Positions 1 to 64,000 of a DNA stretch of 64,000 nucleotides are shown piece by piece. Source of the stretch: Cyanobacteria bacterium REEB67 (GTDB lineage: Bacteria; Cyanobacteriota; Vampirovibrionia; Obscuribacterales; Obscuribacteraceae); NCBI GenBank assembly GCA_018971775.1, contig JAGXAB010000028.1, positions 1-64,000 of the forward strand, in the 5' to 3' direction. Positions within the stretch are counted from its first letter, which is position 1. Each line of letters begins with the position of its first letter. Made by a program: the position numbers and the translations under genes. A model generated the notes under the pieces. The model was given only the letters and a program-made list of their open reading frames with translations, was not told where the DNA came from and made no database searches.

Positions 1-714
1 ATCGAATTGCAGCTTTTCAGACCGGGCCGCATACTGGCTCCGGTCCGAAGCGGAGTAGTAACCGCCGGAGAGACGGATGCGACGGATCTGCGATCCGTTG
101 GCCAGTTGAATCAGCAGGGGCAGGTCGGCTGGTACCGAAGAGATGCGCAAGGTATCGAGACTCCTGATTTTGACCAGCTCCTGGCAAGTATCGGCATCGG
201 GAGCGCAATTGGACAGATAGAGCTTGACGAAATGGGGACAGTCAGCTGCTCAACGTGGGCCAGACCATCGAGCGCCGCCAGCACTTCATCAGTCAGACAA
301 AAAGAATTGCGCGAAAGGAAGAGCAGTTTGGTCCAGTGACTGGCGCTGCGCAAAATCTCAGCCAGCTCGTGCGTGCGCTGCGCTTCGCCCTTGCTCTCTG
401 CACTATTGACCTGATGCTGATTGCTCAGGACCCTGGGCGCGGCTTCGGCGGCCGCCTCGATGCCGATCGGTTCGCCGATTTGCAGGCGTTTGATATCGTG
501 GATAACGTCTTGCATCGTTTGATAACGGCTCGGGACTCATATAGTATGGCGACCCGAAAATCTGACCGGGAGCAGTGAGAGCTTGGCAGTCACGATTTGC
601 AGACGAGGATATTTTGGCAATGCCAAAATCAACAATTTTCACAAATGGTGCGGCACTGGCAGCGGCGCCTGCGTAGACGGTTTTTGTCTCATCATCACTG
701 GCGGAGTTCGTCAA
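1..714 (-). pseudogene. Ser/Thr protein kinase-LRR remnant (runs off left edge)
   Basis: Minus-strand frames give FVKIVDFGIAKI...GQIFGSPYYMSPE, then after an internal deletion and frameshift RYQTMQDVIHDIKRLQIGEPI, then LRR-like sequence. A second frameshift near 240 leads to CPHFVKLYLSNCAPDADTCQELVKIRSLDTLRISS. No N-lobe found. Confidence 0.75.
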
Positions 715-820
715 TCGCCATCCTCAAAATTGACCGGGCTCCGCGATTAAGTCTGGCAGGATGGAGGCATGATGTAAAATAAAAATTCCCCGAACTATTA
801 ACAACTGTGAGAATGAGTTG

Positions 821-1171
821 ATGCACACCCTTGAGGAAACTCGCCTCTTCTGGCCCGATACAAGCCTCTGGGACGGCTTCAGCGTCAGTGATTTGCTGGC
901 GGAAATACAGCAATTTGGCCTTACTACTTTTGACAGGCTCGATGTCAACGGCGATGGATTTATTTCGGCGGCGGAACTAGAAAGAGCGCTCCAGTTAAAC
1001 GAGCTAAACTGGCGCGAGAAAAATTACGTGCGGTTTCTATTGACCAATGCCGAGACAATCGGCCGTGCTTTTGACGATAACGATGGCGTCAGCCCCTGCG
1101 GCATATCGCGCCACGATCTTATCCTGGGCATTTCGCGCAACGACCTGATCGAGTATTTCAGCAAGCTCTGA
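821..1171 (+). CDS. EF-hand domain protein
   Basis: FDRLDVNGDGFISAAELERAL is a canonical 12-residue EF loop (DVNGDGFISAAE); second acidic loop DDNDGVSPCGISRHD is non-canonical. Confidence 0.75.
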   Translation: MHTLEETRLFWPDTSLWDGFSVSDLLAEIQQFGLTTFDRLDVNGDGFISAAELERALQLNELNWREKNYVRFLLTNAETIGRAFDDNDGVSPCGISRHDLILGISRNDLIEYFSKL

Positions 1172-1342
1172 TCGACGAACGGACCGGTCAGGCAGCCAAA
1201 GACACGAGATTCGTCTTTTATCGTGCCACCACTTATGGTGTGGAGGGCCGCTTTTCAAGAGCTGCAATTGGCGACCGGCTAGGGGTACAATGCAAACTTA
1301 TCGATAAAAAGTGCCGTGGTGCCCCCAGCCCGTTGGAGTCAG

Positions 1343-3874
1343 ATGAGCCCGCCAGACCAAGAACCGCTTGAAAAAGCAGCCGGCAAGCCGGAACACATCG
1401 GAGTAATGATTGGCCTTTGCGCCATCTCCGCCTCAACACTGATTGTCGAAATCTGTCTGACAAAATTCCTTGGCTGCAAAATTTTCCACCATTTGTCCTA
1501 CGCCGTCCTGAGCATGGTCATCTTAAGCTTTGGCGCATCGGGCGCCTTTGTCTACATGCTGCCCCGACTTTTCCCGGGAAGCGGCGGCGAAGCCTGGCGT
1601 CCGGCCTGGAAAGCAGCAGCACTCTACGCCATTTTTCTCGGCCTGGCCATCCCCTTCTTCTGCTGGTTTCCCTGGGATCCCTACATCCGCGAACTGGATG
1701 CCACCAAGCGTTTCCTGGCGCAACCGATTTACTTCCTCACTTTTTCGATCCCGATGTTTCTAGCCGGCCTCTGCATCAGCCAGACGCTTTCGGCCAGTCG
1801 CCGTTCGGTAGCGCGTATCTATTTCTTTGACTTGCTAGCGGCCGCGATCGGCGCTTCACTCTGTCCGATCTTGCTGATCGCAGTGGGAGGCTACGGCACG
1901 ATTGCCATTAGCTGCCTGCTTGGTGTGATCGCTTCTGTCGCCTTTTTCCTGGCGGCCAGTGCGGAAAGCGCTGAGCCAGACAGCTCAATTTCAGAAAGCG
2001 CAGCTGCAGAAAGCGCAGCGATAAAAGTTTCACCTACAAAAAACTCTTTCGGTAGCGCTATCCCTTACTGGGTAGCGGCAGCCGGGGCCGTCGTCGTGCT
2101 CCTGCTTTATCCGGACTGGGCAATCAAACAATTTGGTTTCGACATCCGCTCATCTAAAGATTGGGGACAGATAGTCTTCGTCAAAGAGTTTGGCGGTATT
2201 CGCAGCACACACTGGAATGCCATTGCCCGCGTCGACGTCTCAAAAACAGCCACTTCCAAAAACAGACAATACCGTTATGGTCTCGCTCCAGATTCGTATA
2301 AGAAAGACATCTATGGTCGTTATGTCCTTCTCGACGGCGGCGCCAATACGCGACAATTTAAAATCGACGGCAGCATCGCCCAGGAGACTTATCTTGGCGA
2401 CGCGCTCTGGGCCAGCCCCTACGTCGCCGAAGGCAATGCCGCGCATAGTCTCGTCATCGGTGGCGGCGGCGGAATCGATATTTTGATCGCCAAATTTTTC
2501 AAGACAAAGGACGTAGACGTTGCCGAGGTTAATCCCTCTATTTACGACCTGCTCACCGGCAAAATCGACGATCAGGAAAAAGAATACTCACCCTGGCTAC
2601 AGTCTGATGCCAATTCCAAAATCAACATATTTTTGAGCGAGGCCAGACACTTCTGCACGACCCGCCCGGACAATACTTATGACATCATTCAGGCCAGCGG
2701 CGTCGACACCCTGACCGCCATCACCACCGGTGGCATGTCCCTGGTCGAGAATTATCTCTATACGACAAACGCCGTCCGCGAATATCTGCGCATCCTCAAG
2801 CCAAATGGCGTCGTCTCGCTCACCCACTGGCGCGAAGTCTATCGTCCTACCGGCAAGCGCATGTTCGTCACCTATCTCCAGTTGCTCGACAGCCTGGGCG
2901 TCAAAGAGCCCTGGAAGCAGGTCGTGGTTGTCGGCGGTCTGGAGTGGACCGATTCGATTTTGAAGAAGACGCCCTTCACCGATGCTGAACTGGAACGGCT
3001 GCGCCAGTGGACCAAACGTACCGGCCAGGTGATGCTATTCGATCCGGGAAGGCCAGGCAGCAGCGAACCCTGGTACGACAAGATGGGCTTCGCCAGCGCC
3101 AACGAGCGCCCCAAATTGATCGATGAATTTCCCACCCATCTTTTTGCCGTCAATGACGACAAGCCCTATTTCTACAATCAGATTAAAGACGAAAATGCCC
3201 TGATGACGTCGCCCTGGGCTTCCACACCAGTTTCACTGATCTATGCCACTCTATTTGGTGCCCTGCTGCTTGTCTTCGGTCCCCTGCTGCGCTACGACAA
3301 TCGCAAGCTGGCCGGCCAGATATTGCCCTTTACCGTCTTTTTTGCGATCTGCGGCTTCGCCTTCCTGCTCTACGAAACGACGATCATTCAGCTCTTTTCG
3401 ATCTTCGTCGGCGGCCCGACTTACGCACTATCCGTAGTACTGGTCAGCGTTCTTACAGGTTATGCGATCGGAAGCTTCCTCTCTCAATATTTGAAAATCA
3501 ACAGCCGCACTTTCATCGTCATCGGCCTTGGCTTATGCGCCCTCATGATCGCACTCTGGCTGGGAGTGCCGACCTTGACAAAGAGCCTGCTCGGCCTCGA
3601 ACAACCGGCTCGCATCTTGATCTGCGCCCTTGTCACGTTCCTTTCTTCCATTTGCACCGGACTACCCGTCTCTCTGGCGATGAATTCCCTGCGTCAGCGC
3701 TACGGCAGCGCCGTCGCCTGGATGTGGGCCGTGAGCTCGGCTTTCAATGCACTCGGAGGCGTCGCCTTCGTGGCGATTACACTGGCGACGGGCATTTCGA
3801 GTTGCATGCTAATCGTGGCGGCGCTTTATCTGATCGGCAATTTGATCTTCGCCGCGGAAGTGCGGGGCAAGTAG
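1343..3874 (+). CDS. Multi-TM protein with spermidine/spermine synthase-like (SAM-binding) domain
   Basis: N- and C-terminal TM segments flank a Rossmann region SLVIGGGGGIDILIAKFF..VDVAEVNPSIYDLL..RPDNTYDIIQASGVDT. Confidence 0.75.
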   Translation: MSPPDQEPLEKAAGKPEHIGVMIGLCAISASTLIVEICLTKFLGCKIFHHLSYAVLSMVILSFGASGAFVYMLPRLFPGSGGEAWRPAWKAAALYAIFLGLAIPFFCWFPWDPYIRELDATKRFLAQPIYFLTFSIPMFLAGLCISQTLSASRRSVARIYFFDLLAAAIGASLCPILLIAVGGYGTIAISCLLGVIASVAFFLAASAESAEPDSSISESAAAESAAIKVSPTKNSFGSAIPYWVAAAGAVVVLLLYPDWAIKQFGFDIRSSKDWGQIVFVKEFGGIRSTHWNAIARVDVSKTATSKNRQYRYGLAPDSYKKDIYGRYVLLDGGANTRQFKIDGSIAQETYLGDALWASPYVAEGNAAHSLVIGGGGGIDILIAKFFKTKDVDVAEVNPSIYDLLTGKIDDQEKEYSPWLQSDANSKINIFLSEARHFCTTRPDNTYDIIQASGVDTLTAITTGGMSLVENYLYTTNAVREYLRILKPNGVVSLTHWREVYRPTGKRMFVTYLQLLDSLGVKEPWKQVVVVGGLEWTDSILKKTPFTDAELERLRQWTKRTGQVMLFDPGRPGSSEPWYDKMGFASANERPKLIDEFPTHLFAVNDDKPYFYNQIKDENALMTSPWASTPVSLIYATLFGALLLVFGPLLRYDNRKLAGQILPFTVFFAICGFAFLLYETTIIQLFSIFVGGPTYALSVVLVSVLTGYAIGSFLSQYLKINSRTFIVIGLGLCALMIALWLGVPTLTKSLLGLEQPARILICALVTFLSSICTGLPVSLAMNSLRQRYGSAVAWMWAVSSAFNALGGVAFVAITLATGISSCMLIVAALYLIGNLIFAAEVRGK

Positions 3875-4011
3875 AGACATCTAGAGAAAAGTACAGACAT
3901 CTAGAGAGAAGTAGACGCAAACAGGGGCCAAGAATCGGCAAATTTCATTAATATAACGATTCAAACGCAACGCATGTCATACACTGAGGCAATTGTTGCT
4001 GCGAGGTTCTC

Positions 4012-4254
4012 ATGTCAGACGATATAAAACTGCAAGATAAAAATGCTACCTGGGCCACGGATTTGTTGTCCGAGCTGGAAGCATTGCAGATTGGTAGCGC
4101 CGATGAGGGATATGGCCAGCTTCTTCAGGAAGCGAAAATCGTTAGCTTGCAGACAATCAAAGACGTGATTCTGGCGACTGAAAATCCGCTCGATACCAAG
4201 AACCGATTGCTCGAATTCTGGAAGACTAATTCGCTGAACACCGGCTTGAATTAA
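4012..4254 (+). CDS. Small hypothetical protein (80 aa)
   Basis: ATG ORF with upstream GCGAGG; composition plausible; no family recognised. Confidence 0.45.
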   Translation: MSDDIKLQDKNATWATDLLSELEALQIGSADEGYGQLLQEAKIVSLQTIKDVILATENPLDTKNRLLEFWKTNSLNTGLN

Positions 4255-4292
4255 GCAACGAAGCACCCAGCGTCTGCGCACTGCAAGAAAAT

Positions 4293-5033
4293 TCAGTGCA
4301 TGCCCTGAATTTTTTTGTCGGCATCTTCTTTGACCTTCTTGATGCGAGCATCGTATTCGGTATTAAGGCGCTCCAGCTCGACCGGATCCGAGAGATAGCG
4401 AGTACCGTCCGAAAGCCTGCGGAAGCGGCGGTTGGCGCTGGCATTGCAATTATCAATCGCCTCTTGCTTTTCAACCCGCAGCCGCGCCACCTCATCCTCC
4501 GCCGCCTTACGCACCCACTTTTTATTTTCCTCCAGAGCGCGCTCCTGCGGACTGAGGTTTTTGCTTGCGTCGGAGCCGTCTGCGCCGGCGAGCGGATCGA
4601 CCGGAGCGGCCGAAGCCGCGGCGCCGCCTGCACTGCCGCCACTACTTCCGCCTGCACTGCCGGGGCCAGCACCAAGGCCACCCAGTGCCTTCTGGCAAGC
4701 GGCGTAGACTTCCGCTGTCGGATGGCAGTGTTGACAGGTTTCGTATTCGGCCCGAGCCTGTGAATTTTGACCAAGGGCCAGATATGTATGACCAAGATAG
4801 TAGTGACCGGGCCAGAAGGCCGGATATTTCTTGACTGTATCTTCGAGTAAGGGCCGCGCTTCCGAGTATTTGCGAGCGCTATACAGCTCGCAGGCCTTGC
4901 TGAAATCCTGGGCCGCCAGTGCCGGCGCCGGAACGACCAGCAATAGTACGGGGGCGGCTGACAGGTTGATTAAGCAGGGCAAGATCAATAACTTGGCCAG
5001 GCGGGCAAGCGGAAAATGGTCCAGGCGCTTCAT
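4293..5033 (-). CDS. Secreted TPR-like protein
   Basis: Signal-peptide-like N-terminus; ACELYSARKYSEARPLLEDTVKKYPAFWPGHYYLGHTYLALGQNSQARAEYE is TPR-like. Confidence 0.7.
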   Translation of the reverse strand: MKRLDHFPLARLAKLLILPCLINLSAAPVLLLVVPAPALAAQDFSKACELYSARKYSEARPLLEDTVKKYPAFWPGHYYLGHTYLALGQNSQARAEYETCQHCHPTAEVYAACQKALGGLGAGPGSAGGSSGGSAGGAAASAAPVDPLAGADGSDASKNLSPQERALEENKKWVRKAAEDEVARLRVEKQEAIDNCNASANRRFRRLSDGTRYLSDPVELERLNTEYDARIKKVKEDADKKIQGMH

Positions 5034-5201
5034 AACTTTCCTCGTAGTCAGTACAAGCTATTTGCCTCGAAGCGGCAATTTTCTCACGGCGTTGGCGGTA
5101 AAATAAGGCTCAGATGCCGAGCAACCGCAGAGGTTTTTCACCCTGATGAAATTGTCGCCAGCCAAAGTCGCCTGTTTGGTCAATGCGCAGAAGAAGCATT
5201 T

Positions 5202-6686
5202 ATGAACGTTGCCCAAGAGTTTTATAAAATCCCGCGCAACTGGCGCGTCGTACTCTTCATTTTTTTATGCGCCGGACTTGGCCTGGCCTGGGGCATTTAC
5301 GAGTTGACCATGCCAGTTTTAATGCTTTCCTTTGTGGGCATTTATGTGGTGCTTTTGCTACCGGATGTGATGGCTTCGCAGGCAGGCCGCCTCGTGCGCA
5401 TCGGCCGCGTCGATGAGGGCATACGCCTCTGTAAACGAGCCCTCAAGCTCGAACCGGGGAGCTATTTAGCCAGCGTCAATCTCGGATTTGGCTACTATAA
5501 AAAAGGCCTGGCAGCAGAGGCTGTCGAGACTTTCGACGAAGTTGTCAAAAATTACCCCGATAAGCACATTGCCTATATAAACCGGGCCGCTTCGCGTTTT
5601 TTGCTCCATGATTACGAAGGCTCAATTGCCGATGCCGATAAGTCAATTCAGCTGGCACCTCATGATACCCGCGCCTACGTCAACAAAAGCGCGGCATTAA
5701 TCGGCCAGCATCGCTACGAAGAGTGCCTGGCTCTGCTGGAAAATATGCGGACGCTTCGACAGCATCCCGACTATGTGGCGCACAATCGAATGTTTTGCAA
5801 AGCACAACTTTCAAGATTGGACGAAGCTGAGCAAGAATGGCTCCAAGCCAAAGTAACGGACCCGCACCTGACGCACCTGGGGAAGGTTTGGCTGACTTTT
5901 GAAAAAAGCGATTTTAGTGAAGTGCTGGCGCAAAGTGCCGAAATCCGAGATGACTCGGCGGACGCGAAAGTCTATCGCTACTTGCGCTCTTGCGCCTATA
6001 CATGCCTTGGTGAAGGTGACCTCGCCGTGCGCGAGGCCTTTCAGTTGCTCGCCGATCAGCCTCAGTCCAAGCTCGGCCTCATAGCCCTGGCCCTGGCTTT
6101 CGCCAAAGCGCAGATGACCTCCGAAACACTCAAACTTTGCGACCGTCTCGATGCGTTTGACGATTTTTCGATAATTACTCACCTCACCCGGGCCCTATTT
6201 TTCATCGAAAACGCCGATTTTGAAAACGCCTCCGGCGAACTTCAAAAGGGCCTGAGCAAGTGCCCGACAAGCGCAGCACTGAGCGCAGCTCAGGTGATTG
6301 TTCAGGCCAATCAAGGCGAAGGGCAGGAGGCACTTTTGAAGGCTAAACGCCTGGTGAAGGCCAACACCAAAAATAGCCTGTGCTGGACCGCACTGGCTGA
6401 GGCGTATTTAGCCTGCGAGCAATTGGAAGCGGCCCTGGAAAGTATCGAAAAAAGCAAGGACCTCTATAGCTACAGTCCCCATATCTTCGCCCGAAAAGCT
6501 CACATACTCGCAAGACTGGGACGAAAGGAAGATGCAGCCCGCGTTGAAGCTGAAGGTCGCCGCTTGCAGGAGTACTTCCAAACAGGTGTCAATAGAGCCC
6601 TGCTCGATTACCCAGTCAACCTGATCGAAGCAATTTCGCAACTTCCTAAAAAACGGGCGGCCGGTGTTAAGCATGTAGAGGCCTGA
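5202..6686 (+). CDS. TPR-repeat membrane protein
   Basis: Two N-terminal TM segments then repeated TPR units (GRVDEGIRLCKRALKLEPGSYLASVNLGFGYYKKGLAAEAVETFDEVVKNYPD). Confidence 0.8.
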   Translation: MNVAQEFYKIPRNWRVVLFIFLCAGLGLAWGIYELTMPVLMLSFVGIYVVLLLPDVMASQAGRLVRIGRVDEGIRLCKRALKLEPGSYLASVNLGFGYYKKGLAAEAVETFDEVVKNYPDKHIAYINRAASRFLLHDYEGSIADADKSIQLAPHDTRAYVNKSAALIGQHRYEECLALLENMRTLRQHPDYVAHNRMFCKAQLSRLDEAEQEWLQAKVTDPHLTHLGKVWLTFEKSDFSEVLAQSAEIRDDSADAKVYRYLRSCAYTCLGEGDLAVREAFQLLADQPQSKLGLIALALAFAKAQMTSETLKLCDRLDAFDDFSIITHLTRALFFIENADFENASGELQKGLSKCPTSAALSAAQVIVQANQGEGQEALLKAKRLVKANTKNSLCWTALAEAYLACEQLEAALESIEKSKDLYSYSPHIFARKAHILARLGRKEDAARVEAEGRRLQEYFQTGVNRALLDYPVNLIEAISQLPKKRAAGVKHVEA

Positions 6687-6735
6687 ATACGCCTGACAAA
6701 AACTACGGACATCATCGTCACCACTGGTCACAATT

Positions 6736-7386
6736 GTGAAAACTCATACTTTTGCCCTATCGCTGCTGCTACAACTCTGCCTGAGCACCAGTCTAATTAC
6801 AAGTTCCGCGGCGAGTGAGGCGGATAGGGCCGAGCAAACAAATGCTGGCGAGCGAACAGATGCTACCGAACAAGTGCCTGCTGCCGCCATCACCCTGACT
6901 GGCGGAGTGAGCAAGCGCGATACATATTCAAGGGCCTTGAAAAAACTGGCAGCCGGAATGGAACTGAGCAGCGATGAGTATCGTAGCCTCAATATAGGCA
7001 TCATTGGCTGCGACACAGATCGCACCTTCTTCACCAAACTGGCTACTGTTACTTCGCTATACGACGGCTGCCCGGCGAAGGAGGCTGGCATAAAACTGGG
7101 AGATCAAGAAGTCCAAGACGAGGCCAAGACGGAAGACGCCGACATCGCCGATCCAACGGTGCCAAAGTGGTCTTTCGGCTGCGGCGTAGCAGGGGATGCG
7201 GTTGAATTGACGATCAAGCGGCATGGAAAGATTCTGCATTTTCACCTGATTCGCATGAACATGGAAGACGTGCCCGACCTTAAATTACGCCATACATACG
7301 AAAAGCTCGTAAAACTGACTGGTGTTAACACCGGAAACGTCGAAATTCCGAAAGCGATGCTGGACACAATTACACAAGGCGACTGA
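6736..7386 (+). CDS. Secreted protein with PDZ-like segment
   Basis: Signal peptide; SLNIGIIGC...SLYDGCPAKEAGIKLGDQEV..VELTIKRHGK resembles a PDZ core. GTG start. Confidence 0.55.
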   Translation: MKTHTFALSLLLQLCLSTSLITSSAASEADRAEQTNAGERTDATEQVPAAAITLTGGVSKRDTYSRALKKLAAGMELSSDEYRSLNIGIIGCDTDRTFFTKLATVTSLYDGCPAKEAGIKLGDQEVQDEAKTEDADIADPTVPKWSFGCGVAGDAVELTIKRHGKILHFHLIRMNMEDVPDLKLRHTYEKLVKLTGVNTGNVEIPKAMLDTITQGD

Positions 7387-7443
7387 GAAAGCCCGCCCCG
7401 CTTGGCAGCATTCCGGTTGCCGTTGGGCTATAGTGAGCGTTGA

Positions 7444-7505
7444 GAGTCTTCCGAATTCGGAAGACTCATTTTTGAGCTGAAGAGTCTTCCGAATTCGGAA
7501 GACCC
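7444..7505. repeat. Palindromic repeat, two copies (7444-7467, 7482-7505)
   Basis: GAGTCTTCCGAATTCGGAAGACTC perfect 24-mer plus a second copy ending GACCC. Confidence 0.9.
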
Positions 7506-7552
7506 GGCGCAAACCGAGACAAGCCCCGGCGCCGAATTTCCGAAAAACCGGC

Positions 7553-8467
7553 TTATTTACAGCGGCGCATCCAGAAATTTCCCGGCCAGCATGTACCTTG
7601 ATCATACGAAGCGAAAGCTTTAGCCAGTCGCTCTGGATGTTTCAGGTGCATGTAGCTGCCGCCGAACAATACTTCAAAACTGTCGTTAAACATCAAAAAC
7701 GCCTGCAGTAGATATTGCTCGTTCCAGAAGCGCTGATGTTTGAACACCCATTCACGCGGATATTCAGCCGGCAAAAAGATGTCGTGGATGTGGACGATTA
7801 CACCCTTTTTCAGCCTGGGCAGAATTTCCAGATATTCATACTGCACATCAGATCCGATTTTGAGGACATGACTTGAGTCGATAAAAAGGATGTCGCCTTC
7901 GCCCAGAGCTTCAAATTCAGCAAGTGATGCCGTTTGCACCTTATCGCGAACCAACCTCGACATTCCGGGGAAACCAGCTTCCAGCACGGGATTAGGATAA
8001 GGCTCAATGGCCGTCAATTCGCATTTGATATTGTCAGCTGTTTCGTTTTTCAAGACGGCCTGTGCGGCCAGATAGGTGGAAAAGCCGGAACCAATTTCGA
8101 TCATTTTGCGCGGCTTGAAATGACGCACCATGCAATAAAGCATTTCGGCGTCTACCGATTGATAAGTGCCGTTGTTCAAATAAAACTGCGACGGCACATC
8201 ACCCTTGGTGCGCGGCAAAGCGTCGTATTCGGCTTTATAGGCGGCGGAAACAGTATCAAGAAATTGACATTGAGCCTCGTCTCGCATATCAACACCGACA
8301 AGAGCTGAGCGGCGGGCAAAAAGGGCATCGTCCAGCTCACGAGTGTCGGGAATCGGCTGGTAGAAATGATTGGGCACTACATGTAAGCCCAGACGCTCGA
8401 ATAAGTAGAATGACTTTCTGGCCATTCGGTGCCAGACTTTGACGCCTTTAGCGGATAACTTGCTCAT
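7553..8467 (-). CDS. Class I SAM-dependent methyltransferase (Methyltransf_24-like)
   Basis: KMIEIGSGFSTYLAAQAV, LTAIEPYPNP, ILFIDSSHVLKIGSDVQYEYLEILPRLKKGVIVHIHDIF. Confidence 0.75.
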   Translation of the reverse strand: MSKLSAKGVKVWHRMARKSFYLFERLGLHVVPNHFYQPIPDTRELDDALFARRSALVGVDMRDEAQCQFLDTVSAAYKAEYDALPRTKGDVPSQFYLNNGTYQSVDAEMLYCMVRHFKPRKMIEIGSGFSTYLAAQAVLKNETADNIKCELTAIEPYPNPVLEAGFPGMSRLVRDKVQTASLAEFEALGEGDILFIDSSHVLKIGSDVQYEYLEILPRLKKGVIVHIHDIFLPAEYPREWVFKHQRFWNEQYLLQAFLMFNDSFEVLFGGSYMHLKHPERLAKAFASYDQGTCWPGNFWMRRCK

Positions 8468-8542
8468 GTGCCCTCGATTTAACGAGAGCGATAATAGCAA
8501 ACCTATCACCGCTCGGAGGCGGTCACGGCCCTTTTAAATGCT

Positions 8543-8932
8543 TCATTTAAAGCTGTCAAGCGGGAATGCGGTTCGGCCCGTGCAATGAGCTCCGTTGATA
8601 TCGGCACTCGGACCGGTCTGGCCTTCCTCAATAGTCAATTTGCATAGACCATTCGGATTTTTGCTTTCAGCGGCGCTCTTGATGCTTTGAAACATTTGCT
8701 TCTCCTCCGTCGCCAGTTTGGCAAAATCATTCTTCGCTGCTTCGCTCGGCGGCGCGTCGCTGGCGAGCGAATTAGTGCCTTCGGCCTTCACCGTCTTCAG
8801 ATAATCGCTGTGGTTCATCAAATCCATCGTGCAGAGGCTGATCTTTTCGACCACATCGTCGCGCCGACCGTAATTGAGATCGTCGGCGATCGAGCCCACG
8901 GAGGATTCGGAACAGGGCCGATGGTCAGTCAT
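8543..8932 (-). CDS. Hypothetical protein (129 aa)
   Basis: Complete ATG ORF; no recognised domain. Confidence 0.45.
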   Translation of the reverse strand: MTDHRPCSESSVGSIADDLNYGRRDDVVEKISLCTMDLMNHSDYLKTVKAEGTNSLASDAPPSEAAKNDFAKLATEEKQMFQSIKSAAESKNPNGLCKLTIEEGQTGPSADINGAHCTGRTAFPLDSFK

Positions 8933-9063
8933 TGATAAATCCTCAGGACGACTTGAGTGTTGAAACCAGTGCGAGACCAGCTTGAGACTGGTGATGCGAC
9001 AGTCAGCATTCTAGTTTTACTGAAGCTTAGGAGCAAAGACGTGCAAAACACGTGAGTATGCTC

Positions 9064-9179
9064 GCCGGCCCATTAATGTTGGCCGGCGATGATGGCCGGC
9101 GATGGGCCGGCGAAGATGGCCGGCGATATTGGCCGGGGATGATGGCCGGCGATATTGGCCGGGGATGATGGCCGGCGGT
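9064..9179. repeat. Imperfect GGCCGGCGAT-type tandem repeat
   Basis: Reiterated ggccggcgat/gatggccggcgatattggccggg units; a 26-bp unit repeats back to back. Confidence 0.8.
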
Positions 9180-9199
9180 CTGCTAACATAAGTCGATTC

Positions 9200-10334
9200 A
9201 TGTTGACACTAGCCGGAGCCTTTCACCATCCGTCTTTCGCGAAAAGTACTTTTGCTTGTCACGGTGCCGGTCTTAAGCGAACTGGCTCTCGCCGCTACCC
9301 TGGTAAAACTTCAAAATGAGGCGCGCGCCGACCGCCACAGAGCCGATGTCTCGCGCGAGATGGTCGGCTTACTGAACACCGCCATGACTGCACATCTCGA
9401 ACGCACTCAACTGCTTTATCTTTCAACGGCGGGCGGATTGAACATTTCCCCCAAGAAACTAAGCGAACTGGCCAACAAATCAGCCAGAGCCATCGAAAAA
9501 GCGGAAGGACTGGCTCTCGCCAATCCTCAGGAATGCGCACTATTTATCAGAATCAACAAACTGCTGCGCTCAGTAGTTACCGGTGTTACCCGGGTCAACA
9601 ATAGCTATGTCGCAGGCGACAAGATGCAGGCCGCACATGACTGGACCAGCATGCAAAATCGCATCGATGAACTGATGGACCTGAGCGATCAGCTATGACT
9701 CGAACAGAGCAAATTCCATATAAGCAGCGAAACGGCCCTGAAAGCTAAAGAAAAAGCGACCACGGAACTCATTTATGCGTCTGTGTTTTTCAGCATACTG
9801 ACAGCCTTTGGTCTTGTCGCTTTTTTCAATCGCAGCACAGCCGATCGACTAAACGTGATTATGGAAAACACCAGTCGGATCGCGGCGGGAAAGCCACCGC
9901 TGAACTTTCTCGGTGGCGATGACGAGCTGACTCGCATCGACAGGCTTTATCGTCAAATGTATCAAGACCTAATCACACTGCGCGAAAAAGAACGAGCGAT
10001 GCTGGACAACGCCGCCGAGCTGATTTGCTCGATCGACACGAATCTGCGCATTTCGGATATCAATCTTTCGGCCGAGAAAATCCTTTCAACAAATCCGCAA
10101 GAGCTAGTAGGCAGACGCGTCCTCGATTTAATCGACGCAAGCAGCAAAGATAAGGCCAGCAAGAAACTCGAGCAAGCTTTCGACAAACTCTCAGAAGAGA
10201 CACCGTCGACCGAGACAGTGGCGTTTCGGTTATCCGTAACGTACACGGTCGCGGCTACAGGCTTTTTGTGGAATAGCGGAGACTCGGCGGCGCTCAAATT
10301 CGGCTATCAGTACAGAGTCATAGAGCCGGAGTGA
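9200..10334 (+). pseudogene. Decayed sensor (TM-sensor-TM-HAMP-PAS), kinase domain missing
   Basis: ATG frame MLTLAGAF is out of frame with RLSRKVLLLVTVPVLSEL; in-frame TGA at 9696-9698; the same frame then continues LEQSKFHISSETALKAKEKATTELIYASVFFSILTAFGLVAFFNR..NAAELICSIDTNLRISDINLSAEKIL (PAS) and ends without a histidine kinase. Confidence 0.75.
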
Positions 10335-10377
10335 GCAAGCTTTCTCGGAGTTTTTATCGAATATTAGTCTATTTAAT

Positions 10378-10407
10378 CGAGAGTCTTCCGAATTCGGAAG
10401 ACTCTCG
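10378..10407. repeat. Palindromic repeat copy, 30 bp perfect palindrome
   Basis: CGAGAGTCTTCCGAATTCGGAAGACTCTCG. Confidence 0.9.
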
Positions 10408-10530
10408 TCTTTTTAAAGGTGACCAAAACGCGGCTTATAAGCCAAAAGTCGCTCACTGAAAAACAAAAAACAATTCTTTTTGAACCATCTTCGGTGCCAA
10501 GGCGTTTCTTTGAATAAAGGAGATGCTGCT

Positions 10531-11838
10531 ATGGAAATGAATTTCGACGATGACTTCAGTGACGATGACTTGAACGACGACCCAATTAATGCAGAGCAAA
10601 TGTTCGAGAAAAGTTTAGACCATACCCCCGAATTGGTAAATTTGAGAAGGCTCTTGAGGATGGCGCTAAAACTCATCGACAGAAAGTTTCCGCAGGAATC
10701 CGACTGCCGCAATGAACTTTACCGCCGTCGCTGCATCAAAGAGGAGCCTTGCTGCAAAAAGTGCGGCAGCCGAAATTTCAAGCGGCAGCCAGGTTCGTTA
10801 TCAGGAAAATGCTTGTCTTGCAAGACTGTGCAGAGCCTGACGATTGGCACGCCCTTTTACAAACTGAAAGAGCCTCGCGCATTCTTGAGCATGATGATTT
10901 TGCTGGAAGAAGGATTCGCGTTCAATAGCACTCAATTCGCCAACGAACGCGGCATAGCCGAAAGCTCCAGCTGGGCGATGCGCCTAAAAATCAACATGGC
11001 TATAGCAGACAGAATGGAATATCAGGACAACATTGCCGAAGTTAGTTCAGCGGAATTCGAATCCGTCATAACTCGCCGAAGCAGAGTAACCCCAGCCAAC
11101 GCACACCCAACGGCCGAAGAAGAGGCAATGCGTGAGGCATGCTCTTCTAAAGATGCGGAGGAAGCCGCCGAAAATTTCGATACAAATGAGACTGGCCCCA
11201 AAAGCGAAGCAACAGCTAATAGCCAGGCAAATGCGCCCACTGGCGAAGCAGATACCAATACAAATCTGCAGCTCTTAGATAATTCACAAACACTGGAAGG
11301 ACTGCAAAGAAAAATATATGACACACTCTCGGATACTCCCCAGTCCTGTGAAAATCTGATTGATTTACTTGACGTATCAAGCCAGGAATTATTCTCAGCA
11401 CTGACTATGCTTGAACTGGAAGGACTGATTTTAAGGCTTGCAGGGGGTCGCTATATACGCGATGGCTCAGACGAAAAGAAGCATCCCGAACAACAACAGC
11501 AACCGCAGAAAAAACTCGCCCCGATTCAAAAGCGCCGAACGCACCTGCCGTCGCTTTCGCGACAGGAAGGACTGGTTGTCGCTCGCAGCAACGATTTCAC
11601 AGAACTGACTGAAGAAGCCATCGATTACATACGTACTGTTTTCCAGGGAGTGTCGCGCAAATATCTGCAGCTCTATCTAGCAGATTTCTGGCGAGTCAAA
11701 GCACACAGAGCAGGCAAAATACCATTCTCGATTTTCGATGTTTGCTGCCAGGCCCTGGACACCAGCACAACGGCGCTCAAAGCATTTGTATCACCTTTGC
11801 TTGTAAAAATTATTTCCACTCCAGCACCTGCTTCCTAG
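10531..11838 (+). CDS. IS1595-like zinc-ribbon protein with DprA-like winged helix
   Basis: CCKKCGS...GKCLSCKTVQSLTIGTPFYKLKEPRAFLSMMILLEEGFAFNSTQFANERGI; LEGLQRKIYDTLSDTPQSCENLIDLLDVSSQELFSALTMLELEGLILRLAGGRYIRDG. SD AAAGGAG upstream of ATG 10531. Confidence 0.6.
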   Translation: MEMNFDDDFSDDDLNDDPINAEQMFEKSLDHTPELVNLRRLLRMALKLIDRKFPQESDCRNELYRRRCIKEEPCCKKCGSRNFKRQPGSLSGKCLSCKTVQSLTIGTPFYKLKEPRAFLSMMILLEEGFAFNSTQFANERGIAESSSWAMRLKINMAIADRMEYQDNIAEVSSAEFESVITRRSRVTPANAHPTAEEEAMREACSSKDAEEAAENFDTNETGPKSEATANSQANAPTGEADTNTNLQLLDNSQTLEGLQRKIYDTLSDTPQSCENLIDLLDVSSQELFSALTMLELEGLILRLAGGRYIRDGSDEKKHPEQQQQPQKKLAPIQKRRTHLPSLSRQEGLVVARSNDFTELTEEAIDYIRTVFQGVSRKYLQLYLADFWRVKAHRAGKIPFSIFDVCCQALDTSTTALKAFVSPLLVKIISTPAPAS

Positions 11839-12038
11839 CCAGCAAATATCATTTCCAGTCAGGTTTTTGCTATTTAGTGGCATTGATATTTTTTGCAATT
11901 ACCTTCCTCTAGAAGCGCGAACAGGCATCTAGGGGCGATTGTGCACCACCGCATCCGGAATTGTCATCGGACCGGCCAACGGATCGGGCAATCAATAGGT
12001 AAGCGGCTAGGGCTTTGAAACCAGGCTGAAAAGAAACA

Positions 12039-12062
12039 GAGTCATCCGAATTCGGAAGTCTC
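12039..12062. repeat. Degenerate copy of the palindromic repeat
   Basis: GAGTCATCCGAATTCGGAAGTCTC. Confidence 0.75.
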
Positions 12063-12172
12063 GTTTATGCCAATATTCGTCACGCGCTGAATCAACTACG
12101 TGCACAAGCTAAGCAAATGATACTACGAAGTAGCGTAGAAAGCCAGCAAAAAAAAATTTCCACTGGAAAATC

Positions 12173-12210
12173 CCCGGAGCAAGCCAATCATAGAGATTGG
12201 GTGCTCCGGG
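12173..12210 (-). terminator. Hairpin terminator of the exonuclease gene
   Basis: CCCGGAGCAAGCCAATC...GATTGGGTGCTCCGGG, followed on the minus strand by a T-rich tract (AAAAAAAAATTT on +). Confidence 0.65.
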
Positions 12211-12230
12211 AATTTGGAAATCACTAGACG

Positions 12231-12833
12231 CTATTCCCCAGTTTCAAGGTCCTGCTTGGCCTGGATAGAGAGAAGATTTTCGCGCCCATTACGCAGCAAA
12301 GCCAGCAGTACGCGAGCGATGTTGAAGCTGTCGGCACCGGCTCGATGCTGAATGCCTTCGAACGTCATCCCCAGCTTGGTCAGCATTTGCACCAGACCGA
12401 GGTTTTGTCGCTGTCCCGTGACGATGCTGAACAGCGTGGCGACGTTCATGTGATCGTCGCCGAATGGATATTCGACATTCATCAGTTGGCATTGTTCTCG
12501 CACGCTTTTCACGTCTCCGTTCGAATCAGTGACCAATAAACGGCTTTGCGAGCCATGCTTGACACTCAACCGACGACAAGCCTCGGCGAAGGATACTCCC
12601 TGCCTGGCCAGCTTGGCTGCAGTCCAACCGGTAAGTTCGGTACAAAATGGGCTGACACTGGACATTACGGGTTTGACCGGAATGCTGTAGGTGCGAACCA
12701 CCTGCAGGTGATGCAAATCGATTGTCGTGATGCCGACTTCGATGATTTCCTGCTTCTCACCTTCGGGAAAAACGCCGTCGGCATAGCAGGTCAACTCGGT
12801 GTCGAGCACGTTGACCATATTGAAGTTTTTCAT
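12231..12833 (-). CDS. DnaQ-like DEDDh 3'-5' exonuclease
   Basis: VLDTELTCY (DxE) and HRAGADSFNIARVL (HxxxxD). Confidence 0.75.
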   Translation of the reverse strand: MKNFNMVNVLDTELTCYADGVFPEGEKQEIIEVGITTIDLHHLQVVRTYSIPVKPVMSSVSPFCTELTGWTAAKLARQGVSFAEACRRLSVKHGSQSRLLVTDSNGDVKSVREQCQLMNVEYPFGDDHMNVATLFSIVTGQRQNLGLVQMLTKLGMTFEGIQHRAGADSFNIARVLLALLRNGRENLLSIQAKQDLETGE

Positions 12834-12888
12834 TCAGACCTCCTCTGCCTGAGGGTTCAATGTGAGAAACAGGAGGCTGCGAGCCCGG

Positions 12889-13680
12889 TCAGCTGGCAAC
12901 AAGAACACGCTTGCGAAGCATTCTCACCAGCCAGTAGATCGACAGACCGCACAGCACATGCTTGATCGTATGTCCGCTCACATGGCCATTGGTAGCGATA
13001 AAGACTTGCAGATCAAGTGCCTCGAAAATCTTGGCCAGGATATACCAGCCCATCGAGATTACCAGATCCGACTGTCTCGTGTACCGACTCGGGAAGATGA
13101 ACATGATAAGCGGTGTAGCCACCATCGGAAAGAACTGGACGATGGCATAAAAACGCAGATCACCGGCCCCGAGACGCTCAGAAAGCGCCCAACCGATGAC
13201 GCTTGTAACTCCGAGCAAAACGAGCGGGACAGTCAGCAGTTTGGCCGCAGCCAGAGAGATGCGCTCGGTTATTACAGCCGAGAAAAGCCCCATAAACATT
13301 ATGGCCATGGGCAGGCGGTCCCAAATCAAACGCTCATTGTTCGGTTGCCAGTGATAATAAGCCGAGCCGACCGCTATCAAAGTCGCCCCGATGAAGACGA
13401 CCAGATAGGGCCACCATTCGGCCGGAGTGGCGAAATGCTCCGTGGTCTTCCGCGCGGCCGGGCTGGCCATAAAGCCAAGCCCGAGCGCACCGGCAATCAG
13501 AATCGCCAGATTGGAGACGACGTTGCCAAAATTGCTCACTCCGCACAGAGAGCGGCTATCGGCAAAGTAGTGATAGCTCAAGGATTGAGCGATTGGGGGC
13601 ACCAGGAGAACGAGCGAGAACGTGACAATGAAGAACGACAGCAGGATAACAACAGCGCTTTCGCGCTTGATTGGACTCAT
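12889..13680 (-). CDS. Ceramidase/CREST-superfamily membrane protein
   Basis: Seven-TM-like; GSAYYHW (SxxxH), IWDRLPM (D), GHTIKHVL (HxxxH). Confidence 0.7.
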   Translation of the reverse strand: MSPIKRESAVVILLSFFIVTFSLVLLVPPIAQSLSYHYFADSRSLCGVSNFGNVVSNLAILIAGALGLGFMASPAARKTTEHFATPAEWWPYLVVFIGATLIAVGSAYYHWQPNNERLIWDRLPMAIMFMGLFSAVITERISLAAAKLLTVPLVLLGVTSVIGWALSERLGAGDLRFYAIVQFFPMVATPLIMFIFPSRYTRQSDLVISMGWYILAKIFEALDLQVFIATNGHVSGHTIKHVLCGLSIYWLVRMLRKRVLVAS

Positions 13681-13708
13681 CTGAGCTCCTTGTGAGGTGA
13701 GCTGACTT

Positions 13709-14578
13709 TCAGAGAGATTCCGGCCCGAACGAGTCAGGAAGAAGCCTGATCAGATCCGTGACCAGCATGCGCGAATCGTCGATCAGGATGATGTCCGGGT
13801 TTTTGCCGAATTCGCGCAGCACCTGCAAAACCTCGCCATCGATCGGATTGTGGCTGTGCACGTCGGAGACTGTGACGCTGAGCAGCGGTGAGACCGTATA
13901 GCCCGCCGTACGCGCCGCGTACATGGCAACATTCTCAGCGGCGATCGAACCGCCGTAAGAGGCATTGTCACAAGCCATGCCGGAGAAATTTTTGAAGGAT
14001 CCTGCGGCGTTGGCGGCCCTGAAAATAGCACCGCGGGGATTTTTCGAATAAGGCACATAAGAACGCGCCTTCAGCTCAAGCAGACGCTGGACGCGCGCGG
14101 CGTCCGTTCGCGGCAAGTCGCTGAGAGGCAAAACCAATCCCGTGGCGGCCGGGAGTAGATCGCCGACGGTGCCCAGCTGGACATTTTTGTCGTGGTCGAC
14201 GACGCAGAGCAGCGTGGCATCGAGACCGAATTGCGTCAGAAATTGACGGCACAGACCGCAAGGCGAGCCGCCGGGAATCTTTCGACAGACGACGGCGACA
14301 GCACTGAACCTTGTGTAGCCCTCGGCCACCGCAGTCGTACCGGCATTGCGTTCGGCGCAAATCGTTGCCGGGAAAAAGTTGTTCTCGACATTGCAACCGT
14401 GAAAAACCTTGGTTTCGCCGGCAGCGTTCTCCGCGAGAATGGCGCTTCCCACCGGAAAGTTGGATTGGAAACAGAAGGCCCGATGGGAGACATCCCAGGC
14501 CGTCGTGACGAGGTGCTGAGACAGCGAGTCGAGCGAGCCGAAACGAACGTGCTCACCGAGAGGACGATTTTCATTCAT
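13709..14578 (-). CDS. cdd: Cytidine deaminase, two-domain type
   Basis: FPVGSAI, NVENNFFPATICAERNA, GSPCGLCRQFL; second degenerate CDA-like domain YVPYSKNPRGAIF..IAAENVAMYAA. Confidence 0.85.
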   Translation of the reverse strand: MNENRPLGEHVRFGSLDSLSQHLVTTAWDVSHRAFCFQSNFPVGSAILAENAAGETKVFHGCNVENNFFPATICAERNAGTTAVAEGYTRFSAVAVVCRKIPGGSPCGLCRQFLTQFGLDATLLCVVDHDKNVQLGTVGDLLPAATGLVLPLSDLPRTDAARVQRLLELKARSYVPYSKNPRGAIFRAANAAGSFKNFSGMACDNASYGGSIAAENVAMYAARTAGYTVSPLLSVTVSDVHSHNPIDGEVLQVLREFGKNPDIILIDDSRMLVTDLIRLLPDSFGPESL

Positions 14579-14680
14579 GTTTAGTTTCCCGTAGACGGCC
14601 TGGAGTGCTCCGCTGGAGCACTCTCAAACGGCCTCGTTAAAGGGTGGAAGGACAGAGCTGATTAAAGAGCCTCACCGAAC

Positions 14681-15781
14681 TCAGGGCTTGAACAACTTGA
14701 AATCTTTGACCGTTGCATCGTACATCTGCGTTGCAGCGTCCACCAACCAGCCCTTGGGGCGCTTGGCGAGGTCACGAAGAACATCTTCGCAGATTTTCTC
14801 ATTGCCCAGGTGCACGTTGGCCGTTTCCTGCCCCATCGAGGAGATGAGGATTTCTTCGTCACGAGCTACCGGCAAATCACTCAGTTCGACGCGAGCGCAA
14901 TCGGGAGCGAGCCGCCGTCGAATCCACTGACCATGCACACCGTAGAACGGGTCCAAAGAGCGCTTGCTGTGCATGACCAGGTCGCCGAGATGCACGACGC
15001 CAGGCTTGCTAACTTCCTCGGGATGAGCCCAGCCCCAAGCGGAGGTCAGCGCGTTCTTGCATTCGCGCGCAATCAAACCGCCGCGATACTGAGTGAGAGC
15101 GAGATAGCGCTCGCGCCCGAGAGAACCGACGCCGGCGGTGCGATGGTAGAAGTGCAGGTCCATATCCGGCTCAGGACAGATCGAAAGCAGAGCTTCCAGC
15201 GCCTCTTTCGGGACATTGGTGCGACTTTGCGACTGCCGAGAGAGATTTTTGTAAAAACGCGCTGGATTTTTCAGACGAGCCCTGGCCATCTTGCCCAGTT
15301 CTTGATGATCCTCGGCGAGAACGATGGGAGCGCCGCCGTCAGCGAGCGTTTCGGTGTAGTTACGGACGAGCACTTTGCATACATCGCGAGCTTCCAGACT
15401 GAGACGCTGCTCTTTGATGGCGAACAGAGCACTCGTAGCCAGCCGGACCAGATCGACGGTATAGGGCATGGGAAAGACTTCATCGAAGTCATTCACACCC
15501 CAGACCAGACGGCCCTCATGATCACGCCAGGTACCGAAGTTTTCGATGTGTAAGTCGCCAACGGCAAGGAGAACAGGGCTTTCGGTAAGCGCTGGAAGAA
15601 TGAGCGGGTAGATTTGCGCCCATCGAAAAAAAGAGCCGCGCAAGAATATAAACGGGCTCGAAGCCATGAGCTCGTGCTTACGCTGGAGATCTTTGGCAAC
15701 GACAGTAACCTGCGTTTTGAGCCAGGCTTCAAACTTTTTGTTCGCGGTGTTCACGGGCATAGCCAGTTTGAGGGGATTCAT
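14681..15781 (-). CDS. DUF2252 family protein
   Basis: AVGDLHIENFGTWRDHEGRLVWGVNDFDEVFPMPYTVDLVRLATS; SD AGGAG before ATG at 15781. Confidence 0.8.
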   Translation of the reverse strand: MNPLKLAMPVNTANKKFEAWLKTQVTVVAKDLQRKHELMASSPFIFLRGSFFRWAQIYPLILPALTESPVLLAVGDLHIENFGTWRDHEGRLVWGVNDFDEVFPMPYTVDLVRLATSALFAIKEQRLSLEARDVCKVLVRNYTETLADGGAPIVLAEDHQELGKMARARLKNPARFYKNLSRQSQSRTNVPKEALEALLSICPEPDMDLHFYHRTAGVGSLGRERYLALTQYRGGLIARECKNALTSAWGWAHPEEVSKPGVVHLGDLVMHSKRSLDPFYGVHGQWIRRRLAPDCARVELSDLPVARDEEILISSMGQETANVHLGNEKICEDVLRDLAKRPKGWLVDAATQMYDATVKDFKLFKP

Positions 15782-16237
15782 ATCATAGACTCCTGTAAGG
15801 GTTGCTGGCAAAAGAAGGACAGCTAGAGACCGGAACCTCATCCAAGGACCGCGTCGAGAAGTTGCTCGTGCATGCTCCCGATCCCGCGTGGGAAGGAAGG
15901 TGACGCGCAAGCTAGGGTGCTGTAAGGGCCGGGAATTAAAAACTCAGAGAAGATGAAAAGTGGAAGATACCGCCAACTTAGTCTTGAGGCGCGCGACTAG
16001 TAAAGAGAAGCAATATTAAAGTGCTCAAATAGAAGTAACAGCTATGGTTTCAAAGCTCAGACAAGAAGGACCGGCAGGCTAATAGCTAACTCAGATCCCG
16101 CTCTAGCGCAGCTCACGTGACATCAACCTTTTCGTAATCTTGTGGGGCAAAAATTGCACATCCAGGCAAAGAAAAATTCGGGTGTCAACTATAAATAATA
16201 ATAGTTTTGAGCGAAAAAATAATCGGCCAAAAAGGAA

Positions 16238-16310
16238 CCTGCAGCTAAAGAGTCTTCCGAATTCGGAAGACTCTTTAGCTGCAGGAGAGTCAACCGAATT
16301 CGGAAGACTC
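16238..16310. repeat. Palindromic repeat pair: 48 bp perfect palindrome (16238-16285) and variant copy (16287-16310)
   Basis: CCTGCAGCTAAAGAGTCTTCCGAATTCGGAAGACTCTTTAGCTGCAGG, then GAGTCAACCGAATTCGGAAGACTC. Confidence 0.95.
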
Positions 16311-16435
16311 TTTCAAAACTGGACGCCTCCCCGGGCCCTTCCGAACTGCGACGGCCGCGGAAATATCCGTCCGGGCAATCCGAAAGGGCAGACACATTTC
16401 TCCTATTTTGCAGCTGGAGCCGCTCGCAGTCAATA

Positions 16436-17146
16436 TCAGAACCAACGCAGTTTCATTTGCACCGTACCGCAGCGTTTGGCGCCGGGGACGACTGGCGCAG
16501 GGGCAATCACCAGCCAACCGCGCAGCTGCAGCATGAGCAGAGCCTGATCGACAATGACCTGGTCGGGCATGTGCTCCACCCAGATCGGCACCAGTCGGCT
16601 GCTGTCACCGCTGAGTGGGTGGCTTTCGAAAGCGTCTTCGAGCCAGAAGCACAGATTCCGAGCCAGGGGTTCGATGGCATTGGCCAGGGCGGCGTCGTTT
16701 ACCGCACCGTTGCGGCCATGGAAGGCGAGAACATTGTTGCCGTCGAAGGTGTGGCGAGCAGCGTTCTCGGCCATGGCAGCCAGAGCGCTTGCGCGCAGGC
16801 GAACGGCGGGGCTGGCAGCGGCCGTGAGCTGTTGACCGTCACGACCCGGGGCAAAACCATTGCTGGAAGCAGCAATGCTGCTCGCCGACGTGTCCGGAGC
16901 GGCAGGGCGGTGCAACTGATCCCAGCGATCGTAATCGCAGACCGACTGACGCGAAGAGGGCGCAGCTGCGCCGGTCCGGGTCTGAGCTAAAGCACCGCCG
17001 CCAAAATTTGACGCAGTGCGCATCGCCGTGCCAGCAGGCATGTCGGGATTGGAAAAGGCGAGGCTGAGATGCCCCTGACGCGGAGCCGAGATCTGGCAGT
17101 CCGGGGTGCTGACGACAGTGAAGGGATGCTGATTACGGTTGGACAT
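16436..17146 (-). CDS. Hypothetical protein
   Basis: Long ORF with AAAGGTG upstream of ATG; no recognised domain. Confidence 0.5.
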   Translation of the reverse strand: MSNRNQHPFTVVSTPDCQISAPRQGHLSLAFSNPDMPAGTAMRTASNFGGGALAQTRTGAAAPSSRQSVCDYDRWDQLHRPAAPDTSASSIAASSNGFAPGRDGQQLTAAASPAVRLRASALAAMAENAARHTFDGNNVLAFHGRNGAVNDAALANAIEPLARNLCFWLEDAFESHPLSGDSSRLVPIWVEHMPDQVIVDQALLMLQLRGWLVIAPAPVVPGAKRCGTVQMKLRWF

Positions 17147-17244
17147 GATGAACACCTTTCTAGCGGTTAGCAGTCGAAAGAGGGAGAGATGAGATGGGAG
17201 TCAACTCAAAACACGCGAGCACGAGATTGCAGAGGGAGGCACGC

Positions 17245-17610
17245 TCAGCACTCGGGAGCGGGGTCGTCAACGTCACTATAAGCATATTCGCCCGGGAAGA
17301 AGAGGAAAGTGAGCAAGGCGACGACGCAAAGAACGGCACAGAAACCGAGCATGAAGACGAAGGCCGAGGCCAGACCGCTCGTCCAGAGCGCCGCGATGGA
17401 AAGAACGGGGCCGGCGACGATGCCGGTTTTGAAAGCACGCAACTGGGCTAAACCTTCGCTGATCGAGAGGAAAGCGCGAGCGAAGGTGATGAAAACGCAC
17501 ATCAGGGAAAAAATCACGCCGCAGGTGGCGACGATGATCAAAGCGAGGCCGAGGACGCCGAGGCCGACGTGCGACACGAGAGAGAGCAAAGAAGCGAAGA
17601 GATAGGACAT
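17245..17610 (-). CDS. Small multi-TM membrane protein
   Basis: Several hydrophobic segments; AAAGG upstream of ATG. Confidence 0.6.
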   Translation of the reverse strand: MSYLFASLLSLVSHVGLGVLGLALIIVATCGVIFSLMCVFITFARAFLSISEGLAQLRAFKTGIVAGPVLSIAALWTSGLASAFVFMLGFCAVLCVVALLTFLFFPGEYAYSDVDDPAPEC

Positions 17611-18085
17611 TGGAGCTGCCTTTCGTTCGAAGCGAAATAGAACAAAAACAAGGACACATTTAACGACCCGCAGCCAGACGGCTCAAATTGCCCCGAATAG
17701 AATTCGTGGGAGCAAGGGAGCAGTAAGGGCAACAGAGATTGCTTTGTGGGTTTTTGTTTCCGGTGAAAGAGAAGTTAGGTAGTAACCCATCATTGACATC
17801 AAGAAGGAGAAGAATCAAGACTGCATTTGAAACAAGCAATATACGCTTCCTAAAAATGCTGGAAGTCGGTTAGCGGAGCAGCATAACAGTGCGCAAACCG
17901 CGCCATCATCGCCACCACCAGCGATACCACGCAAGAGCAAAACCCGAACCACAGGCAAAGGCGCCTGTGGTTCGGGTCATCAATGATTTTCAATAAGACT
18001 AAGGCGGCGGAGGTGAAAAAGACGTGAGCTATTACCGAGACAATATTTGGGTAAAAGACAAGCAGAGGTGGAGCTGCGTTAACGA

Positions 18086-19303
18086 ATGCCCTATAGGTCT
18101 GTGGAAATCTACACTTTTTTTAAAGCGACCCGTTGGTCCAGCTTTGGCTTTGCTATGGTGGCGGCCCTCTCCATGCAGTTGCTGCTGCCCGGCAATAGCG
18201 GCCGTGACGGTTTCAGGTATGGCCCCCTGGTTTCACCAGCCGCCGCCGCCAATCCCGCCACCGCGCCGTCCGGTAAATCTTCAGCCCGATCGCCCGGTGC
18301 CACTGGTGCCACTGCTGCCACAGGTGCCACAGGTGCCACTGGTGCTGGAAATTTCGTTCGCTCCGGCGTCCACTTCGACCCACAAAGTTCCGAAGTTTAC
18401 TACAGCCAGAGCAACCAGGCGCGTCGGCAGTTCGGCGTAGCCTCGGGGCACCAGAACAGCGTCAACCAACGCTTCAAGCTGGCCCAGCATTTGATCGTAA
18501 ACGAACACATTCTGGACGGTCGGCGCATTCTTATCCCCCTCTGTCATCGCCCGGAAACGACCGCACGCATGTATACGCTCCTGGCCAGGACGTATATCGA
18601 AGATCCGGAACAAGACCCAAAGATGAACGGCGAAATCGAACGCGACCTAAAAATGGCCATGAGCCTGGATCCGAACGACGGCATGTCCTTTCGCTGGATG
18701 GCCAATTTTTGCAATCTGCAGGGCCAGTACAAAGAATCCCTCATCTATGCGGACAAAGCAATCAAAGCAAAGCTTACCGACAATGCCGCTTACCGCGAAA
18801 AAGCCGTCTCTTACAGTAATCTCGGCCGCTTCGATGAGGCAATCAAGGCCCTCGACAGCCTGATTGCCGTCAGTGGCCCGAGCGATTCCGTTTTCACCAG
18901 TAAGGCTAAGTTGCTGGAAAAGCTAAAGCGGTACCCGGCCGCCGAGGCAGCCTATCGCCAGTCGATTGCCGCACGCAATCAAGACACAACGGTCTTTTTA
19001 CTGGTTCACTGCCTGGATCTGGACGGCAAGTATCAAGAAGCAATCACCGAGCTCAACAAACAACTGAAAGTCAATCCGGACGATAGCGAAGCGCTGGCAA
19101 TGCGGGCGCGGCTTGCTGCTAAAAACAAAAATATCCCTATGGCCCTGGCCGATTTGAGCAAAGCGATCGATCTCGAACCGACCAGCAAACTCTACAACGA
19201 GCGCGCCGCCATTTTTGCCAGCCTGGGCAAGCAGGATGCAGCGGCCCGGGATCTTGCCCAGGCCAGGCGTCTCGATGCCAAACCATTTGACAGGCCATAC
19301 TAA
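18086..19303 (+). CDS. TPR-repeat protein with collagen-like GAT spacer
   Basis: Signal/TM segment, GATGATAATGATGATGAG, then TPR units (AIKALDSLIAVSGPSDSVFTSKAKLLEKLKRYPAAEAAYRQSIA). Confidence 0.75.
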   Translation: MPYRSVEIYTFFKATRWSSFGFAMVAALSMQLLLPGNSGRDGFRYGPLVSPAAAANPATAPSGKSSARSPGATGATAATGATGATGAGNFVRSGVHFDPQSSEVYYSQSNQARRQFGVASGHQNSVNQRFKLAQHLIVNEHILDGRRILIPLCHRPETTARMYTLLARTYIEDPEQDPKMNGEIERDLKMAMSLDPNDGMSFRWMANFCNLQGQYKESLIYADKAIKAKLTDNAAYREKAVSYSNLGRFDEAIKALDSLIAVSGPSDSVFTSKAKLLEKLKRYPAAEAAYRQSIAARNQDTTVFLLVHCLDLDGKYQEAITELNKQLKVNPDDSEALAMRARLAAKNKNIPMALADLSKAIDLEPTSKLYNERAAIFASLGKQDAAARDLAQARRLDAKPFDRPY

Positions 19304-19305
19304 GC

Positions 19306-22300
19306 CTAGTCAAATTTATGATGGCTCTCTTTTTTCTCCAATTCGGTTTCAAGCAAGAAGTTGCTGTTGTGTGCGTCCAGGGTCTTGTTCTTGGGCTTGT
19401 TGAGGATGGAATATAAGACCGGCAGGACAACCAGGGAGAGGAAAATACCCGGCACCAGACCGCCGACGATGGCGATGGCAAAAGGTTTTTGACTCTGCGA
19501 GCCGATGCCGGTGGCAATCGCCGCCGGCACCAGACCAACCACGGCCACGGTCGTGGTTATCAAGGCCGGTCGCATTCGCACCAGGGCGCCTTCATAAATT
19601 GCTTTGCGCATGCTGTATCCCTGGCGCTTCAGCTCCTGAATCAGCGAGACGAGAATAACGCCGTTCTGCACCGATACCCCGAAGAGGGCGATGAAACCAA
19701 CCCCCGCCGAGATCGAAAGATGGGTGCCGGTTAGATAGAGAGCGACGACGGCTCCAGGAGCGGCCATCGGCACTGTAGACATGACGATCAGAGCGGTACG
19801 GGCACTGCCGAAAGCTGTGTAGAGAAGCAGGAAAATCAATCCGAGCGTGATTGGGATAATCACAGCCAGACGTTGCATGGCGTGCTGAGCTCGGGCAAAT
19901 TGACCACCCCAGACGACGTGATAGCCTTCGGGAATATGCACTTTTTTATCGACCAGACGCCGCGCCTCTTCCACGGCCGAGCCCATGTCGCGGCCGCGGA
20001 TATTGGCCTTGATCGCCACACGCCGGCTATTCTCGTCACGCAAGATGGCAGTGGCACCGTGTTCATCGGTAATGCTGGCGATTTGCAGAAGGGGCACTTT
20101 GCCACCACTGGCGGTGGGGACCCGGATATCGGCGAGACTCTGGACATCGGAGCGGAAGTCGCGCTTGAAGCGGGCAATGAGCGGGAATCGTCTTTCACCT
20201 TCGACGACCTGGGTTTCGGCCAGACCACCAACCGATGTTTCGACGACGTTCAAAACGTCCTGCGAATTGATACCGTAGCGATTGGCCCGGTCGCGGTCGA
20301 TTTTGACCACCACCTGAGGCTGGCCGAGCATCTGGTCATAAGCGACGTCGGCCATACCTTTGACACCGCGGACGATGCTCGAAACTTCGTGGCCGAGGCG
20401 CGTCAACACTTTCAAGTCCGGACCGTAGATCTTGATGGCCAACTCGCCTTTCACCCCGGCGATCGACTCGTCCATATTGTCTTTGATGTACTGTGAAAAG
20501 TTGTACAGCAAGCCCGGCTCATGCAAGGTGAGCGTGCCATTCAAAGAGTCGACCAGAGCCTCTTTCGGATCTTTGTTTTGGCGAAAACGGTCGCGCCATT
20601 CTTCCTGCGGCTTCAAATCGACTAGAAATTCGATATTGCTGTAGTTATTCGGGTCGGTACCGTCATCCGGGGAGCCCACCTGCGAAACGACGGTCGTCAC
20701 CTCGGGGTAGGTACGCAACCAGTGCCGCAAAACAGAAGCAATCTGCACACTCTTATCCAGAGAAACCGAAGTCGGCAAAATCGTCACGCGCAGCCAGATA
20801 TTCCCCTCTTCCAACTCGGGCAAAAATTCATAGCCGAGCAGGGGAAAGATCGAAAGACTAGCCATGACGACTAGCAAAGCACCGGCCAGGACACGTTTCT
20901 TATAAACCAGCGAATATTTGAGAATAGGCGCATAGACTCTGTCGGCCAGGTTGAGCAACGGGCTCTCACGGTGCGAGGGCGGTTTATTGCAAAAAACGAT
21001 GGCGCAAAGGCAGGGCACAATCGTCATCGAGGCGAGAATCGCCCCCAGCAGATTGAAACCCATAGTGATCGCCAGAGGCCGGAAGAGTTTGCCTTCGACG
21101 CTCTCGAAAGTGAGCACAGGCAAGAAAGTGACGAGAATAATCGCTGTCGCGAACAAGACCGGCTTGACCACCTGCCGGGCGGCGTGATAGATGGCGAGCA
21201 AGATCTGACCACGGTCTTTGCGCTGTTCTTCATCGAGATGCTCGATACAGCGCAGGACGTTTTCGACCATGACGATGGCGCCGTCGACGATGATGCCAAA
21301 GTCGATGGCGCCCAGTGACAAAAGGTTCGCCGGTACATGAAAGACATTGAGCAGGATAAACGATGTCAGCAAAGCAAGCGGGATGGCCGTGGCGCAGATC
21401 AAGGCGGCTCGCACCTGAAAGAGATAGAGCATCAGCAGAGAAACGACGAGAATGACACCTTCGGCGACGTTATGACCGATTGTTTCGATCGTCTTTTTGA
21501 CCAGCGCCGTGCGGTCGTAAAGCGGATCGAGTTTCATCCCGGGCGGCAGCGAACTTTGCAGATTCTGCCAGTTAGCTTTAATGTTGTCGACCACCTGACT
21601 GGGGTTTTCGCCGCGACGCATCAAGACGATGCCTTCGACGACGTCATCGTCATCGTTCATACCAACCTGACCACGCCGCACCGCTTCGCCGATAGAAACG
21701 TTAGCCACATCATTGACGTGGATCGGGACGCCGTCTTTGGACGTGCTGACGACGACATTGCCGATGTCCTCGACCGAATCCAAAAGTCCAATGCCGCGCA
21801 CCATGTAGTTTTGATCACCCTGGACGATATAGTTACCACCAGTCGATCCGTTCGATCGGCTGATCGCATCGACCACTTGCTGCTGGGTAACACCGAGAGC
21901 GTTGAGGCGATAGGGGTCCATGTCCAATTTGTAGACTTTGGAAGGGCCACCATAGCCGGTGACATCGATCACACCGGGCACAGATTTAAATTTTCGATCC
22001 AGGACCCAGTCCTGGACTTCCTTTCGCTCCATCGGAGAAAGGGTCAAACTGTCCAGGGTATAGCGATAAACTTCACCGCAAGGACTGGCGTTCGGGTCAA
22101 GTTGCGGCTGCACTGAGCTCGGCACATCGGCCTGGGCGAGGCGCTCCAGTACTTGCTGACGGGCCACATAGGCATCGACGCCGTCGTCGAAAATCACCGT
22201 AATCACGGACAGACCAAAAATTGAAATAGAACGGGGCGGATGACTGTTCGGTATACCGTTCAGCTCTTTTTCGATCGGGATGGTGACAAGGCGCTCGACT

Positions 22301-22530
22301 TCCTCGGCAGCTTTGCCGGGCACCTGCGTGATCACCCGCACTTGCATATTGGCTACGTCGGGATAGGCTTCCAGGCCGAGATGCCAGTAGGCTTCCAATC
22401 CGACAGCGACGAGCAATAGAGTGAGGAAAACGACGAGATGCCGCTTGAGAAGTATGTAGCCAATAAGCATAGCAAGAACAACCAGGTTTACTAAAGCCTG
22501 CCCCAGTCGTCGCGCTTGTTGAGTGAACAA
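19306..22530 (-). CDS. CusA/CzcA-family heavy-metal RND efflux transporter
   Basis: 1074 aa; VFLTLLLVAVGLEAYWHLGLEAYPDVANMQVRVITQVPGKAAEEVERLVTIPIEKELNG and full RND architecture. Confidence 0.9.
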   Translation of the reverse strand: MFTQQARRLGQALVNLVVLAMLIGYILLKRHLVVFLTLLLVAVGLEAYWHLGLEAYPDVANMQVRVITQVPGKAAEEVERLVTIPIEKELNGIPNSHPPRSISIFGLSVITVIFDDGVDAYVARQQVLERLAQADVPSSVQPQLDPNASPCGEVYRYTLDSLTLSPMERKEVQDWVLDRKFKSVPGVIDVTGYGGPSKVYKLDMDPYRLNALGVTQQQVVDAISRSNGSTGGNYIVQGDQNYMVRGIGLLDSVEDIGNVVVSTSKDGVPIHVNDVANVSIGEAVRRGQVGMNDDDDVVEGIVLMRRGENPSQVVDNIKANWQNLQSSLPPGMKLDPLYDRTALVKKTIETIGHNVAEGVILVVSLLMLYLFQVRAALICATAIPLALLTSFILLNVFHVPANLLSLGAIDFGIIVDGAIVMVENVLRCIEHLDEEQRKDRGQILLAIYHAARQVVKPVLFATAIILVTFLPVLTFESVEGKLFRPLAITMGFNLLGAILASMTIVPCLCAIVFCNKPPSHRESPLLNLADRVYAPILKYSLVYKKRVLAGALLVVMASLSIFPLLGYEFLPELEEGNIWLRVTILPTSVSLDKSVQIASVLRHWLRTYPEVTTVVSQVGSPDDGTDPNNYSNIEFLVDLKPQEEWRDRFRQNKDPKEALVDSLNGTLTLHEPGLLYNFSQYIKDNMDESIAGVKGELAIKIYGPDLKVLTRLGHEVSSIVRGVKGMADVAYDQMLGQPQVVVKIDRDRANRYGINSQDVLNVVETSVGGLAETQVVEGERRFPLIARFKRDFRSDVQSLADIRVPTASGGKVPLLQIASITDEHGATAILRDENSRRVAIKANIRGRDMGSAVEEARRLVDKKVHIPEGYHVVWGGQFARAQHAMQRLAVIIPITLGLIFLLLYTAFGSARTALIVMSTVPMAAPGAVVALYLTGTHLSISAGVGFIALFGVSVQNGVILVSLIQELKRQGYSMRKAIYEGALVRMRPALITTTVAVVGLVPAAIATGIGSQSQKPFAIAIVGGLVPGIFLSLVVLPVLYSILNKPKNKTLDAHNSNFLLETELEKKESHHKFD

Positions 22531-22594
22531 CGATCTCAGGCTGTAACAAAGCCTAGATCATATCAATGAAGATACCGTGAGTGTCAATGAAAGC

Positions 22595-22849
22595 TCAATG
22601 AAAGGTAAGTGTGTGGGCCGGACAAAGCCGGGCAAATCCACGCTTGACGTCCCGACAATAGCAAAGATATGGAGCCTGACAAGCGGCGGCTAAGATAAGA
22701 GGCGTCCAGCGCCGCTCCTCGCTGGCCAATTTGCGTCGCTCTAGATCGGCCGGCGATCCCTTCAGTTTGCCTTTGGCGGCACGCTTTTCCATCGATATGC
22801 GCGCGAGCATTTCCTTGCGGGTGGCCGCATCGATTCTGTTTAACGACAT
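22595..22849 (-). CDS. Small basic hypothetical protein
   Basis: 84-aa ATG ORF. Confidence 0.4.
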   Translation of the reverse strand: MSLNRIDAATRKEMLARISMEKRAAKGKLKGSPADLERRKLASEERRWTPLILAAACQAPYLCYCRDVKRGFARLCPAHTLTFH

Positions 22850-22971
22850 ACTAAAACCTCAACGGTGCTCGCAAAGGAGCCTGAAAGACGAGATCCAAAG
22901 GGATTTCCGCTCTGAGCATAGTTGCCAAGCGCGAGATAGACCACCCGGTTTCTACGAGTTAAACTAAAGCG

Positions 22972-23955
22972 ATGCAAAAACCATTTCAAACAGCGGCAAT
23001 AATCACCGCCACCAGCCTGACATGCCTGGCATCAGCTTTCATTCACTCAGCCTCAGCCGCCGGGGCGAGCGCGCCCAGGCCAGCCGTGCGCGTCCTTGGC
23101 ACCAAAGTCTTTCTCGTACCGCCTGAGGGTTTCAGCGCCTCCGAAAACTTCTGCGGTTTCTTCAAGAAAGACCAGGATGCTTCGATCGTCATCACTGAAA
23201 TTCCCGGCCCTTACGAACAAGTAATCACCGGATTCAACAAAAACGATCTGAACGGCAAAGGCATGAATCTGACTGCCACCAGCGTGATCAAAAGCAGCGG
23301 CGCAGGCGGCGATAAGTCCAAAACACTGATCGAATTTACCCAGAACGCCTTCGGCAAGAAATTCAAAAAAGTAGCCCTGATTTTCGGCGATCGCGTCAGC
23401 ACCATGCTTGTCACCGGAGGGATGCCGGAAAGCGGTGGCGATGAGCTATTCAACACCCTCAAAGCCTCGGTCAAGACAGCTCGATATGATGCCCGCGCCA
23501 GTCTGGCCAACCTCACCGAAGGACTGCCTTTCACACTAGCCGATGGCAAAAAATTGAAGAAAGCCCTGCGCGTGCAAAATACACTGCTCTTCACCACTAG
23601 CGGTAAGGCCAGAGCCGGCGAAGACAATGGCCCGCTCTTCGTCGTCGGTCATTCGGTCGGCGACATATCAGACGATAATCGCTCCGCCTACGCCAGAGAA
23701 AGACTGGAGCACACGCCCAGCCTCAAAAACGTCACGGTCAAAAAGGAGAGCCGGATCTCGCAGGCCGGCCTCGAGGGCGAGGAGTTTCTGGCGGAAGCAG
23801 TGGACAGCAAAGACGGCGTGCCGACTTTCGTTTACCACGCCATGCTCTTCGATAAGAGCGGTTATTACATTTTTCAGGGCCTGTGCGGCTTGAGTCAAAG
23901 AACTGAATACGAAGGCGAATTTCAGAGGCTGGTCAAAAATTTCCAGTTGCGCTAA
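22972..23955 (+). CDS. Secreted hypothetical protein
   Basis: Signal peptide MQKPFQTAAIITATSLTCLASAFIHSASA; no recognised domain. Confidence 0.65.
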   Translation: MQKPFQTAAIITATSLTCLASAFIHSASAAGASAPRPAVRVLGTKVFLVPPEGFSASENFCGFFKKDQDASIVITEIPGPYEQVITGFNKNDLNGKGMNLTATSVIKSSGAGGDKSKTLIEFTQNAFGKKFKKVALIFGDRVSTMLVTGGMPESGGDELFNTLKASVKTARYDARASLANLTEGLPFTLADGKKLKKALRVQNTLLFTTSGKARAGEDNGPLFVVGHSVGDISDDNRSAYARERLEHTPSLKNVTVKKESRISQAGLEGEEFLAEAVDSKDGVPTFVYHAMLFDKSGYYIFQGLCGLSQRTEYEGEFQRLVKNFQLR

Positions 23956-23964
23956 GATGAGTCC

Positions 23965-25176
23965 ATGCAAAAATCCAGGTATCTAGCTCTGTCATTGGTT
24001 TTAACGTCATCTATTGGCTGGCTTTCCGATACCACGAGCAGTGCCTTCGCTCAAAACACGCCGCTCTTGCGGCCGGAAATTTCGCTAACAGTTTCGGCTA
24101 CAGAAGAAACTTCGCCTGGATTGCCGACTGAAGAAACGAAGGCTGCCGATTCAACGAGGTCAGAGGCGATTGCCCTGGGCCTGCCGATAAAAACGGCGCG
24201 TTCGCCGGCCAACCTCATCGACGACTTAATCGAAGTAGCCGTGCACAGCCAGGATCCAACCGTGCGCAAGCTGGCTGTAAACGATCACCCCCTGGCAGTC
24301 CCCGACTTAACGGCTGTTTCACCTAAAAAAGCGGCCTTGCAGCACGCCATACCCGATGTAATCAATCTCAATTATCGACCAGCCCGGGCGGCGGCCCAGG
24401 CATATCTTGGCCAGAAAAACGACGATGCCGCCGGTCGGCAACTGGACGAGGCAAAATTCAAAGACCAGATTACGGTATTGACCACAGCAATCATGCTCGA
24501 ACTCGCCACCGGCCTCGGTGAAAGGGCAAGCGCTCCGGAAAAGGCTTCGCTGAAGCTGAAAAATGGTCTGGAAAAATTGACCCGACTGGTCGGCCGGGCC
24601 GAGGCCGATTGGGCCTTCGAGCGGCTGGAAAAATTTGCCGCCAATATTCAGACAGCAACTGTAACCGCGACAATATCAAAAGCTCCAGCCCAGAGCGCAG
24701 AAGCTTTCTGCGAATCTACCAGAAACTTCAGCATGGGCTGGGATGTACTGGAGCAGGAAGCCATGGCCAACCGCATTGCCAGCCAGGCCATCGAGCGCGA
24801 CCAGTCTGTGGCCAATCTGAAAGCGATGCTCGGCATCCATCGCAAACCGCCGGATCAATTCGAGAACACCCTGTCGCTTCTGTCGATGATACCTGATGTA
24901 GTGGCAACGGCCGCCCTGGTCGGTGACCAGTTGCTCGAAATGTCCAACGGCGGTACTCGGGAAAAGCGGCTCGGCGATGTCCTTTCCTACGGTCTGCAAC
25001 TGGACAGTCGCGAAACGGCTCTGACCAGACAGAGCTATCTGACCGTAAGCAGCCTCAATGCCGGACGACTGACCGGCAATAGCGTATTGACGGCCTTTTG
25101 CCAGGCCCTCGCCGAGAAACTGAGCGGCCGGCCTTTAGCCCTCGCTGAGCAGCATGAGATCGCCCCGGCTAATTAG
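23965..25176 (+). CDS. Secreted hypothetical protein
   Basis: Signal peptide; starts 9 bp after the preceding gene (likely operon). Confidence 0.65.
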   Translation: MQKSRYLALSLVLTSSIGWLSDTTSSAFAQNTPLLRPEISLTVSATEETSPGLPTEETKAADSTRSEAIALGLPIKTARSPANLIDDLIEVAVHSQDPTVRKLAVNDHPLAVPDLTAVSPKKAALQHAIPDVINLNYRPARAAAQAYLGQKNDDAAGRQLDEAKFKDQITVLTTAIMLELATGLGERASAPEKASLKLKNGLEKLTRLVGRAEADWAFERLEKFAANIQTATVTATISKAPAQSAEAFCESTRNFSMGWDVLEQEAMANRIASQAIERDQSVANLKAMLGIHRKPPDQFENTLSLLSMIPDVVATAALVGDQLLEMSNGGTREKRLGDVLSYGLQLDSRETALTRQSYLTVSSLNAGRLTGNSVLTAFCQALAEKLSGRPLALAEQHEIAPAN

Positions 25177-25497
25177 CGCGAGGCGCGCCAACTGCCTGCG
25201 TTCATAGTCAGATAAATCTGCCCCGCTCAATCGCCTTAAATTTGTCCGAAATCGAGGCGGAACAACGCGATAAAAAGGCCCGGATCGGGAAGATATAAAT
25301 CAGATGGTGCACTCTTTGTGTATCATAATGACAGGAATCCCGTTCACCAGCGCTTCCCGCGGCTTACCAACAATTCGCACCCCTACCTCGGGAACATCAA
25401 AAACTTCCGCCCAGCTAGTCTCGGCCTGGATTGTTTGCTTGCAGCCACGTAATGGGCGCTTTACCAGGGTGTCAAAGAAAGATAAGTCCCAAAGCTC

Positions 25498-26550
25498 ATG
25501 ACTTTCGAAGACCACAATACCAAGACCAATAAAGCGCCGCAGTCCACATCCGGACCGCCGGGCAAGGATTTTTATTACATCCTCGGCGTACCGCCCAATG
25601 CCACCACGGAAGAAATCACCGAGGCTTATCACGAGCTGCACGCCAAGTTCGGCCCAAACTCCGGTACCGAGATGGACGAGCAACTTCAAGCCCGCACTAT
25701 CCGCGATTTGCGCGCCGCTTACGAGACGCTTTCGGATCCGGCTCGTCGCCGCGATTACGATAAAAATAGCGCCACTTTTCGCCAGACTTCCGACGTCAGA
25801 GCACTCTGGAGCAAGGTGACATCGGGCGTCCAGCAGGTCGTACAGTCGCGCGAACAAGCTCAGACCCTGGAATTGAAAGGCGGCGCTGGTGGCCGCATGC
25901 AGCAACAGCCTACAGGTAAAATACAGGCCCAGCCCCTCGAGATGGAAATCGACGTCTCTCTCAAAGAGGCGGTCAAAGGCTGCCATCGCCAGCTGACGGT
26001 AAGCGATCCGAAAGCCTGCGAAGAGTGCAGTAATCTCAAACCGGTCGAGCGGATGAAATGCACTCACTGTCGCGGTGTCGGCTATTTCACTGTGGAGCGG
26101 CATGTCGAGCTCGACTTGCCCAAAGGTCTCTACGACGATCTGGAAATCCGGCGCAGCGGTCAGGGCAAATGGGACATACGCGCCAATGCCTACGGCGACC
26201 TGGTGATCAAGGTAAAAGTGCGCAAGCATCCGGTTTTAGGCGTGCTCGGCCGCGACATCACCTTGAACGTACCGGTCACACTCTACGAAGCCATGCTCGG
26301 CGCCGAGATCGAGGTGCCTACGGCCACCGGTCGCGGCGTCATGAAAATTCAACCGCTCACTCAACCTGGCCGCGTCTACCGCCTCAAAGGCCTGGGGCTT
26401 GCCGGCGCCGACCAGTTAATCACTATAGATGTAATCATACCGGCAAAAATCACCGCCGAAGAAGTGCACCTTTTTCAAAAGCTGAAAGAGATGTCCAAAG
26501 AACCAAATCCCCGCGAAGCTCTTTTTACTGACGTGCAGTCGGTCAGTTAA
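25498..26550 (+). CDS. DnaJ-family protein with J-like domain lacking HPD
   Basis: FYYILGVPPNATTEEITEAYHELHAKFGPNSG..LRAAYETLSDPARRRDYD; short CEEC..CTHC finger; DnaJ C-terminal domains. Confidence 0.8.
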   Translation: MTFEDHNTKTNKAPQSTSGPPGKDFYYILGVPPNATTEEITEAYHELHAKFGPNSGTEMDEQLQARTIRDLRAAYETLSDPARRRDYDKNSATFRQTSDVRALWSKVTSGVQQVVQSREQAQTLELKGGAGGRMQQQPTGKIQAQPLEMEIDVSLKEAVKGCHRQLTVSDPKACEECSNLKPVERMKCTHCRGVGYFTVERHVELDLPKGLYDDLEIRRSGQGKWDIRANAYGDLVIKVKVRKHPVLGVLGRDITLNVPVTLYEAMLGAEIEVPTATGRGVMKIQPLTQPGRVYRLKGLGLAGADQLITIDVIIPAKITAEEVHLFQKLKEMSKEPNPREALFTDVQSVS

Positions 26551-27237
26551 CGAAGCGACTTTAGTGGGAAAATCCATCCTCGCATTCGCCTGACTCCGAG
26601 GCGCCCCGAAATACCTAGCGCAAGCCGCGCCATCGCCCCCGTACAACCGACCACTGAATCATTTAGCCGGTTTCACCTGGCAACCACTTTTGCCCGCGCG
26701 AGCCCCCCAAAAATAGTCACGAATCCGGAGTATCGGCCCTCTTCCTGGAGCAAAAACGCGAGCCGGCCCCCGCTCTTTGCAGGCGCCCCTGTTCAGATTG
26801 CCTTAAGAATTCCCTAAACGCTTCTCATACAAGGGCTTTGTGCGCCTCGCGGCAAGTGTTAACGGTGCATAACAAGTACTTAAGGCGCCCACAGGGCCAT
26901 TGTCGTTCGGATCTGCGGGCCGCTAGGCTGCAGGTATCTTCTTTTCTTGCCTTGTTTAAGGACCCCAACCTAAAACACCCAGGCCACTAGCATCTAACCC
27001 GGCACCCCACCTCTGACCCTGAGTCCGATGGCTGACCGGCTGAAAATGTGCGTGCAAACTGGCGTTTCTTTTACCAGGACAAGTAAGTCGCCAAGCTTAT
27101 TTTTCTGAAGGGCTGCGTGCAAAGCCCGCTTACTGCAGACGTCTCTACTCATCTGTCTGTAAGACCCTAACGCGGCCTCGTCAACTGAGGCTAAAACCTT
27201 TTACGCCTCAATTGGCAGAGGCTGTATGGAGATAACC

Positions 27238-28275
27238 ATGACAAGTTCAAAAGTAACGGTTTCTTCGGTCAGCGGCACCCCCGACGCTTCCCGGCGCATT
27301 CGCCGTATCGTCGACAAGCTCGCTCGCCATAAGAAACTCAACATCGAAGCTTCGCGCCAGGCCCTGCGGGACGCCATCAAGCATGCAAATGATATGCACG
27401 CTCTCGGCTTCCTCCACTACGCTGGCGTCCTCGACCTCCACCTGCCCGACGGCACGACGGTCGCAATCATCCCGGACTGGCACATCCCCGCCCATGACCG
27501 TCAAGTGACGTTTATGGTCAAGCAGTGGCTGTCCGACCTTCGCCCCGACATCATCATCCTGATCGGTGATGCCGCGGACATGTTCGGTCTCTCGCGCTGG
27601 CCCAAGCCGCCCCGCGTCGTCGCCAACACCCAGAGCGAACTCGACGAAACGCGTCGGATCATCGACGACATCATCGAATGCTCCGGCTGTATGCACGTCT
27701 TCTACATCCTCGGCAACCACGAGGATCGCGGCCGCCGCACCCAGATCGACCCGAACTCCAACGTGGCCAGCCTGATCGACCCGTCGACGCAGGAACCCAT
27801 CCTCAACTTCCACTTCCTCATGGGCTACAAGCCCGGCGACCCGATCACGTTCATCTACGGCGCCTTCGAGGATGGTGGCTTCGGCGGTGGCATCCTGATC
27901 AACGGCGAAATCAAGTTCATCCACGGCAACAAGGTCCGTCCGAAGCCGGGCGCCAGCCCCTACGCGGAAGCGGACGCCGCCGGCAAGAGCATCGGTCAGG
28001 GTCACACCCACCGCTATGCCAAGCGGGCCCGCCGCAACACCAAGAGCGGTCTGATTCGTAGCTACGAGTTTGGCTTCCTCGGCGACGAGCGTCACCCCTA
28101 CCTCGGCTACGCCTTCAACACCAACTGGCACCAGGGTGTTGCAACCGGTCGCGTGCACGGCGACTTGCTGCACATCGAGATGCACCCCGTGAAGAAGATC
28201 AAAGACAAGCTCACCGGTCAGATCAGCAGCCTGATGCTGGCCGGCTCGAAGCTGTACCAGTCATCCGGCTACTGA
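27238..28275 (+). CDS. Calcineurin-like metallophosphoesterase
   Basis: IIPDWHIP (DxH), LIGDAADMF (GDxxD), ILGNHED (GNHE), FIHGNK, GQGHTHR (GHTH); SD GGAG. Confidence 0.85.
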   Translation: MTSSKVTVSSVSGTPDASRRIRRIVDKLARHKKLNIEASRQALRDAIKHANDMHALGFLHYAGVLDLHLPDGTTVAIIPDWHIPAHDRQVTFMVKQWLSDLRPDIIILIGDAADMFGLSRWPKPPRVVANTQSELDETRRIIDDIIECSGCMHVFYILGNHEDRGRRTQIDPNSNVASLIDPSTQEPILNFHFLMGYKPGDPITFIYGAFEDGGFGGGILINGEIKFIHGNKVRPKPGASPYAEADAAGKSIGQGHTHRYAKRARRNTKSGLIRSYEFGFLGDERHPYLGYAFNTNWHQGVATGRVHGDLLHIEMHPVKKIKDKLTGQISSLMLAGSKLYQSSGY

Positions 28276-28374
28276 GCCGCCCTTACCAACCCTGAGCAGC
28301 CCTCCCTTGCGCATTACACATGCGTCACGGTATGGCTCTCGATTTCTACCGTCTAATTCCGCAAGGAGAATATT

Positions 28375-29142
28375 ATGAGCGTTAACAAGAAATCCAAAGG
28401 GCTAGTTCTGGCAGCGGCTCCGTCCGCCCCGAACTGGCCTCACACCTGCATCACCAATCCGGCCAAGCACTTCGAATGGGCACCCATTCTGCTGTCGGAC
28501 CTGCACGGTGTGTTCGTCGACTGGGAAACCAAGTTCCAGTCCTTCTGCGCCTCCCACGGCGTGCACTTCGAAATCGAAGGTCGCACCTTCTACGACATCG
28601 GCCGCGACCCGTCGCAGTCGATCACCCCGGATCAGTTCGCCGAGCTCTTCACTGAGTTCGTCCGTCTGCCCGAGGGCTATGGCGCGCTCGAGCCCAACCC
28701 GGTGGTCATCCACCAAATGGAAGCGATCGTCAAGGCCGGCATCAAGCTGGTCATCGCCACCTACACCCCCGGCGCCACGGACCTGCGTCCCGACGGCACC
28801 ATGGGCTTCCACCACGGCATCGCCCAGCGTGTCACCAAGGAGCTGATCATCAAGCACCTCGGCCACCTGATCCGCGAGCAGGACATCATCTTCTGCAGCC
28901 CCAGCGCCAAGAAGCACCTCATGTTCGAGATGCACTGCCCGCTGATCGTGGAAGACCATCCCGTCACCGCCGTCGATGTCGCTACCAGCGCCCACGCAGC
29001 CATTCTCGTGCCGCGCTCGTACAACGCTTCGATCATCAACGTCACCAACGTGCTGCGTTTGGAAGACGACAACCAGCTGGCGGACGCCGTGCTTTCCTTC
29101 TTCGAGGGCATCCTCGACGCTGGCAAGCTGGCCAAGGCCTAA
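28375..29142 (+). CDS. HAD-superfamily-like protein
   Basis: ILLSDLHGVFVDWETKF (motif I-like), LVIATYTPG (motif II-like), PLIVEDHPVTA (motif IV-like); SD AAGGAG. Confidence 0.55.
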   Translation: MSVNKKSKGLVLAAAPSAPNWPHTCITNPAKHFEWAPILLSDLHGVFVDWETKFQSFCASHGVHFEIEGRTFYDIGRDPSQSITPDQFAELFTEFVRLPEGYGALEPNPVVIHQMEAIVKAGIKLVIATYTPGATDLRPDGTMGFHHGIAQRVTKELIIKHLGHLIREQDIIFCSPSAKKHLMFEMHCPLIVEDHPVTAVDVATSAHAAILVPRSYNASIINVTNVLRLEDDNQLADAVLSFFEGILDAGKLAKA

Positions 29143-29153
29143 GGAGTTTTATC

Positions 29154-30392
29154 ATGCCTAACAAAGCAACTTACAACAAGAAGGTTGTCGTCAAGGAGAT
29201 CCCCCGGACCTCGCTTGCCGAAGCCGGTATCTATCGTCTGAGTCTGCCCGACGGCGCCAAGGTAGTCGCCCTGGCCAACGCCCTCTGGCCGCACCACGAC
29301 CGCAACCTCGACAAGATGTACAAGGACTTCATCGCCGACTACCAGCCCGACGTCGTCGTGCTGCTCGGTCAGATGCTGGACCACGAAGCGTTCCGCGCCC
29401 TCACCGAGGACGAGCGCAACTACCTGCACAAGCAGACCGACACCGACGAAGTCTCGATCGCCCGCGAAGCCGGCGCCTTCGAAGACATGGTCAAGTCGAT
29501 GCGCGAGCAGGCCGGTCGTTACATCGAATCCTTCGCCATCGGCAAGACCAAGGTCTTCTACGTGCCCGGTGTTCGCACCGAGCACAAGATCGTGGAATAC
29601 GTCCAGCAGGAGAAGGACTTCCGCGACAACTGGACGACCAATCACCCGGAAGCGGCCGACTTCCCGTCCGACCCGGATCGCAAGATCCCCGGCGAATTCG
29701 ACAAGTTCCTTTGCCTGAACAAGTCGAAGCGCGTCCGCGTCCTGCCCTACGAAGCGGCGCTTCTGATCAACGAGCACACGCTCTACATGATCGGCGACTT
29801 CAAGCGTCGTCACCCCGGGGACGCCGTTTACGTCGAATGGGAACAGCGCCACTATTCGCTGGTCCGCTCTTTCGACGGCAAGCTGTCTTCGGCCTGGCAC
29901 ACGTCGGTCGAGCACACGCAGCCGACGCTGCTCAAGAACTATCACGAGACGCACGAGGTGGGCTACTTCTGGGATGACCTGAAGAACGGCCACCTGCGCG
30001 ACTATGACCGTCGTGCTCAGGGCTTCTTCTATGGTGAATATCACCTGGGCGAGCTCTTTGCCGAAACGGCCTTCGTGATGCGCGGCACCGGCGGTCTGCG
30101 CTCCTTCGTCGTGGGCGGCAAGGCTTACACCGAAGAGACCGCTGGCGGCCTCGACAACGGTGGCGAGCTGACCCTGGCTGACGAGACGGAGTCGGAAGAC
30201 GACGAGTGGAATATTTTCTCTCGTCCGGAACCGGCCCCGGCAGCTGAAGTCGAAGCCCCGGCTCCGGCCAAGGCCAAGACCGTAAAGGGGAAAGCTGCGA
30301 CGAAAGCCGCGGCCAAGAAGCCCGCTCGCAAACCGGCCGCCAAGTCCAGGGCGAAAGCTCCGGCCAAGAGCAAGAGCACGAAGAGCAAGTAA
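29154..30392 (+). CDS. Metallophosphoesterase-like pseudoenzyme with histone-H1-like C-terminal tail
   Basis: LPDGAKVVALANALWPHHDRNLDKMYKDFIADYQPDVVVLLGQMLDHEAF aligns with gene 27238 LPDGTTVAIIPDWHIPAHDRQVTFMVKQWLSDLRPDIIILIGDAADMFGL. Tail KAKTVKGKAATKAAAKKPARKPAAKSRAKAPAKSKSTKSK. SD AAGGAG. Confidence 0.7.
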   Translation: MPNKATYNKKVVVKEIPRTSLAEAGIYRLSLPDGAKVVALANALWPHHDRNLDKMYKDFIADYQPDVVVLLGQMLDHEAFRALTEDERNYLHKQTDTDEVSIAREAGAFEDMVKSMREQAGRYIESFAIGKTKVFYVPGVRTEHKIVEYVQQEKDFRDNWTTNHPEAADFPSDPDRKIPGEFDKFLCLNKSKRVRVLPYEAALLINEHTLYMIGDFKRRHPGDAVYVEWEQRHYSLVRSFDGKLSSAWHTSVEHTQPTLLKNYHETHEVGYFWDDLKNGHLRDYDRRAQGFFYGEYHLGELFAETAFVMRGTGGLRSFVVGGKAYTEETAGGLDNGGELTLADETESEDDEWNIFSRPEPAPAAEVEAPAPAKAKTVKGKAATKAAAKKPARKPAAKSRAKAPAKSKSTKSK

Positions 30393-30424
30393 GCTCTGAG
30401 CGCGGGACAGAATCAGGTCAGGGT

Positions 30425-30470
30425 GCCGCAGTCTAGGATCGGGATTTATTTCTCGATACCTGACTGCGGC
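30425..30470 (+). terminator. Hairpin after the three-gene cassette
   Basis: GCCGCAGTC...GACTGCGGC with T-rich downstream sequence. Confidence 0.65.
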
Positions 30471-30570
30471 GCTCTTTTGACTTGATTTTGTTTTACCGAT
30501 TTCTATTACTTGCGATAGTAAAAACCGCGCTTTTTTTTTCCAAAAAGAGAAATGAGCAGGGCAAAAAAAA

Positions 30571-30616
30571 CAGGGCGAAGGCGACCGAGAAAAATTCTCG
30601 ATAAACCCTCGCCCTG
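30571..30616 (-). terminator. Hairpin at the 3' end of the minus-strand VWA operon
   Basis: CAGGGCGAAGG...CCCTCGCCCTG next to an A8 run on + (T-run on -). Confidence 0.65.
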
Positions 30617-30637
30617 TCAAATCAATTCAGGTCAAGC

Positions 30638-31006
30638 TCAAAGCAAGAAGGGCGAGATCGCCCAACCGGCAAGGATCAGAATCAGCGATGCACCCATGGC
30701 CGCGCCGAAGCTGCGCACATAGAGGATGCCGGGCATGATCCGACCGGTGGCGAAAATGCATATGGCATTGACCAGCCAGGCGACGACGCCGAGCGTGAAC
30801 AATTCGAGCGGTATCGAGAGGCCGATACCGCTCAAGGTCAGGACATGCCAGAAGATCTTGTTGGCAAGCGCGACGACAACCAGGGCGAGGACGCCTCGCA
30901 GCCCGCTGTTGCGACGAATGGCCACACCACCATCGGTGGCAGCGGGCACGATATAGAGCAGGGCGATCAGCAAGAGCGCCATGTGCAGGATCAGTGTTAA
31001 AAGCAT
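30638..31006 (-). CDS. Phage_holin_4_2-type 4-TM membrane protein
   Basis: Four TM segments with LFTLGVVAWLVNAICIFATGRIMPGI-type pattern. Confidence 0.6.
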   Translation of the reverse strand: MLLTLILHMALLLIALLYIVPAATDGGVAIRRNSGLRGVLALVVVALANKIFWHVLTLSGIGLSIPLELFTLGVVAWLVNAICIFATGRIMPGILYVRSFGAAMGASLILILAGWAISPFLL

Positions 31007-31021
31007 GTGTATATCCTTTCT

Positions 31022-32101
31022 TCAACGAGATTTAGAAGAAGCCTGGGCCGATGCCAGCACCACTTTAGTGGGCGGCAGTTTGGCCAGCGCCTCCGCCGTG
31101 TAGGAGGGCACCAGGTAGTCGAAGACCGCCTTGATGCCCTGGTGCTCCTCTTCGCCGAGGACTTCATCGCGGTAGATCACTCTGTCGCAAGTGCGCAGGA
31201 TGTCGGCCACCTCGATCGGTCCGTTATACGAGTAGAGAAGGTAGTAGCTCGCTTCCAGGGTCGTCTTGGTCTCGACCTTGTAGAGCCTGCGCAATAGCTG
31301 CGAGAGTTCGGCATAGCGATCGGCGCTTCTGTCGCCCGCTTCCATCCTCGACCAGATCTCGTTGAAATCGCGGCGTGCCAGCAAAAAGCGATTGGGCAAA
31401 CCTTTCAGTTCGAGCGCAATCGGCTGTTCGCGCCTGTAGCGCAGGAAGAGAGAGAAGAAGAAAATGGCGCCAAACAGACCGCCCAGGACCAGCGCGCCGG
31501 TGGCCAATGGGTCGAGGCCGGGATTGAAGCGCAGCTTGCCTTCCTGGACGATGTCGCGTCCGTCCCAGGTATTCGAGGTGAAAGCTTCGAGGGCGGGCAA
31601 GGTCACGGTGACGTCTTCATTAGTGGCTTTGATGCGATAGCTCAAGTTGGCATTGAGCACCAGCTTGGCTGCCGGTGAAAAACTCTGCAGCTTGACCTCG
31701 ACACGCAGACGACGAGAGCCGTCCGCTGCGGTGCGAGCGAAGAACGACGGCTCGCCGACGATTTCGAAGTCGCCGTCCACGGCCATGCTGTGCAGGTCGA
31801 TTTCGCTGCCCCGTTTTTCCTTGAAGAATATTGTCACCGGGATGACATCACCGATGCGGTAGCCGTAGTCGCGACCGACCACGACGACAACCTCGGGAGC
31901 AAGACTGGCTGCCGCTGCCTGCTGTGCCGCAGTCGGTGCCTGACCGGCGACGACGTCGGAGGGAAAGGTCGGCCACTGTGTGCGCCCCTCCCAGTAGAAC
32001 CAGGCGAGGCTGCCGCAGACAGCCGCAATCAGAAGCGTGATCAGGAGAAAAGCACTGAAGCGACCCAACTTTTTGGGGCCGCGATCATTTTCGATCTGCA
32101 T
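31022..32101 (-). CDS. Membrane-anchored protein of VWA operon (BatD/DUF4381-like)
   Basis: N-terminal TM, beta-rich ectodomain, second TM near 230; position downstream of two VWA genes. Confidence 0.5.
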   Translation of the reverse strand: MQIENDRGPKKLGRFSAFLLITLLIAAVCGSLAWFYWEGRTQWPTFPSDVVAGQAPTAAQQAAAASLAPEVVVVVGRDYGYRIGDVIPVTIFFKEKRGSEIDLHSMAVDGDFEIVGEPSFFARTAADGSRRLRVEVKLQSFSPAAKLVLNANLSYRIKATNEDVTVTLPALEAFTSNTWDGRDIVQEGKLRFNPGLDPLATGALVLGGLFGAIFFFSLFLRYRREQPIALELKGLPNRFLLARRDFNEIWSRMEAGDRSADRYAELSQLLRRLYKVETKTTLEASYYLLYSYNGPIEVADILRTCDRVIYRDEVLGEEEHQGIKAVFDYLVPSYTAEALAKLPPTKVVLASAQASSKSR

Positions 32102-33191
32102 GGGAGCCCCCTTTCTTTGGATTCGGACGGGCGAAACGAGCTTCCGCCGCAATCAACATTGCCAGTACAAGAGAGAGAAAGGCGGTCAGCAGAGCATAGG
32201 GGAAAAGCTCCAGCGTTCCTGGCTTACGGACGGTTTCCAGACGCGATACCATGCGCGTCATGGTGAAATCCGAAGCCTTTTCTACTCTTGTGTAACGGCC
32301 ACCGACGGCATTTTTCAAGAGCAATAGCGAATTTTCGTCAAGGCGGCTAGTCACCACCTCGCCGTCATTTTCATAGTACTGTTTGTCATGATAGAGCGCC
32401 TGATCCTGCGGTGAGAGCAGAGCCACAGGCACAGCCGAAGGAGTAAGCTTGCCCAGTCCAGCAATAATCAGCTCGATATTGCGCTTCTTCAACTCTCGGA
32501 TAATCACAGCCATGTCGTCGTAGCTGGAATCATTGCCGCCGTCCGAAAAGAGCACGATGACACGCCGATGTTCAGGCTTGGAGTCGAGGTCGAAGAGCTG
32601 AAAAGCCATATCGAAAGCCATGGCCAGTTCGCTGCCTTCGCCCGGGGCGCTGCCGACGTAAACGGCACGGTTGGTCACCCAGCGCAATGCTTCCATGTCA
32701 TGGGTTAGGAAAGCCTGGGGCCAGGCCTTCCCCGAGAAGGTGACCATACCAAGCTGGTTGTAGCTGAGCGAGCCCATCACATCATGAATGAGCAGATACT
32801 TGGCCATGTCCAGCCTGCGACCTTGGTCATAGGGCTTGGGAAGCTGGCCTCTGTAATCGGGGATAGCCATCGAGCGACTGACGTCGACGACGGCCATGAC
32901 ATCGATTGTGCCGGTGGGAAATTCGGCATTGCCGTGTTCGCGCACCGGCCTGGAAAGAGCGACAATCAGAGCCGCGGCGGCGATCGAGAGGAAGAGCAGC
33001 CGCAATGCCAGGCGCCCTTTCGTGATCGGTTGGATGAACGGTTGAATCAGGGGGCGTTCCCCGTATTCATCGAGGATTTTTTCAGTGCGGTGCCTGGCAA
33101 GCAAGTAGCCCAGTCCAGCGAGGACGGGGACAAAAGCAAGAAGCCAGAGCACTTGCTGATTGATGAAGTGCATGTGTTGCATGATTTGCAT
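32085..33191 (-). CDS. VWA-domain membrane protein (BatA/BatB-like)
   Basis: MIDAS VAVVDVSRSM (DxSxS); N- and C-terminal TM. Confidence 0.8.
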   Translation of the reverse strand: MQIMQHMHFINQQVLWLLAFVPVLAGLGYLLARHRTEKILDEYGERPLIQPFIQPITKGRLALRLLFLSIAAAALIVALSRPVREHGNAEFPTGTIDVMAVVDVSRSMAIPDYRGQLPKPYDQGRRLDMAKYLLIHDVMGSLSYNQLGMVTFSGKAWPQAFLTHDMEALRWVTNRAVYVGSAPGEGSELAMAFDMAFQLFDLDSKPEHRRVIVLFSDGGNDSSYDDMAVIIRELKKRNIELIIAGLGKLTPSAVPVALLSPQDQALYHDKQYYENDGEVVTSRLDENSLLLLKNAVGGRYTRVEKASDFTMTRMVSRLETVRKPGTLELFPYALLTAFLSLVLAMLIAAEARFARPNPKKGGSHADRK

Positions 33192-33202
33192 AACTGGCCT
33201 CG

Positions 33203-33766
33203 TTAGATACCCTTCTTGCCTTGATGGCTGGCACCGCCGCCGGGTTGCTGGCCAGGCTGATTACCACCCTGACCGGCACCGTCGCCTTTGCCCGCGCCAC
33301 CGCCGCCGCCACCACCGGAGGGCTTGGTCAGCCGCTCGAGATTGTATTTGGCCGCAAGATGGTCGGGGTTGTGCCGAAGGGCTTGTTTGTAGGCGTCTAC
33401 CGCCTGGGACTGTTGTTTATTCTTCTCGCGACTGATGCCCAGCAAAAACTGGATATCAGCCGCTTCGCTCTGAGCGCGTGCCGTTGTCGGAATTGATCCG
33501 GTCTGGGCGGTCAGCGTCGAATAAGCTCTGGAGGCGAGCTGGGCAGCGACGTCGTACTGATGGGCCTTGTACTGTTGCAGAGCGGCGTCATAATATGCCA
33601 CCACTTTGTCGCCGTAATCGGATTGGGCCGCCGTGTCAGGGTGGCCGAGGTAGAGAGGCAAGGTGTAGCTCACCAGGCGCAGCACTCCCACGGAAAATAC
33701 TCCGAGGAAAGCGATGGCAGCCAGCACGGCTAAAAATCCCCGCCCTTTGTAGAGAAATTTTTGCAT
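33203..33766 (-). CDS. TPR protein with Gly-rich tail (BatC-like)
   Basis: TM anchor; DAYKQALRHNPDHLAAKYNLERLTKPSGGGGGGGAGKGDGAGQGGNQPGQQPGGG. Confidence 0.7.
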   Translation of the reverse strand: MQKFLYKGRGFLAVLAAIAFLGVFSVGVLRLVSYTLPLYLGHPDTAAQSDYGDKVVAYYDAALQQYKAHQYDVAAQLASRAYSTLTAQTGSIPTTARAQSEAADIQFLLGISREKNKQQSQAVDAYKQALRHNPDHLAAKYNLERLTKPSGGGGGGGAGKGDGAGQGGNQPGQQPGGGASHQGKKGI

Positions 33767-33812
33767 AAAAACTCCTGTTATTCAGGCTCTGGAAAAGATT
33801 GACCGCCGGCGT

Positions 33813-34922
33813 TTACTGGTTATGCACGAGCAGCGAGGCGAAGAAGCCCAGGGTGAGCAAACCGAGGGCGGCGAAGGCGAAGTAGATGAAGCGCTCATCG
33901 CGCTTTTCGGTAGAGGCAACCTTGATCGAAGAGCGCTCCATGCTGTCTATTTGCTCGAAGACTTTTTGCATGTCGCCGGCTTGCTCGACGCGGAAGACAT
34001 GACCGTGGACGGCATCGGCCAGGCGCATCACGTCGACCTGTTGTGTGGCCAGAGTTTCACCGACGCCGACGACATAGAAATGCACATCGTGGCTGTTGAG
34101 CTTGTCGGTCAGACGTTGCATCGCCTCGGGAGAAATCTCGTCCTCGCCGTCGGTGACCATGATGATCACCTTGCTGCGCGCCTTGCCTATTTCATCAAAA
34201 TGGGCGATAGCTGCGTCGATCGGACCGGGATCGATCGAGCCAAAATTAGTGCCATCACCGACGGTGCGCGACAGAAACTTGGCATTGCGGTAGATGATTT
34301 TCAGATCATCGGTGAGAGGCCAAAACCAGTACTGGTAGATGTCGAAAGTCATCACGGCAATGCGATCGTTTTGCCTGGCGATGTAACGATTGCGGATGAA
34401 ATCTAGAACGGCAGCCTGAGCTACTTTGATCCGCGTCAGCGTATTGGGATCGGGCGGACCGTCATAGCCGCCGTAAGAACCCTGGCCGCCACCGGCAAAC
34501 CCGGGAGAAGACGATGAAGCACTGCCTCCCGCCGATTTGTCGGCATCGAGGGCCGAGGTCGGCATGCCCGGGAAGTCTTTATCCAGATCGGTAGCGGGGG
34601 CGCTGTGTTGCGGAGCATCGCCTGTCACCGGTGAACCCATCGAGCCGGACTTGTCGACCGTGATGATGATATCGCGCGCCTTGATGCTGTCATCAGCTTC
34701 GTAGTAGACGCGTTGAGGCCGAGCGAGAGCGCCGATCAGGGCGACCAGAGCAAGAGTGAACAGTAGTTTGGGCAAAACGAGAAGGAAGCGGCTGCCGAAC
34801 CCGTTGCCGAGTCCGTTGAGATGGGTAAGTCCGACCTTACCGCGACGCCTCAAAAACAGCCAGTAGACTGGAATCAGCAAAAGCGCTGCAAACCAGTACG
34901 GTTGTGAGAAAGTCATAGTCAT
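33813..34922 (-). CDS. VWA-domain membrane protein (BatA-like)
   Basis: MIDAS ITVDKSGSM; TM segments at both ends. Confidence 0.8.
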   Translation of the reverse strand: MTMTFSQPYWFAALLLIPVYWLFLRRRGKVGLTHLNGLGNGFGSRFLLVLPKLLFTLALVALIGALARPQRVYYEADDSIKARDIIITVDKSGSMGSPVTGDAPQHSAPATDLDKDFPGMPTSALDADKSAGGSASSSSPGFAGGGQGSYGGYDGPPDPNTLTRIKVAQAAVLDFIRNRYIARQNDRIAVMTFDIYQYWFWPLTDDLKIIYRNAKFLSRTVGDGTNFGSIDPGPIDAAIAHFDEIGKARSKVIIMVTDGEDEISPEAMQRLTDKLNSHDVHFYVVGVGETLATQQVDVMRLADAVHGHVFRVEQAGDMQKVFEQIDSMERSSIKVASTEKRDERFIYFAFAALGLLTLGFFASLLVHNQ

Positions 34923-35338
34923 ACCTGCTTTGATAAGAGGCTGGCCCGCTCCGGCAAACACCTGAAGTGCCTGGGGGCGAGCAGAAAAGCATTAGTGTCT
35001 GGGCTCAGACGCTGGAGAAGGAGAAACCGAAAAAGAAACTAGGGGGAGAGTTAGTACCTGAACCTAGAAGGTAAGCCTCAGAGTTCTCAATATAAATGAG
35101 AGATAAAGCCGTTAAAAGAAACTGAGCTTGCCCGAAAGCCGCTAACGACGCCGTTGCCAAGAAGAGATATCCGACCGGTCTGCTGCCACCGCTAGCTTCG
35201 CTAAAAGCTTAAACTTCGGCCGGAGCATAGCAAAAGGGAGCGGGCCTTGCTTCCGTTCGGCAATTTTTTGCTGCCATTTCCGAGGAAATTTCCGGAAGGC
35301 TGGGAACAAAATTAGAGACAGCCAAAGGACAACTTCGC

Positions 35339-36304
35339 ATGCCACTTCATGACGCATTTACTACGAGCGGTGCCAACGTACGATTATCAAAACTGGGCAC
35401 CGTACCGGTTATGGAAGATCTCGACTTCGCTATGTCTCAAGCGGCCAAACACCCGCAAGCAATAATCGAATTGCCATGGAAAGCGGCAACATCGCCCACC
35501 ACCTTCGTTTTGCGCGTCACCTACATGGACGGTAATGATGAAGGTCCGAGCTGGACTCTCCATGCCGGCGAGGCCCTCGATTCAGCCGTATTGTGGAGTC
35601 ATGAAAGTCCTGATAGTTCGCTCATTCAGAGCTTGATTGCCGCCGAATGCGATCCGGAACGGGCGCTTGTTTCCTTCGTCGATACGGCTCCTACCCGTGA
35701 AACGGTGACGGCTCCCAAGCCGAATCAGCCTCCGCCGCAACGCCCCCAGTCCATTCGCCCCAATCTACCGCCGCCGACCGATCTCGACCGTACGCTGCTG
35801 GAAGGCGTGCAGCGATCACTGCGCCGCGAAGGCACCGGACTCTTTTCCGAAGCGACGTTCTATTTCTTCGTTATTCAGGAATTCACCCGCTTTCAACAGA
35901 CAAATCTGCCCTTTTCGCTGGTCATTGCCGAGGTCGGCCTGAGGCTAACAGACGGGGCTGTTTCTCTGCCGCCCCTGCGCGTCCTGCATGAAATCAGCGG
36001 TCGCATCCAGCTGGCCGGCCGTCCCCTCGATAATCTCTGCCACTACAAAGACCCCAAGCTAGCGATAGTCCTGCCGCACACCAGTGTAAACGAGGCGATG
36101 CAGCAGGCGATGCGCGTCAAAGAAGCACTGCTGGCCACGCCACTTGGACCCGGCCTCGATCCTTCCAACGTTGCCTTCAACGTAGGCATCGCCAGCGTGC
36201 CCGACACCTGTGAACACCCCGGCATCTTGATCGCCGCAGCCGATGCCGCTCTCGAGCAAAGCAAGCGCACGAACAATTCGGTCGTGCTTTTCCCAAGCGG
36301 CTAA
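35339..36304 (+). CDS. Protein with degenerate GGDEF-like domain
   Basis: Tail resembles a GGDEF fold (FYFFVIQEFTRFQQTNLPFSLVIAEV..LAIVLPHTSVNEAMQQAMRVKEAL..VAFNVGIASVP) but CHYKDPKLAIVLP replaces GGDEF. Confidence 0.55.
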   Translation: MPLHDAFTTSGANVRLSKLGTVPVMEDLDFAMSQAAKHPQAIIELPWKAATSPTTFVLRVTYMDGNDEGPSWTLHAGEALDSAVLWSHESPDSSLIQSLIAAECDPERALVSFVDTAPTRETVTAPKPNQPPPQRPQSIRPNLPPPTDLDRTLLEGVQRSLRREGTGLFSEATFYFFVIQEFTRFQQTNLPFSLVIAEVGLRLTDGAVSLPPLRVLHEISGRIQLAGRPLDNLCHYKDPKLAIVLPHTSVNEAMQQAMRVKEALLATPLGPGLDPSNVAFNVGIASVPDTCEHPGILIAAADAALEQSKRTNNSVVLFPSG

Positions 36305-36558
36305 AACATCAAGATCCGCCAGACAAGAGTATTTCGACGCAGAAACCGGACCTTACTATATAGCTACATAGCCTCAAAAAGCAAAAAAGACGAGAAAAAC
36401 GTACCGCGACTCGGGCGCGACAAAGACGAATAACAGCCTGGATGGCGGCTATTAATCTTTGTCGCCGACATCAGCCGAAATTATTTTCGGTGGAGGTCGC
36501 AAACCCGAGAGACGGAAACGCAATTGACGGAGAATGGCGCAGCCAGGCGGACGAGCCA

Positions 36559-37461
36559 TTACGATTTAGTTCCCGCCGGTGGAGTGCCACCATTTATAGC
36601 GGCGGATTTATTACCTTCCTCGACTTTTGTCACGCTGGGCACTTCGGGAAGAGCCGAAGTTGCGGCGAACTGACCGACTACTTTGACGTAGGACGGATCG
36701 CTAGTGGAGATACCATAGCCAACCGTGTAGATTTCGGCAATGACGGCCTGCAAGGTGGCGTCGTTGCCTGCAAGGGCAGCGAAATCAAACCAGAGCAACT
36801 CGCCGTGCCTGGCAGCAAGACCGGGACTGTAGCTGGGCAGTAAATAGCTTTTACCGACCAGACGCTGGCAGCCAAGACGCTCATAAAAAGCCAGACGACG
36901 CTTGCGCGCGCTCGCATCGGCGATACTCAAATTTGGCTCGAGCGTCGACTCGATTTCGAGGAAGAGCCCGAGATGATTCGGGTGAGATTTCTTGAGCAGG
37001 TCGATCAGAGCGTTCATATGCTTGCTGCCGATACCACTCGACCGCTTGGTCTGGTCCGTTGCGATATAGGCCAGCAAGAGAAAATTACTCATCGGAGTGA
37101 CAAGCGAAAAACAATGCAGAGAACTATCTGCAGCGGTCGACTTGTGCAGGAAGATGTTGCCGGCGGCAAGCATCGATCTGCACAAGTCGACAGGCATACG
37201 CTCGTCTTCGGGGAAGGACGCCTCGTAGAGATTTTTCCAGTCCTCTTCTACACCGGCGCTCGGCACGCAGAGACTGGCTGCACGATGGGGAGTGGTCGCG
37301 GGCGTAGCGTGATCGCTTGCGGAATCAGGACCGACAACTGGGACAGCAGGAATGGAAGTAGGGCTGGAAGCGGGGCTAGAAATTTGGCTAGGACTGGGAT
37401 TCGTACTGGTACTTGTACTGGCTTCCGTGTTTGTACCGGGATTTGTGGTTGTACTGGACAT
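36559..37461 (-). CDS. GNAT-family acetyltransferase with Ser/Thr/Pro-rich N-terminus
   Basis: FLLLAYIATDQTKRSSGIGSKHMNALIDLL (motif A RSSGIG), RLAFYERLGCQRL. Confidence 0.7.
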   Translation of the reverse strand: MSSTTTNPGTNTEASTSTSTNPSPSQISSPASSPTSIPAVPVVGPDSASDHATPATTPHRAASLCVPSAGVEEDWKNLYEASFPEDERMPVDLCRSMLAAGNIFLHKSTAADSSLHCFSLVTPMSNFLLLAYIATDQTKRSSGIGSKHMNALIDLLKKSHPNHLGLFLEIESTLEPNLSIADASARKRRLAFYERLGCQRLVGKSYLLPSYSPGLAARHGELLWFDFAALAGNDATLQAVIAEIYTVGYGISTSDPSYVKVVGQFAATSALPEVPSVTKVEEGNKSAAINGGTPPAGTKS

Positions 37462-37913
37462 ACATTTGCTCTTGGGTTGGGCTCCCACCACAAGCAGGTC
37501 TCTGACAAGCAGACCGGGCGTGGGTGCAAGAAGCTCAAACCTCAGCTCAGTGACAATCTATACATGACCGACTCAGACGAGCGCGCCTTGAGTAAGAGAT
37601 GAGACTGGAGACTGGGTTGAGGTTTGAGTTTCTTAGGTGTTTGTTTTGGGAGAGAAGGAGGGGGAAATTTAGACTCTCACCATAGCCACTTGCTGTTGGC
37701 CACTCAATCATCGAGGAAACGACTCAGGAAGCAGATCTAAAGCGCCTTCCCTTGACGACTGTTTTTCCGCTCTTCCAAATCAACCGAAACAGGCCGATAC
37801 TCAGCCTTTGCTCAAAGTCTAACGGAGCGCCGTCCAATGACAACCCAAAGCGCCAAAAAAACTTTTCCGGCGCCTTTCTTTTTTCGTCCATCAAAGCTCG
37901 CGCGACCGCTTGT

Positions 37914-39026
37914 CTACCGCAATTCCTGCCAGTATTTGGAGAAGTGTTTGCGCACTTCGCGCACCCGGTCATTGACCATTTCGACATTGCGATCATCGGT
38001 GATGTGCTGCGCATCGCCGGCAGCAAATGGCATCAAATAGGAGGCATGGATGGCACCGAGTTCGGGATCGGATGCGGCGTTCAATACCCGCATCGTCGCC
38101 GTCGCCGAATCCGAAAGCGACTTGACGTTGTAACCGCCTTCCAGGAAGACAACTACTTTTGCTCCTGTAGCCGAGGCGAGGTCGGCGACGCGCTGGGTCA
38201 ACATGGCAAAGCCGGCGGTAGTGATGCGTTGCTGGCCGAGCGGATCGTCGCGGTGGGCGTCATAACCGGCCGATACCATAATCAAATCGGGTGCGAATTC
38301 AAGGCAAACCGGCTTGACGAGCTGATCGAAAGCATGCAGATAACCGCGATCGCCTGTGCCGGCCGGCAGCGGTATATTCATATTCGAGCCCTTGCCCTCG
38401 CCCTTGCCGTCTTCGAGGTACCAGCCCGAATCATAAGGCCAGAAAGGATATTGCTGAAAAGAAATAAAAAAGACGGTGGGGTCATCATAAAAGGCCCACT
38501 GCGTGCCGTTGCCGTGATGAACATCCCAGTCGATCACGAAGACCTTTTTAAAACCGGCGGATTTTTGAGCATAACGCACGGCCACAGCAATGTTGTTAAA
38601 GAGGCAAAATCCCATCGCCTTATCGACGAGAGCGTGATGGCCCGGTGGACGCACCGCCACAAAGGCGCGATCGACCGGACCGGCCGCCACGGCATCGACA
38701 CCGGTTAAACCGGCCCCGGCAGCTAGCTTGGCTGTGCTGTACGTTTCGGCACTGACAAAAGTATCGGCATCGAGTTGGACCAGACCGTCGGTTTTGCGCG
38801 CTCTCTCGGTATCGTCATAAAGGTGCTCGATATAATCGGCTGTATGGATCAGAGAAATTTCTTCCTCGCTGGCGCTGCGCGGTGTCAATTGCTTCAAATC
38901 GTGGTCGAGAGCGAGGCGAGCAATGGCGTTGTCGATTGCCACGAGTCTCTGGGGCGATTCCGGATGGGTCTCCGGCGTGATATGTTGCAAAAAGCGCGGA
39001 TCGCGCACAAGAGCCAATCTTGACAT
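37914..39026 (-). CDS. Histone deacetylase-family (AcuC/Hda-like) deacetylase
   Basis: VRPPGHHALVDKAMGFCLFNNIAVA, VIDWDVHHGNGTQWAFYDDP, VSAGYDAHRDDPLG, FLEGGYN. Confidence 0.9.
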   Translation of the reverse strand: MSRLALVRDPRFLQHITPETHPESPQRLVAIDNAIARLALDHDLKQLTPRSASEEEISLIHTADYIEHLYDDTERARKTDGLVQLDADTFVSAETYSTAKLAAGAGLTGVDAVAAGPVDRAFVAVRPPGHHALVDKAMGFCLFNNIAVAVRYAQKSAGFKKVFVIDWDVHHGNGTQWAFYDDPTVFFISFQQYPFWPYDSGWYLEDGKGEGKGSNMNIPLPAGTGDRGYLHAFDQLVKPVCLEFAPDLIMVSAGYDAHRDDPLGQQRITTAGFAMLTQRVADLASATGAKVVVFLEGGYNVKSLSDSATATMRVLNAASDPELGAIHASYLMPFAAGDAQHITDDRNVEMVNDRVREVRKHFSKYWQELR

Positions 39027-39112
39027 GTTTCTCCAGGCGGCACAAAAGTAGGCGAGGCAAAGCAGCCTCAAACAAGTGATTATCCACCAATTATCCCTCA
39101 GCCGCGGACCAG

Positions 39113-41520
39113 GTGCAATTGACCGACGAAAACAAGAGGCAGAAGTCTTTCGATAATGGCTCCGATCAAGGTGCCGGGCAAGGCCTGGCGCGGTCAACAA
39201 GAGCCGCCGACAACCAGCGCCTGACAGGTATGCACTTGACCAGCGCCGCTCACGCTGCCCCTCGTCAGGACACAACATTATTTTCGCCGCTCACTGGCGA
39301 AAACAATAGTTTTTTGCCTGGCGACATCATCCACGGCGACTACCAGCTCATTGCCCTGCTCGGCCGGGGCGGCAGGGGCGTTGTTTTCTCATGCAAACAC
39401 CTGGCAATGGAACAGACTTACGCCCTTAAAATCCTCTCCGGCAAGCAACTGGACAGCGAAGCCTGGAGCCGCTTCCAGGCGGAAGCTAAAGCTCTGGCCA
39501 GACTCAATCATCCGGGCATCGTACGCATCCACAACATGGGTATTCACAAGCAAGAATTTCCATACTATGTAATGGATCTGCTCTCGGGACAAACTCTCGA
39601 CCTTCTGATCGCAAAAGAAGGAGGACTTTCGGTCGATCGCTGCCTCGGACTCTTTATCCAGGCCGCCGACGCTCTCGATTCCGCCCATGCAAACGGTATT
39701 GTCCATCGCCACATCAAGCCGGCCAACATGATGCTCGAGACAGGGCCAACGAGCGGTCTGAGCTCGACACAAAAGAACGACTCCGAGCGTCTGAAAATTG
39801 TCGACTTCGGCATCGCACGCATCGCCCAACAAAATCTCGCCAGCCAGAGTCAAACCGCTACAGGACTGGTTTTTGGCACGCCATATTATATGAGCCCGGA
39901 GCAGTGCCTCGGTCTGCGCAGCGACCGCCGCTCCGACATCTATTCGCTCGGCTGCGCGCTTTTCGAGGCTCTTACCGGCGTGGTGCCTTTCCCGGGAGAA
40001 AACGCCTTTCAAACTTTTCTCTACCATCAAAATCGGCCCGCCCCCACCTTGCAGGCAATGGCGCCAGGCCGCTCCTTCCCCGCCGATCTCGAAGAAGCCG
40101 TGGCCAAGATGCTCAAAAAAAATCTGGCCGAACGCTACCAAACTATGGCGCAGGTCAAGCACGATCTCGAGCGCATCCGCGACGGCAAACCAATCATCGA
40201 AAAAGCGATCAATTTGGGTGACACTCTCGAGGCGCATCCGATTCATCGCAGCATCAAAGCAGGCGTCGGCGTCGAATCGAAGAAGCTCTCCAGAGGCGCC
40301 ATCGTCGTGGGAGTAATAACCGGCTTGACACTGACTACGGTGGCAATAGCCGTGCTCGCTTCGATCAAGCCCGATAATCTCACTAAAATTGGCATACTGG
40401 CCACGACAAAAGGGGCCAGGACTGCCGCCGCAACATCACCCCAGGGTGCCGTGCTTTTTGAGAGCGCCGAGGAAAAAAAGACAAAGACAGCCTGGCTCCA
40501 TCCCTGTTCAAGCAATTCAGCGAGACAAACTATCAAGATCTTCGCCAGAAACGCGCAGACATAGGCGCAATCATGCAGACCCTCTCCCAGAAGATCGCCC
40601 CGCAAGAAGAATTGCGCAAACTCGGTTTTGCCGGAGCTGACCTGGAAGCGACCCAGCGATTCAATCTCGGCAAACTGGGCGAGGAGGCAGCCGACTTCAA
40701 AGCGGCCCTGCGAAAGTATTACGACCAGCGCAAAATTTAGCGGGCTCAGTTCCGGACCAGATCCGGCCGGCCTGGCTTTTTATTTTCGCCGCTTTTTTCG
40801 CTGGGCGGCATCAGTATCAATGGGGCGAAGCCTGTCAGAACGATTGGTTTTGTCGACGCCCCAGAAAGTTGTCGTGCTTGCCTCTTTCTGGAGACGGCCT
40901 CTGGCGACGATCCGGGCATACTCGACCAGTGCGGACCGGACGATCTTACCGGCCTGGAATTTCGCTGGGAAAAAGTGATCCCGGCGCTGGAGCACGCCCT
41001 TAAATGGCGTAGATTAGACGAGCTATCTTTTTTCAACTCGGCATTGAAGTCTCCGCCAGGCCTGGAAGAACTGGATGAATGCACACTTTCAAAAAGCCTG
41101 CTCAAGGAAGTCGACAAATTTAAAAATTTGCGCTCGCTCGGTTTAGGCGGTCAGAATCTTACAGCCAGTGAAGTTCTAGACCGACCAATCCTGAAAAATT
41201 TGAATACTCTCAAATTAAAGAGCGTCGGAGAAATCGATAAGATTTTGAACGCCATCGTGGCTTATCCAAACATACACGAACTCTGGCTCATTCATGAAGG
41301 GACTACAGCCAGACAACTCGAACCGCTCATCCGCATGAAAAATCTCAGCCTCGACCGCGACTGGAGCGAAGCCGACAAGAAGAAGAAGTTTCAGGCTGGA
41401 CTACCGGCTTGCAAGCTGACTTTCGAATCGGTGTACGCTCGTACGCTCTGGCAGCTTCTGCCCGACAATGCCGATCGCAAGAAGCGCTACGGGCCAGCAG
41501 CGGAAGCAATTAGACGCTGA
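39113..41520 (+). pseudogene. Ser/Thr kinase (HRH variant)-TM-LRR gene interrupted by -1 frameshift and amber codon
   Basis: Kinase ORF 39113-40564. The -1 frame from A7 at 40473-40479 runs to TAG 40738-40740 and stays open in the same frame to 41520 (LRR-like: FKNLRSLGLGGQNLTASEVLDRPILKNLNTLKLKSV). Could be decay or recoding. Confidence 0.65.
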
Positions 41521-41522
41521 AG

Positions 41523-41560
41523 AGAAAAGATCAGCCGGTGGGGACTGGCTGATCTTTTCT
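41523..41560 (+). terminator. Hairpin terminator after the LRR ORF
   Basis: AGAAAAGATCAGCC ggtggggact GGCTGATCTTTTCT then T-rich. Confidence 0.8.
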
Positions 41561-41605
41561 TCTTTTTCTGAACCGTGGGGCTAGCCAGAATTCCGGGCGG
41601 GCCGC

Positions 41606-42037
41606 TCAGTGGTGGGCTACACGAGCGGTCGGAGCAGGCACGGTGACAGCAAAATCGGTGGCGGCGTGGCCGCCCCCATGCTGATTGACAGAAAACGGCG
41701 CCGCCTCGCCTCTGGATGCGGACGCACCGCCGCCGGCCCTTTCACCGTTTGCGGACGCACCGCCGCCGGCCTCGCCGCGCTTGCCTTGAGAGCCGGCCGA
41801 GCAGCTGCCGCCATGTTCATCACCACCGCAGCCCTGGCCTTTATTGATACCATCAATAGTGACCTTTGGTAAAGAGGCAGTACCACTGCCGGAATCGCCG
41901 TGCATTTGCTTGATGGTGTTGGCCACATCAGTAGGCGAATTCTTCATCATATCCGACACCACATTTTGGGTGGGATTGTCGTTTGCCTGAGCGGCTTTGT
42001 TGATTTCTGCGGGTGTATGGTATTCGATATTTGACAT
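41606..42037 (-). CDS. Gly/Ser-rich hypothetical protein
   Basis: 143-aa ORF with GGGASANGERAGGGASASRGE repeats. Confidence 0.5.
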   Translation of the reverse strand: MSNIEYHTPAEINKAAQANDNPTQNVVSDMMKNSPTDVANTIKQMHGDSGSGTASLPKVTIDGINKGQGCGGDEHGGSCSAGSQGKRGEAGGGASANGERAGGGASASRGEAAPFSVNQHGGGHAATDFAVTVPAPTARVAHH

Positions 42038-42214
42038 GTGAATATCCTCAATAAGTTAGAAAAAAATAGGTAGACTTTGCGGCCCCGGGCAGAATAGAAA
42101 GAACCTCGAGAGTGGCCAGTCACCGTATCGTGCGGCCCCCTCTCAGTGAAAGAAGTTTGCCATTGCCGACGTTAATGCGACGTTAACGTCCAGAAACATT
42201 GGCCGGCCAATTTT

Positions 42215-42460
42215 TTACTTCAGTCGATCTGTCGGCGTTACGAGTGTACCGGCGTCGATCTTATCAATCGAAGCTGCACCATCGATGAAATGACTGGATG
42301 CGTCCATATGTGTGCCATAGTGCTCGGGCGTGCAATATTTGCCGTTGGCCTAGCCGTTTTTTGCCACACTATAGAGATGCTCACAGGTGAAAGCGTCGGC
42401 GCCGCTATGAAAGTCAGGCAGGCCCGCCGGAAAGTACGGCAGCGATAAGAATGGCCTTCA
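42215..42460 (-). pseudogene. Fragment of a cyclase-family (kynurenine formamidase-like) protein
   Basis: Minus-strand translation YFPAGLPDFHSGADAFTCEHLYSVAKNG*ANGKYCTPEHYGTHMDASSHFIDGAASIDKIDAGTLVTPTDRLK*; HxGTHxDxxxH-type motif, in-frame TAG. Confidence 0.65.
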
Positions 42461-42658
42461 ACAATGCAGGCATAGACAAGAGCAGCGGTCCTTGGGGGAA
42501 AAGCAGGAACAAAACCTAACAGGCAACCGACAGCCGACTAAAAGAGGACTATACGACGGTCACTGCCAGAATTCAATCGAGGCCTGGCGTCGATGTTCAA
42601 GAGACCGGAAGTGAGCAGGTGTCGCGCGGAGATCGCCTCAGAAACCAAAGCCAATTTC

Positions 42659-42675
42659 TACTACAATCTGTAGTA
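42659..42675. promoter_or_regulatory. Perfect-arm inverted repeat TACTACA-ATC-TGTAGTA
   Basis: 7-bp arms, 3-bp spacer; resembles operator half-sites of BlaI/MecI/CopY repressors (spacing differs). Confidence 0.3.
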
Positions 42676-42707
42676 TAAAATGATTTTCAAAAAGATAAAA
42701 AAACACC

Positions 42708-42745
42708 GGGAGCGGCAAAACTGGAAATCCCAGTGCGCCGCTCCC
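42708..42745 (-). terminator. Terminator of the lipoprotein gene
   Basis: GGGAGCGGC...GCCGCTCCC with A-run on + (T-run on -). Confidence 0.75.
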
Positions 42746-42852
42746 AGTGCCGCAAAATCACCCCGAGCAAAATGATACAACTCAATTTCGACACTGGGGA
42801 AGCAAACGAGGATGGCTGTCGGTGCACCACAGGTGGTGGCCGACTACTTCAC

Positions 42853-43371
42853 TCAACGATGCGGTCCGTGGCCACCCTCTGGCATATGACCGCCGCCACC
42901 GGGGAAATGACCGCCGCCGCCAGGGAAATGACCGCCGCCGCCGGGGAAATGACCGCCGCCGCCGGGGAAATGACCGCCGCCGCCAGGGTGATGATCACCA
43001 CCGGGGAAAGGTGTCGGATTGCCGGGACGATGGCCTTCGCCCGGGAAGCGACCGCCTTCATGACCACGGTGCCAGCCTCCGTCACGATTCCAACCGCCGT
43101 CGTGGCGATGCCAGTCCTCGTGAGGGAACCAGCCGCGGTTGCAGTAGGTGCGATAGCCAAAGCTATCGTAATAGAAGTAGATGCCGAGGTCAGCATCATA
43201 GTAATAGTAGATGCTGCCGTCATACCAGTAGTCGGTGATGACGACATCACCGAAGGGACCGTTGTCGACCACGACCGGCGGCGGGAAAGGCTCGGAGCGC
43301 AACGTCACGGCGCAACCGCTCAGAGCCAGCGCCGACACACAGGCCAGCGCAAGAATGGAAAACTTTTTCAT
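42853..43371 (-). CDS. Gly/His-rich repeat lipoprotein
   Basis: Lipobox MKKFSILALACVSALALSGC; Tyr-rich middle; tandem GGGGHFP repeats. Confidence 0.75.
   Translation of the reverse strand: MKKFSILALACVSALALSGCAVTLRSEPFPPPVVVDNGPFGDVVITDYWYDGSIYYYYDADLGIYFYYDSFGYRTYCNRGWFPHEDWHRHDGGWNRDGGWHRGHEGGRFPGEGHRPGNPTPFPGGDHHPGGGGHFPGGGGHFPGGGGHFPGGGGHFPGGGGHMPEGGHGPHR
42886..42990. repeat. 21-bp tandem repeat (5 units) within the lipoprotein gene
   Basis: atgaccgccgccgccggggaa units, encoding GGGGHFP on the minus strand. Confidence 0.9.
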
Positions 43372-43520
43372 CGAAAATCTCCTGCTAATTACTCCATCCG
43401 AAATTGACAATCGGATCGAGCGATTCGCAAAAAAAGGCACGGCGACGCCGGCAGAACGATTCTGCGCGGCATCGCCGGCGAGGTGGAAGAACCGGCGACG
43501 TCAATTGACCGTAAGGTCGA

Positions 43521-44576
43521 TCAAAAGCCGCTCGGCTCCTTGCGCATCACACCATTAACAGTATGACGCAGGCGAGAAATTGTTTCGTAGACGACGCGCC
43601 GCGTCCGGTTAATGCCACCCAGAGGCTGATGCTCAGGCAGGGAGTGCCACGGCGTGAAGGAAAGATCTTCGGCAAGCTGATTGCGGGCAGCTGTGTCGAA
43701 TTTCTGACAGGGGATGCGAATTGTCGCCACCTTGATGAAGGGCGACTGCTCTTCGCTCCAGAGAATGGTCGGATCATCGACCGGCATTTGCGCACGGTCT
43801 GCGTCCTGCAACTGCACCATGAAGTCCAGATAGACATCGGTGGCGCCAAGCTCCTTCGCCATAGTATGGCGCAGATAGTCGGCGTCTGCCTGATCGGCCT
43901 TCGAGAGCACCGGCTCATTATAAGTAGAGCTCGGCTGTAAGCTGTACTTAACGGCCCTATCTCCGAGCGCATAAGGAGTTTGGCTCCAGTAGCGAATCGC
44001 CAGGGGGCTAGATACCTTCTTGAAGAGAGCCTGGACGAGCACCTTCGCCTCGTGGAAGCGAATCTTGAAGGGCCACAGGCTGAAGAAGAACGGCAGCGGA
44101 TTGCCGCCACTCGTCGCCTTCAAAAAGACCTCGTAGTCCGGCACGTTGCGAATGAAGAAGACCGGATGATTGCAGAGCAAAAAGTCCTGCGTCATCGCCT
44201 CCTTCTCGTCGGCAAGGACCTTTTCACCGGCAACGCCCATGAGCTTGATGCCCACACCGCGCACGTCATTGCTGGCGTCGGGCTTCTGGGTAGCGGAGCG
44301 AGGGGCGCCGTTAGAATAGCGGATCCAGGCCGGGAAACTCACGGGCTGAGCGAAGACACCGACGCGCAATTCGTCGGGGAGATTCTCAGCGACGGTAAAC
44401 TCGGCCTGGACAAGACCATGAGCCTTGGGATGAGCATCCCGCGGCATGCGTTCGCCGGCGGCGGTATCTTCCCTCAACTTCTTTTGCATCATGTCGCTGA
44501 TGCGAGCGATAGCGTCTGCCTCGGAAGAAGCGGCGTTATTGTCGGCGGCCACAGGCCGTTTACCAGGATCGGACAT
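43521..44576 (-). CDS. Catalase-family (heme catalase-fold) protein
   Basis: ARIRYSNGAP-like WIRYSNGAPRSATQKPDASNDVRGVGIKLMGVAGEKVL..AMTQDFLLCNHPVFFIRNV. Confidence 0.75.
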   Translation of the reverse strand: MSDPGKRPVAADNNAASSEADAIARISDMMQKKLREDTAAGERMPRDAHPKAHGLVQAEFTVAENLPDELRVGVFAQPVSFPAWIRYSNGAPRSATQKPDASNDVRGVGIKLMGVAGEKVLADEKEAMTQDFLLCNHPVFFIRNVPDYEVFLKATSGGNPLPFFFSLWPFKIRFHEAKVLVQALFKKVSSPLAIRYWSQTPYALGDRAVKYSLQPSSTYNEPVLSKADQADADYLRHTMAKELGATDVYLDFMVQLQDADRAQMPVDDPTILWSEEQSPFIKVATIRIPCQKFDTAARNQLAEDLSFTPWHSLPEHQPLGGINRTRRVVYETISRLRHTVNGVMRKEPSGF

Positions 44577-44658
44577 AGCTCTGTACTTTCTCAATGGAGG
44601 GACGGGAGAGCCCTGGCCGCGCGCAGAGTCAGCGTAGCCGGGGACTGCGCAGACCAGA

Positions 44659-44919
44659 TCAAACGGCCTCGCGGACGAAGAGATAACCGACGCACTGCCC
44701 CAGACAGAGGGTGAAAAACTGGGCGACGATCGGGCCAACACCAGGGGCGGTGGCAAAGACATAACTGGCGCCGGCGAGGAAAATCGCGGCAACGAGCATA
44801 ATCACTCGAGCGGTCGTATCGAGCCCGGGAAAGCCGAGCTGTTGCAGACGAGCCGAAGCGCTCCAGTAGCCCAGCCCAAAAACGAGAATGCTGACTGTAG
44901 CCACAAGATACATGTTCAT
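44659..44919 (-). CDS. Small multi-TM membrane protein
   Basis: About 86 aa, three hydrophobic segments. Confidence 0.55.
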   Translation of the reverse strand: MNMYLVATVSILVFGLGYWSASARLQQLGFPGLDTTARVIMLVAAIFLAGASYVFATAPGVGPIVAQFFTLCLGQCVGYLFVREAV

Positions 44920-44947
44920 GCGCAAACTCCACTTATCGGTTTGATAT

Positions 44948-46153
44948 TTATTTTCCGAGCAGGATGTGTCGGAGGTCGTTGGTAAAGCCGAGCAGGAAAA
45001 CAGCGATCAGCAGAAAGAAGAAGATGCTGTAGAGCCTCCCTTTGATCTTGGCGTCGAGTGGTTTGCCCATCACTTTTTCAATCAAGAAAAAGACCACATG
45101 CCCACCGTCGAGAACGGGAAGCGGCAGCAAATTCATCACGATCAAGTTGACCGAAATAATCACGAGAAACCAGACGAAATTGAAGACACCCTGGCCGTAT
45201 GCGGACGCGCCCATCTGGACGATACCGACGATGCCGCGCACTTCCATGGCCGAAGCCGGGATGGCGGCTGGCCGCGGTACGATATGGAGCATCATGCCGA
45301 AACCCTGGACGGTCTGGCCAAGGACGTCGGTCGTAACGCGGCCGGCGTCATAAGCGGCTCTGGTGAGCGGCACCGGAGTGTATATCTGCTCGCCGTTGAC
45401 GTCCAGCCTGACGCCGATATGACCGTCATGGTCAGGGGTCATGTTGATGGTCACCTTTTCACTTGCAGCCGTAGCGGCAGGAAAGGTCGGAGCAGAGACA
45501 CCGGACGCAGCGGGAACGGCCCGCTTGACGGTGACGGCAACGCTTTTCCCTTTGTTGGCGCTAAGAGCAGCGGCCAGATCATCAGGACTGACGACGGTTT
45601 TACCGCCTACAGAAACAAAGGTGTCACCGGGCTTGAGACCGGCGTCACGAGCGATTGTCACGCTCGTGCTCAGATCTTTAACCATGGTGCTGTTGACTTT
45701 GGTGCTCGGCTCGCCGAGAGCGGCGAAGAGCACGAAGAGCATGAGCACGGCGCCGATGAAGTTGAAGGTTACACCAGCCAGAGCAACGGCGATGCGCTTC
45801 CACACGGGGAAGAAACGCAGTTCTTTGAGCTCGACGCCCTGTTGTTCGAGCAACTCTTTGGCGGTCGTCTCGTCCTGCATTTCGGGCAATGAGACATAGC
45901 CACCGGCAAGAATGGGAGAGAGCCGAAACTCGGTGTCCCAGAAACGACCAAGGACGACGGACCACTTACGCGGACCGAAGCCGATCGAAAAGACCGGCGT
46001 CTGAAAGCCGAGCAAACGAGCAACGATCCAGTGACCGGCCTCGTGGATGGTAATCAGAAAAGTCAGACTGAGGATCATCACGAAGATGCCCAGCAGTGGT
46101 GACGCCGCAAACATAGAGCCAAACGCGGTACTAAATGCAGCTAATGGATGCAT
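44948..46153 (-). CDS. rseP: Site-2 protease RseP family
   Basis: LTFLITIHEAGHWIVARLLG (HExxH), GGYVSLPEM, PDZ region, NLLPLPVLDGGHVVFFLIE. Confidence 0.9.
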   Translation of the reverse strand: MHPLAAFSTAFGSMFAASPLLGIFVMILSLTFLITIHEAGHWIVARLLGFQTPVFSIGFGPRKWSVVLGRFWDTEFRLSPILAGGYVSLPEMQDETTAKELLEQQGVELKELRFFPVWKRIAVALAGVTFNFIGAVLMLFVLFAALGEPSTKVNSTMVKDLSTSVTIARDAGLKPGDTFVSVGGKTVVSPDDLAAALSANKGKSVAVTVKRAVPAASGVSAPTFPAATAASEKVTINMTPDHDGHIGVRLDVNGEQIYTPVPLTRAAYDAGRVTTDVLGQTVQGFGMMLHIVPRPAAIPASAMEVRGIVGIVQMGASAYGQGVFNFVWFLVIISVNLIVMNLLPLPVLDGGHVVFFLIEKVMGKPLDAKIKGRLYSIFFFLLIAVFLLGFTNDLRHILLGK

Positions 46154-46270
46154 ACGCACTTCCTCTGCAAAATACCGGAACGGGCCCACCATCAGAGATG
46201 ATGAACCCGCCCGGGCTTTGCAATTGTTGTTGTGATTGTTGATGAGCAGTCGGTCGCTTAGCGGCCGACC

Positions 46271-48385
46271 TTACTTGTCGTCGGAGACCTTCGAGTCGTC
46301 TGCATCGGGCGCCACGGGAGCGACCGGAGCGACAGACTCATCGGTGACCACCGGAGCGGTCGGGGCGGTCGGGGCTACCGGAGCAGCCGAGGCAGCGACG
46401 GCAGAGCCAGTGCTGGCGTCGAGCTTGAGCGGCAGGACAACGGCGCAGGCCGACTCGTTGCGGAGCTGACGGAATTCCGGTCCGAGGATCGTTTCCTTCT
46501 CCATCAGCACATCGACGATCTTGGAGAAGCAGTCCTTGTCGCGGATAATCATCGCCTTGACCTCGGCCAGGCACTCTTCGACGATGCGCTTGCATTCATT
46601 GTCGATGTCGTTGGCAAGCTGCGGGCCAAGCTGATGGCCGCTGGCCATCTGCTTACCGAGGAACGGATTGCCGCCGCCTTCGCCGATCGAAATCGGACCG
46701 AGCTTGGACATGCCGAATTCGGTGACCATGCGATGAGCGATGCTCCACGCCTGCTTGAAGTCGTTGGAGGCGCCGGTGTCGATCGTGTTCAGGATGACTT
46801 CCTGAGCGGCGCGGCCACCCATCGCCATCTTGATACGAGCGCGCATGTTGCCGTCGGTGTAACCGTAGCGATCGCCCGAAGGCATCGACATGGTGTAACC
46901 AAGCGCACGCGCGCGCGGCACGATCGTGATTTTGGTGACCGGGTCGCCACCCATATCACGCTCGAACATGTCCTGGGAAATCCAGGCGTGTCCGAGTTCG
47001 TGCACGGCGGTGTTGAGCATGTCGAGACGCGACATGCGCTTGGCCCGGCCTTCCTTCTTGGGACCCATCTGGACGCGGTCGGAAGCCTCATCGAGGTCTT
47101 CCAGCGTGATTTCCTCGGCCACCTTGGAAAGCTCGGAGCGACCGGCGCCCTTGGCGCTCAGTTCCTTGAGCTGCTTCTCTATGCGGTCGTCGGCGACGCG
47201 CGCACCTTCGTTCATCAGCTCGGCGAGCTGAGCACCCGAGAATCCGGGAGTATTGGAAGCGATCACATCGAGATCAACGCCCGGCGCGAGCTTCTTACCG
47301 CGGGCATGCACCTGGAGGATGCCGATACGGCCATGCTTGTCCGGCGCATCGACGAGGATGTGCAGACCGAGACGACCGGGACGGGTCAGAGCCGGATCGA
47401 GAATGTCCGGACGGTTGGTGGCGGCCATGATGATCAGGCCTTCATTGTCCTTGAAACCGTCCATCTCGACCAGGATCTGGTTGAGGGTCTGTTCGCGCTC
47501 GTCGTTGCCACCACCAACACCGGTACCGCGCTGACGGCCGACGGCATCGATTTCGTCGATGAAGAGCACGGCGGGACGCTTCTCGCGCCCCTTGGAGAAG
47601 AAGTCGCGGACGCGCGCGGCACCGACACCGACGTACATTTCCACGAAGTCCGAACCGGAAATCTCGTGGAATTCGGCACCCGCTTCGCCGGCCACAGCCT
47701 TGGCGAGCAGGGTCTTACCGTTGCCGGGATCACCGATCAGCAGCACGCCGGATGGCGCCTTGCCGCCGAGACGCTTCAAACGGCCCGGGTTGCGGAGATA
47801 GCTGACGATCTGCATCAGCTCATTCTTCGCCTCTTCCGCACCGGCCACGTCCTTGAACGTGACAATCTGCTGCGACTTGGGCGAGTCCTTGATCTTGGCG
47901 ATCTGGGCACGCTGGTTGTTGGCGGCATTGCCGACACCACGCATGACGAACCAGATCACGCCGAAGATGAGGATCATCGGCAGGAAGCCGAGCAGCACAT
48001 CGAGGAAGCCCTTACTGGTCTTGCTGGCGTCCTGAGGGACGTTGGCCTTAGCCGCGGCTTCGAGGATCTTGCTCGTGCCGGCTTCGCCGGGCACTTCGAC
48101 GGTCGACTTGTGACCATCGGTATGGAGGACGACGACCTGCTGGACGTTGCCGTTATCGTCCTTGACGAATGTTAGATGTTTGATGTCCTTGGAGTCATTG
48201 TTGAGTTCGTTGGTGAGCGTGTCGTAGCCGATCACGTCATCAGCGGGAACGACCGTCGTCACCGTTTTGCCGTTCACCATGGTAGTGGTGGTGCCGGCCT
48301 GCCGGGTCTGTTGCTGGAACATCGGTCCAAGCAGCAGAGCACCGCAAACAATGGCGATTATCGCGAAGATTGTTTTTCGATTCAT
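46271..48385 (-). CDS. ftsH: ATP-dependent zinc metalloprotease FtsH
   Basis: [63 protein letters not shown] (HExxH), [10 protein letters not shown]. Confidence 0.93.
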
Positions 48386-48464
48386 ATGAGCCTCTCAGTC
48401 AAGAGTCGGAGCAATAAGCTCCGCAGGGAGCGTTACGCTCCTGTTGAAGATGGTGGGGAAGAAC

Positions 48465-49043
48465 TCAGGAGAGCACTGCCGTGGGCGGAGCGTCATCGGC
48501 CTTGGGAGGACGGATGACGCCGAGCTTGATCATGCGAGCACGGGTCACCTCTTCCGCCGTCGTATTGCCCCACTCCTGGGCAGCAAAAAGCTGCTCGAAG
48601 AGCGCGGTTTCGACGGGGTGGCCGATTTCGGCCCAGGCGGCGATCGTCTCCGGCTGACCGGCGACACGCTGGCCGCGACGGCTCAGATAGGCCTCGCCGG
48701 TGATCACGTTGAAGGTATATTCGACGCGCTCGGCGGCATCGAGTTCGTCCTTGGCGGCGCGCAGGCCGATCGAGGCGAGACGTGCGGGCTGGCCGATCTT
48801 GGCCCATTCCTCACGGCTGCGATCGCTTCCTTCGACGACGGTGCCGTCAGCAGCCACGAGAATGTGACCACTCGATGCATCCGGCGTAACGACGTAGCGA
48901 TACTTGCCATTGCTCTTCTTCGAACCATCGGCAAGCTCAAGCGCCTTGACCCAGGATTTCAGTCCGAAGATCATGAAGCCTTTGGCCTTCTTGAGGGAAC
49001 GTGCCGGGTCGACAGAAGCCGGGGATTTCCGGTTCTTTTGCAT
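48465..49043 (-). CDS. Hypothetical protein
   Basis: 193-aa ORF with AAAGGA SD before ATG; same strand upstream of ftsH. Confidence 0.6.
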   Translation of the reverse strand: MQKNRKSPASVDPARSLKKAKGFMIFGLKSWVKALELADGSKKSNGKYRYVVTPDASSGHILVAADGTVVEGSDRSREEWAKIGQPARLASIGLRAAKDELDAAERVEYTFNVITGEAYLSRRGQRVAGQPETIAAWAEIGHPVETALFEQLFAAQEWGNTTAEEVTRARMIKLGVIRPPKADDAPPTAVLS

Positions 49044-49935
49044 TATGTATTCCTTTCGGTCGGTGAAACGACAGGTCAAACGACCTGCCGCAGTTATTTT
49101 TCGGGTCTTTTATGTTTGCCTCCGTCGATGGAACCCATGACCATCGACAGCGCGTCAAGAGTGGCACTGGCTCAAACGAGCAAGCACCAGATTGGTTTGA
49201 ACCGCAGCCCTTCTTCAAAGCGGTTCCGAAATCGAAAGCAACGCGGCCATCGACTTCTAACCACCACAGGACGCGTGCCACAAAGGCAATTCACCGCTGT
49301 AAAAGCGTGCGCCGCATAGAAACCCACAGGGATCTCTATCTTCTGGAAAACTCTTTCAACTCTGGAAACGATATGCGATAACCAGTGCAAGGAGCTTTAG
49401 GTGGCTGAAGCAAAACCCGTGATAGACCCGAGAACGGAAGTTCTCGTAAAAATTAAAGCTCAAGATGCGTGATTGAGGCTCTTGGTTAATTTGGGTCTGG
49501 AAGGGGAGAAGAAGGGTACTGAACGAAGTTACGAATGACGGCCGTCTACAAGCAAGAACATCGATCTAACTTCACTTAATAAAGAGCCTGCTTTTAATAA
49601 GAGCCTGATCACGCAGCAATACACCGAGCTATCGGATGCGTTGCAAGAGCCGGAGCCGGAGAAGTAAAGAGCCGCGGATACAGCCGCAGCAATTAGCGCG
49701 GCACCTTTAACTTGACATCAAGCGGCTCAGGTCATCCTGGATCGCCTTGCCAAGCGAATCTTGCCAAGCGCTGCCGTGAGCCTCGCAATTTGCGCAACAC
49801 GAGCACAGGACGGAAGCCAAGCACCCGCGGAAAAAGGCAGTCAAATTCAGCAAACATACAGGTCAATAGCAGCTTTTGCTGATACATTCAATAATCCGAA
49901 GCCAGAGCCAGTGATATACGACGAAGAGGCCGCCA

Positions 49936-50754
49936 ATGCTCAAGCAATTATTCGACGCAGAAAAACCAGTGATCGGTGTCGTGCACCTTTTGCCACTGCC
50001 CGGCTCGCCAAGATTCACCGGTGATCTCGAAGCAGTTTTGCTACGCGCCGAGCAAGAAGCGACAGCACTGGCAAGCGGTGGCGCCCACGGTATCATCATC
50101 GAAAATTTCTTCGACACGCCTTTTGTCAAAAATCGGGTTGATACGGCAACCGCTTGCGCCATGACACTTGCGGTCAAAAGAATTGCCACCATCTGCGATC
50201 TGCCGATTGGTGTCAATGTCCTGCGCAACGATGGTCTGACAGCCCTGGCCGTTGCCGCCACCGGCGGCGCTCAATTTATCCGGGTCAATGTCCTGAGCGG
50301 CGCCATGGTCACAGACCAGGGACTGATCGAAGGCGAGGCACACGACCTTCACATGTATCGCCGCGTGCTCTCGGCCCAGGGCTCGGTGCGCATCCTCGCC
50401 GACGTCATGGTCAAACATGCCAGCCCTCTTGGCGTGGGCACGGACATCGCTCAGGCGGCCAAAGACACAGTCTTGCGCGGCCTGGCCGACGGCCTGATCG
50501 TCAGCGGTGCGGCGACAGGATCGCCACCCAACTGGGATGATTTGAACAAAGTGCGCCAGGCTCTGCCCGACACACCTATTCTGATCGGCAGCGGTGCCAG
50601 CATCGACAACTGCAGTGCCTTGCTTGCCATTGCCAATGGTGTCATCGTCGCCAGCTCACTTAAGCGTCAGGGACTGGTACAAAACCCGATCGATGTCGAG
50701 CGCGTAAGGGCCTTAGTCAAAGCCGTCCAGGCTGGACACAAAGAAGAAGTCTGA
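49936..50754 (+). CDS. btpA: BtpA/SgcQ-family protein
   Basis: VIGVVHLLPLPGSPRFTGDLEAVLLRAEQEATALASGGAHGIIIENFFDTPF; VNVLRNDGLTALAVAATGGAQFIRVNV; LIVSGAATGSP. Confidence 0.85.
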   Translation: MLKQLFDAEKPVIGVVHLLPLPGSPRFTGDLEAVLLRAEQEATALASGGAHGIIIENFFDTPFVKNRVDTATACAMTLAVKRIATICDLPIGVNVLRNDGLTALAVAATGGAQFIRVNVLSGAMVTDQGLIEGEAHDLHMYRRVLSAQGSVRILADVMVKHASPLGVGTDIAQAAKDTVLRGLADGLIVSGAATGSPPNWDDLNKVRQALPDTPILIGSGASIDNCSALLAIANGVIVASSLKRQGLVQNPIDVERVRALVKAVQAGHKEEV

Positions 50755-50831
50755 CGGTTTCCAGCTCGGCCCAATGTTTAGCTGGCGCGGTATTGGTCGC
50801 CGGCAATCGCAGCGCGACTCCGTCGCGCCAC

Positions 50832-51647
50832 TCACTCGGGCGGCTCGGCCGGTCCACCGAAAAATTGGTGCTGCTGCCGCTCCTGGCGATCGACCATGTC
50901 TTTGAAAGCACTTAAGTCATTTTCGGATCGAAGCTCGCCCAAAATCCGATCGAAATCGGCATCGGCCTGATACATCCAACATTTCACCCGGTCCACCCAG
51001 ATCACCATATCGACAACAGAGCGACTGATGTCCTCGTTGTCCTGCTTGAGCCGCGCCACCACCCAGTCCGGCAGCTCGACCTGATTGCCGCGCGCACCGG
51101 GACCGGGAGCGCTTTCGACGATGCCGCTCGAGAGCCAGTATGCGACAGTATGGACAAATTCACGGCGAGAAAGCCCGAGCGATGCCAGCGCATCGGCCAG
51201 AGTACGCACACCGTCGAGCCTGTCGACACCAACGAGGCTACTCCCCGCCTCCAGATCTTCCTGTCCGCTTTTAGAGAGTCGCAAAACAGACCGGGGGCTG
51301 ATACCAAGCTCACTTAAATAATTTTTGTCCTGGGCGTAGAGAAGGCCTTCTCGCAGCATTTTTTCAAAGGTATCGTCACGACCGGAAAAAGTAATCGTGC
51401 GAGGGATGTCACCAATCTGCCCTTCAGAAAAAGCGAAAGTGCCGCTCTCCCACAAAAAAAGCTCGAAGAGAGCATCTTTACCTGTCACACCTTCCGCTTC
51501 GACATGTACCGGATAGCCTTCCTCGATGAAGATCGAAGCCTGGCGCGCCCCTTGCAATAAAGTGATGCGTCCGGACAAGCCCCCACTCCTGACAAGCTGG
51601 AGGAGATTGGCAAAATTGACCTTGGATAGTTCGCCCGATAGCTGCAT
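50832..51647 (-). CDS. DUF4388 (PatA N-terminal-like) protein
   Basis: MQLSGELSKVNFANLLQLVRSGGLSGRITLLQGARQASIFIEEGYPVHVEAEGVTGKDALFELFLWESGTFAF. Confidence 0.75.
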   Translation of the reverse strand: MQLSGELSKVNFANLLQLVRSGGLSGRITLLQGARQASIFIEEGYPVHVEAEGVTGKDALFELFLWESGTFAFSEGQIGDIPRTITFSGRDDTFEKMLREGLLYAQDKNYLSELGISPRSVLRLSKSGQEDLEAGSSLVGVDRLDGVRTLADALASLGLSRREFVHTVAYWLSSGIVESAPGPGARGNQVELPDWVVARLKQDNEDISRSVVDMVIWVDRVKCWMYQADADFDRILGELRSENDLSAFKDMVDRQERQQHQFFGGPAEPPE

Positions 51648-51787
51648 GGTCCTCAGTATAGCGGCTCGCGGGCGATTTGCCCTCTTTGCGCTTCTTACTT
51701 AACGAGAGGCAAAGTGTGCCCTGTGGTCCTACCCTGTTGGGATATACTGACCCCTCAGCCATTTCACCAAGGAGTTAACTCTCAGCC

Positions 51788-53275
51788 ATGACTACCCAAG
51801 GGTCAGCCAGTACCGTAAACGACGCCGAGTTGCACAGCGAAGACCTGGAAGAAAAAGGTCTTGACGCTGAAAAAGCGCGCTGGTACACAGACACCGTAAT
51901 CAACGCCGAGCTAGCCGATTACGCGCCGGTCAAAGGCTGCATGGTGATCCGCCCCTATGGCTACGCCCTCTGGGAAAATATCCGCAACGCCCTCGATGAG
52001 ATGATCAAAGAGACAGGTCACCAGAACGCCTATTTCCCGCTTCTCATCCCCGAATCTTTTCTCAAAAAAGAAGCTCAGCACGTCGAAGGCTTCGCCCCCG
52101 AACTCGCCGTCGTCACCCATGGCGGCAACAAAAAGCTCGACGAGCCCCTGATTGTCAGACCGACTTCCGAGACAATCATCAACCATATGTTTGCCAAATG
52201 GGTCCAATCCTGGCGCGATCTGCCCCTGCTGATCAACCAGTGGGCCAATGTCGTACGCTGGGAAATGCGCACCAGACTTTTCCTCCGCACCACCGAGTTT
52301 CTCTGGCAAGAGGGCCACACCGCCCATGCCACGGAAGTGGAAGCGGAAGAAGAAGCGAAGAAAATGCTCGAATGCTATCGCAAGCTGGCTGAAGACTGGA
52401 TGGCCCTGCCTGTTTTGACCGGCGAAAAGACCGAGCGCGAAAGATTTGCCGGTGCCGTGCGCACCTATTGCATCGAAGCGATGATGAGAGACGGCAAGGC
52501 CCTGCAGGCTGGTACATCGCACTTCCTTGGCCAGAATTTCGCCAGGGCCTTCGACATCAAATTCCAGAGTCAGGCCGGTGAGCTCGAATATGCCTGGCAG
52601 ACGAGCTGGGGCGTTTCGACCCGCCTGGTCGGTGCCGTCGTCCTCGGCCATGGTGACGAAAAAGGTCTTGTACTGCCGCCGCGCATTGCACCGATTCAAG
52701 TTGTGATCGTGCCGATCTATAAAACAGACGAAGAAAAAGCTCTGGTCGTCGCCCGTTGCGAAGAAATCAAAGCACTGCTTGCCGCTGAAAAGATCCGCGT
52801 CGAATTCGACAACCGCGACAATTACACCCCCGGTTACAAATTCAACCACTGGGAGCTGCGTGGGGTGCCTCTGCGTCTCAATATCGGACCGAGAGACGTG
52901 GCCAATAATGTCGTCGAGATCGCCCGCCGCGACACCATGGAGAAAATCCGCGGCGTAGCGCAAGGCGGGCTGGTCAACGAAATCAGCGGTTTACTGGTCG
53001 CCATTCAGAAAAATATTTTCGACAAAGCCCTCGCCTTCAGACAGACGAACACTGTCAAAGTGAGCACTTACGACGAATTTAAAAAAGTTCTGGAGAAAGG
53101 CAATGTCTTCATCGAAACGCACTGGGACGGCAGTAGTGACGATGAAGGCAAAGTCAAAGAGGAAACCAAGGCAACGATTCGTGCCGTGCCCTTCAACTTC
53201 GAGCCGGTCGAAGGCAAGTGCATGCTGACAGGACGCCCGACTACCAGACGAGTCATATTCGCTCGCTCTTATTGA
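51788..53275 (+). CDS. proS: Prolyl-tRNA synthetase, archaeal/eukaryal type
   Basis: [94 protein letters not shown]. Confidence 0.95.
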
Positions 53276-53297
53276 GCCTTATTCTCGAGCCAAAGAA

Positions 53298-53711
53298 ATG
53301 AAACAGAAAATCCAGGACCGCTTGGACGTGCAAGCGCTCAGTGTGCGTTACGCCAATGCTCTCGATTGCGAAGACCTGGAGGCCTGGCTCGAAACATGGG
53401 CTCCAGACGGCGTCTGGGAAGGAGCAGCCGGCCGCTATGTAGGACTGGCTCAGCTGGCCAAGTTGCCGGGGGACCTCGGTGCTCGCGTCCAGGGCAAACG
53501 GCACGTGATGAGCAACTTCGTCGTAACCGGCGAAGGTGACGAGCTGCGCCAGCAGTGTTACATGCTTATTTTTGAAAAAGGCAGCGCCCGGGGTTTGATT
53601 GCCACCGGCGTCTACGAAGACGTTGTAAAGCGTATCCATGGTCAGTGGAAGTTTGCCCATCGCAAACTCGAGCTCAACTTCCAGTTGGCCAATATTTCGG
53701 ACAAGACTTAG
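53298..53711 (+). CDS. SnoaL-like/NTF2-fold protein
   Basis: LDVQALSVRYANALDCEDLEAWLETWAPDGVWEGAAG..KRHVMSNFVVTGEGDEL pattern. Confidence 0.7.
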   Translation: MKQKIQDRLDVQALSVRYANALDCEDLEAWLETWAPDGVWEGAAGRYVGLAQLAKLPGDLGARVQGKRHVMSNFVVTGEGDELRQQCYMLIFEKGSARGLIATGVYEDVVKRIHGQWKFAHRKLELNFQLANISDKT

Positions 53712-53995
53712 GAAAATCGAGCAGCGCCGCGAAAATTCCGACAGTTAAGCAAGGATCCGGTTACCAAGAGCACCGATTAGCGCATCACTTGGAAACACCT
53801 TCTTCTGCATTTAACTCGCCATCCGCGTGCGCGTCAGACCAGGAAATAATCGCTGGCATATTGCATTGGCGAGGGCTGTGCGCTTAAGGTCGAAATATAA
53901 ATCTTTCCCCAAGAGCCCCCATTTTTAAATCTGGAATTTTCCCACTTAATTTCAAAACTTTCTCTTCAACCGAATAACTAGCATACAGGTGTCTC

Positions 53996-54532
53996 ATGAA
54001 ACGCTTAGCCAAGCAATTCGGGACTTCGCTGGTTAAGGCACTGGTACTCTCACCAACCCTGGTGAAAGACCTGGCAGAATTGCGCGCCCATGGCATCAAA
54101 ATCCGCCGCGTCGACAACAAACTGTCCAACACTTTTGCCGAAAGCGACCCCCGTAAGAAAATCATCTACATCGGCAAGAACTGTCCGATTTCCTACCAGC
54201 TCACTGCCATAGCCCACGAAAAGTATCACGTCCTGACCAGACTGACGCCCGCAGCCGATCCCAACAAAATCAAGCGCGGCCAGTTCGTCAGCGAGTGCTT
54301 CCAGTGCGAAATGAATGCCACCGTCCATGACTTGATGGTCGCCGGCGAATTGCAGGCGGCAGGACTGGAGATGGACGCTCATACCCTCGACCTGCTCACA
54401 GTCTATCAAACAGGCGGCAGGAGGGCTCTGCGCAAGCGCTTGTCCGAAGCCACGACCTCCAACACCGGCCAGACCTACCGCGCGTATTACGGACAGATCT
54501 GGGACGACGCCGAAGAAGCACTCTGGGTTTAG
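53996..54532 (+). CDS. Putative small zincin-like metallopeptidase
   Basis: KKIIYIGKNCPISYQLTAIAHEKYHVLT (HExxH) and downstream ECFQCEMNATVHD as possible third ligand region. Confidence 0.5.
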   Translation: MKRLAKQFGTSLVKALVLSPTLVKDLAELRAHGIKIRRVDNKLSNTFAESDPRKKIIYIGKNCPISYQLTAIAHEKYHVLTRLTPAADPNKIKRGQFVSECFQCEMNATVHDLMVAGELQAAGLEMDAHTLDLLTVYQTGGRRALRKRLSEATTSNTGQTYRAYYGQIWDDAEEALWV

Positions 54533-54799
54533 GACATGGCAAATAATTGAAGAGAGTCGGGATTTCGAGAGCAAGTTGATTGGCTTGCTCTGATGATTTC
54601 CCGGCTTCTTCAAAAGGCAATAGCTACTAAGCAAAATAGTAAAAAAACACCGAAGAAGAAGAAAGCGGTAGTTCGGAGGGAGCAAAAGGCTCAGGCCGAA
54701 CCTTCCGGGGCTCGCTCTCTAAAATCGGCAATCGAGCCGACCTTAGAAAGCGAGCGTTGGAGTTTCTGTTCGGTTTTATAAACGTGACGGAGAAGAAGA

Positions 54800-54858
54800 G
54801 GGAGCCGGATCGTGATGTCTCTGACGATAGAGCCAGGGCGGGGCACGATCCGGCTCCC
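54800..54858. terminator. Bidirectional hairpin between convergent genes
   Basis: 15-bp perfect stem GGGAGCCGGATCGTG / CACGATCCGGCTCCC. Confidence 0.8.
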
Positions 54859-54869
54859 AGTTTTAAATC

Positions 54870-55865
54870 TTAGCCAAACTTCTGCCTCCGGCGCCGGATG
54901 ACGCCAGACAGCCAACGCACCGCGGTCAGGACCCTGAGGGCCGGCCGGCGGAAATAGCCGTCTATTCCGAGCCTGACGGCAAGAGCGGCGGCCAGGCCGG
55001 CCAAATTGACGAGCAGCCAGCGCACTGCCTGCCAGACCAGGCATAAGCCGTTCCAGACGCCGGTGACGCTGGCTCGGATGATCGCAGCCGGCACATCGAG
55101 AGCGATCTCGAACAGGTAGCGGCTGCGTCCCGGGGGGCGCTTGGGTACGATCACAGGTGGTGTGGCCGAGGGCTTAAGCCAGGCCGAGATCACCAATACC
55201 GCGCCAACCAGGGCGCCAAAGCTCATCCCACCGGCATGATCCCAGAAGCCGATCGTGGCGGCCTTGGCAAAGGAGATGTTATGGATGGCGATCCAGATGC
55301 TGATAGCCTGCATCAGGATGAAGTCCAGGATGAAGAGGAAGGCGCTGGACACGAAGGGCAGCGGGATGGGGCTGACTGGCACCCAGCCTTCCACTTCGGC
55401 ACGAGGGAAGAGCACTATATACGCGCCCATGACACCGCCAATGGCGCCACTTGCTCCCAGGCCCGTACCAAATCCGGTCGGGTCGAAATACACTTGGGCC
55501 AAACCGGCCACGAGCCCGGCCATCAGGTAGAAGGCGGTAAAGCGTTTCCAGCCGAGCCTGGCTTCCACAGCCGGTGCGAAGGTGAAGAAAAAGCACATGT
55601 TGCCGAAGATGTGCTCAAATCCACCGTGCAAAAACATCGGTATGAAGAGCGCAGCCAGGCAGGTGAGGATCGGATGCAGGTGACCGCTCTGCACGGCGTT
55701 GATGAGCTCGTGCCGCGACAGAAGCCAGCCCTGGATCGTGCTGTTGAGTTGTCCGACACTCGTGAAGGACAGCTCGAAGATGAACATCAGAATGTTCGCG
55801 GCGACGATTGTCACCGTGGCCCACGGGAAGGTCAGATAGCGCAGATTGTCTTTCAGCGGAAACAT
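54870..55865 (-). CDS. Rhomboid-family intramembrane serine protease
   Basis: HGGFEHIFGNMCFFFTFAPAVEARLG, GLGASGAIGGVMGAY (GxSG), GFWDHAGGMSFGALVG (catalytic His). Confidence 0.88.
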   Translation of the reverse strand: MFPLKDNLRYLTFPWATVTIVAANILMFIFELSFTSVGQLNSTIQGWLLSRHELINAVQSGHLHPILTCLAALFIPMFLHGGFEHIFGNMCFFFTFAPAVEARLGWKRFTAFYLMAGLVAGLAQVYFDPTGFGTGLGASGAIGGVMGAYIVLFPRAEVEGWVPVSPIPLPFVSSAFLFILDFILMQAISIWIAIHNISFAKAATIGFWDHAGGMSFGALVGAVLVISAWLKPSATPPVIVPKRPPGRSRYLFEIALDVPAAIIRASVTGVWNGLCLVWQAVRWLLVNLAGLAAALAVRLGIDGYFRRPALRVLTAVRWLSGVIRRRRQKFG

Positions 55866-55866
55866 C

Positions 55867-56430
55867 TCAGTTCTCCCCTGAATGGCGTTGGTTGTGCCGG
55901 TCGCAAGCAGGATCCAAATCCTGGCTCTGCGGGCCGCCAAACTCCGGCGCCGGCTCGCTGCTATCGAGTGCGGCCTGCAACTGCTCTCGCCTGATGCGAT
56001 TGTGGTAATAAGCAGTGTAGGCGACGAGCAGGATTAGCATGATGGCAATCCTGATTGGCGTCCAGATCACTGGCAAAATCTTGAGCAGGGTGGCCCAGAT
56101 TTTGTGCAGGATGCTGATCTGACGGTGGAATAAACCTGGCACTACTCCGGCCTGTTCCGGCCGAGTGGAAGGATGGGCCGCTGGTTGTACGGCGGTCTTG
56201 TCAGGGCTGGTCGGTGCCACCACCACTGGTGAAGTGGCGGGCTGGGCCGTCAGCGTGGGCAGGCTCACTGCCGGTACGCTAAGACCCGGGGCCTGGGGCC
56301 CTTGCGGGGCTCCGTCGACCGTCATGGCCTGGGCCGCTGGCACGAGCCATGTCGGCCAGGGGGCGCACAGCATGCCGGCCATAATCAAGCCTGCAACACT
56401 GAGCGCGACTATTGCGCGTCGAAAGGACAT
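55867..56430 (-). CDS. Hypothetical membrane protein
   Basis: Signal peptide plus one TM; in the minus-strand Bat-like operon. Confidence 0.55.
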   Translation of the reverse strand: MSFRRAIVALSVAGLIMAGMLCAPWPTWLVPAAQAMTVDGAPQGPQAPGLSVPAVSLPTLTAQPATSPVVVAPTSPDKTAVQPAAHPSTRPEQAGVVPGLFHRQISILHKIWATLLKILPVIWTPIRIAIMLILLVAYTAYYHNRIRREQLQAALDSSEPAPEFGGPQSQDLDPACDRHNQRHSGEN

Positions 56431-56529
56431 TGTTTTTCTCCTTGGTTGTGAAAAGCCAGGTCTGTGTCAGCCGTATCGCTCTCCCCGTAAAGGAAGCGGC
56501 GATACAGCTGCCTTCAGACCAGATATTCG

Positions 56530-57804
56530 TCACATGCTCAGTGGACGGGGGATGATCTGGTCGACTTCGGCCATGCACTCTCTGTGCTCGGCGGCACTGA
56601 GAGTCTGCCGATCAACGAGCACCCGCTCGATTTTGGCCAGGGCCGAAATCGTCAGCTTGAGGATGGCGTCGGCCGGGAACGCGCCGGCGATTGCCGAGGC
56701 GGGCATGGACTGGATGCCGGGATAGGTAGGTGCCAGGTACTGCCTGATCACCTGGCTGATGCGAGCATAGTGATTGGCCGAGTAGCCGATCTCTTTGCCC
56801 GAGGCCTGCACGCGGTTGAGCGCAAGCCAGGCGGCAGCCTGCCGGGGCATCTGTCGGCGAGGGCGCACCCGGTTGACGAAGCGCATGAGAGCCACGGCCG
56901 GCCAGAGCAGCAGCAAAACCACCATCAGGATGGTGGCCGGGGCCATGGCCCAGGACTGTCGCGGCTGGCTGAGACCAGTGTTACCCAGGGTGGGCTGGCT
57001 CATGCCGGTCTGGCCGTTGACGTCCTGCATGATTATGAAGTCGGGCGTCTGCAGCGGTTCCCAGAGGGCTTGCCCGCTTGGCGTGAAGCTGGTCGCATAG
57101 GGAATCTGCATGGTAAAGGTGCTGTACGGGCCGGGGGCAAACTGCCGCACTAGCAGCGTCAGATTGTACTGGACACCGCCTTTGATCACCTTCTGTGTCA
57201 TGACGGGCCGATCGGCGAGTTCGAAGGGGCCTGAGCCGACCAGATAGAGCCGCCCCTGCTTGAGCAGAGGGTTGAGGTCGATCTTGGCTCCATCGGCCAC
57301 ACCAATAACCACATTGACGACAATATTGTCGCCGACATGATATTCGTACGGGCGCGCCGAGACATCAACCAGCAGCATACCGCCGGCGCAGGACATCTTG
57401 GCGACGCCCTGGACCTTGAGGGGAGCCGGGGGAGTCGCCTGAGCCGAGGGAGTGGCCCCTGGAGTGGTGGCGGTACCGGTATCGGGGCTGGCCGGAGCAG
57501 CGGGGGGAGTTGCCGTCGCCGGGGCGGTAGCAGCGGCCGCAGCCGCAGTACTGCTCGGGTCGCCGGGCAGAGCGGGCCCACAGGTGTTGGCTGGCAACTG
57601 CACGGCGGGCTGGGGCGTGGGGACGGCCGCAGTGGAAGCGGCGCTGCCGGCGGCAGCAGGCGCGCTGGCGCTGGGCGCCGTGGCGGGTGTGCTGGCGCTG
57701 GGCGGCACGCCGAGTGAGGGTGGATCCGCCAGGGTCGTCCCGGCGGTGAAGGACAGCATCAATGCTGCCCCGGCAAGAAGAAGAAGAAGAAGCAGGTGTT
57801 TCAT
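56530..57804 (-). CDS. BatD/DUF4381-like membrane protein with Ala/Pro/Thr-rich N-terminus
   Basis: Signal peptide, low-complexity linker, ectodomain, TM, cytoplasmic tail; operon context. Confidence 0.5.
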   Translation of the reverse strand: MKHLLLLLLLAGAALMLSFTAGTTLADPPSLGVPPSASTPATAPSASAPAAAGSAASTAAVPTPQPAVQLPANTCGPALPGDPSSTAAAAAATAPATATPPAAPASPDTGTATTPGATPSAQATPPAPLKVQGVAKMSCAGGMLLVDVSARPYEYHVGDNIVVNVVIGVADGAKIDLNPLLKQGRLYLVGSGPFELADRPVMTQKVIKGGVQYNLTLLVRQFAPGPYSTFTMQIPYATSFTPSGQALWEPLQTPDFIIMQDVNGQTGMSQPTLGNTGLSQPRQSWAMAPATILMVVLLLLWPAVALMRFVNRVRPRRQMPRQAAAWLALNRVQASGKEIGYSANHYARISQVIRQYLAPTYPGIQSMPASAIAGAFPADAILKLTISALAKIERVLVDRQTLSAAEHRECMAEVDQIIPRPLSM

Positions 57805-57809
57805 TGGTA

Positions 57810-58751
57810 TTACTCCTGGTACCTGACACCGGTCAGGACGGGAACGAGTTTCAGGTCGATGCCTTCATCTCCATCCGAGGTGTTGAACTCCTCGACTGCA
57901 GCCCCGGCGTCGCCAAGGCTGTGGCGCAACCTTTTGCGCTCGCTGTCAAACTCGGCCGCCCACTGGGCGCGCCGTCTTTTGCTCAGCCAGACGGTAGTGC
58001 TGCGCCCGGTCCTCAGATCTTTCAGCTCGCGCAGCCCGAAGCCTTCGGGCAATTCGCGCTCTCTGACGTCACCGATGATCAGACAGACCAGGTCGTGCAC
58101 GTGGCCGACCGTGGTCAGAGATTGCAGCTCTTCTGCCGTAAGATTGTGGAAGGTGGATATGACAAAGACCAGGCAGCGTTCGGTCAGGGGCAGACGCAGG
58201 AGCGCCTGCTGCAGGCCGGAGACACTGCTTTCGTTGTTGATGAAGGAAGATTCGTCGGGATCAAGATAACTGTAAAGCGCCGGCAACAGCTGACTGGAGG
58301 CGCTCTTGGGCGGCAGTATCTGCTGCAGGTGCTGCTCATCGTAGGTGATGACGCCGGCGCGATCGTCGCGCGACGCCGCTCCCAAGATGCGCCCCAAGAG
58401 AGTGGCTGCCAGGGTGCGCTCGGTCATGTTTTGCGTGCCGAAGATCAAAGCCGGTGAATTGTCGGCAATGGTCCAGACCGTCAAATCGCGCGGCTCTTCG
58501 TAGAGAGCGGCCAGGGTTTCGCGCCAGCCGGTCTTGGCAGAGGCCTTGCCGTCGACGCGATCGCCTGGATCCCACTCTTTCAGCTTGGCCAGGTCGAAGC
58601 CGGTATCGCCCATGATGCGGGTACGCCGGTCGCCGCTGCCCGGTTCCACCTTGTTGGTGGGCCAGGCAATGGTCAGACCGACAGGCACGATGCCCGACAG
58701 GATTGTCTGGATGGTTTCGGCCGCTTCGGAGCGTTCAGATTTTGAATTCAT
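57810..58751 (-). CDS. DUF58-like protein
   Basis: FDLAKLKEWDPGDRVDGKASAKTGWRETLAALYEEPRDLTVWTIADNSPALIFG resembles the DUF58 core; adjacent to moxR. Confidence 0.65.
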   Translation of the reverse strand: MNSKSERSEAAETIQTILSGIVPVGLTIAWPTNKVEPGSGDRRTRIMGDTGFDLAKLKEWDPGDRVDGKASAKTGWRETLAALYEEPRDLTVWTIADNSPALIFGTQNMTERTLAATLLGRILGAASRDDRAGVITYDEQHLQQILPPKSASSQLLPALYSYLDPDESSFINNESSVSGLQQALLRLPLTERCLVFVISTFHNLTAEELQSLTTVGHVHDLVCLIIGDVRERELPEGFGLRELKDLRTGRSTTVWLSKRRRAQWAAEFDSERKRLRHSLGDAGAAVEEFNTSDGDEGIDLKLVPVLTGVRYQE

Positions 58752-58813
58752 GGTGTAATCTCCACACGGTTAGCTGGTTGCTCTCATGGCAACGGTCCAC
58801 ACTGGACCGCGCC

Positions 58814-59836
58814 TCAGGGCGCCGGCGTGCCGCGCAGGACAGCGTCGATGAAATCGTTGATGCTGACCTTGTGCTTGCCGACCTTGGAGAGCGAGCCCAT
58901 GAGGATGTGGGCGCGGGCGACATCGGGGAAGACTGCCTGCACGTGCTCGACGCGCACCTTGTCTTCGCCGGCCATGAAGGCGATTGCCGCCGCCGCCTTG
59001 CGCAGGCCCATGGCCATGCGGGGCGAGCCGCCGTAGGTGACCAGGGCCTCGAAGCTGCGCCCGTCGATGGTCTTGAACTGCTTGAACTGCGGCTTGGCCG
59101 GGTTGCAGCTCTGTGTCAACTGGGTGATGTACTGCTTCAGATGCGGGCTGACGCCGTCGGTGGCCAGGAGGCGCACCTGCTTCTGCATCTGGCGGATGTC
59201 GGTGATGGTCAGGCTGGGCACGATCATGCTCTCGGGATCGCGATCGAAGAGCACGGCGCGGCTGTGGATTTCATCCATTTCGGCATCGCTGGGATAGCCC
59301 CACTCGATGTCCATGAGCAGGCGGTCCTTGAGGGCGTCGCCGAGCTCGTAGGTGCCGGCCGACTCGAAGTCGTTGCGCGTCATCACGGAGATGAAGATGT
59401 CTTCCAGGTCGTGGCGGACGCCATCGATGGTCAGGAAGCGCTCCTCCAGCGCCTGGAGCAGCGAGCTCAGCACGCGCGGCGAGGCGCGGTTGATCTCGTC
59501 GATCAACAGGACGTTGACCTTGAGCATCGGACCGGGGCGAAATTCTCTGCCCGTGGCGGTCTCAATGTTGTAGCCGGTAATGTCGGAGGGGCGCATGTCC
59601 GGCACCATCTGGATGCGGCCGCGCAAGCAGCCCTCGATGCCGGCCTGCACGACCTTGGCGATCAGGGTCTTGCCCAGACCGGGCATGGTGACGAGAGAAG
59701 CATGGCCGTCGGCGAGCAGGCAGGCGAAAACCGAGGCCAGCTCACGGGTATGGCCGACGATCACTTTGTTGGCCTCGTTGAGGAAGTCCACGGAACGGGA
59801 TTCCGTTACCTTGAAGTCTTTGAGATCGATTGACAT
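58814..59836 (-). CDS. MoxR-family AAA+ ATPase
   Basis: SLVTMPGLGKTLIAKVV (Walker A), VLLIDEINRASPRVLSSLLQALEER (Walker B). Confidence 0.9.
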   Translation of the reverse strand: MSIDLKDFKVTESRSVDFLNEANKVIVGHTRELASVFACLLADGHASLVTMPGLGKTLIAKVVQAGIEGCLRGRIQMVPDMRPSDITGYNIETATGREFRPGPMLKVNVLLIDEINRASPRVLSSLLQALEERFLTIDGVRHDLEDIFISVMTRNDFESAGTYELGDALKDRLLMDIEWGYPSDAEMDEIHSRAVLFDRDPESMIVPSLTITDIRQMQKQVRLLATDGVSPHLKQYITQLTQSCNPAKPQFKQFKTIDGRSFEALVTYGGSPRMAMGLRKAAAAIAFMAGEDKVRVEHVQAVFPDVARAHILMGSLSKVGKHKVSINDFIDAVLRGTPAP

Positions 59837-59927
59837 TTCGATGTTTCCTTAATGTCAGTGAGGTTGAACAGGCAGAAGCGCAGATCTGAGAAATCGCGCC
59901 CTGCGGCATATATGGCAGGCAGCCGGC

Positions 59928-61082
59928 TCAGCGAGTCTGGCTGGGGGAAGACCGGCGCCAGGGCCGACCCTTGAAGGAAAGAAAACGTGCAGGCAGGGCC
60001 CGCAGGAAGACGATGGCAAGGAAAAACATGGCAGCACCAAGCGGATACTGGTAGAGCTGGAGCTGCTGGATCTCCACCTTGCTGCCGGCCAGAACAGACG
60101 GCCAGTTGATGGACAGAGGCTCTCCGGCAGAGGCCTTGATGTAGACTCCACCGGCCGAGTCGGCCAGTGACTGCAGGAAGGCGTCATCCCGGTAGGAAGT
60201 CAAAGCCGGTTGGCCTTGGCCCGGGAAATAGCCGGTCAGATTGCCCTGATCGTCATACAGAGGAAGGGCCGATGGCTCAGGCGAGCCAATCCCGACGATG
60301 ACCAGCTTGACCGCTTGCTTGCGGATTTGCGCCACCACCTTGGCCAGATCGGCCGGCGTGCCGTCATGGCCGCCGTCGGTGAAGAGGATGATCACTTTCC
60401 CAGGGGCTGCCTTGCCGGCATCGTTCTGGTCGTGATCGAGCACGGCCAGGGCGCTGGCCAGGCCGGTCTCGACATAGCTGCCCGTACCGGGAGCACTGCC
60501 GACGTCGACCCAGCGCCAGGCGGTGAGCAGGGTGACCAGGGGAGCGAAGTCGTCGTTGAGATACGACTTGACTGTCCCGTCTCCGGAGTAGACAACCAGA
60601 CCAAGCTGGTTGCCCGTGATGGCCGGCATGATCTGCTTGCGCAGGATGAGCCGGGCAATGCTCATACGGCTGCCGCAGGGGCCATGCACGGTCGAGCAAT
60701 CGGCTCCACCGAAGGCCTGGTCGTTCTGGCGGTTGTCCTCCGAATCCATGGAGATGGAGCTGTCGAAAGCAGCGGCCACGCGCAGGGAGCCCGAGGGCAC
60801 CGCCACAGGCCGGGTGGGCAGGTAGGGCATGGTGGCGGCTGCCGCACAGAGCACTACCGCCAGGGAGAAGGCCGCTACAATAAGCCATTCCTTAAGCAGT
60901 GATGGAGCGGTGCTGAATCTTGAGACCAGCCTTTCATCGCCGTACTGGCGAAAGGCCCGCAGGCGCCAGCGCCAGCTAGCCAGCCAGAAGAGCACGACCA
61001 GCACCATCCCCGGTACCGCGTACCAGATGTACTGCGGGTGCTGGAAGAGGATTTGGTGGAAAAGACCGAAGAGATGACTCAT
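59928..61082 (-). CDS. VWA-domain membrane protein
   Basis: VAAFDSSISMDSED (DxSxS MIDAS); TM segments. Confidence 0.8.
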   Translation of the reverse strand: MSHLFGLFHQILFQHPQYIWYAVPGMVLVVLFWLASWRWRLRAFRQYGDERLVSRFSTAPSLLKEWLIVAAFSLAVVLCAAAATMPYLPTRPVAVPSGSLRVAAAFDSSISMDSEDNRQNDQAFGGADCSTVHGPCGSRMSIARLILRKQIMPAITGNQLGLVVYSGDGTVKSYLNDDFAPLVTLLTAWRWVDVGSAPGTGSYVETGLASALAVLDHDQNDAGKAAPGKVIILFTDGGHDGTPADLAKVVAQIRKQAVKLVIVGIGSPEPSALPLYDDQGNLTGYFPGQGQPALTSYRDDAFLQSLADSAGGVYIKASAGEPLSINWPSVLAGSKVEIQQLQLYQYPLGAAMFFLAIVFLRALPARFLSFKGRPWRRSSPSQTR

Positions 61083-61097
61083 GTTCTTCTCCCCGGA

Positions 61098-61802
61098 CTA
61101 AATGGCGGTCGGGTTGTTATGCGTAAATCCCTGGCCGCCAGGATTGCCGCTGGACGGCTGACCGCCCCGCTTACCGTCCATCTTTTGTTTGCCCTTGCCC
61201 GGGCCCTGTCCGATCTTGCCCTGGGCCAGCATCTGAGCCAGCTCCGGATGTTGATCGAGCAGCACCTGCATGTTGTTGCGGGTGTCCTGCGCCTCTTTGG
61301 CCAGGCGGCGCAACTGGCAGCTGTCACTGACGGTCAGGTCGTGCGCAGCCACCTGGTCGGAGGGAGCGACGCAGTAGTCCTTGCCGTACTGATGGGCCGG
61401 GTCGTCACGAGGGGTGACTCCTGGGATCAGGGTCTGACCGTTATTGAGCCGCAGCGACTGCACGTATGCGACAAGAGCCTTTTCCGGTTTGTGAGCGGCC
61501 ATCATCATGATGTTGCCCTTCTGGAAGTAGGCCAGTGCCGCCAGTTCTTGATCCGGCTGGGGGTAAAAGAAGCGGGCAAACCAGTTGCCGCCCAGAGCGA
61601 CTTTGTAGGCGTCCAGCGACGCCTGGAAGGCTGCCAGGGCCAGGGCCGGCGAGCTTGAGCTCAGAGCCTTCATGGCGATGTCGTAGTCGATGGACTGCTG
61701 GTCTTCGTAGCCAGCCAGGCGGCTGACACTGCTGACCATTGACAGACCCAGTCCGAGAGCCAGAACAAGCGGGAGAGTCCGCTTCAAGAATGATGTGAAC
61801 AT
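61098..61802 (-). CDS. TPR/BatC-like protein
   Basis: Membrane anchor, ALAAFQASLDAYKVALGG.., Gly/Gln-rich tail; located between two VWA genes as in the 30-35 kb operon. Confidence 0.6.
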   Translation of the reverse strand: MFTSFLKRTLPLVLALGLGLSMVSSVSRLAGYEDQQSIDYDIAMKALSSSSPALALAAFQASLDAYKVALGGNWFARFFYPQPDQELAALAYFQKGNIMMMAAHKPEKALVAYVQSLRLNNGQTLIPGVTPRDDPAHQYGKDYCVAPSDQVAAHDLTVSDSCQLRRLAKEAQDTRNNMQVLLDQHPELAQMLAQGKIGQGPGKGKQKMDGKRGGQPSSGNPGGQGFTHNNPTAI

Positions 61803-61813
61803 GTTCCTGATTC

Positions 61814-62896
61814 CTAAATTTGTTCTCGGGAGAGAGCCGAGAGTAAGAGGTAGGCGGCGCCGAACAGGGCCGCCAGCTTGAGCAGGTCGATCAGGGCATC
61901 TCGGTAACCGAGTACCTGTTTCTCCTGCACGGTGTGACCGGCCAGGTTGTCGATGTCGCTGACCATGGAGTTAAACTTCGAAACATCCTGGACCGACGTC
62001 ACTTCGCCGCCCACCGATTTGACGAAGGCCTTGAGCGGCTGGATGCTGTCGCCGTTGCTGGCCCAGTCGTCACCGATACCGAAGACGAATATATGAATAT
62101 GCAACGCCTTAAACTGAGCGGCCAGAGCGGCTGCCCGGTCGTTATCGATGGAAGAGTCGCCGTCGGTGACCATGATAAAGATGCGTGCCTGGTCGGACCG
62201 GGTCTTGCTGAGCACGTTGATAGCTCCCTGCAGCGCACCGTCCGATTTTTCGTAAACACCGTTCGGGCCATCGAAGTTGGTGCCTCCGCCGCCGGTCGTG
62301 ACAATGTAGTTTTTGATCGACGGCAGGAGGTCGAGGATGACCTGGTGGTTGGTGGTGGGTGGATAGAGGTAGTACACTTCATCGTCGAAAGAAGTGAGGG
62401 CGATGCGCAGCTTGTGGCTGTGCTTGATGAACATTGTGATAGCGCCCAGGGAGGCGTCGATACGCTCGGGAGTATTGGCCGGAGCCTGTTGTCGATCCAT
62501 TGAATAGCCGCCGCCGTATGAGCCGCCGCCCAGAGGGCTGAGCGTGCCGGAGGACGGGGTCGGCGCGGCAAACTGTGGGCCGGCCAGCTTGACCTCGGGC
62601 GCGTCGGTGACGCCAGTGGTCATCGACCCGGAAACATCCTGGGTGATATCGATTGTGCCGCCGGGCTGGCTGACTGTGTGCCAGAACGAGGTCTGGAGCT
62701 GGGCCATGGCCAGGCACAGGACTATCCAGAGCGCAGTTTTGCTGCCCCTGGTAAGCCAGGCGAGTGACGACCAGGCGTTACTCTTTTTGTGAATGCCTGT
62801 CTGGCTATGCCCGAAAACCTGTGAGTGTCCAGTAAGGATCCACAGAGCCGGTACAAAAGCCAGCAGCCACAAAAAATCTATACTCAGAAATTTCAT
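61814..62896 (-). CDS. VWA-domain membrane protein
   Basis: DITQDVSGSMTTG (DxSxS), FIMVTDGDSSIDNDRA. Confidence 0.8.
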   Translation of the reverse strand: MKFLSIDFLWLLAFVPALWILTGHSQVFGHSQTGIHKKSNAWSSLAWLTRGSKTALWIVLCLAMAQLQTSFWHTVSQPGGTIDITQDVSGSMTTGVTDAPEVKLAGPQFAAPTPSSGTLSPLGGGSYGGGYSMDRQQAPANTPERIDASLGAITMFIKHSHKLRIALTSFDDEVYYLYPPTTNHQVILDLLPSIKNYIVTTGGGGTNFDGPNGVYEKSDGALQGAINVLSKTRSDQARIFIMVTDGDSSIDNDRAAALAAQFKALHIHIFVFGIGDDWASNGDSIQPLKAFVKSVGGEVTSVQDVSKFNSMVSDIDNLAGHTVQEKQVLGYRDALIDLLKLAALFGAAYLLLSALSREQI

Positions 62897-63122
62897 GGGT
62901 TCTTCCTTTGCAGAAGAGTGTTGTTGAGTGTGATACAGTGCCGGCGGCGTTCTTTGCAGGTGGAGCCGACAGCATAGAAAGAATGGTGCGCAGGCGAATG
63001 AGAAGTCTTTCGACCGGGGTCGGGCCAGCGCATGCCTGCTGTTGCACAGCTTCGCTAATGGCGCTCAAGCCGCGGATGAAGGGTCTCCAGCTACTGCCGG
63101 ACCTCAACGCAGCCCGCAGCCG

Positions 63123-63158
63123 CTTCTCCTTCTCCTTCTCCTTCTCCTTCTCCTTCTC
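63123..63158. repeat. (CTTCTC)6 microsatellite
   Basis: Uninterrupted hexamer repeat. Confidence 0.9.
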
Positions 63159-63764
63159 AGACCTTTTAAGACAGCTCTTTACAGGCCGTGCTCGTTCGGG
63201 CAGGCTTGTTGCGCACTCTTAGATGGGCTAATTGAGGAGGACTGGACGTTTCAGTAAGAAGTCTCAAACGGGTGAGGGAGAATGGTGAAGATACAAACAA
63301 GATATCACCGGCGCAGAGCCGGACAGATTGTAAAGAACGGTAAAGAAAGCTCCTTTACAAGCGGTAACATGATGCTCCAAAGGGCCGCCTCGGCTCGATA
63401 CAGCCCGCGATCCGGGAGCGAAATAGCGGATGGGTTTCTTTCTTGATACCTAACTAATCGCCACAACATATAGCGCAAGAGCGTGCGGCCAGGCCACTCG
63501 CTTTGCCAAGGCGCAGCCCAGTTTTTTGCCACATGGGCCTTCTCGAAGGTGTTGCTTGTTTTTGCCACAGCCCTTCCCGGGCCCGACGAACACATTAGTT
63601 TGCCATCACTGTCGTAAGCGCGATTGAAAAAAGCGTCACCAACCATCTCTATTATATGTTTTGGTGGTTTGGTGAGAGTCAAAGCTATAAAGGGTGTGCG
63701 ATCGCACAGTGGCAAAAGCGGCTTGCAGCCTTAGTCTGGCAAGAAAGTCAGAGAGGTCGCCACG

Positions 63765-64000
63765 ATGATCGAAAAGGTTTCTCTTCCCCTGAATATTCCA
63801 GCGGACTGCCACCATCCGGGCTATCAGAGTATGAGCGCACGCAGCTGGTGGTGCGATGATTGCCTCAACCAGTGCGGCAGCGAGCTCAGGCTCGAGACGA
63901 CGACAAAGGCACTGACAAACAGCACATTTTTAGAAAGTCTCACCGCCGAATGGCTCCTCTTCTGGGATTGGTTCAAGCCAGCCACGATAGTCATGGTCGG
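63765..64000 (+). CDS. Partial CDS running off right edge
   Basis: Open ATG frame MIEKVSLPLNIPADCHHPGYQSMSARSWWCDDCLNQCGSE... to window end; CxxC..C pattern. Confidence 0.4.
   Translation, partial: MIEKVSLPLNIPADCHHPGYQSMSARSWWCDDCLNQCGSELRLETTTKALTNSTFLESLTAEWLLFWDWFKPATIVMV

Follow-up and report, generated by a model that had tools for sequence, protein, structure and literature searches.

Subunits with a metallophosphoesterase (MPE) fold and no catalytic role are known from DNA polymerase delta, as its B-subunit, and from retromer, as Vps29, where they serve as scaffold or regulatory subunits. The Mre11/SbcD nucleases belong to the same superfamily and act on nucleic acids. In phages, phosphoesterases of the family phrog_221, encoded by actinophages such as Anthony and by Thermobifida phage P318, carry MPE motifs and lie near a class II ribonucleotide reductase (RNR). 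Another fold is that of the NT5C deoxyribonucleotidases of the HAD superfamily, such as human cdN/mdN and the Staphylococcus epidermidis protein 3bwv. The fold of an MPE does not allow its substrate to be predicted. Here we describe a three-gene cassette that combines relatives of these proteins, located in a 64,000-nucleotide stretch of DNA (the window) from Cyanobacteria bacterium REEB67.

The window comes from a 68-kb contig of a 6.7-Mb genome. The named genomes closest to it are Obscuribacterales assembled from metagenomes, among them Cyanobacteria bacterium SZAS LIN-3 and Candidatus Obscuribacter phosphatis. The host of the cassette is a cell of a non-photosynthetic cyanobacterial lineage, not a phage. 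Gene 1 (27238..28275), gene 2 (28375..29142) and gene 3 (29154..30392) all lie on the + strand, separated by 99 bases between genes 1 and 2 and by 11 bases between genes 2 and 3. A Shine-Dalgarno GGAG, read from the sequence at 27228..27231 (+), precedes gene 1, and AAGGAG precedes both gene 2 and gene 3, so that reading the window bore out the original prediction of three same-strand frames with good ribosome-binding sites and tight spacing. The open frame of gene 1 spans 27226-28275 and offers two candidate starts, at 27226 and 27238. The first, an ATG, shares bases with the Shine-Dalgarno GGAG, and the starts in L031-L033 align with the second; the start at 27238, which had also been predicted, was therefore judged the better one. 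Downstream of gene 3, an imperfect hairpin (30420..30475, +) with T-rich sequence beyond it could be a terminator; its predicted arms (30420-30444 and 30451-30475) are indeed 76% complementary, but a terminator scan called no intrinsic terminator there.

To define the distribution of the cassette, we surveyed 50 genomes of the window's GTDB family and fetched 31 further loci. Of the 50 genomes, 27 yielded gene 1, 25 gene 2 and 27 gene 3; in total, 28 carry the cassette. At every locus that no contig end interrupts (24, from 23 genomes, counting the window and one locus whose gene 3 is cut near its end), the three genes are adjacent, on one strand and in the order 1-2-3. With no exception among these 24 loci, chance adjacency was rejected, and the expectation that the three genes travel together held throughout. 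Contig edges within the cassette had seemed frequent, but a hand estimate from contig density gives about as many. Two copies, L048 in genome G033 and L049 in genome G026, lie off the usual site, and both genomes additionally hold the canonical locus or a piece of one. These copies lack the DnaJ-like gene and the RNR that accompany many other loci; they still keep the three genes in order, which identifies the core of three genes as the unit. None of 385 other genomes sampled across the phylum yielded gene 3, and in one genome from a second family of the order gene 1 was found at a contig end. Gene 3 was not found on plasmids, and a plasmid association was rejected. It is highly probable that these genes constitute a genuine Obscuribacterales unit and that, judged by its ligand residues, the unit encodes one active and one dead MPE.

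Gene 1 encodes a calcineurin-type MPE with an intact ligand set. It matches Pfam Metallophos above the cut-off (E 7e-6) and, with E 7e-28, phrog_221, a phage-rich MPE family for which 806 phage records have a match. The motifs PDWH, GDAAD, GNHE and GHTH are kept, so that all elements of an active calcineurin-like MPE (DxH, GDxxD, GNH(E/D), H and GHxH) are present. Numbered from 27226, residues D84, D115, N164, H165, H233, H260 and H262 are invariant in 26/26 relatives and H86 is kept in 25/26, in full agreement with the claim that gene 1 retains every calcineurin-type motif.

Gene 3 is recognizably related to gene 1. BLASTP between the two gave E ~1e-8 in both directions, and profile-profile comparison with hhalign gave 99.5% probability (E 7.8e-23) over 271 columns. 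The AlphaFold2 model (pLDDT 81), a structure prediction that had been proposed as a check, showed an MPE fold in the core (~residues 20-330). Foldseek matched this model to LpxH, PP5, Vps29 and Pol delta p50 in the PDB and to phage calcineurin-like phosphoesterases in BFVD (E 5e-15); it fits phage MPE models better than solved structures. By homology and predicted fold, gene 3 therefore falls within the calcineurin-like MPEs, but the ligand set of an active MPE is gone: relative to gene 1, D84 is replaced by N42, H86 by L44, D115 by Q73, N164-H165 by V-R and GHTH by SFDG, and the same loss was found in the motif windows of 25/25 gene 3 homologues. In a tree that included phage relatives, gene 3 formed a single clade (100/100) whose branching largely repeats that of gene 1; the tree carries a long-branch warning, and no rooting is claimed from it. 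The single clade mirroring gene 1 points to one old duplication and inactivation before the family diversified, followed by joint inheritance. Profile comparison, tree, predicted fold and ligand table thus agree with the original prediction of an eroded paralogue, and computation shows gene 3 to be an MPE-fold paralogue that has no active site and stems from one duplication predating family diversification.

The C-terminal tail of gene 3 (~residues 360-412) is basic and disordered, with a pLDDT of ~40 over the last 50 residues. The original prediction had described it as histone-H1-like and had proposed that it targets nucleic acid. A Lys/Ala/Pro tail is present in the window, but it is not conserved: basic tails of varied make-up occur in ~2/3 of the orthologues, the tail is acidic in L034 and L036, and the divergent lineages L048-L053 have none, so that a conserved Lys/Ala/Pro-rich DNA-binding tail was not found among the gene 3 orthologues. 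Since the tail varies or is missing while gene 3 persists, it cannot be the defining function of gene 3, and the proposed nucleic-acid targeting by a disordered, unconserved and in places absent or acidic segment was not upheld.

Gene 2 had been predicted to be HAD-like, and the analysis narrowed this to an NT5C (5'(3')-deoxyribonucleotidase)-like fold. Pfam NT5C matched 7/22 gene 2 members (best E 7e-5), with no significant Pfam match for the window copy itself. The AlphaFold2 model (pLDDT 87) had human 5'(3')-deoxyribonucleotidase as its best PDB match and the deoxyribonucleotidase-like 3bwv also near the top, with TM-scores by target of 0.72-0.84 for the two. Fold and family profile together place gene 2 among NT5C-type HAD proteins, the profile through its relatives. 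The HAD residues of the window copy are D42-x-H44, T129, K179 and D194. The nucleophile D42, K179 and D194 are invariant in 24 members, and residue 129 is either Thr (22 members) or Ser (2 members). Position 44, usually the general acid Asp, is His in 20/24 members and Asp in 4/24. Even close relatives diverge here, with Asp in L044 (1081-1872, -) and His in L045 (6162-6929, -), and this swap suggests that His can serve at position 44 as a working general acid. Gene 2 is probably a nucleotidase-like phosphatase of the NT5C/HAD fold, with putative dNMP hydrolysis; if His44 cannot act as general acid, it may not be a phosphatase.

The interval from the DnaJ-like gene to gene 1 contains a structured 5' leader RNA (27108..27222, +), detected by folding z, compensatory pairs and a covariance model. 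It comprises a hairpin (27110-27127, +), a second helix of CTTAC (27129-27133) with GTAAG (27159-27163, +), GCCTC/GAGGC helices (27175-27222, +) and a possible pseudoknot (27115-27118 with 27170-27173, +) between an invariant GCGU loop and an invariant downstream ACGC. Five genomes share a 24-base block (27110-27133) with at most one differing site. In a sixth (L059), the hairpin is kept and helix 2 changes from CUUAC/GUAAG to CCUGU/ACAGG, with three compensatory pairs in an alignment whose helix-2 loops were hand-trimmed, so that pair counts lean towards structure. The folding z was -4.6 to -5.4 against shuffles. The covariance model found one leader per genome in these six genomes, always directly before the cassette, with E 1e-16 or better; the next matches were at 0.008. 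Leaders in other genera were also structured, with z <= -4 in 10/26 versus ~2/49 control upstream regions after spurious antisense frames were discounted (p 0.0003), and the covariance model did not recognize the window-type element in them. No Rfam family matched the leader, and a known riboswitch was therefore rejected. By computation, at least six genomes have such a structured leader ahead of the operon; the RNA probably tunes operon expression, through translation or transcription, near the ribosome-binding site. Elsewhere in the window, the 160 nt upstream of 36559-37491 (-) also fold unusually well (z -5.2) and may be another structured leader.

We examined codon usage in the window with the ribosomal proteins of the same genome as the CAI reference. 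Genes 1, 2 and 3 have CAI values of 0.79, 0.79 and 0.75, compared with 0.66-0.79 for ribosomal proteins and a window median of ~0.66. Of 34 genes in the window, nearly all score lower; comparable values are limited to the MoxR-like and FtsH genes. Nc of the cassette is 33-36 in the window and in relatives L030-L047, and at 15/21 loci all three genes have an Nc below that of every conserved neighbour compared. The bias is weaker in the divergent lineages L046 and L050-L053. The cassette genes thus carry the codon bias typical of highly expressed genes, from which very high expression is predicted. The MoxR-like ATPase gene, itself strongly biased, belongs to one of two BatA/BatB-like clusters (von Willebrand factor A type, by eye) in the window, at 31022-34961 and 56530-62896, the latter containing it.

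The gene neighbourhood was compared across loci. A DnaJ-like gene with a J domain and DnaJ_C (25498..26550, +) is the next gene upstream in 26 loci; it is associated with the cassette and lies outside the core unit. Beyond it, 16 loci encode a class II RNR of ~1,050 residues. The DnaJ-like gene occurs in 26/28 cassette genomes versus 4/22 others (p 6e-8) and the large RNR in 26/28 versus 7/22 (p 9e-6), both tests being uncorrected for shared ancestry and missing contigs; common descent and shared contigs partly confound the link between RNR and cassette. REEB67 itself carries its RNR on a different contig from the cassette. Across L030-L056 the large RNR, the DnaJ-like gene and the cassette co-occur patchily, and many family genomes that have no cassette hold only a shorter RNR (~700 aa). 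In Thermobifida phage P318 and Mycobacterium phage Anthony, too, the phrog_221 MPE is found 2-4 genes from a class II RNR, but phage early regions crowd nucleotide genes together, which makes this adjacency weak evidence. The family phrog_420 was absent from the six phage records searched and has matches in 11/14 cellular control genomes, and thus is not phage-specific.

From these observations we tentatively propose that the cassette may be a co-inherited Obscuribacterales operon whose products form an abundant phosphohydrolase complex in the cytosol, one subunit being a pseudoenzyme, with a possible role in DNA-precursor metabolism. Gene 1 would be the catalytic phosphoesterase, as its ligand residues suggest, and gene 3 would be a dedicated non-catalytic partner that positions or regulates it, much as the dead MPE subunits mentioned above do; direct binding of the two proteins is plausible. 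With less assurance, the substrate of gene 1 may be a nucleotide or a nucleic acid, from which it would cleave a phosphodiester or phosphate. Gene 2 would be a second phosphatase for related or successive phosphates and may take a further one off the product of gene 1. The weakest step is that the two enzymes would serve DNA-precursor or nucleotide turnover. Both the NT5C-like fold and the RNR link suggest nucleotides as substrates, DNA precursors being the likeliest, and a role in such turnover could explain why a class II RNR is so often a neighbour. The leader RNA would control expression of the operon. A bolder version, in which an obligate active-MPE/dead-MPE pair and a His-variant HAD nucleotidase form an undescribed, abundant, leader-controlled enzyme machine that helps to supply DNA precursors beside class II RNR in Obscuribacterales, strikes us as unlikely.

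The same three proteins could instead form a nucleic-acid end-processing or repair complex, with gene 1 cleaving nucleic acid or dephosphorylating its ends in the manner of Mre11 or PNKP, gene 3 as a dead DNA- or RNA-binding subunit with a basic tail and gene 2 as a 3'/5' phosphatase. The likeness of the gene 3 fold to MPEs including Mre11/SbcD and the DNA polymerase delta B-subunit, the basic tail in the window species and several relatives, and the occurrence of phage relatives of gene 1 alongside primase, helicase and exonuclease in replication modules are consistent with such a complex. The tail is unconserved, however, no helicase, ligase, Rad50 or polymerase recurs in the cassette neighbourhood, the best fold match of gene 2 is a mononucleotidase, and the abundance suggested by codon bias would be unusual for a repair complex; we consider this reading rather unlikely. 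A role in general phosphate metabolism, as an abundant unit for storage, scavenging or housekeeping of phosphorylated metabolites, would suit two phosphatase folds with strong codon bias in a lineage that is known from the sludge of phosphorus removal and whose relatives include Candidatus Obscuribacter phosphatis isolate EBPR_351. It is nonetheless improbable, being largely guessed from ecology: the N-termini have no evident signal peptide, no phosphate-uptake or polyphosphate genes recur near the cassette, and many related genomes lack the cassette.

The membership of gene 1 in phrog_221, the better fit of gene 3 to phage MPE models and the patchy distribution of the cassette raise the question of domesticated phage genes or an anti-phage system. 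The cassette sites showed no nearby phage or mobile genes, and a prophage or mobile island was therefore rejected; PADLOC gave no match up to E 1, and a defence system was rejected likewise. Gene 2 has at most two weak phage matches and gene 3 only weak N-terminal MPE matches, neither having a phage orthologue, which argues against a phage origin of the whole cassette. Together with stable chromosomal synteny with DnaJ, RNR and cell genes, mirrored gene trees and strong host-type codon bias, this makes a phage or defence cassette very unlikely. We hold it equally improbable that gene 3 is an enzyme with a newly acquired active site built from its own conserved residues (P46, H48, D49, G72, N206 and G270). 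P-x-H-D and other non-canonical positions are conserved across gene 3, but P-x-H is shared with gene 1 and hence probably structural, no clustered new set of acids and histidines is evident, and the classic ligand positions vary. The phosphohydrolase complex with a pseudoenzyme subunit thus remains our preferred, tentative reading.

An operon that has ribosomal-like codon bias, is intact across a deep lineage and stays whole even at second sites probably does something costly and important. For bacteria, the cassette offers a clean test case in which an active enzyme and its own inactive paralogue have stayed together. Gene 2 provides a testable His-for-Asp HAD variant and, in these uncultured cyanobacterial relatives, the leader is a new candidate cis-regulatory RNA. 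As originally predicted, PADLOC and literature searches returned no named system of this composition, and none was found described in the databases and literature searched. The parts all come from known superfamilies; no description of their combination, lineage restriction, His-type HAD or leader RNA turned up in the databases and papers searched. The phrog_221 phosphoesterases, the closest sequence relatives of gene 1 outside the order, are only ~25% identical to it, have no recognized dead paralogue and, in the six records searched, no NT5C-like partner. Gene 2 shares the fold and HAD motifs of the NT5C deoxyribonucleotidases but differs from them in its prevalent general-acid His, its greater length and its constant neighbours. 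Gene 1 shares the MPE superfamily and possible nucleic-acid substrates with Mre11/SbcD, but the cassette has no Rad50/SbcC partner and gene 1 matches generic Metallophos only. The dead MPE subunits of DNA polymerase delta and retromer, both among the structural matches of gene 3, are eukaryotic and have unrelated partners, whereas gene 3 adjoins its own active paralogue in one operon.
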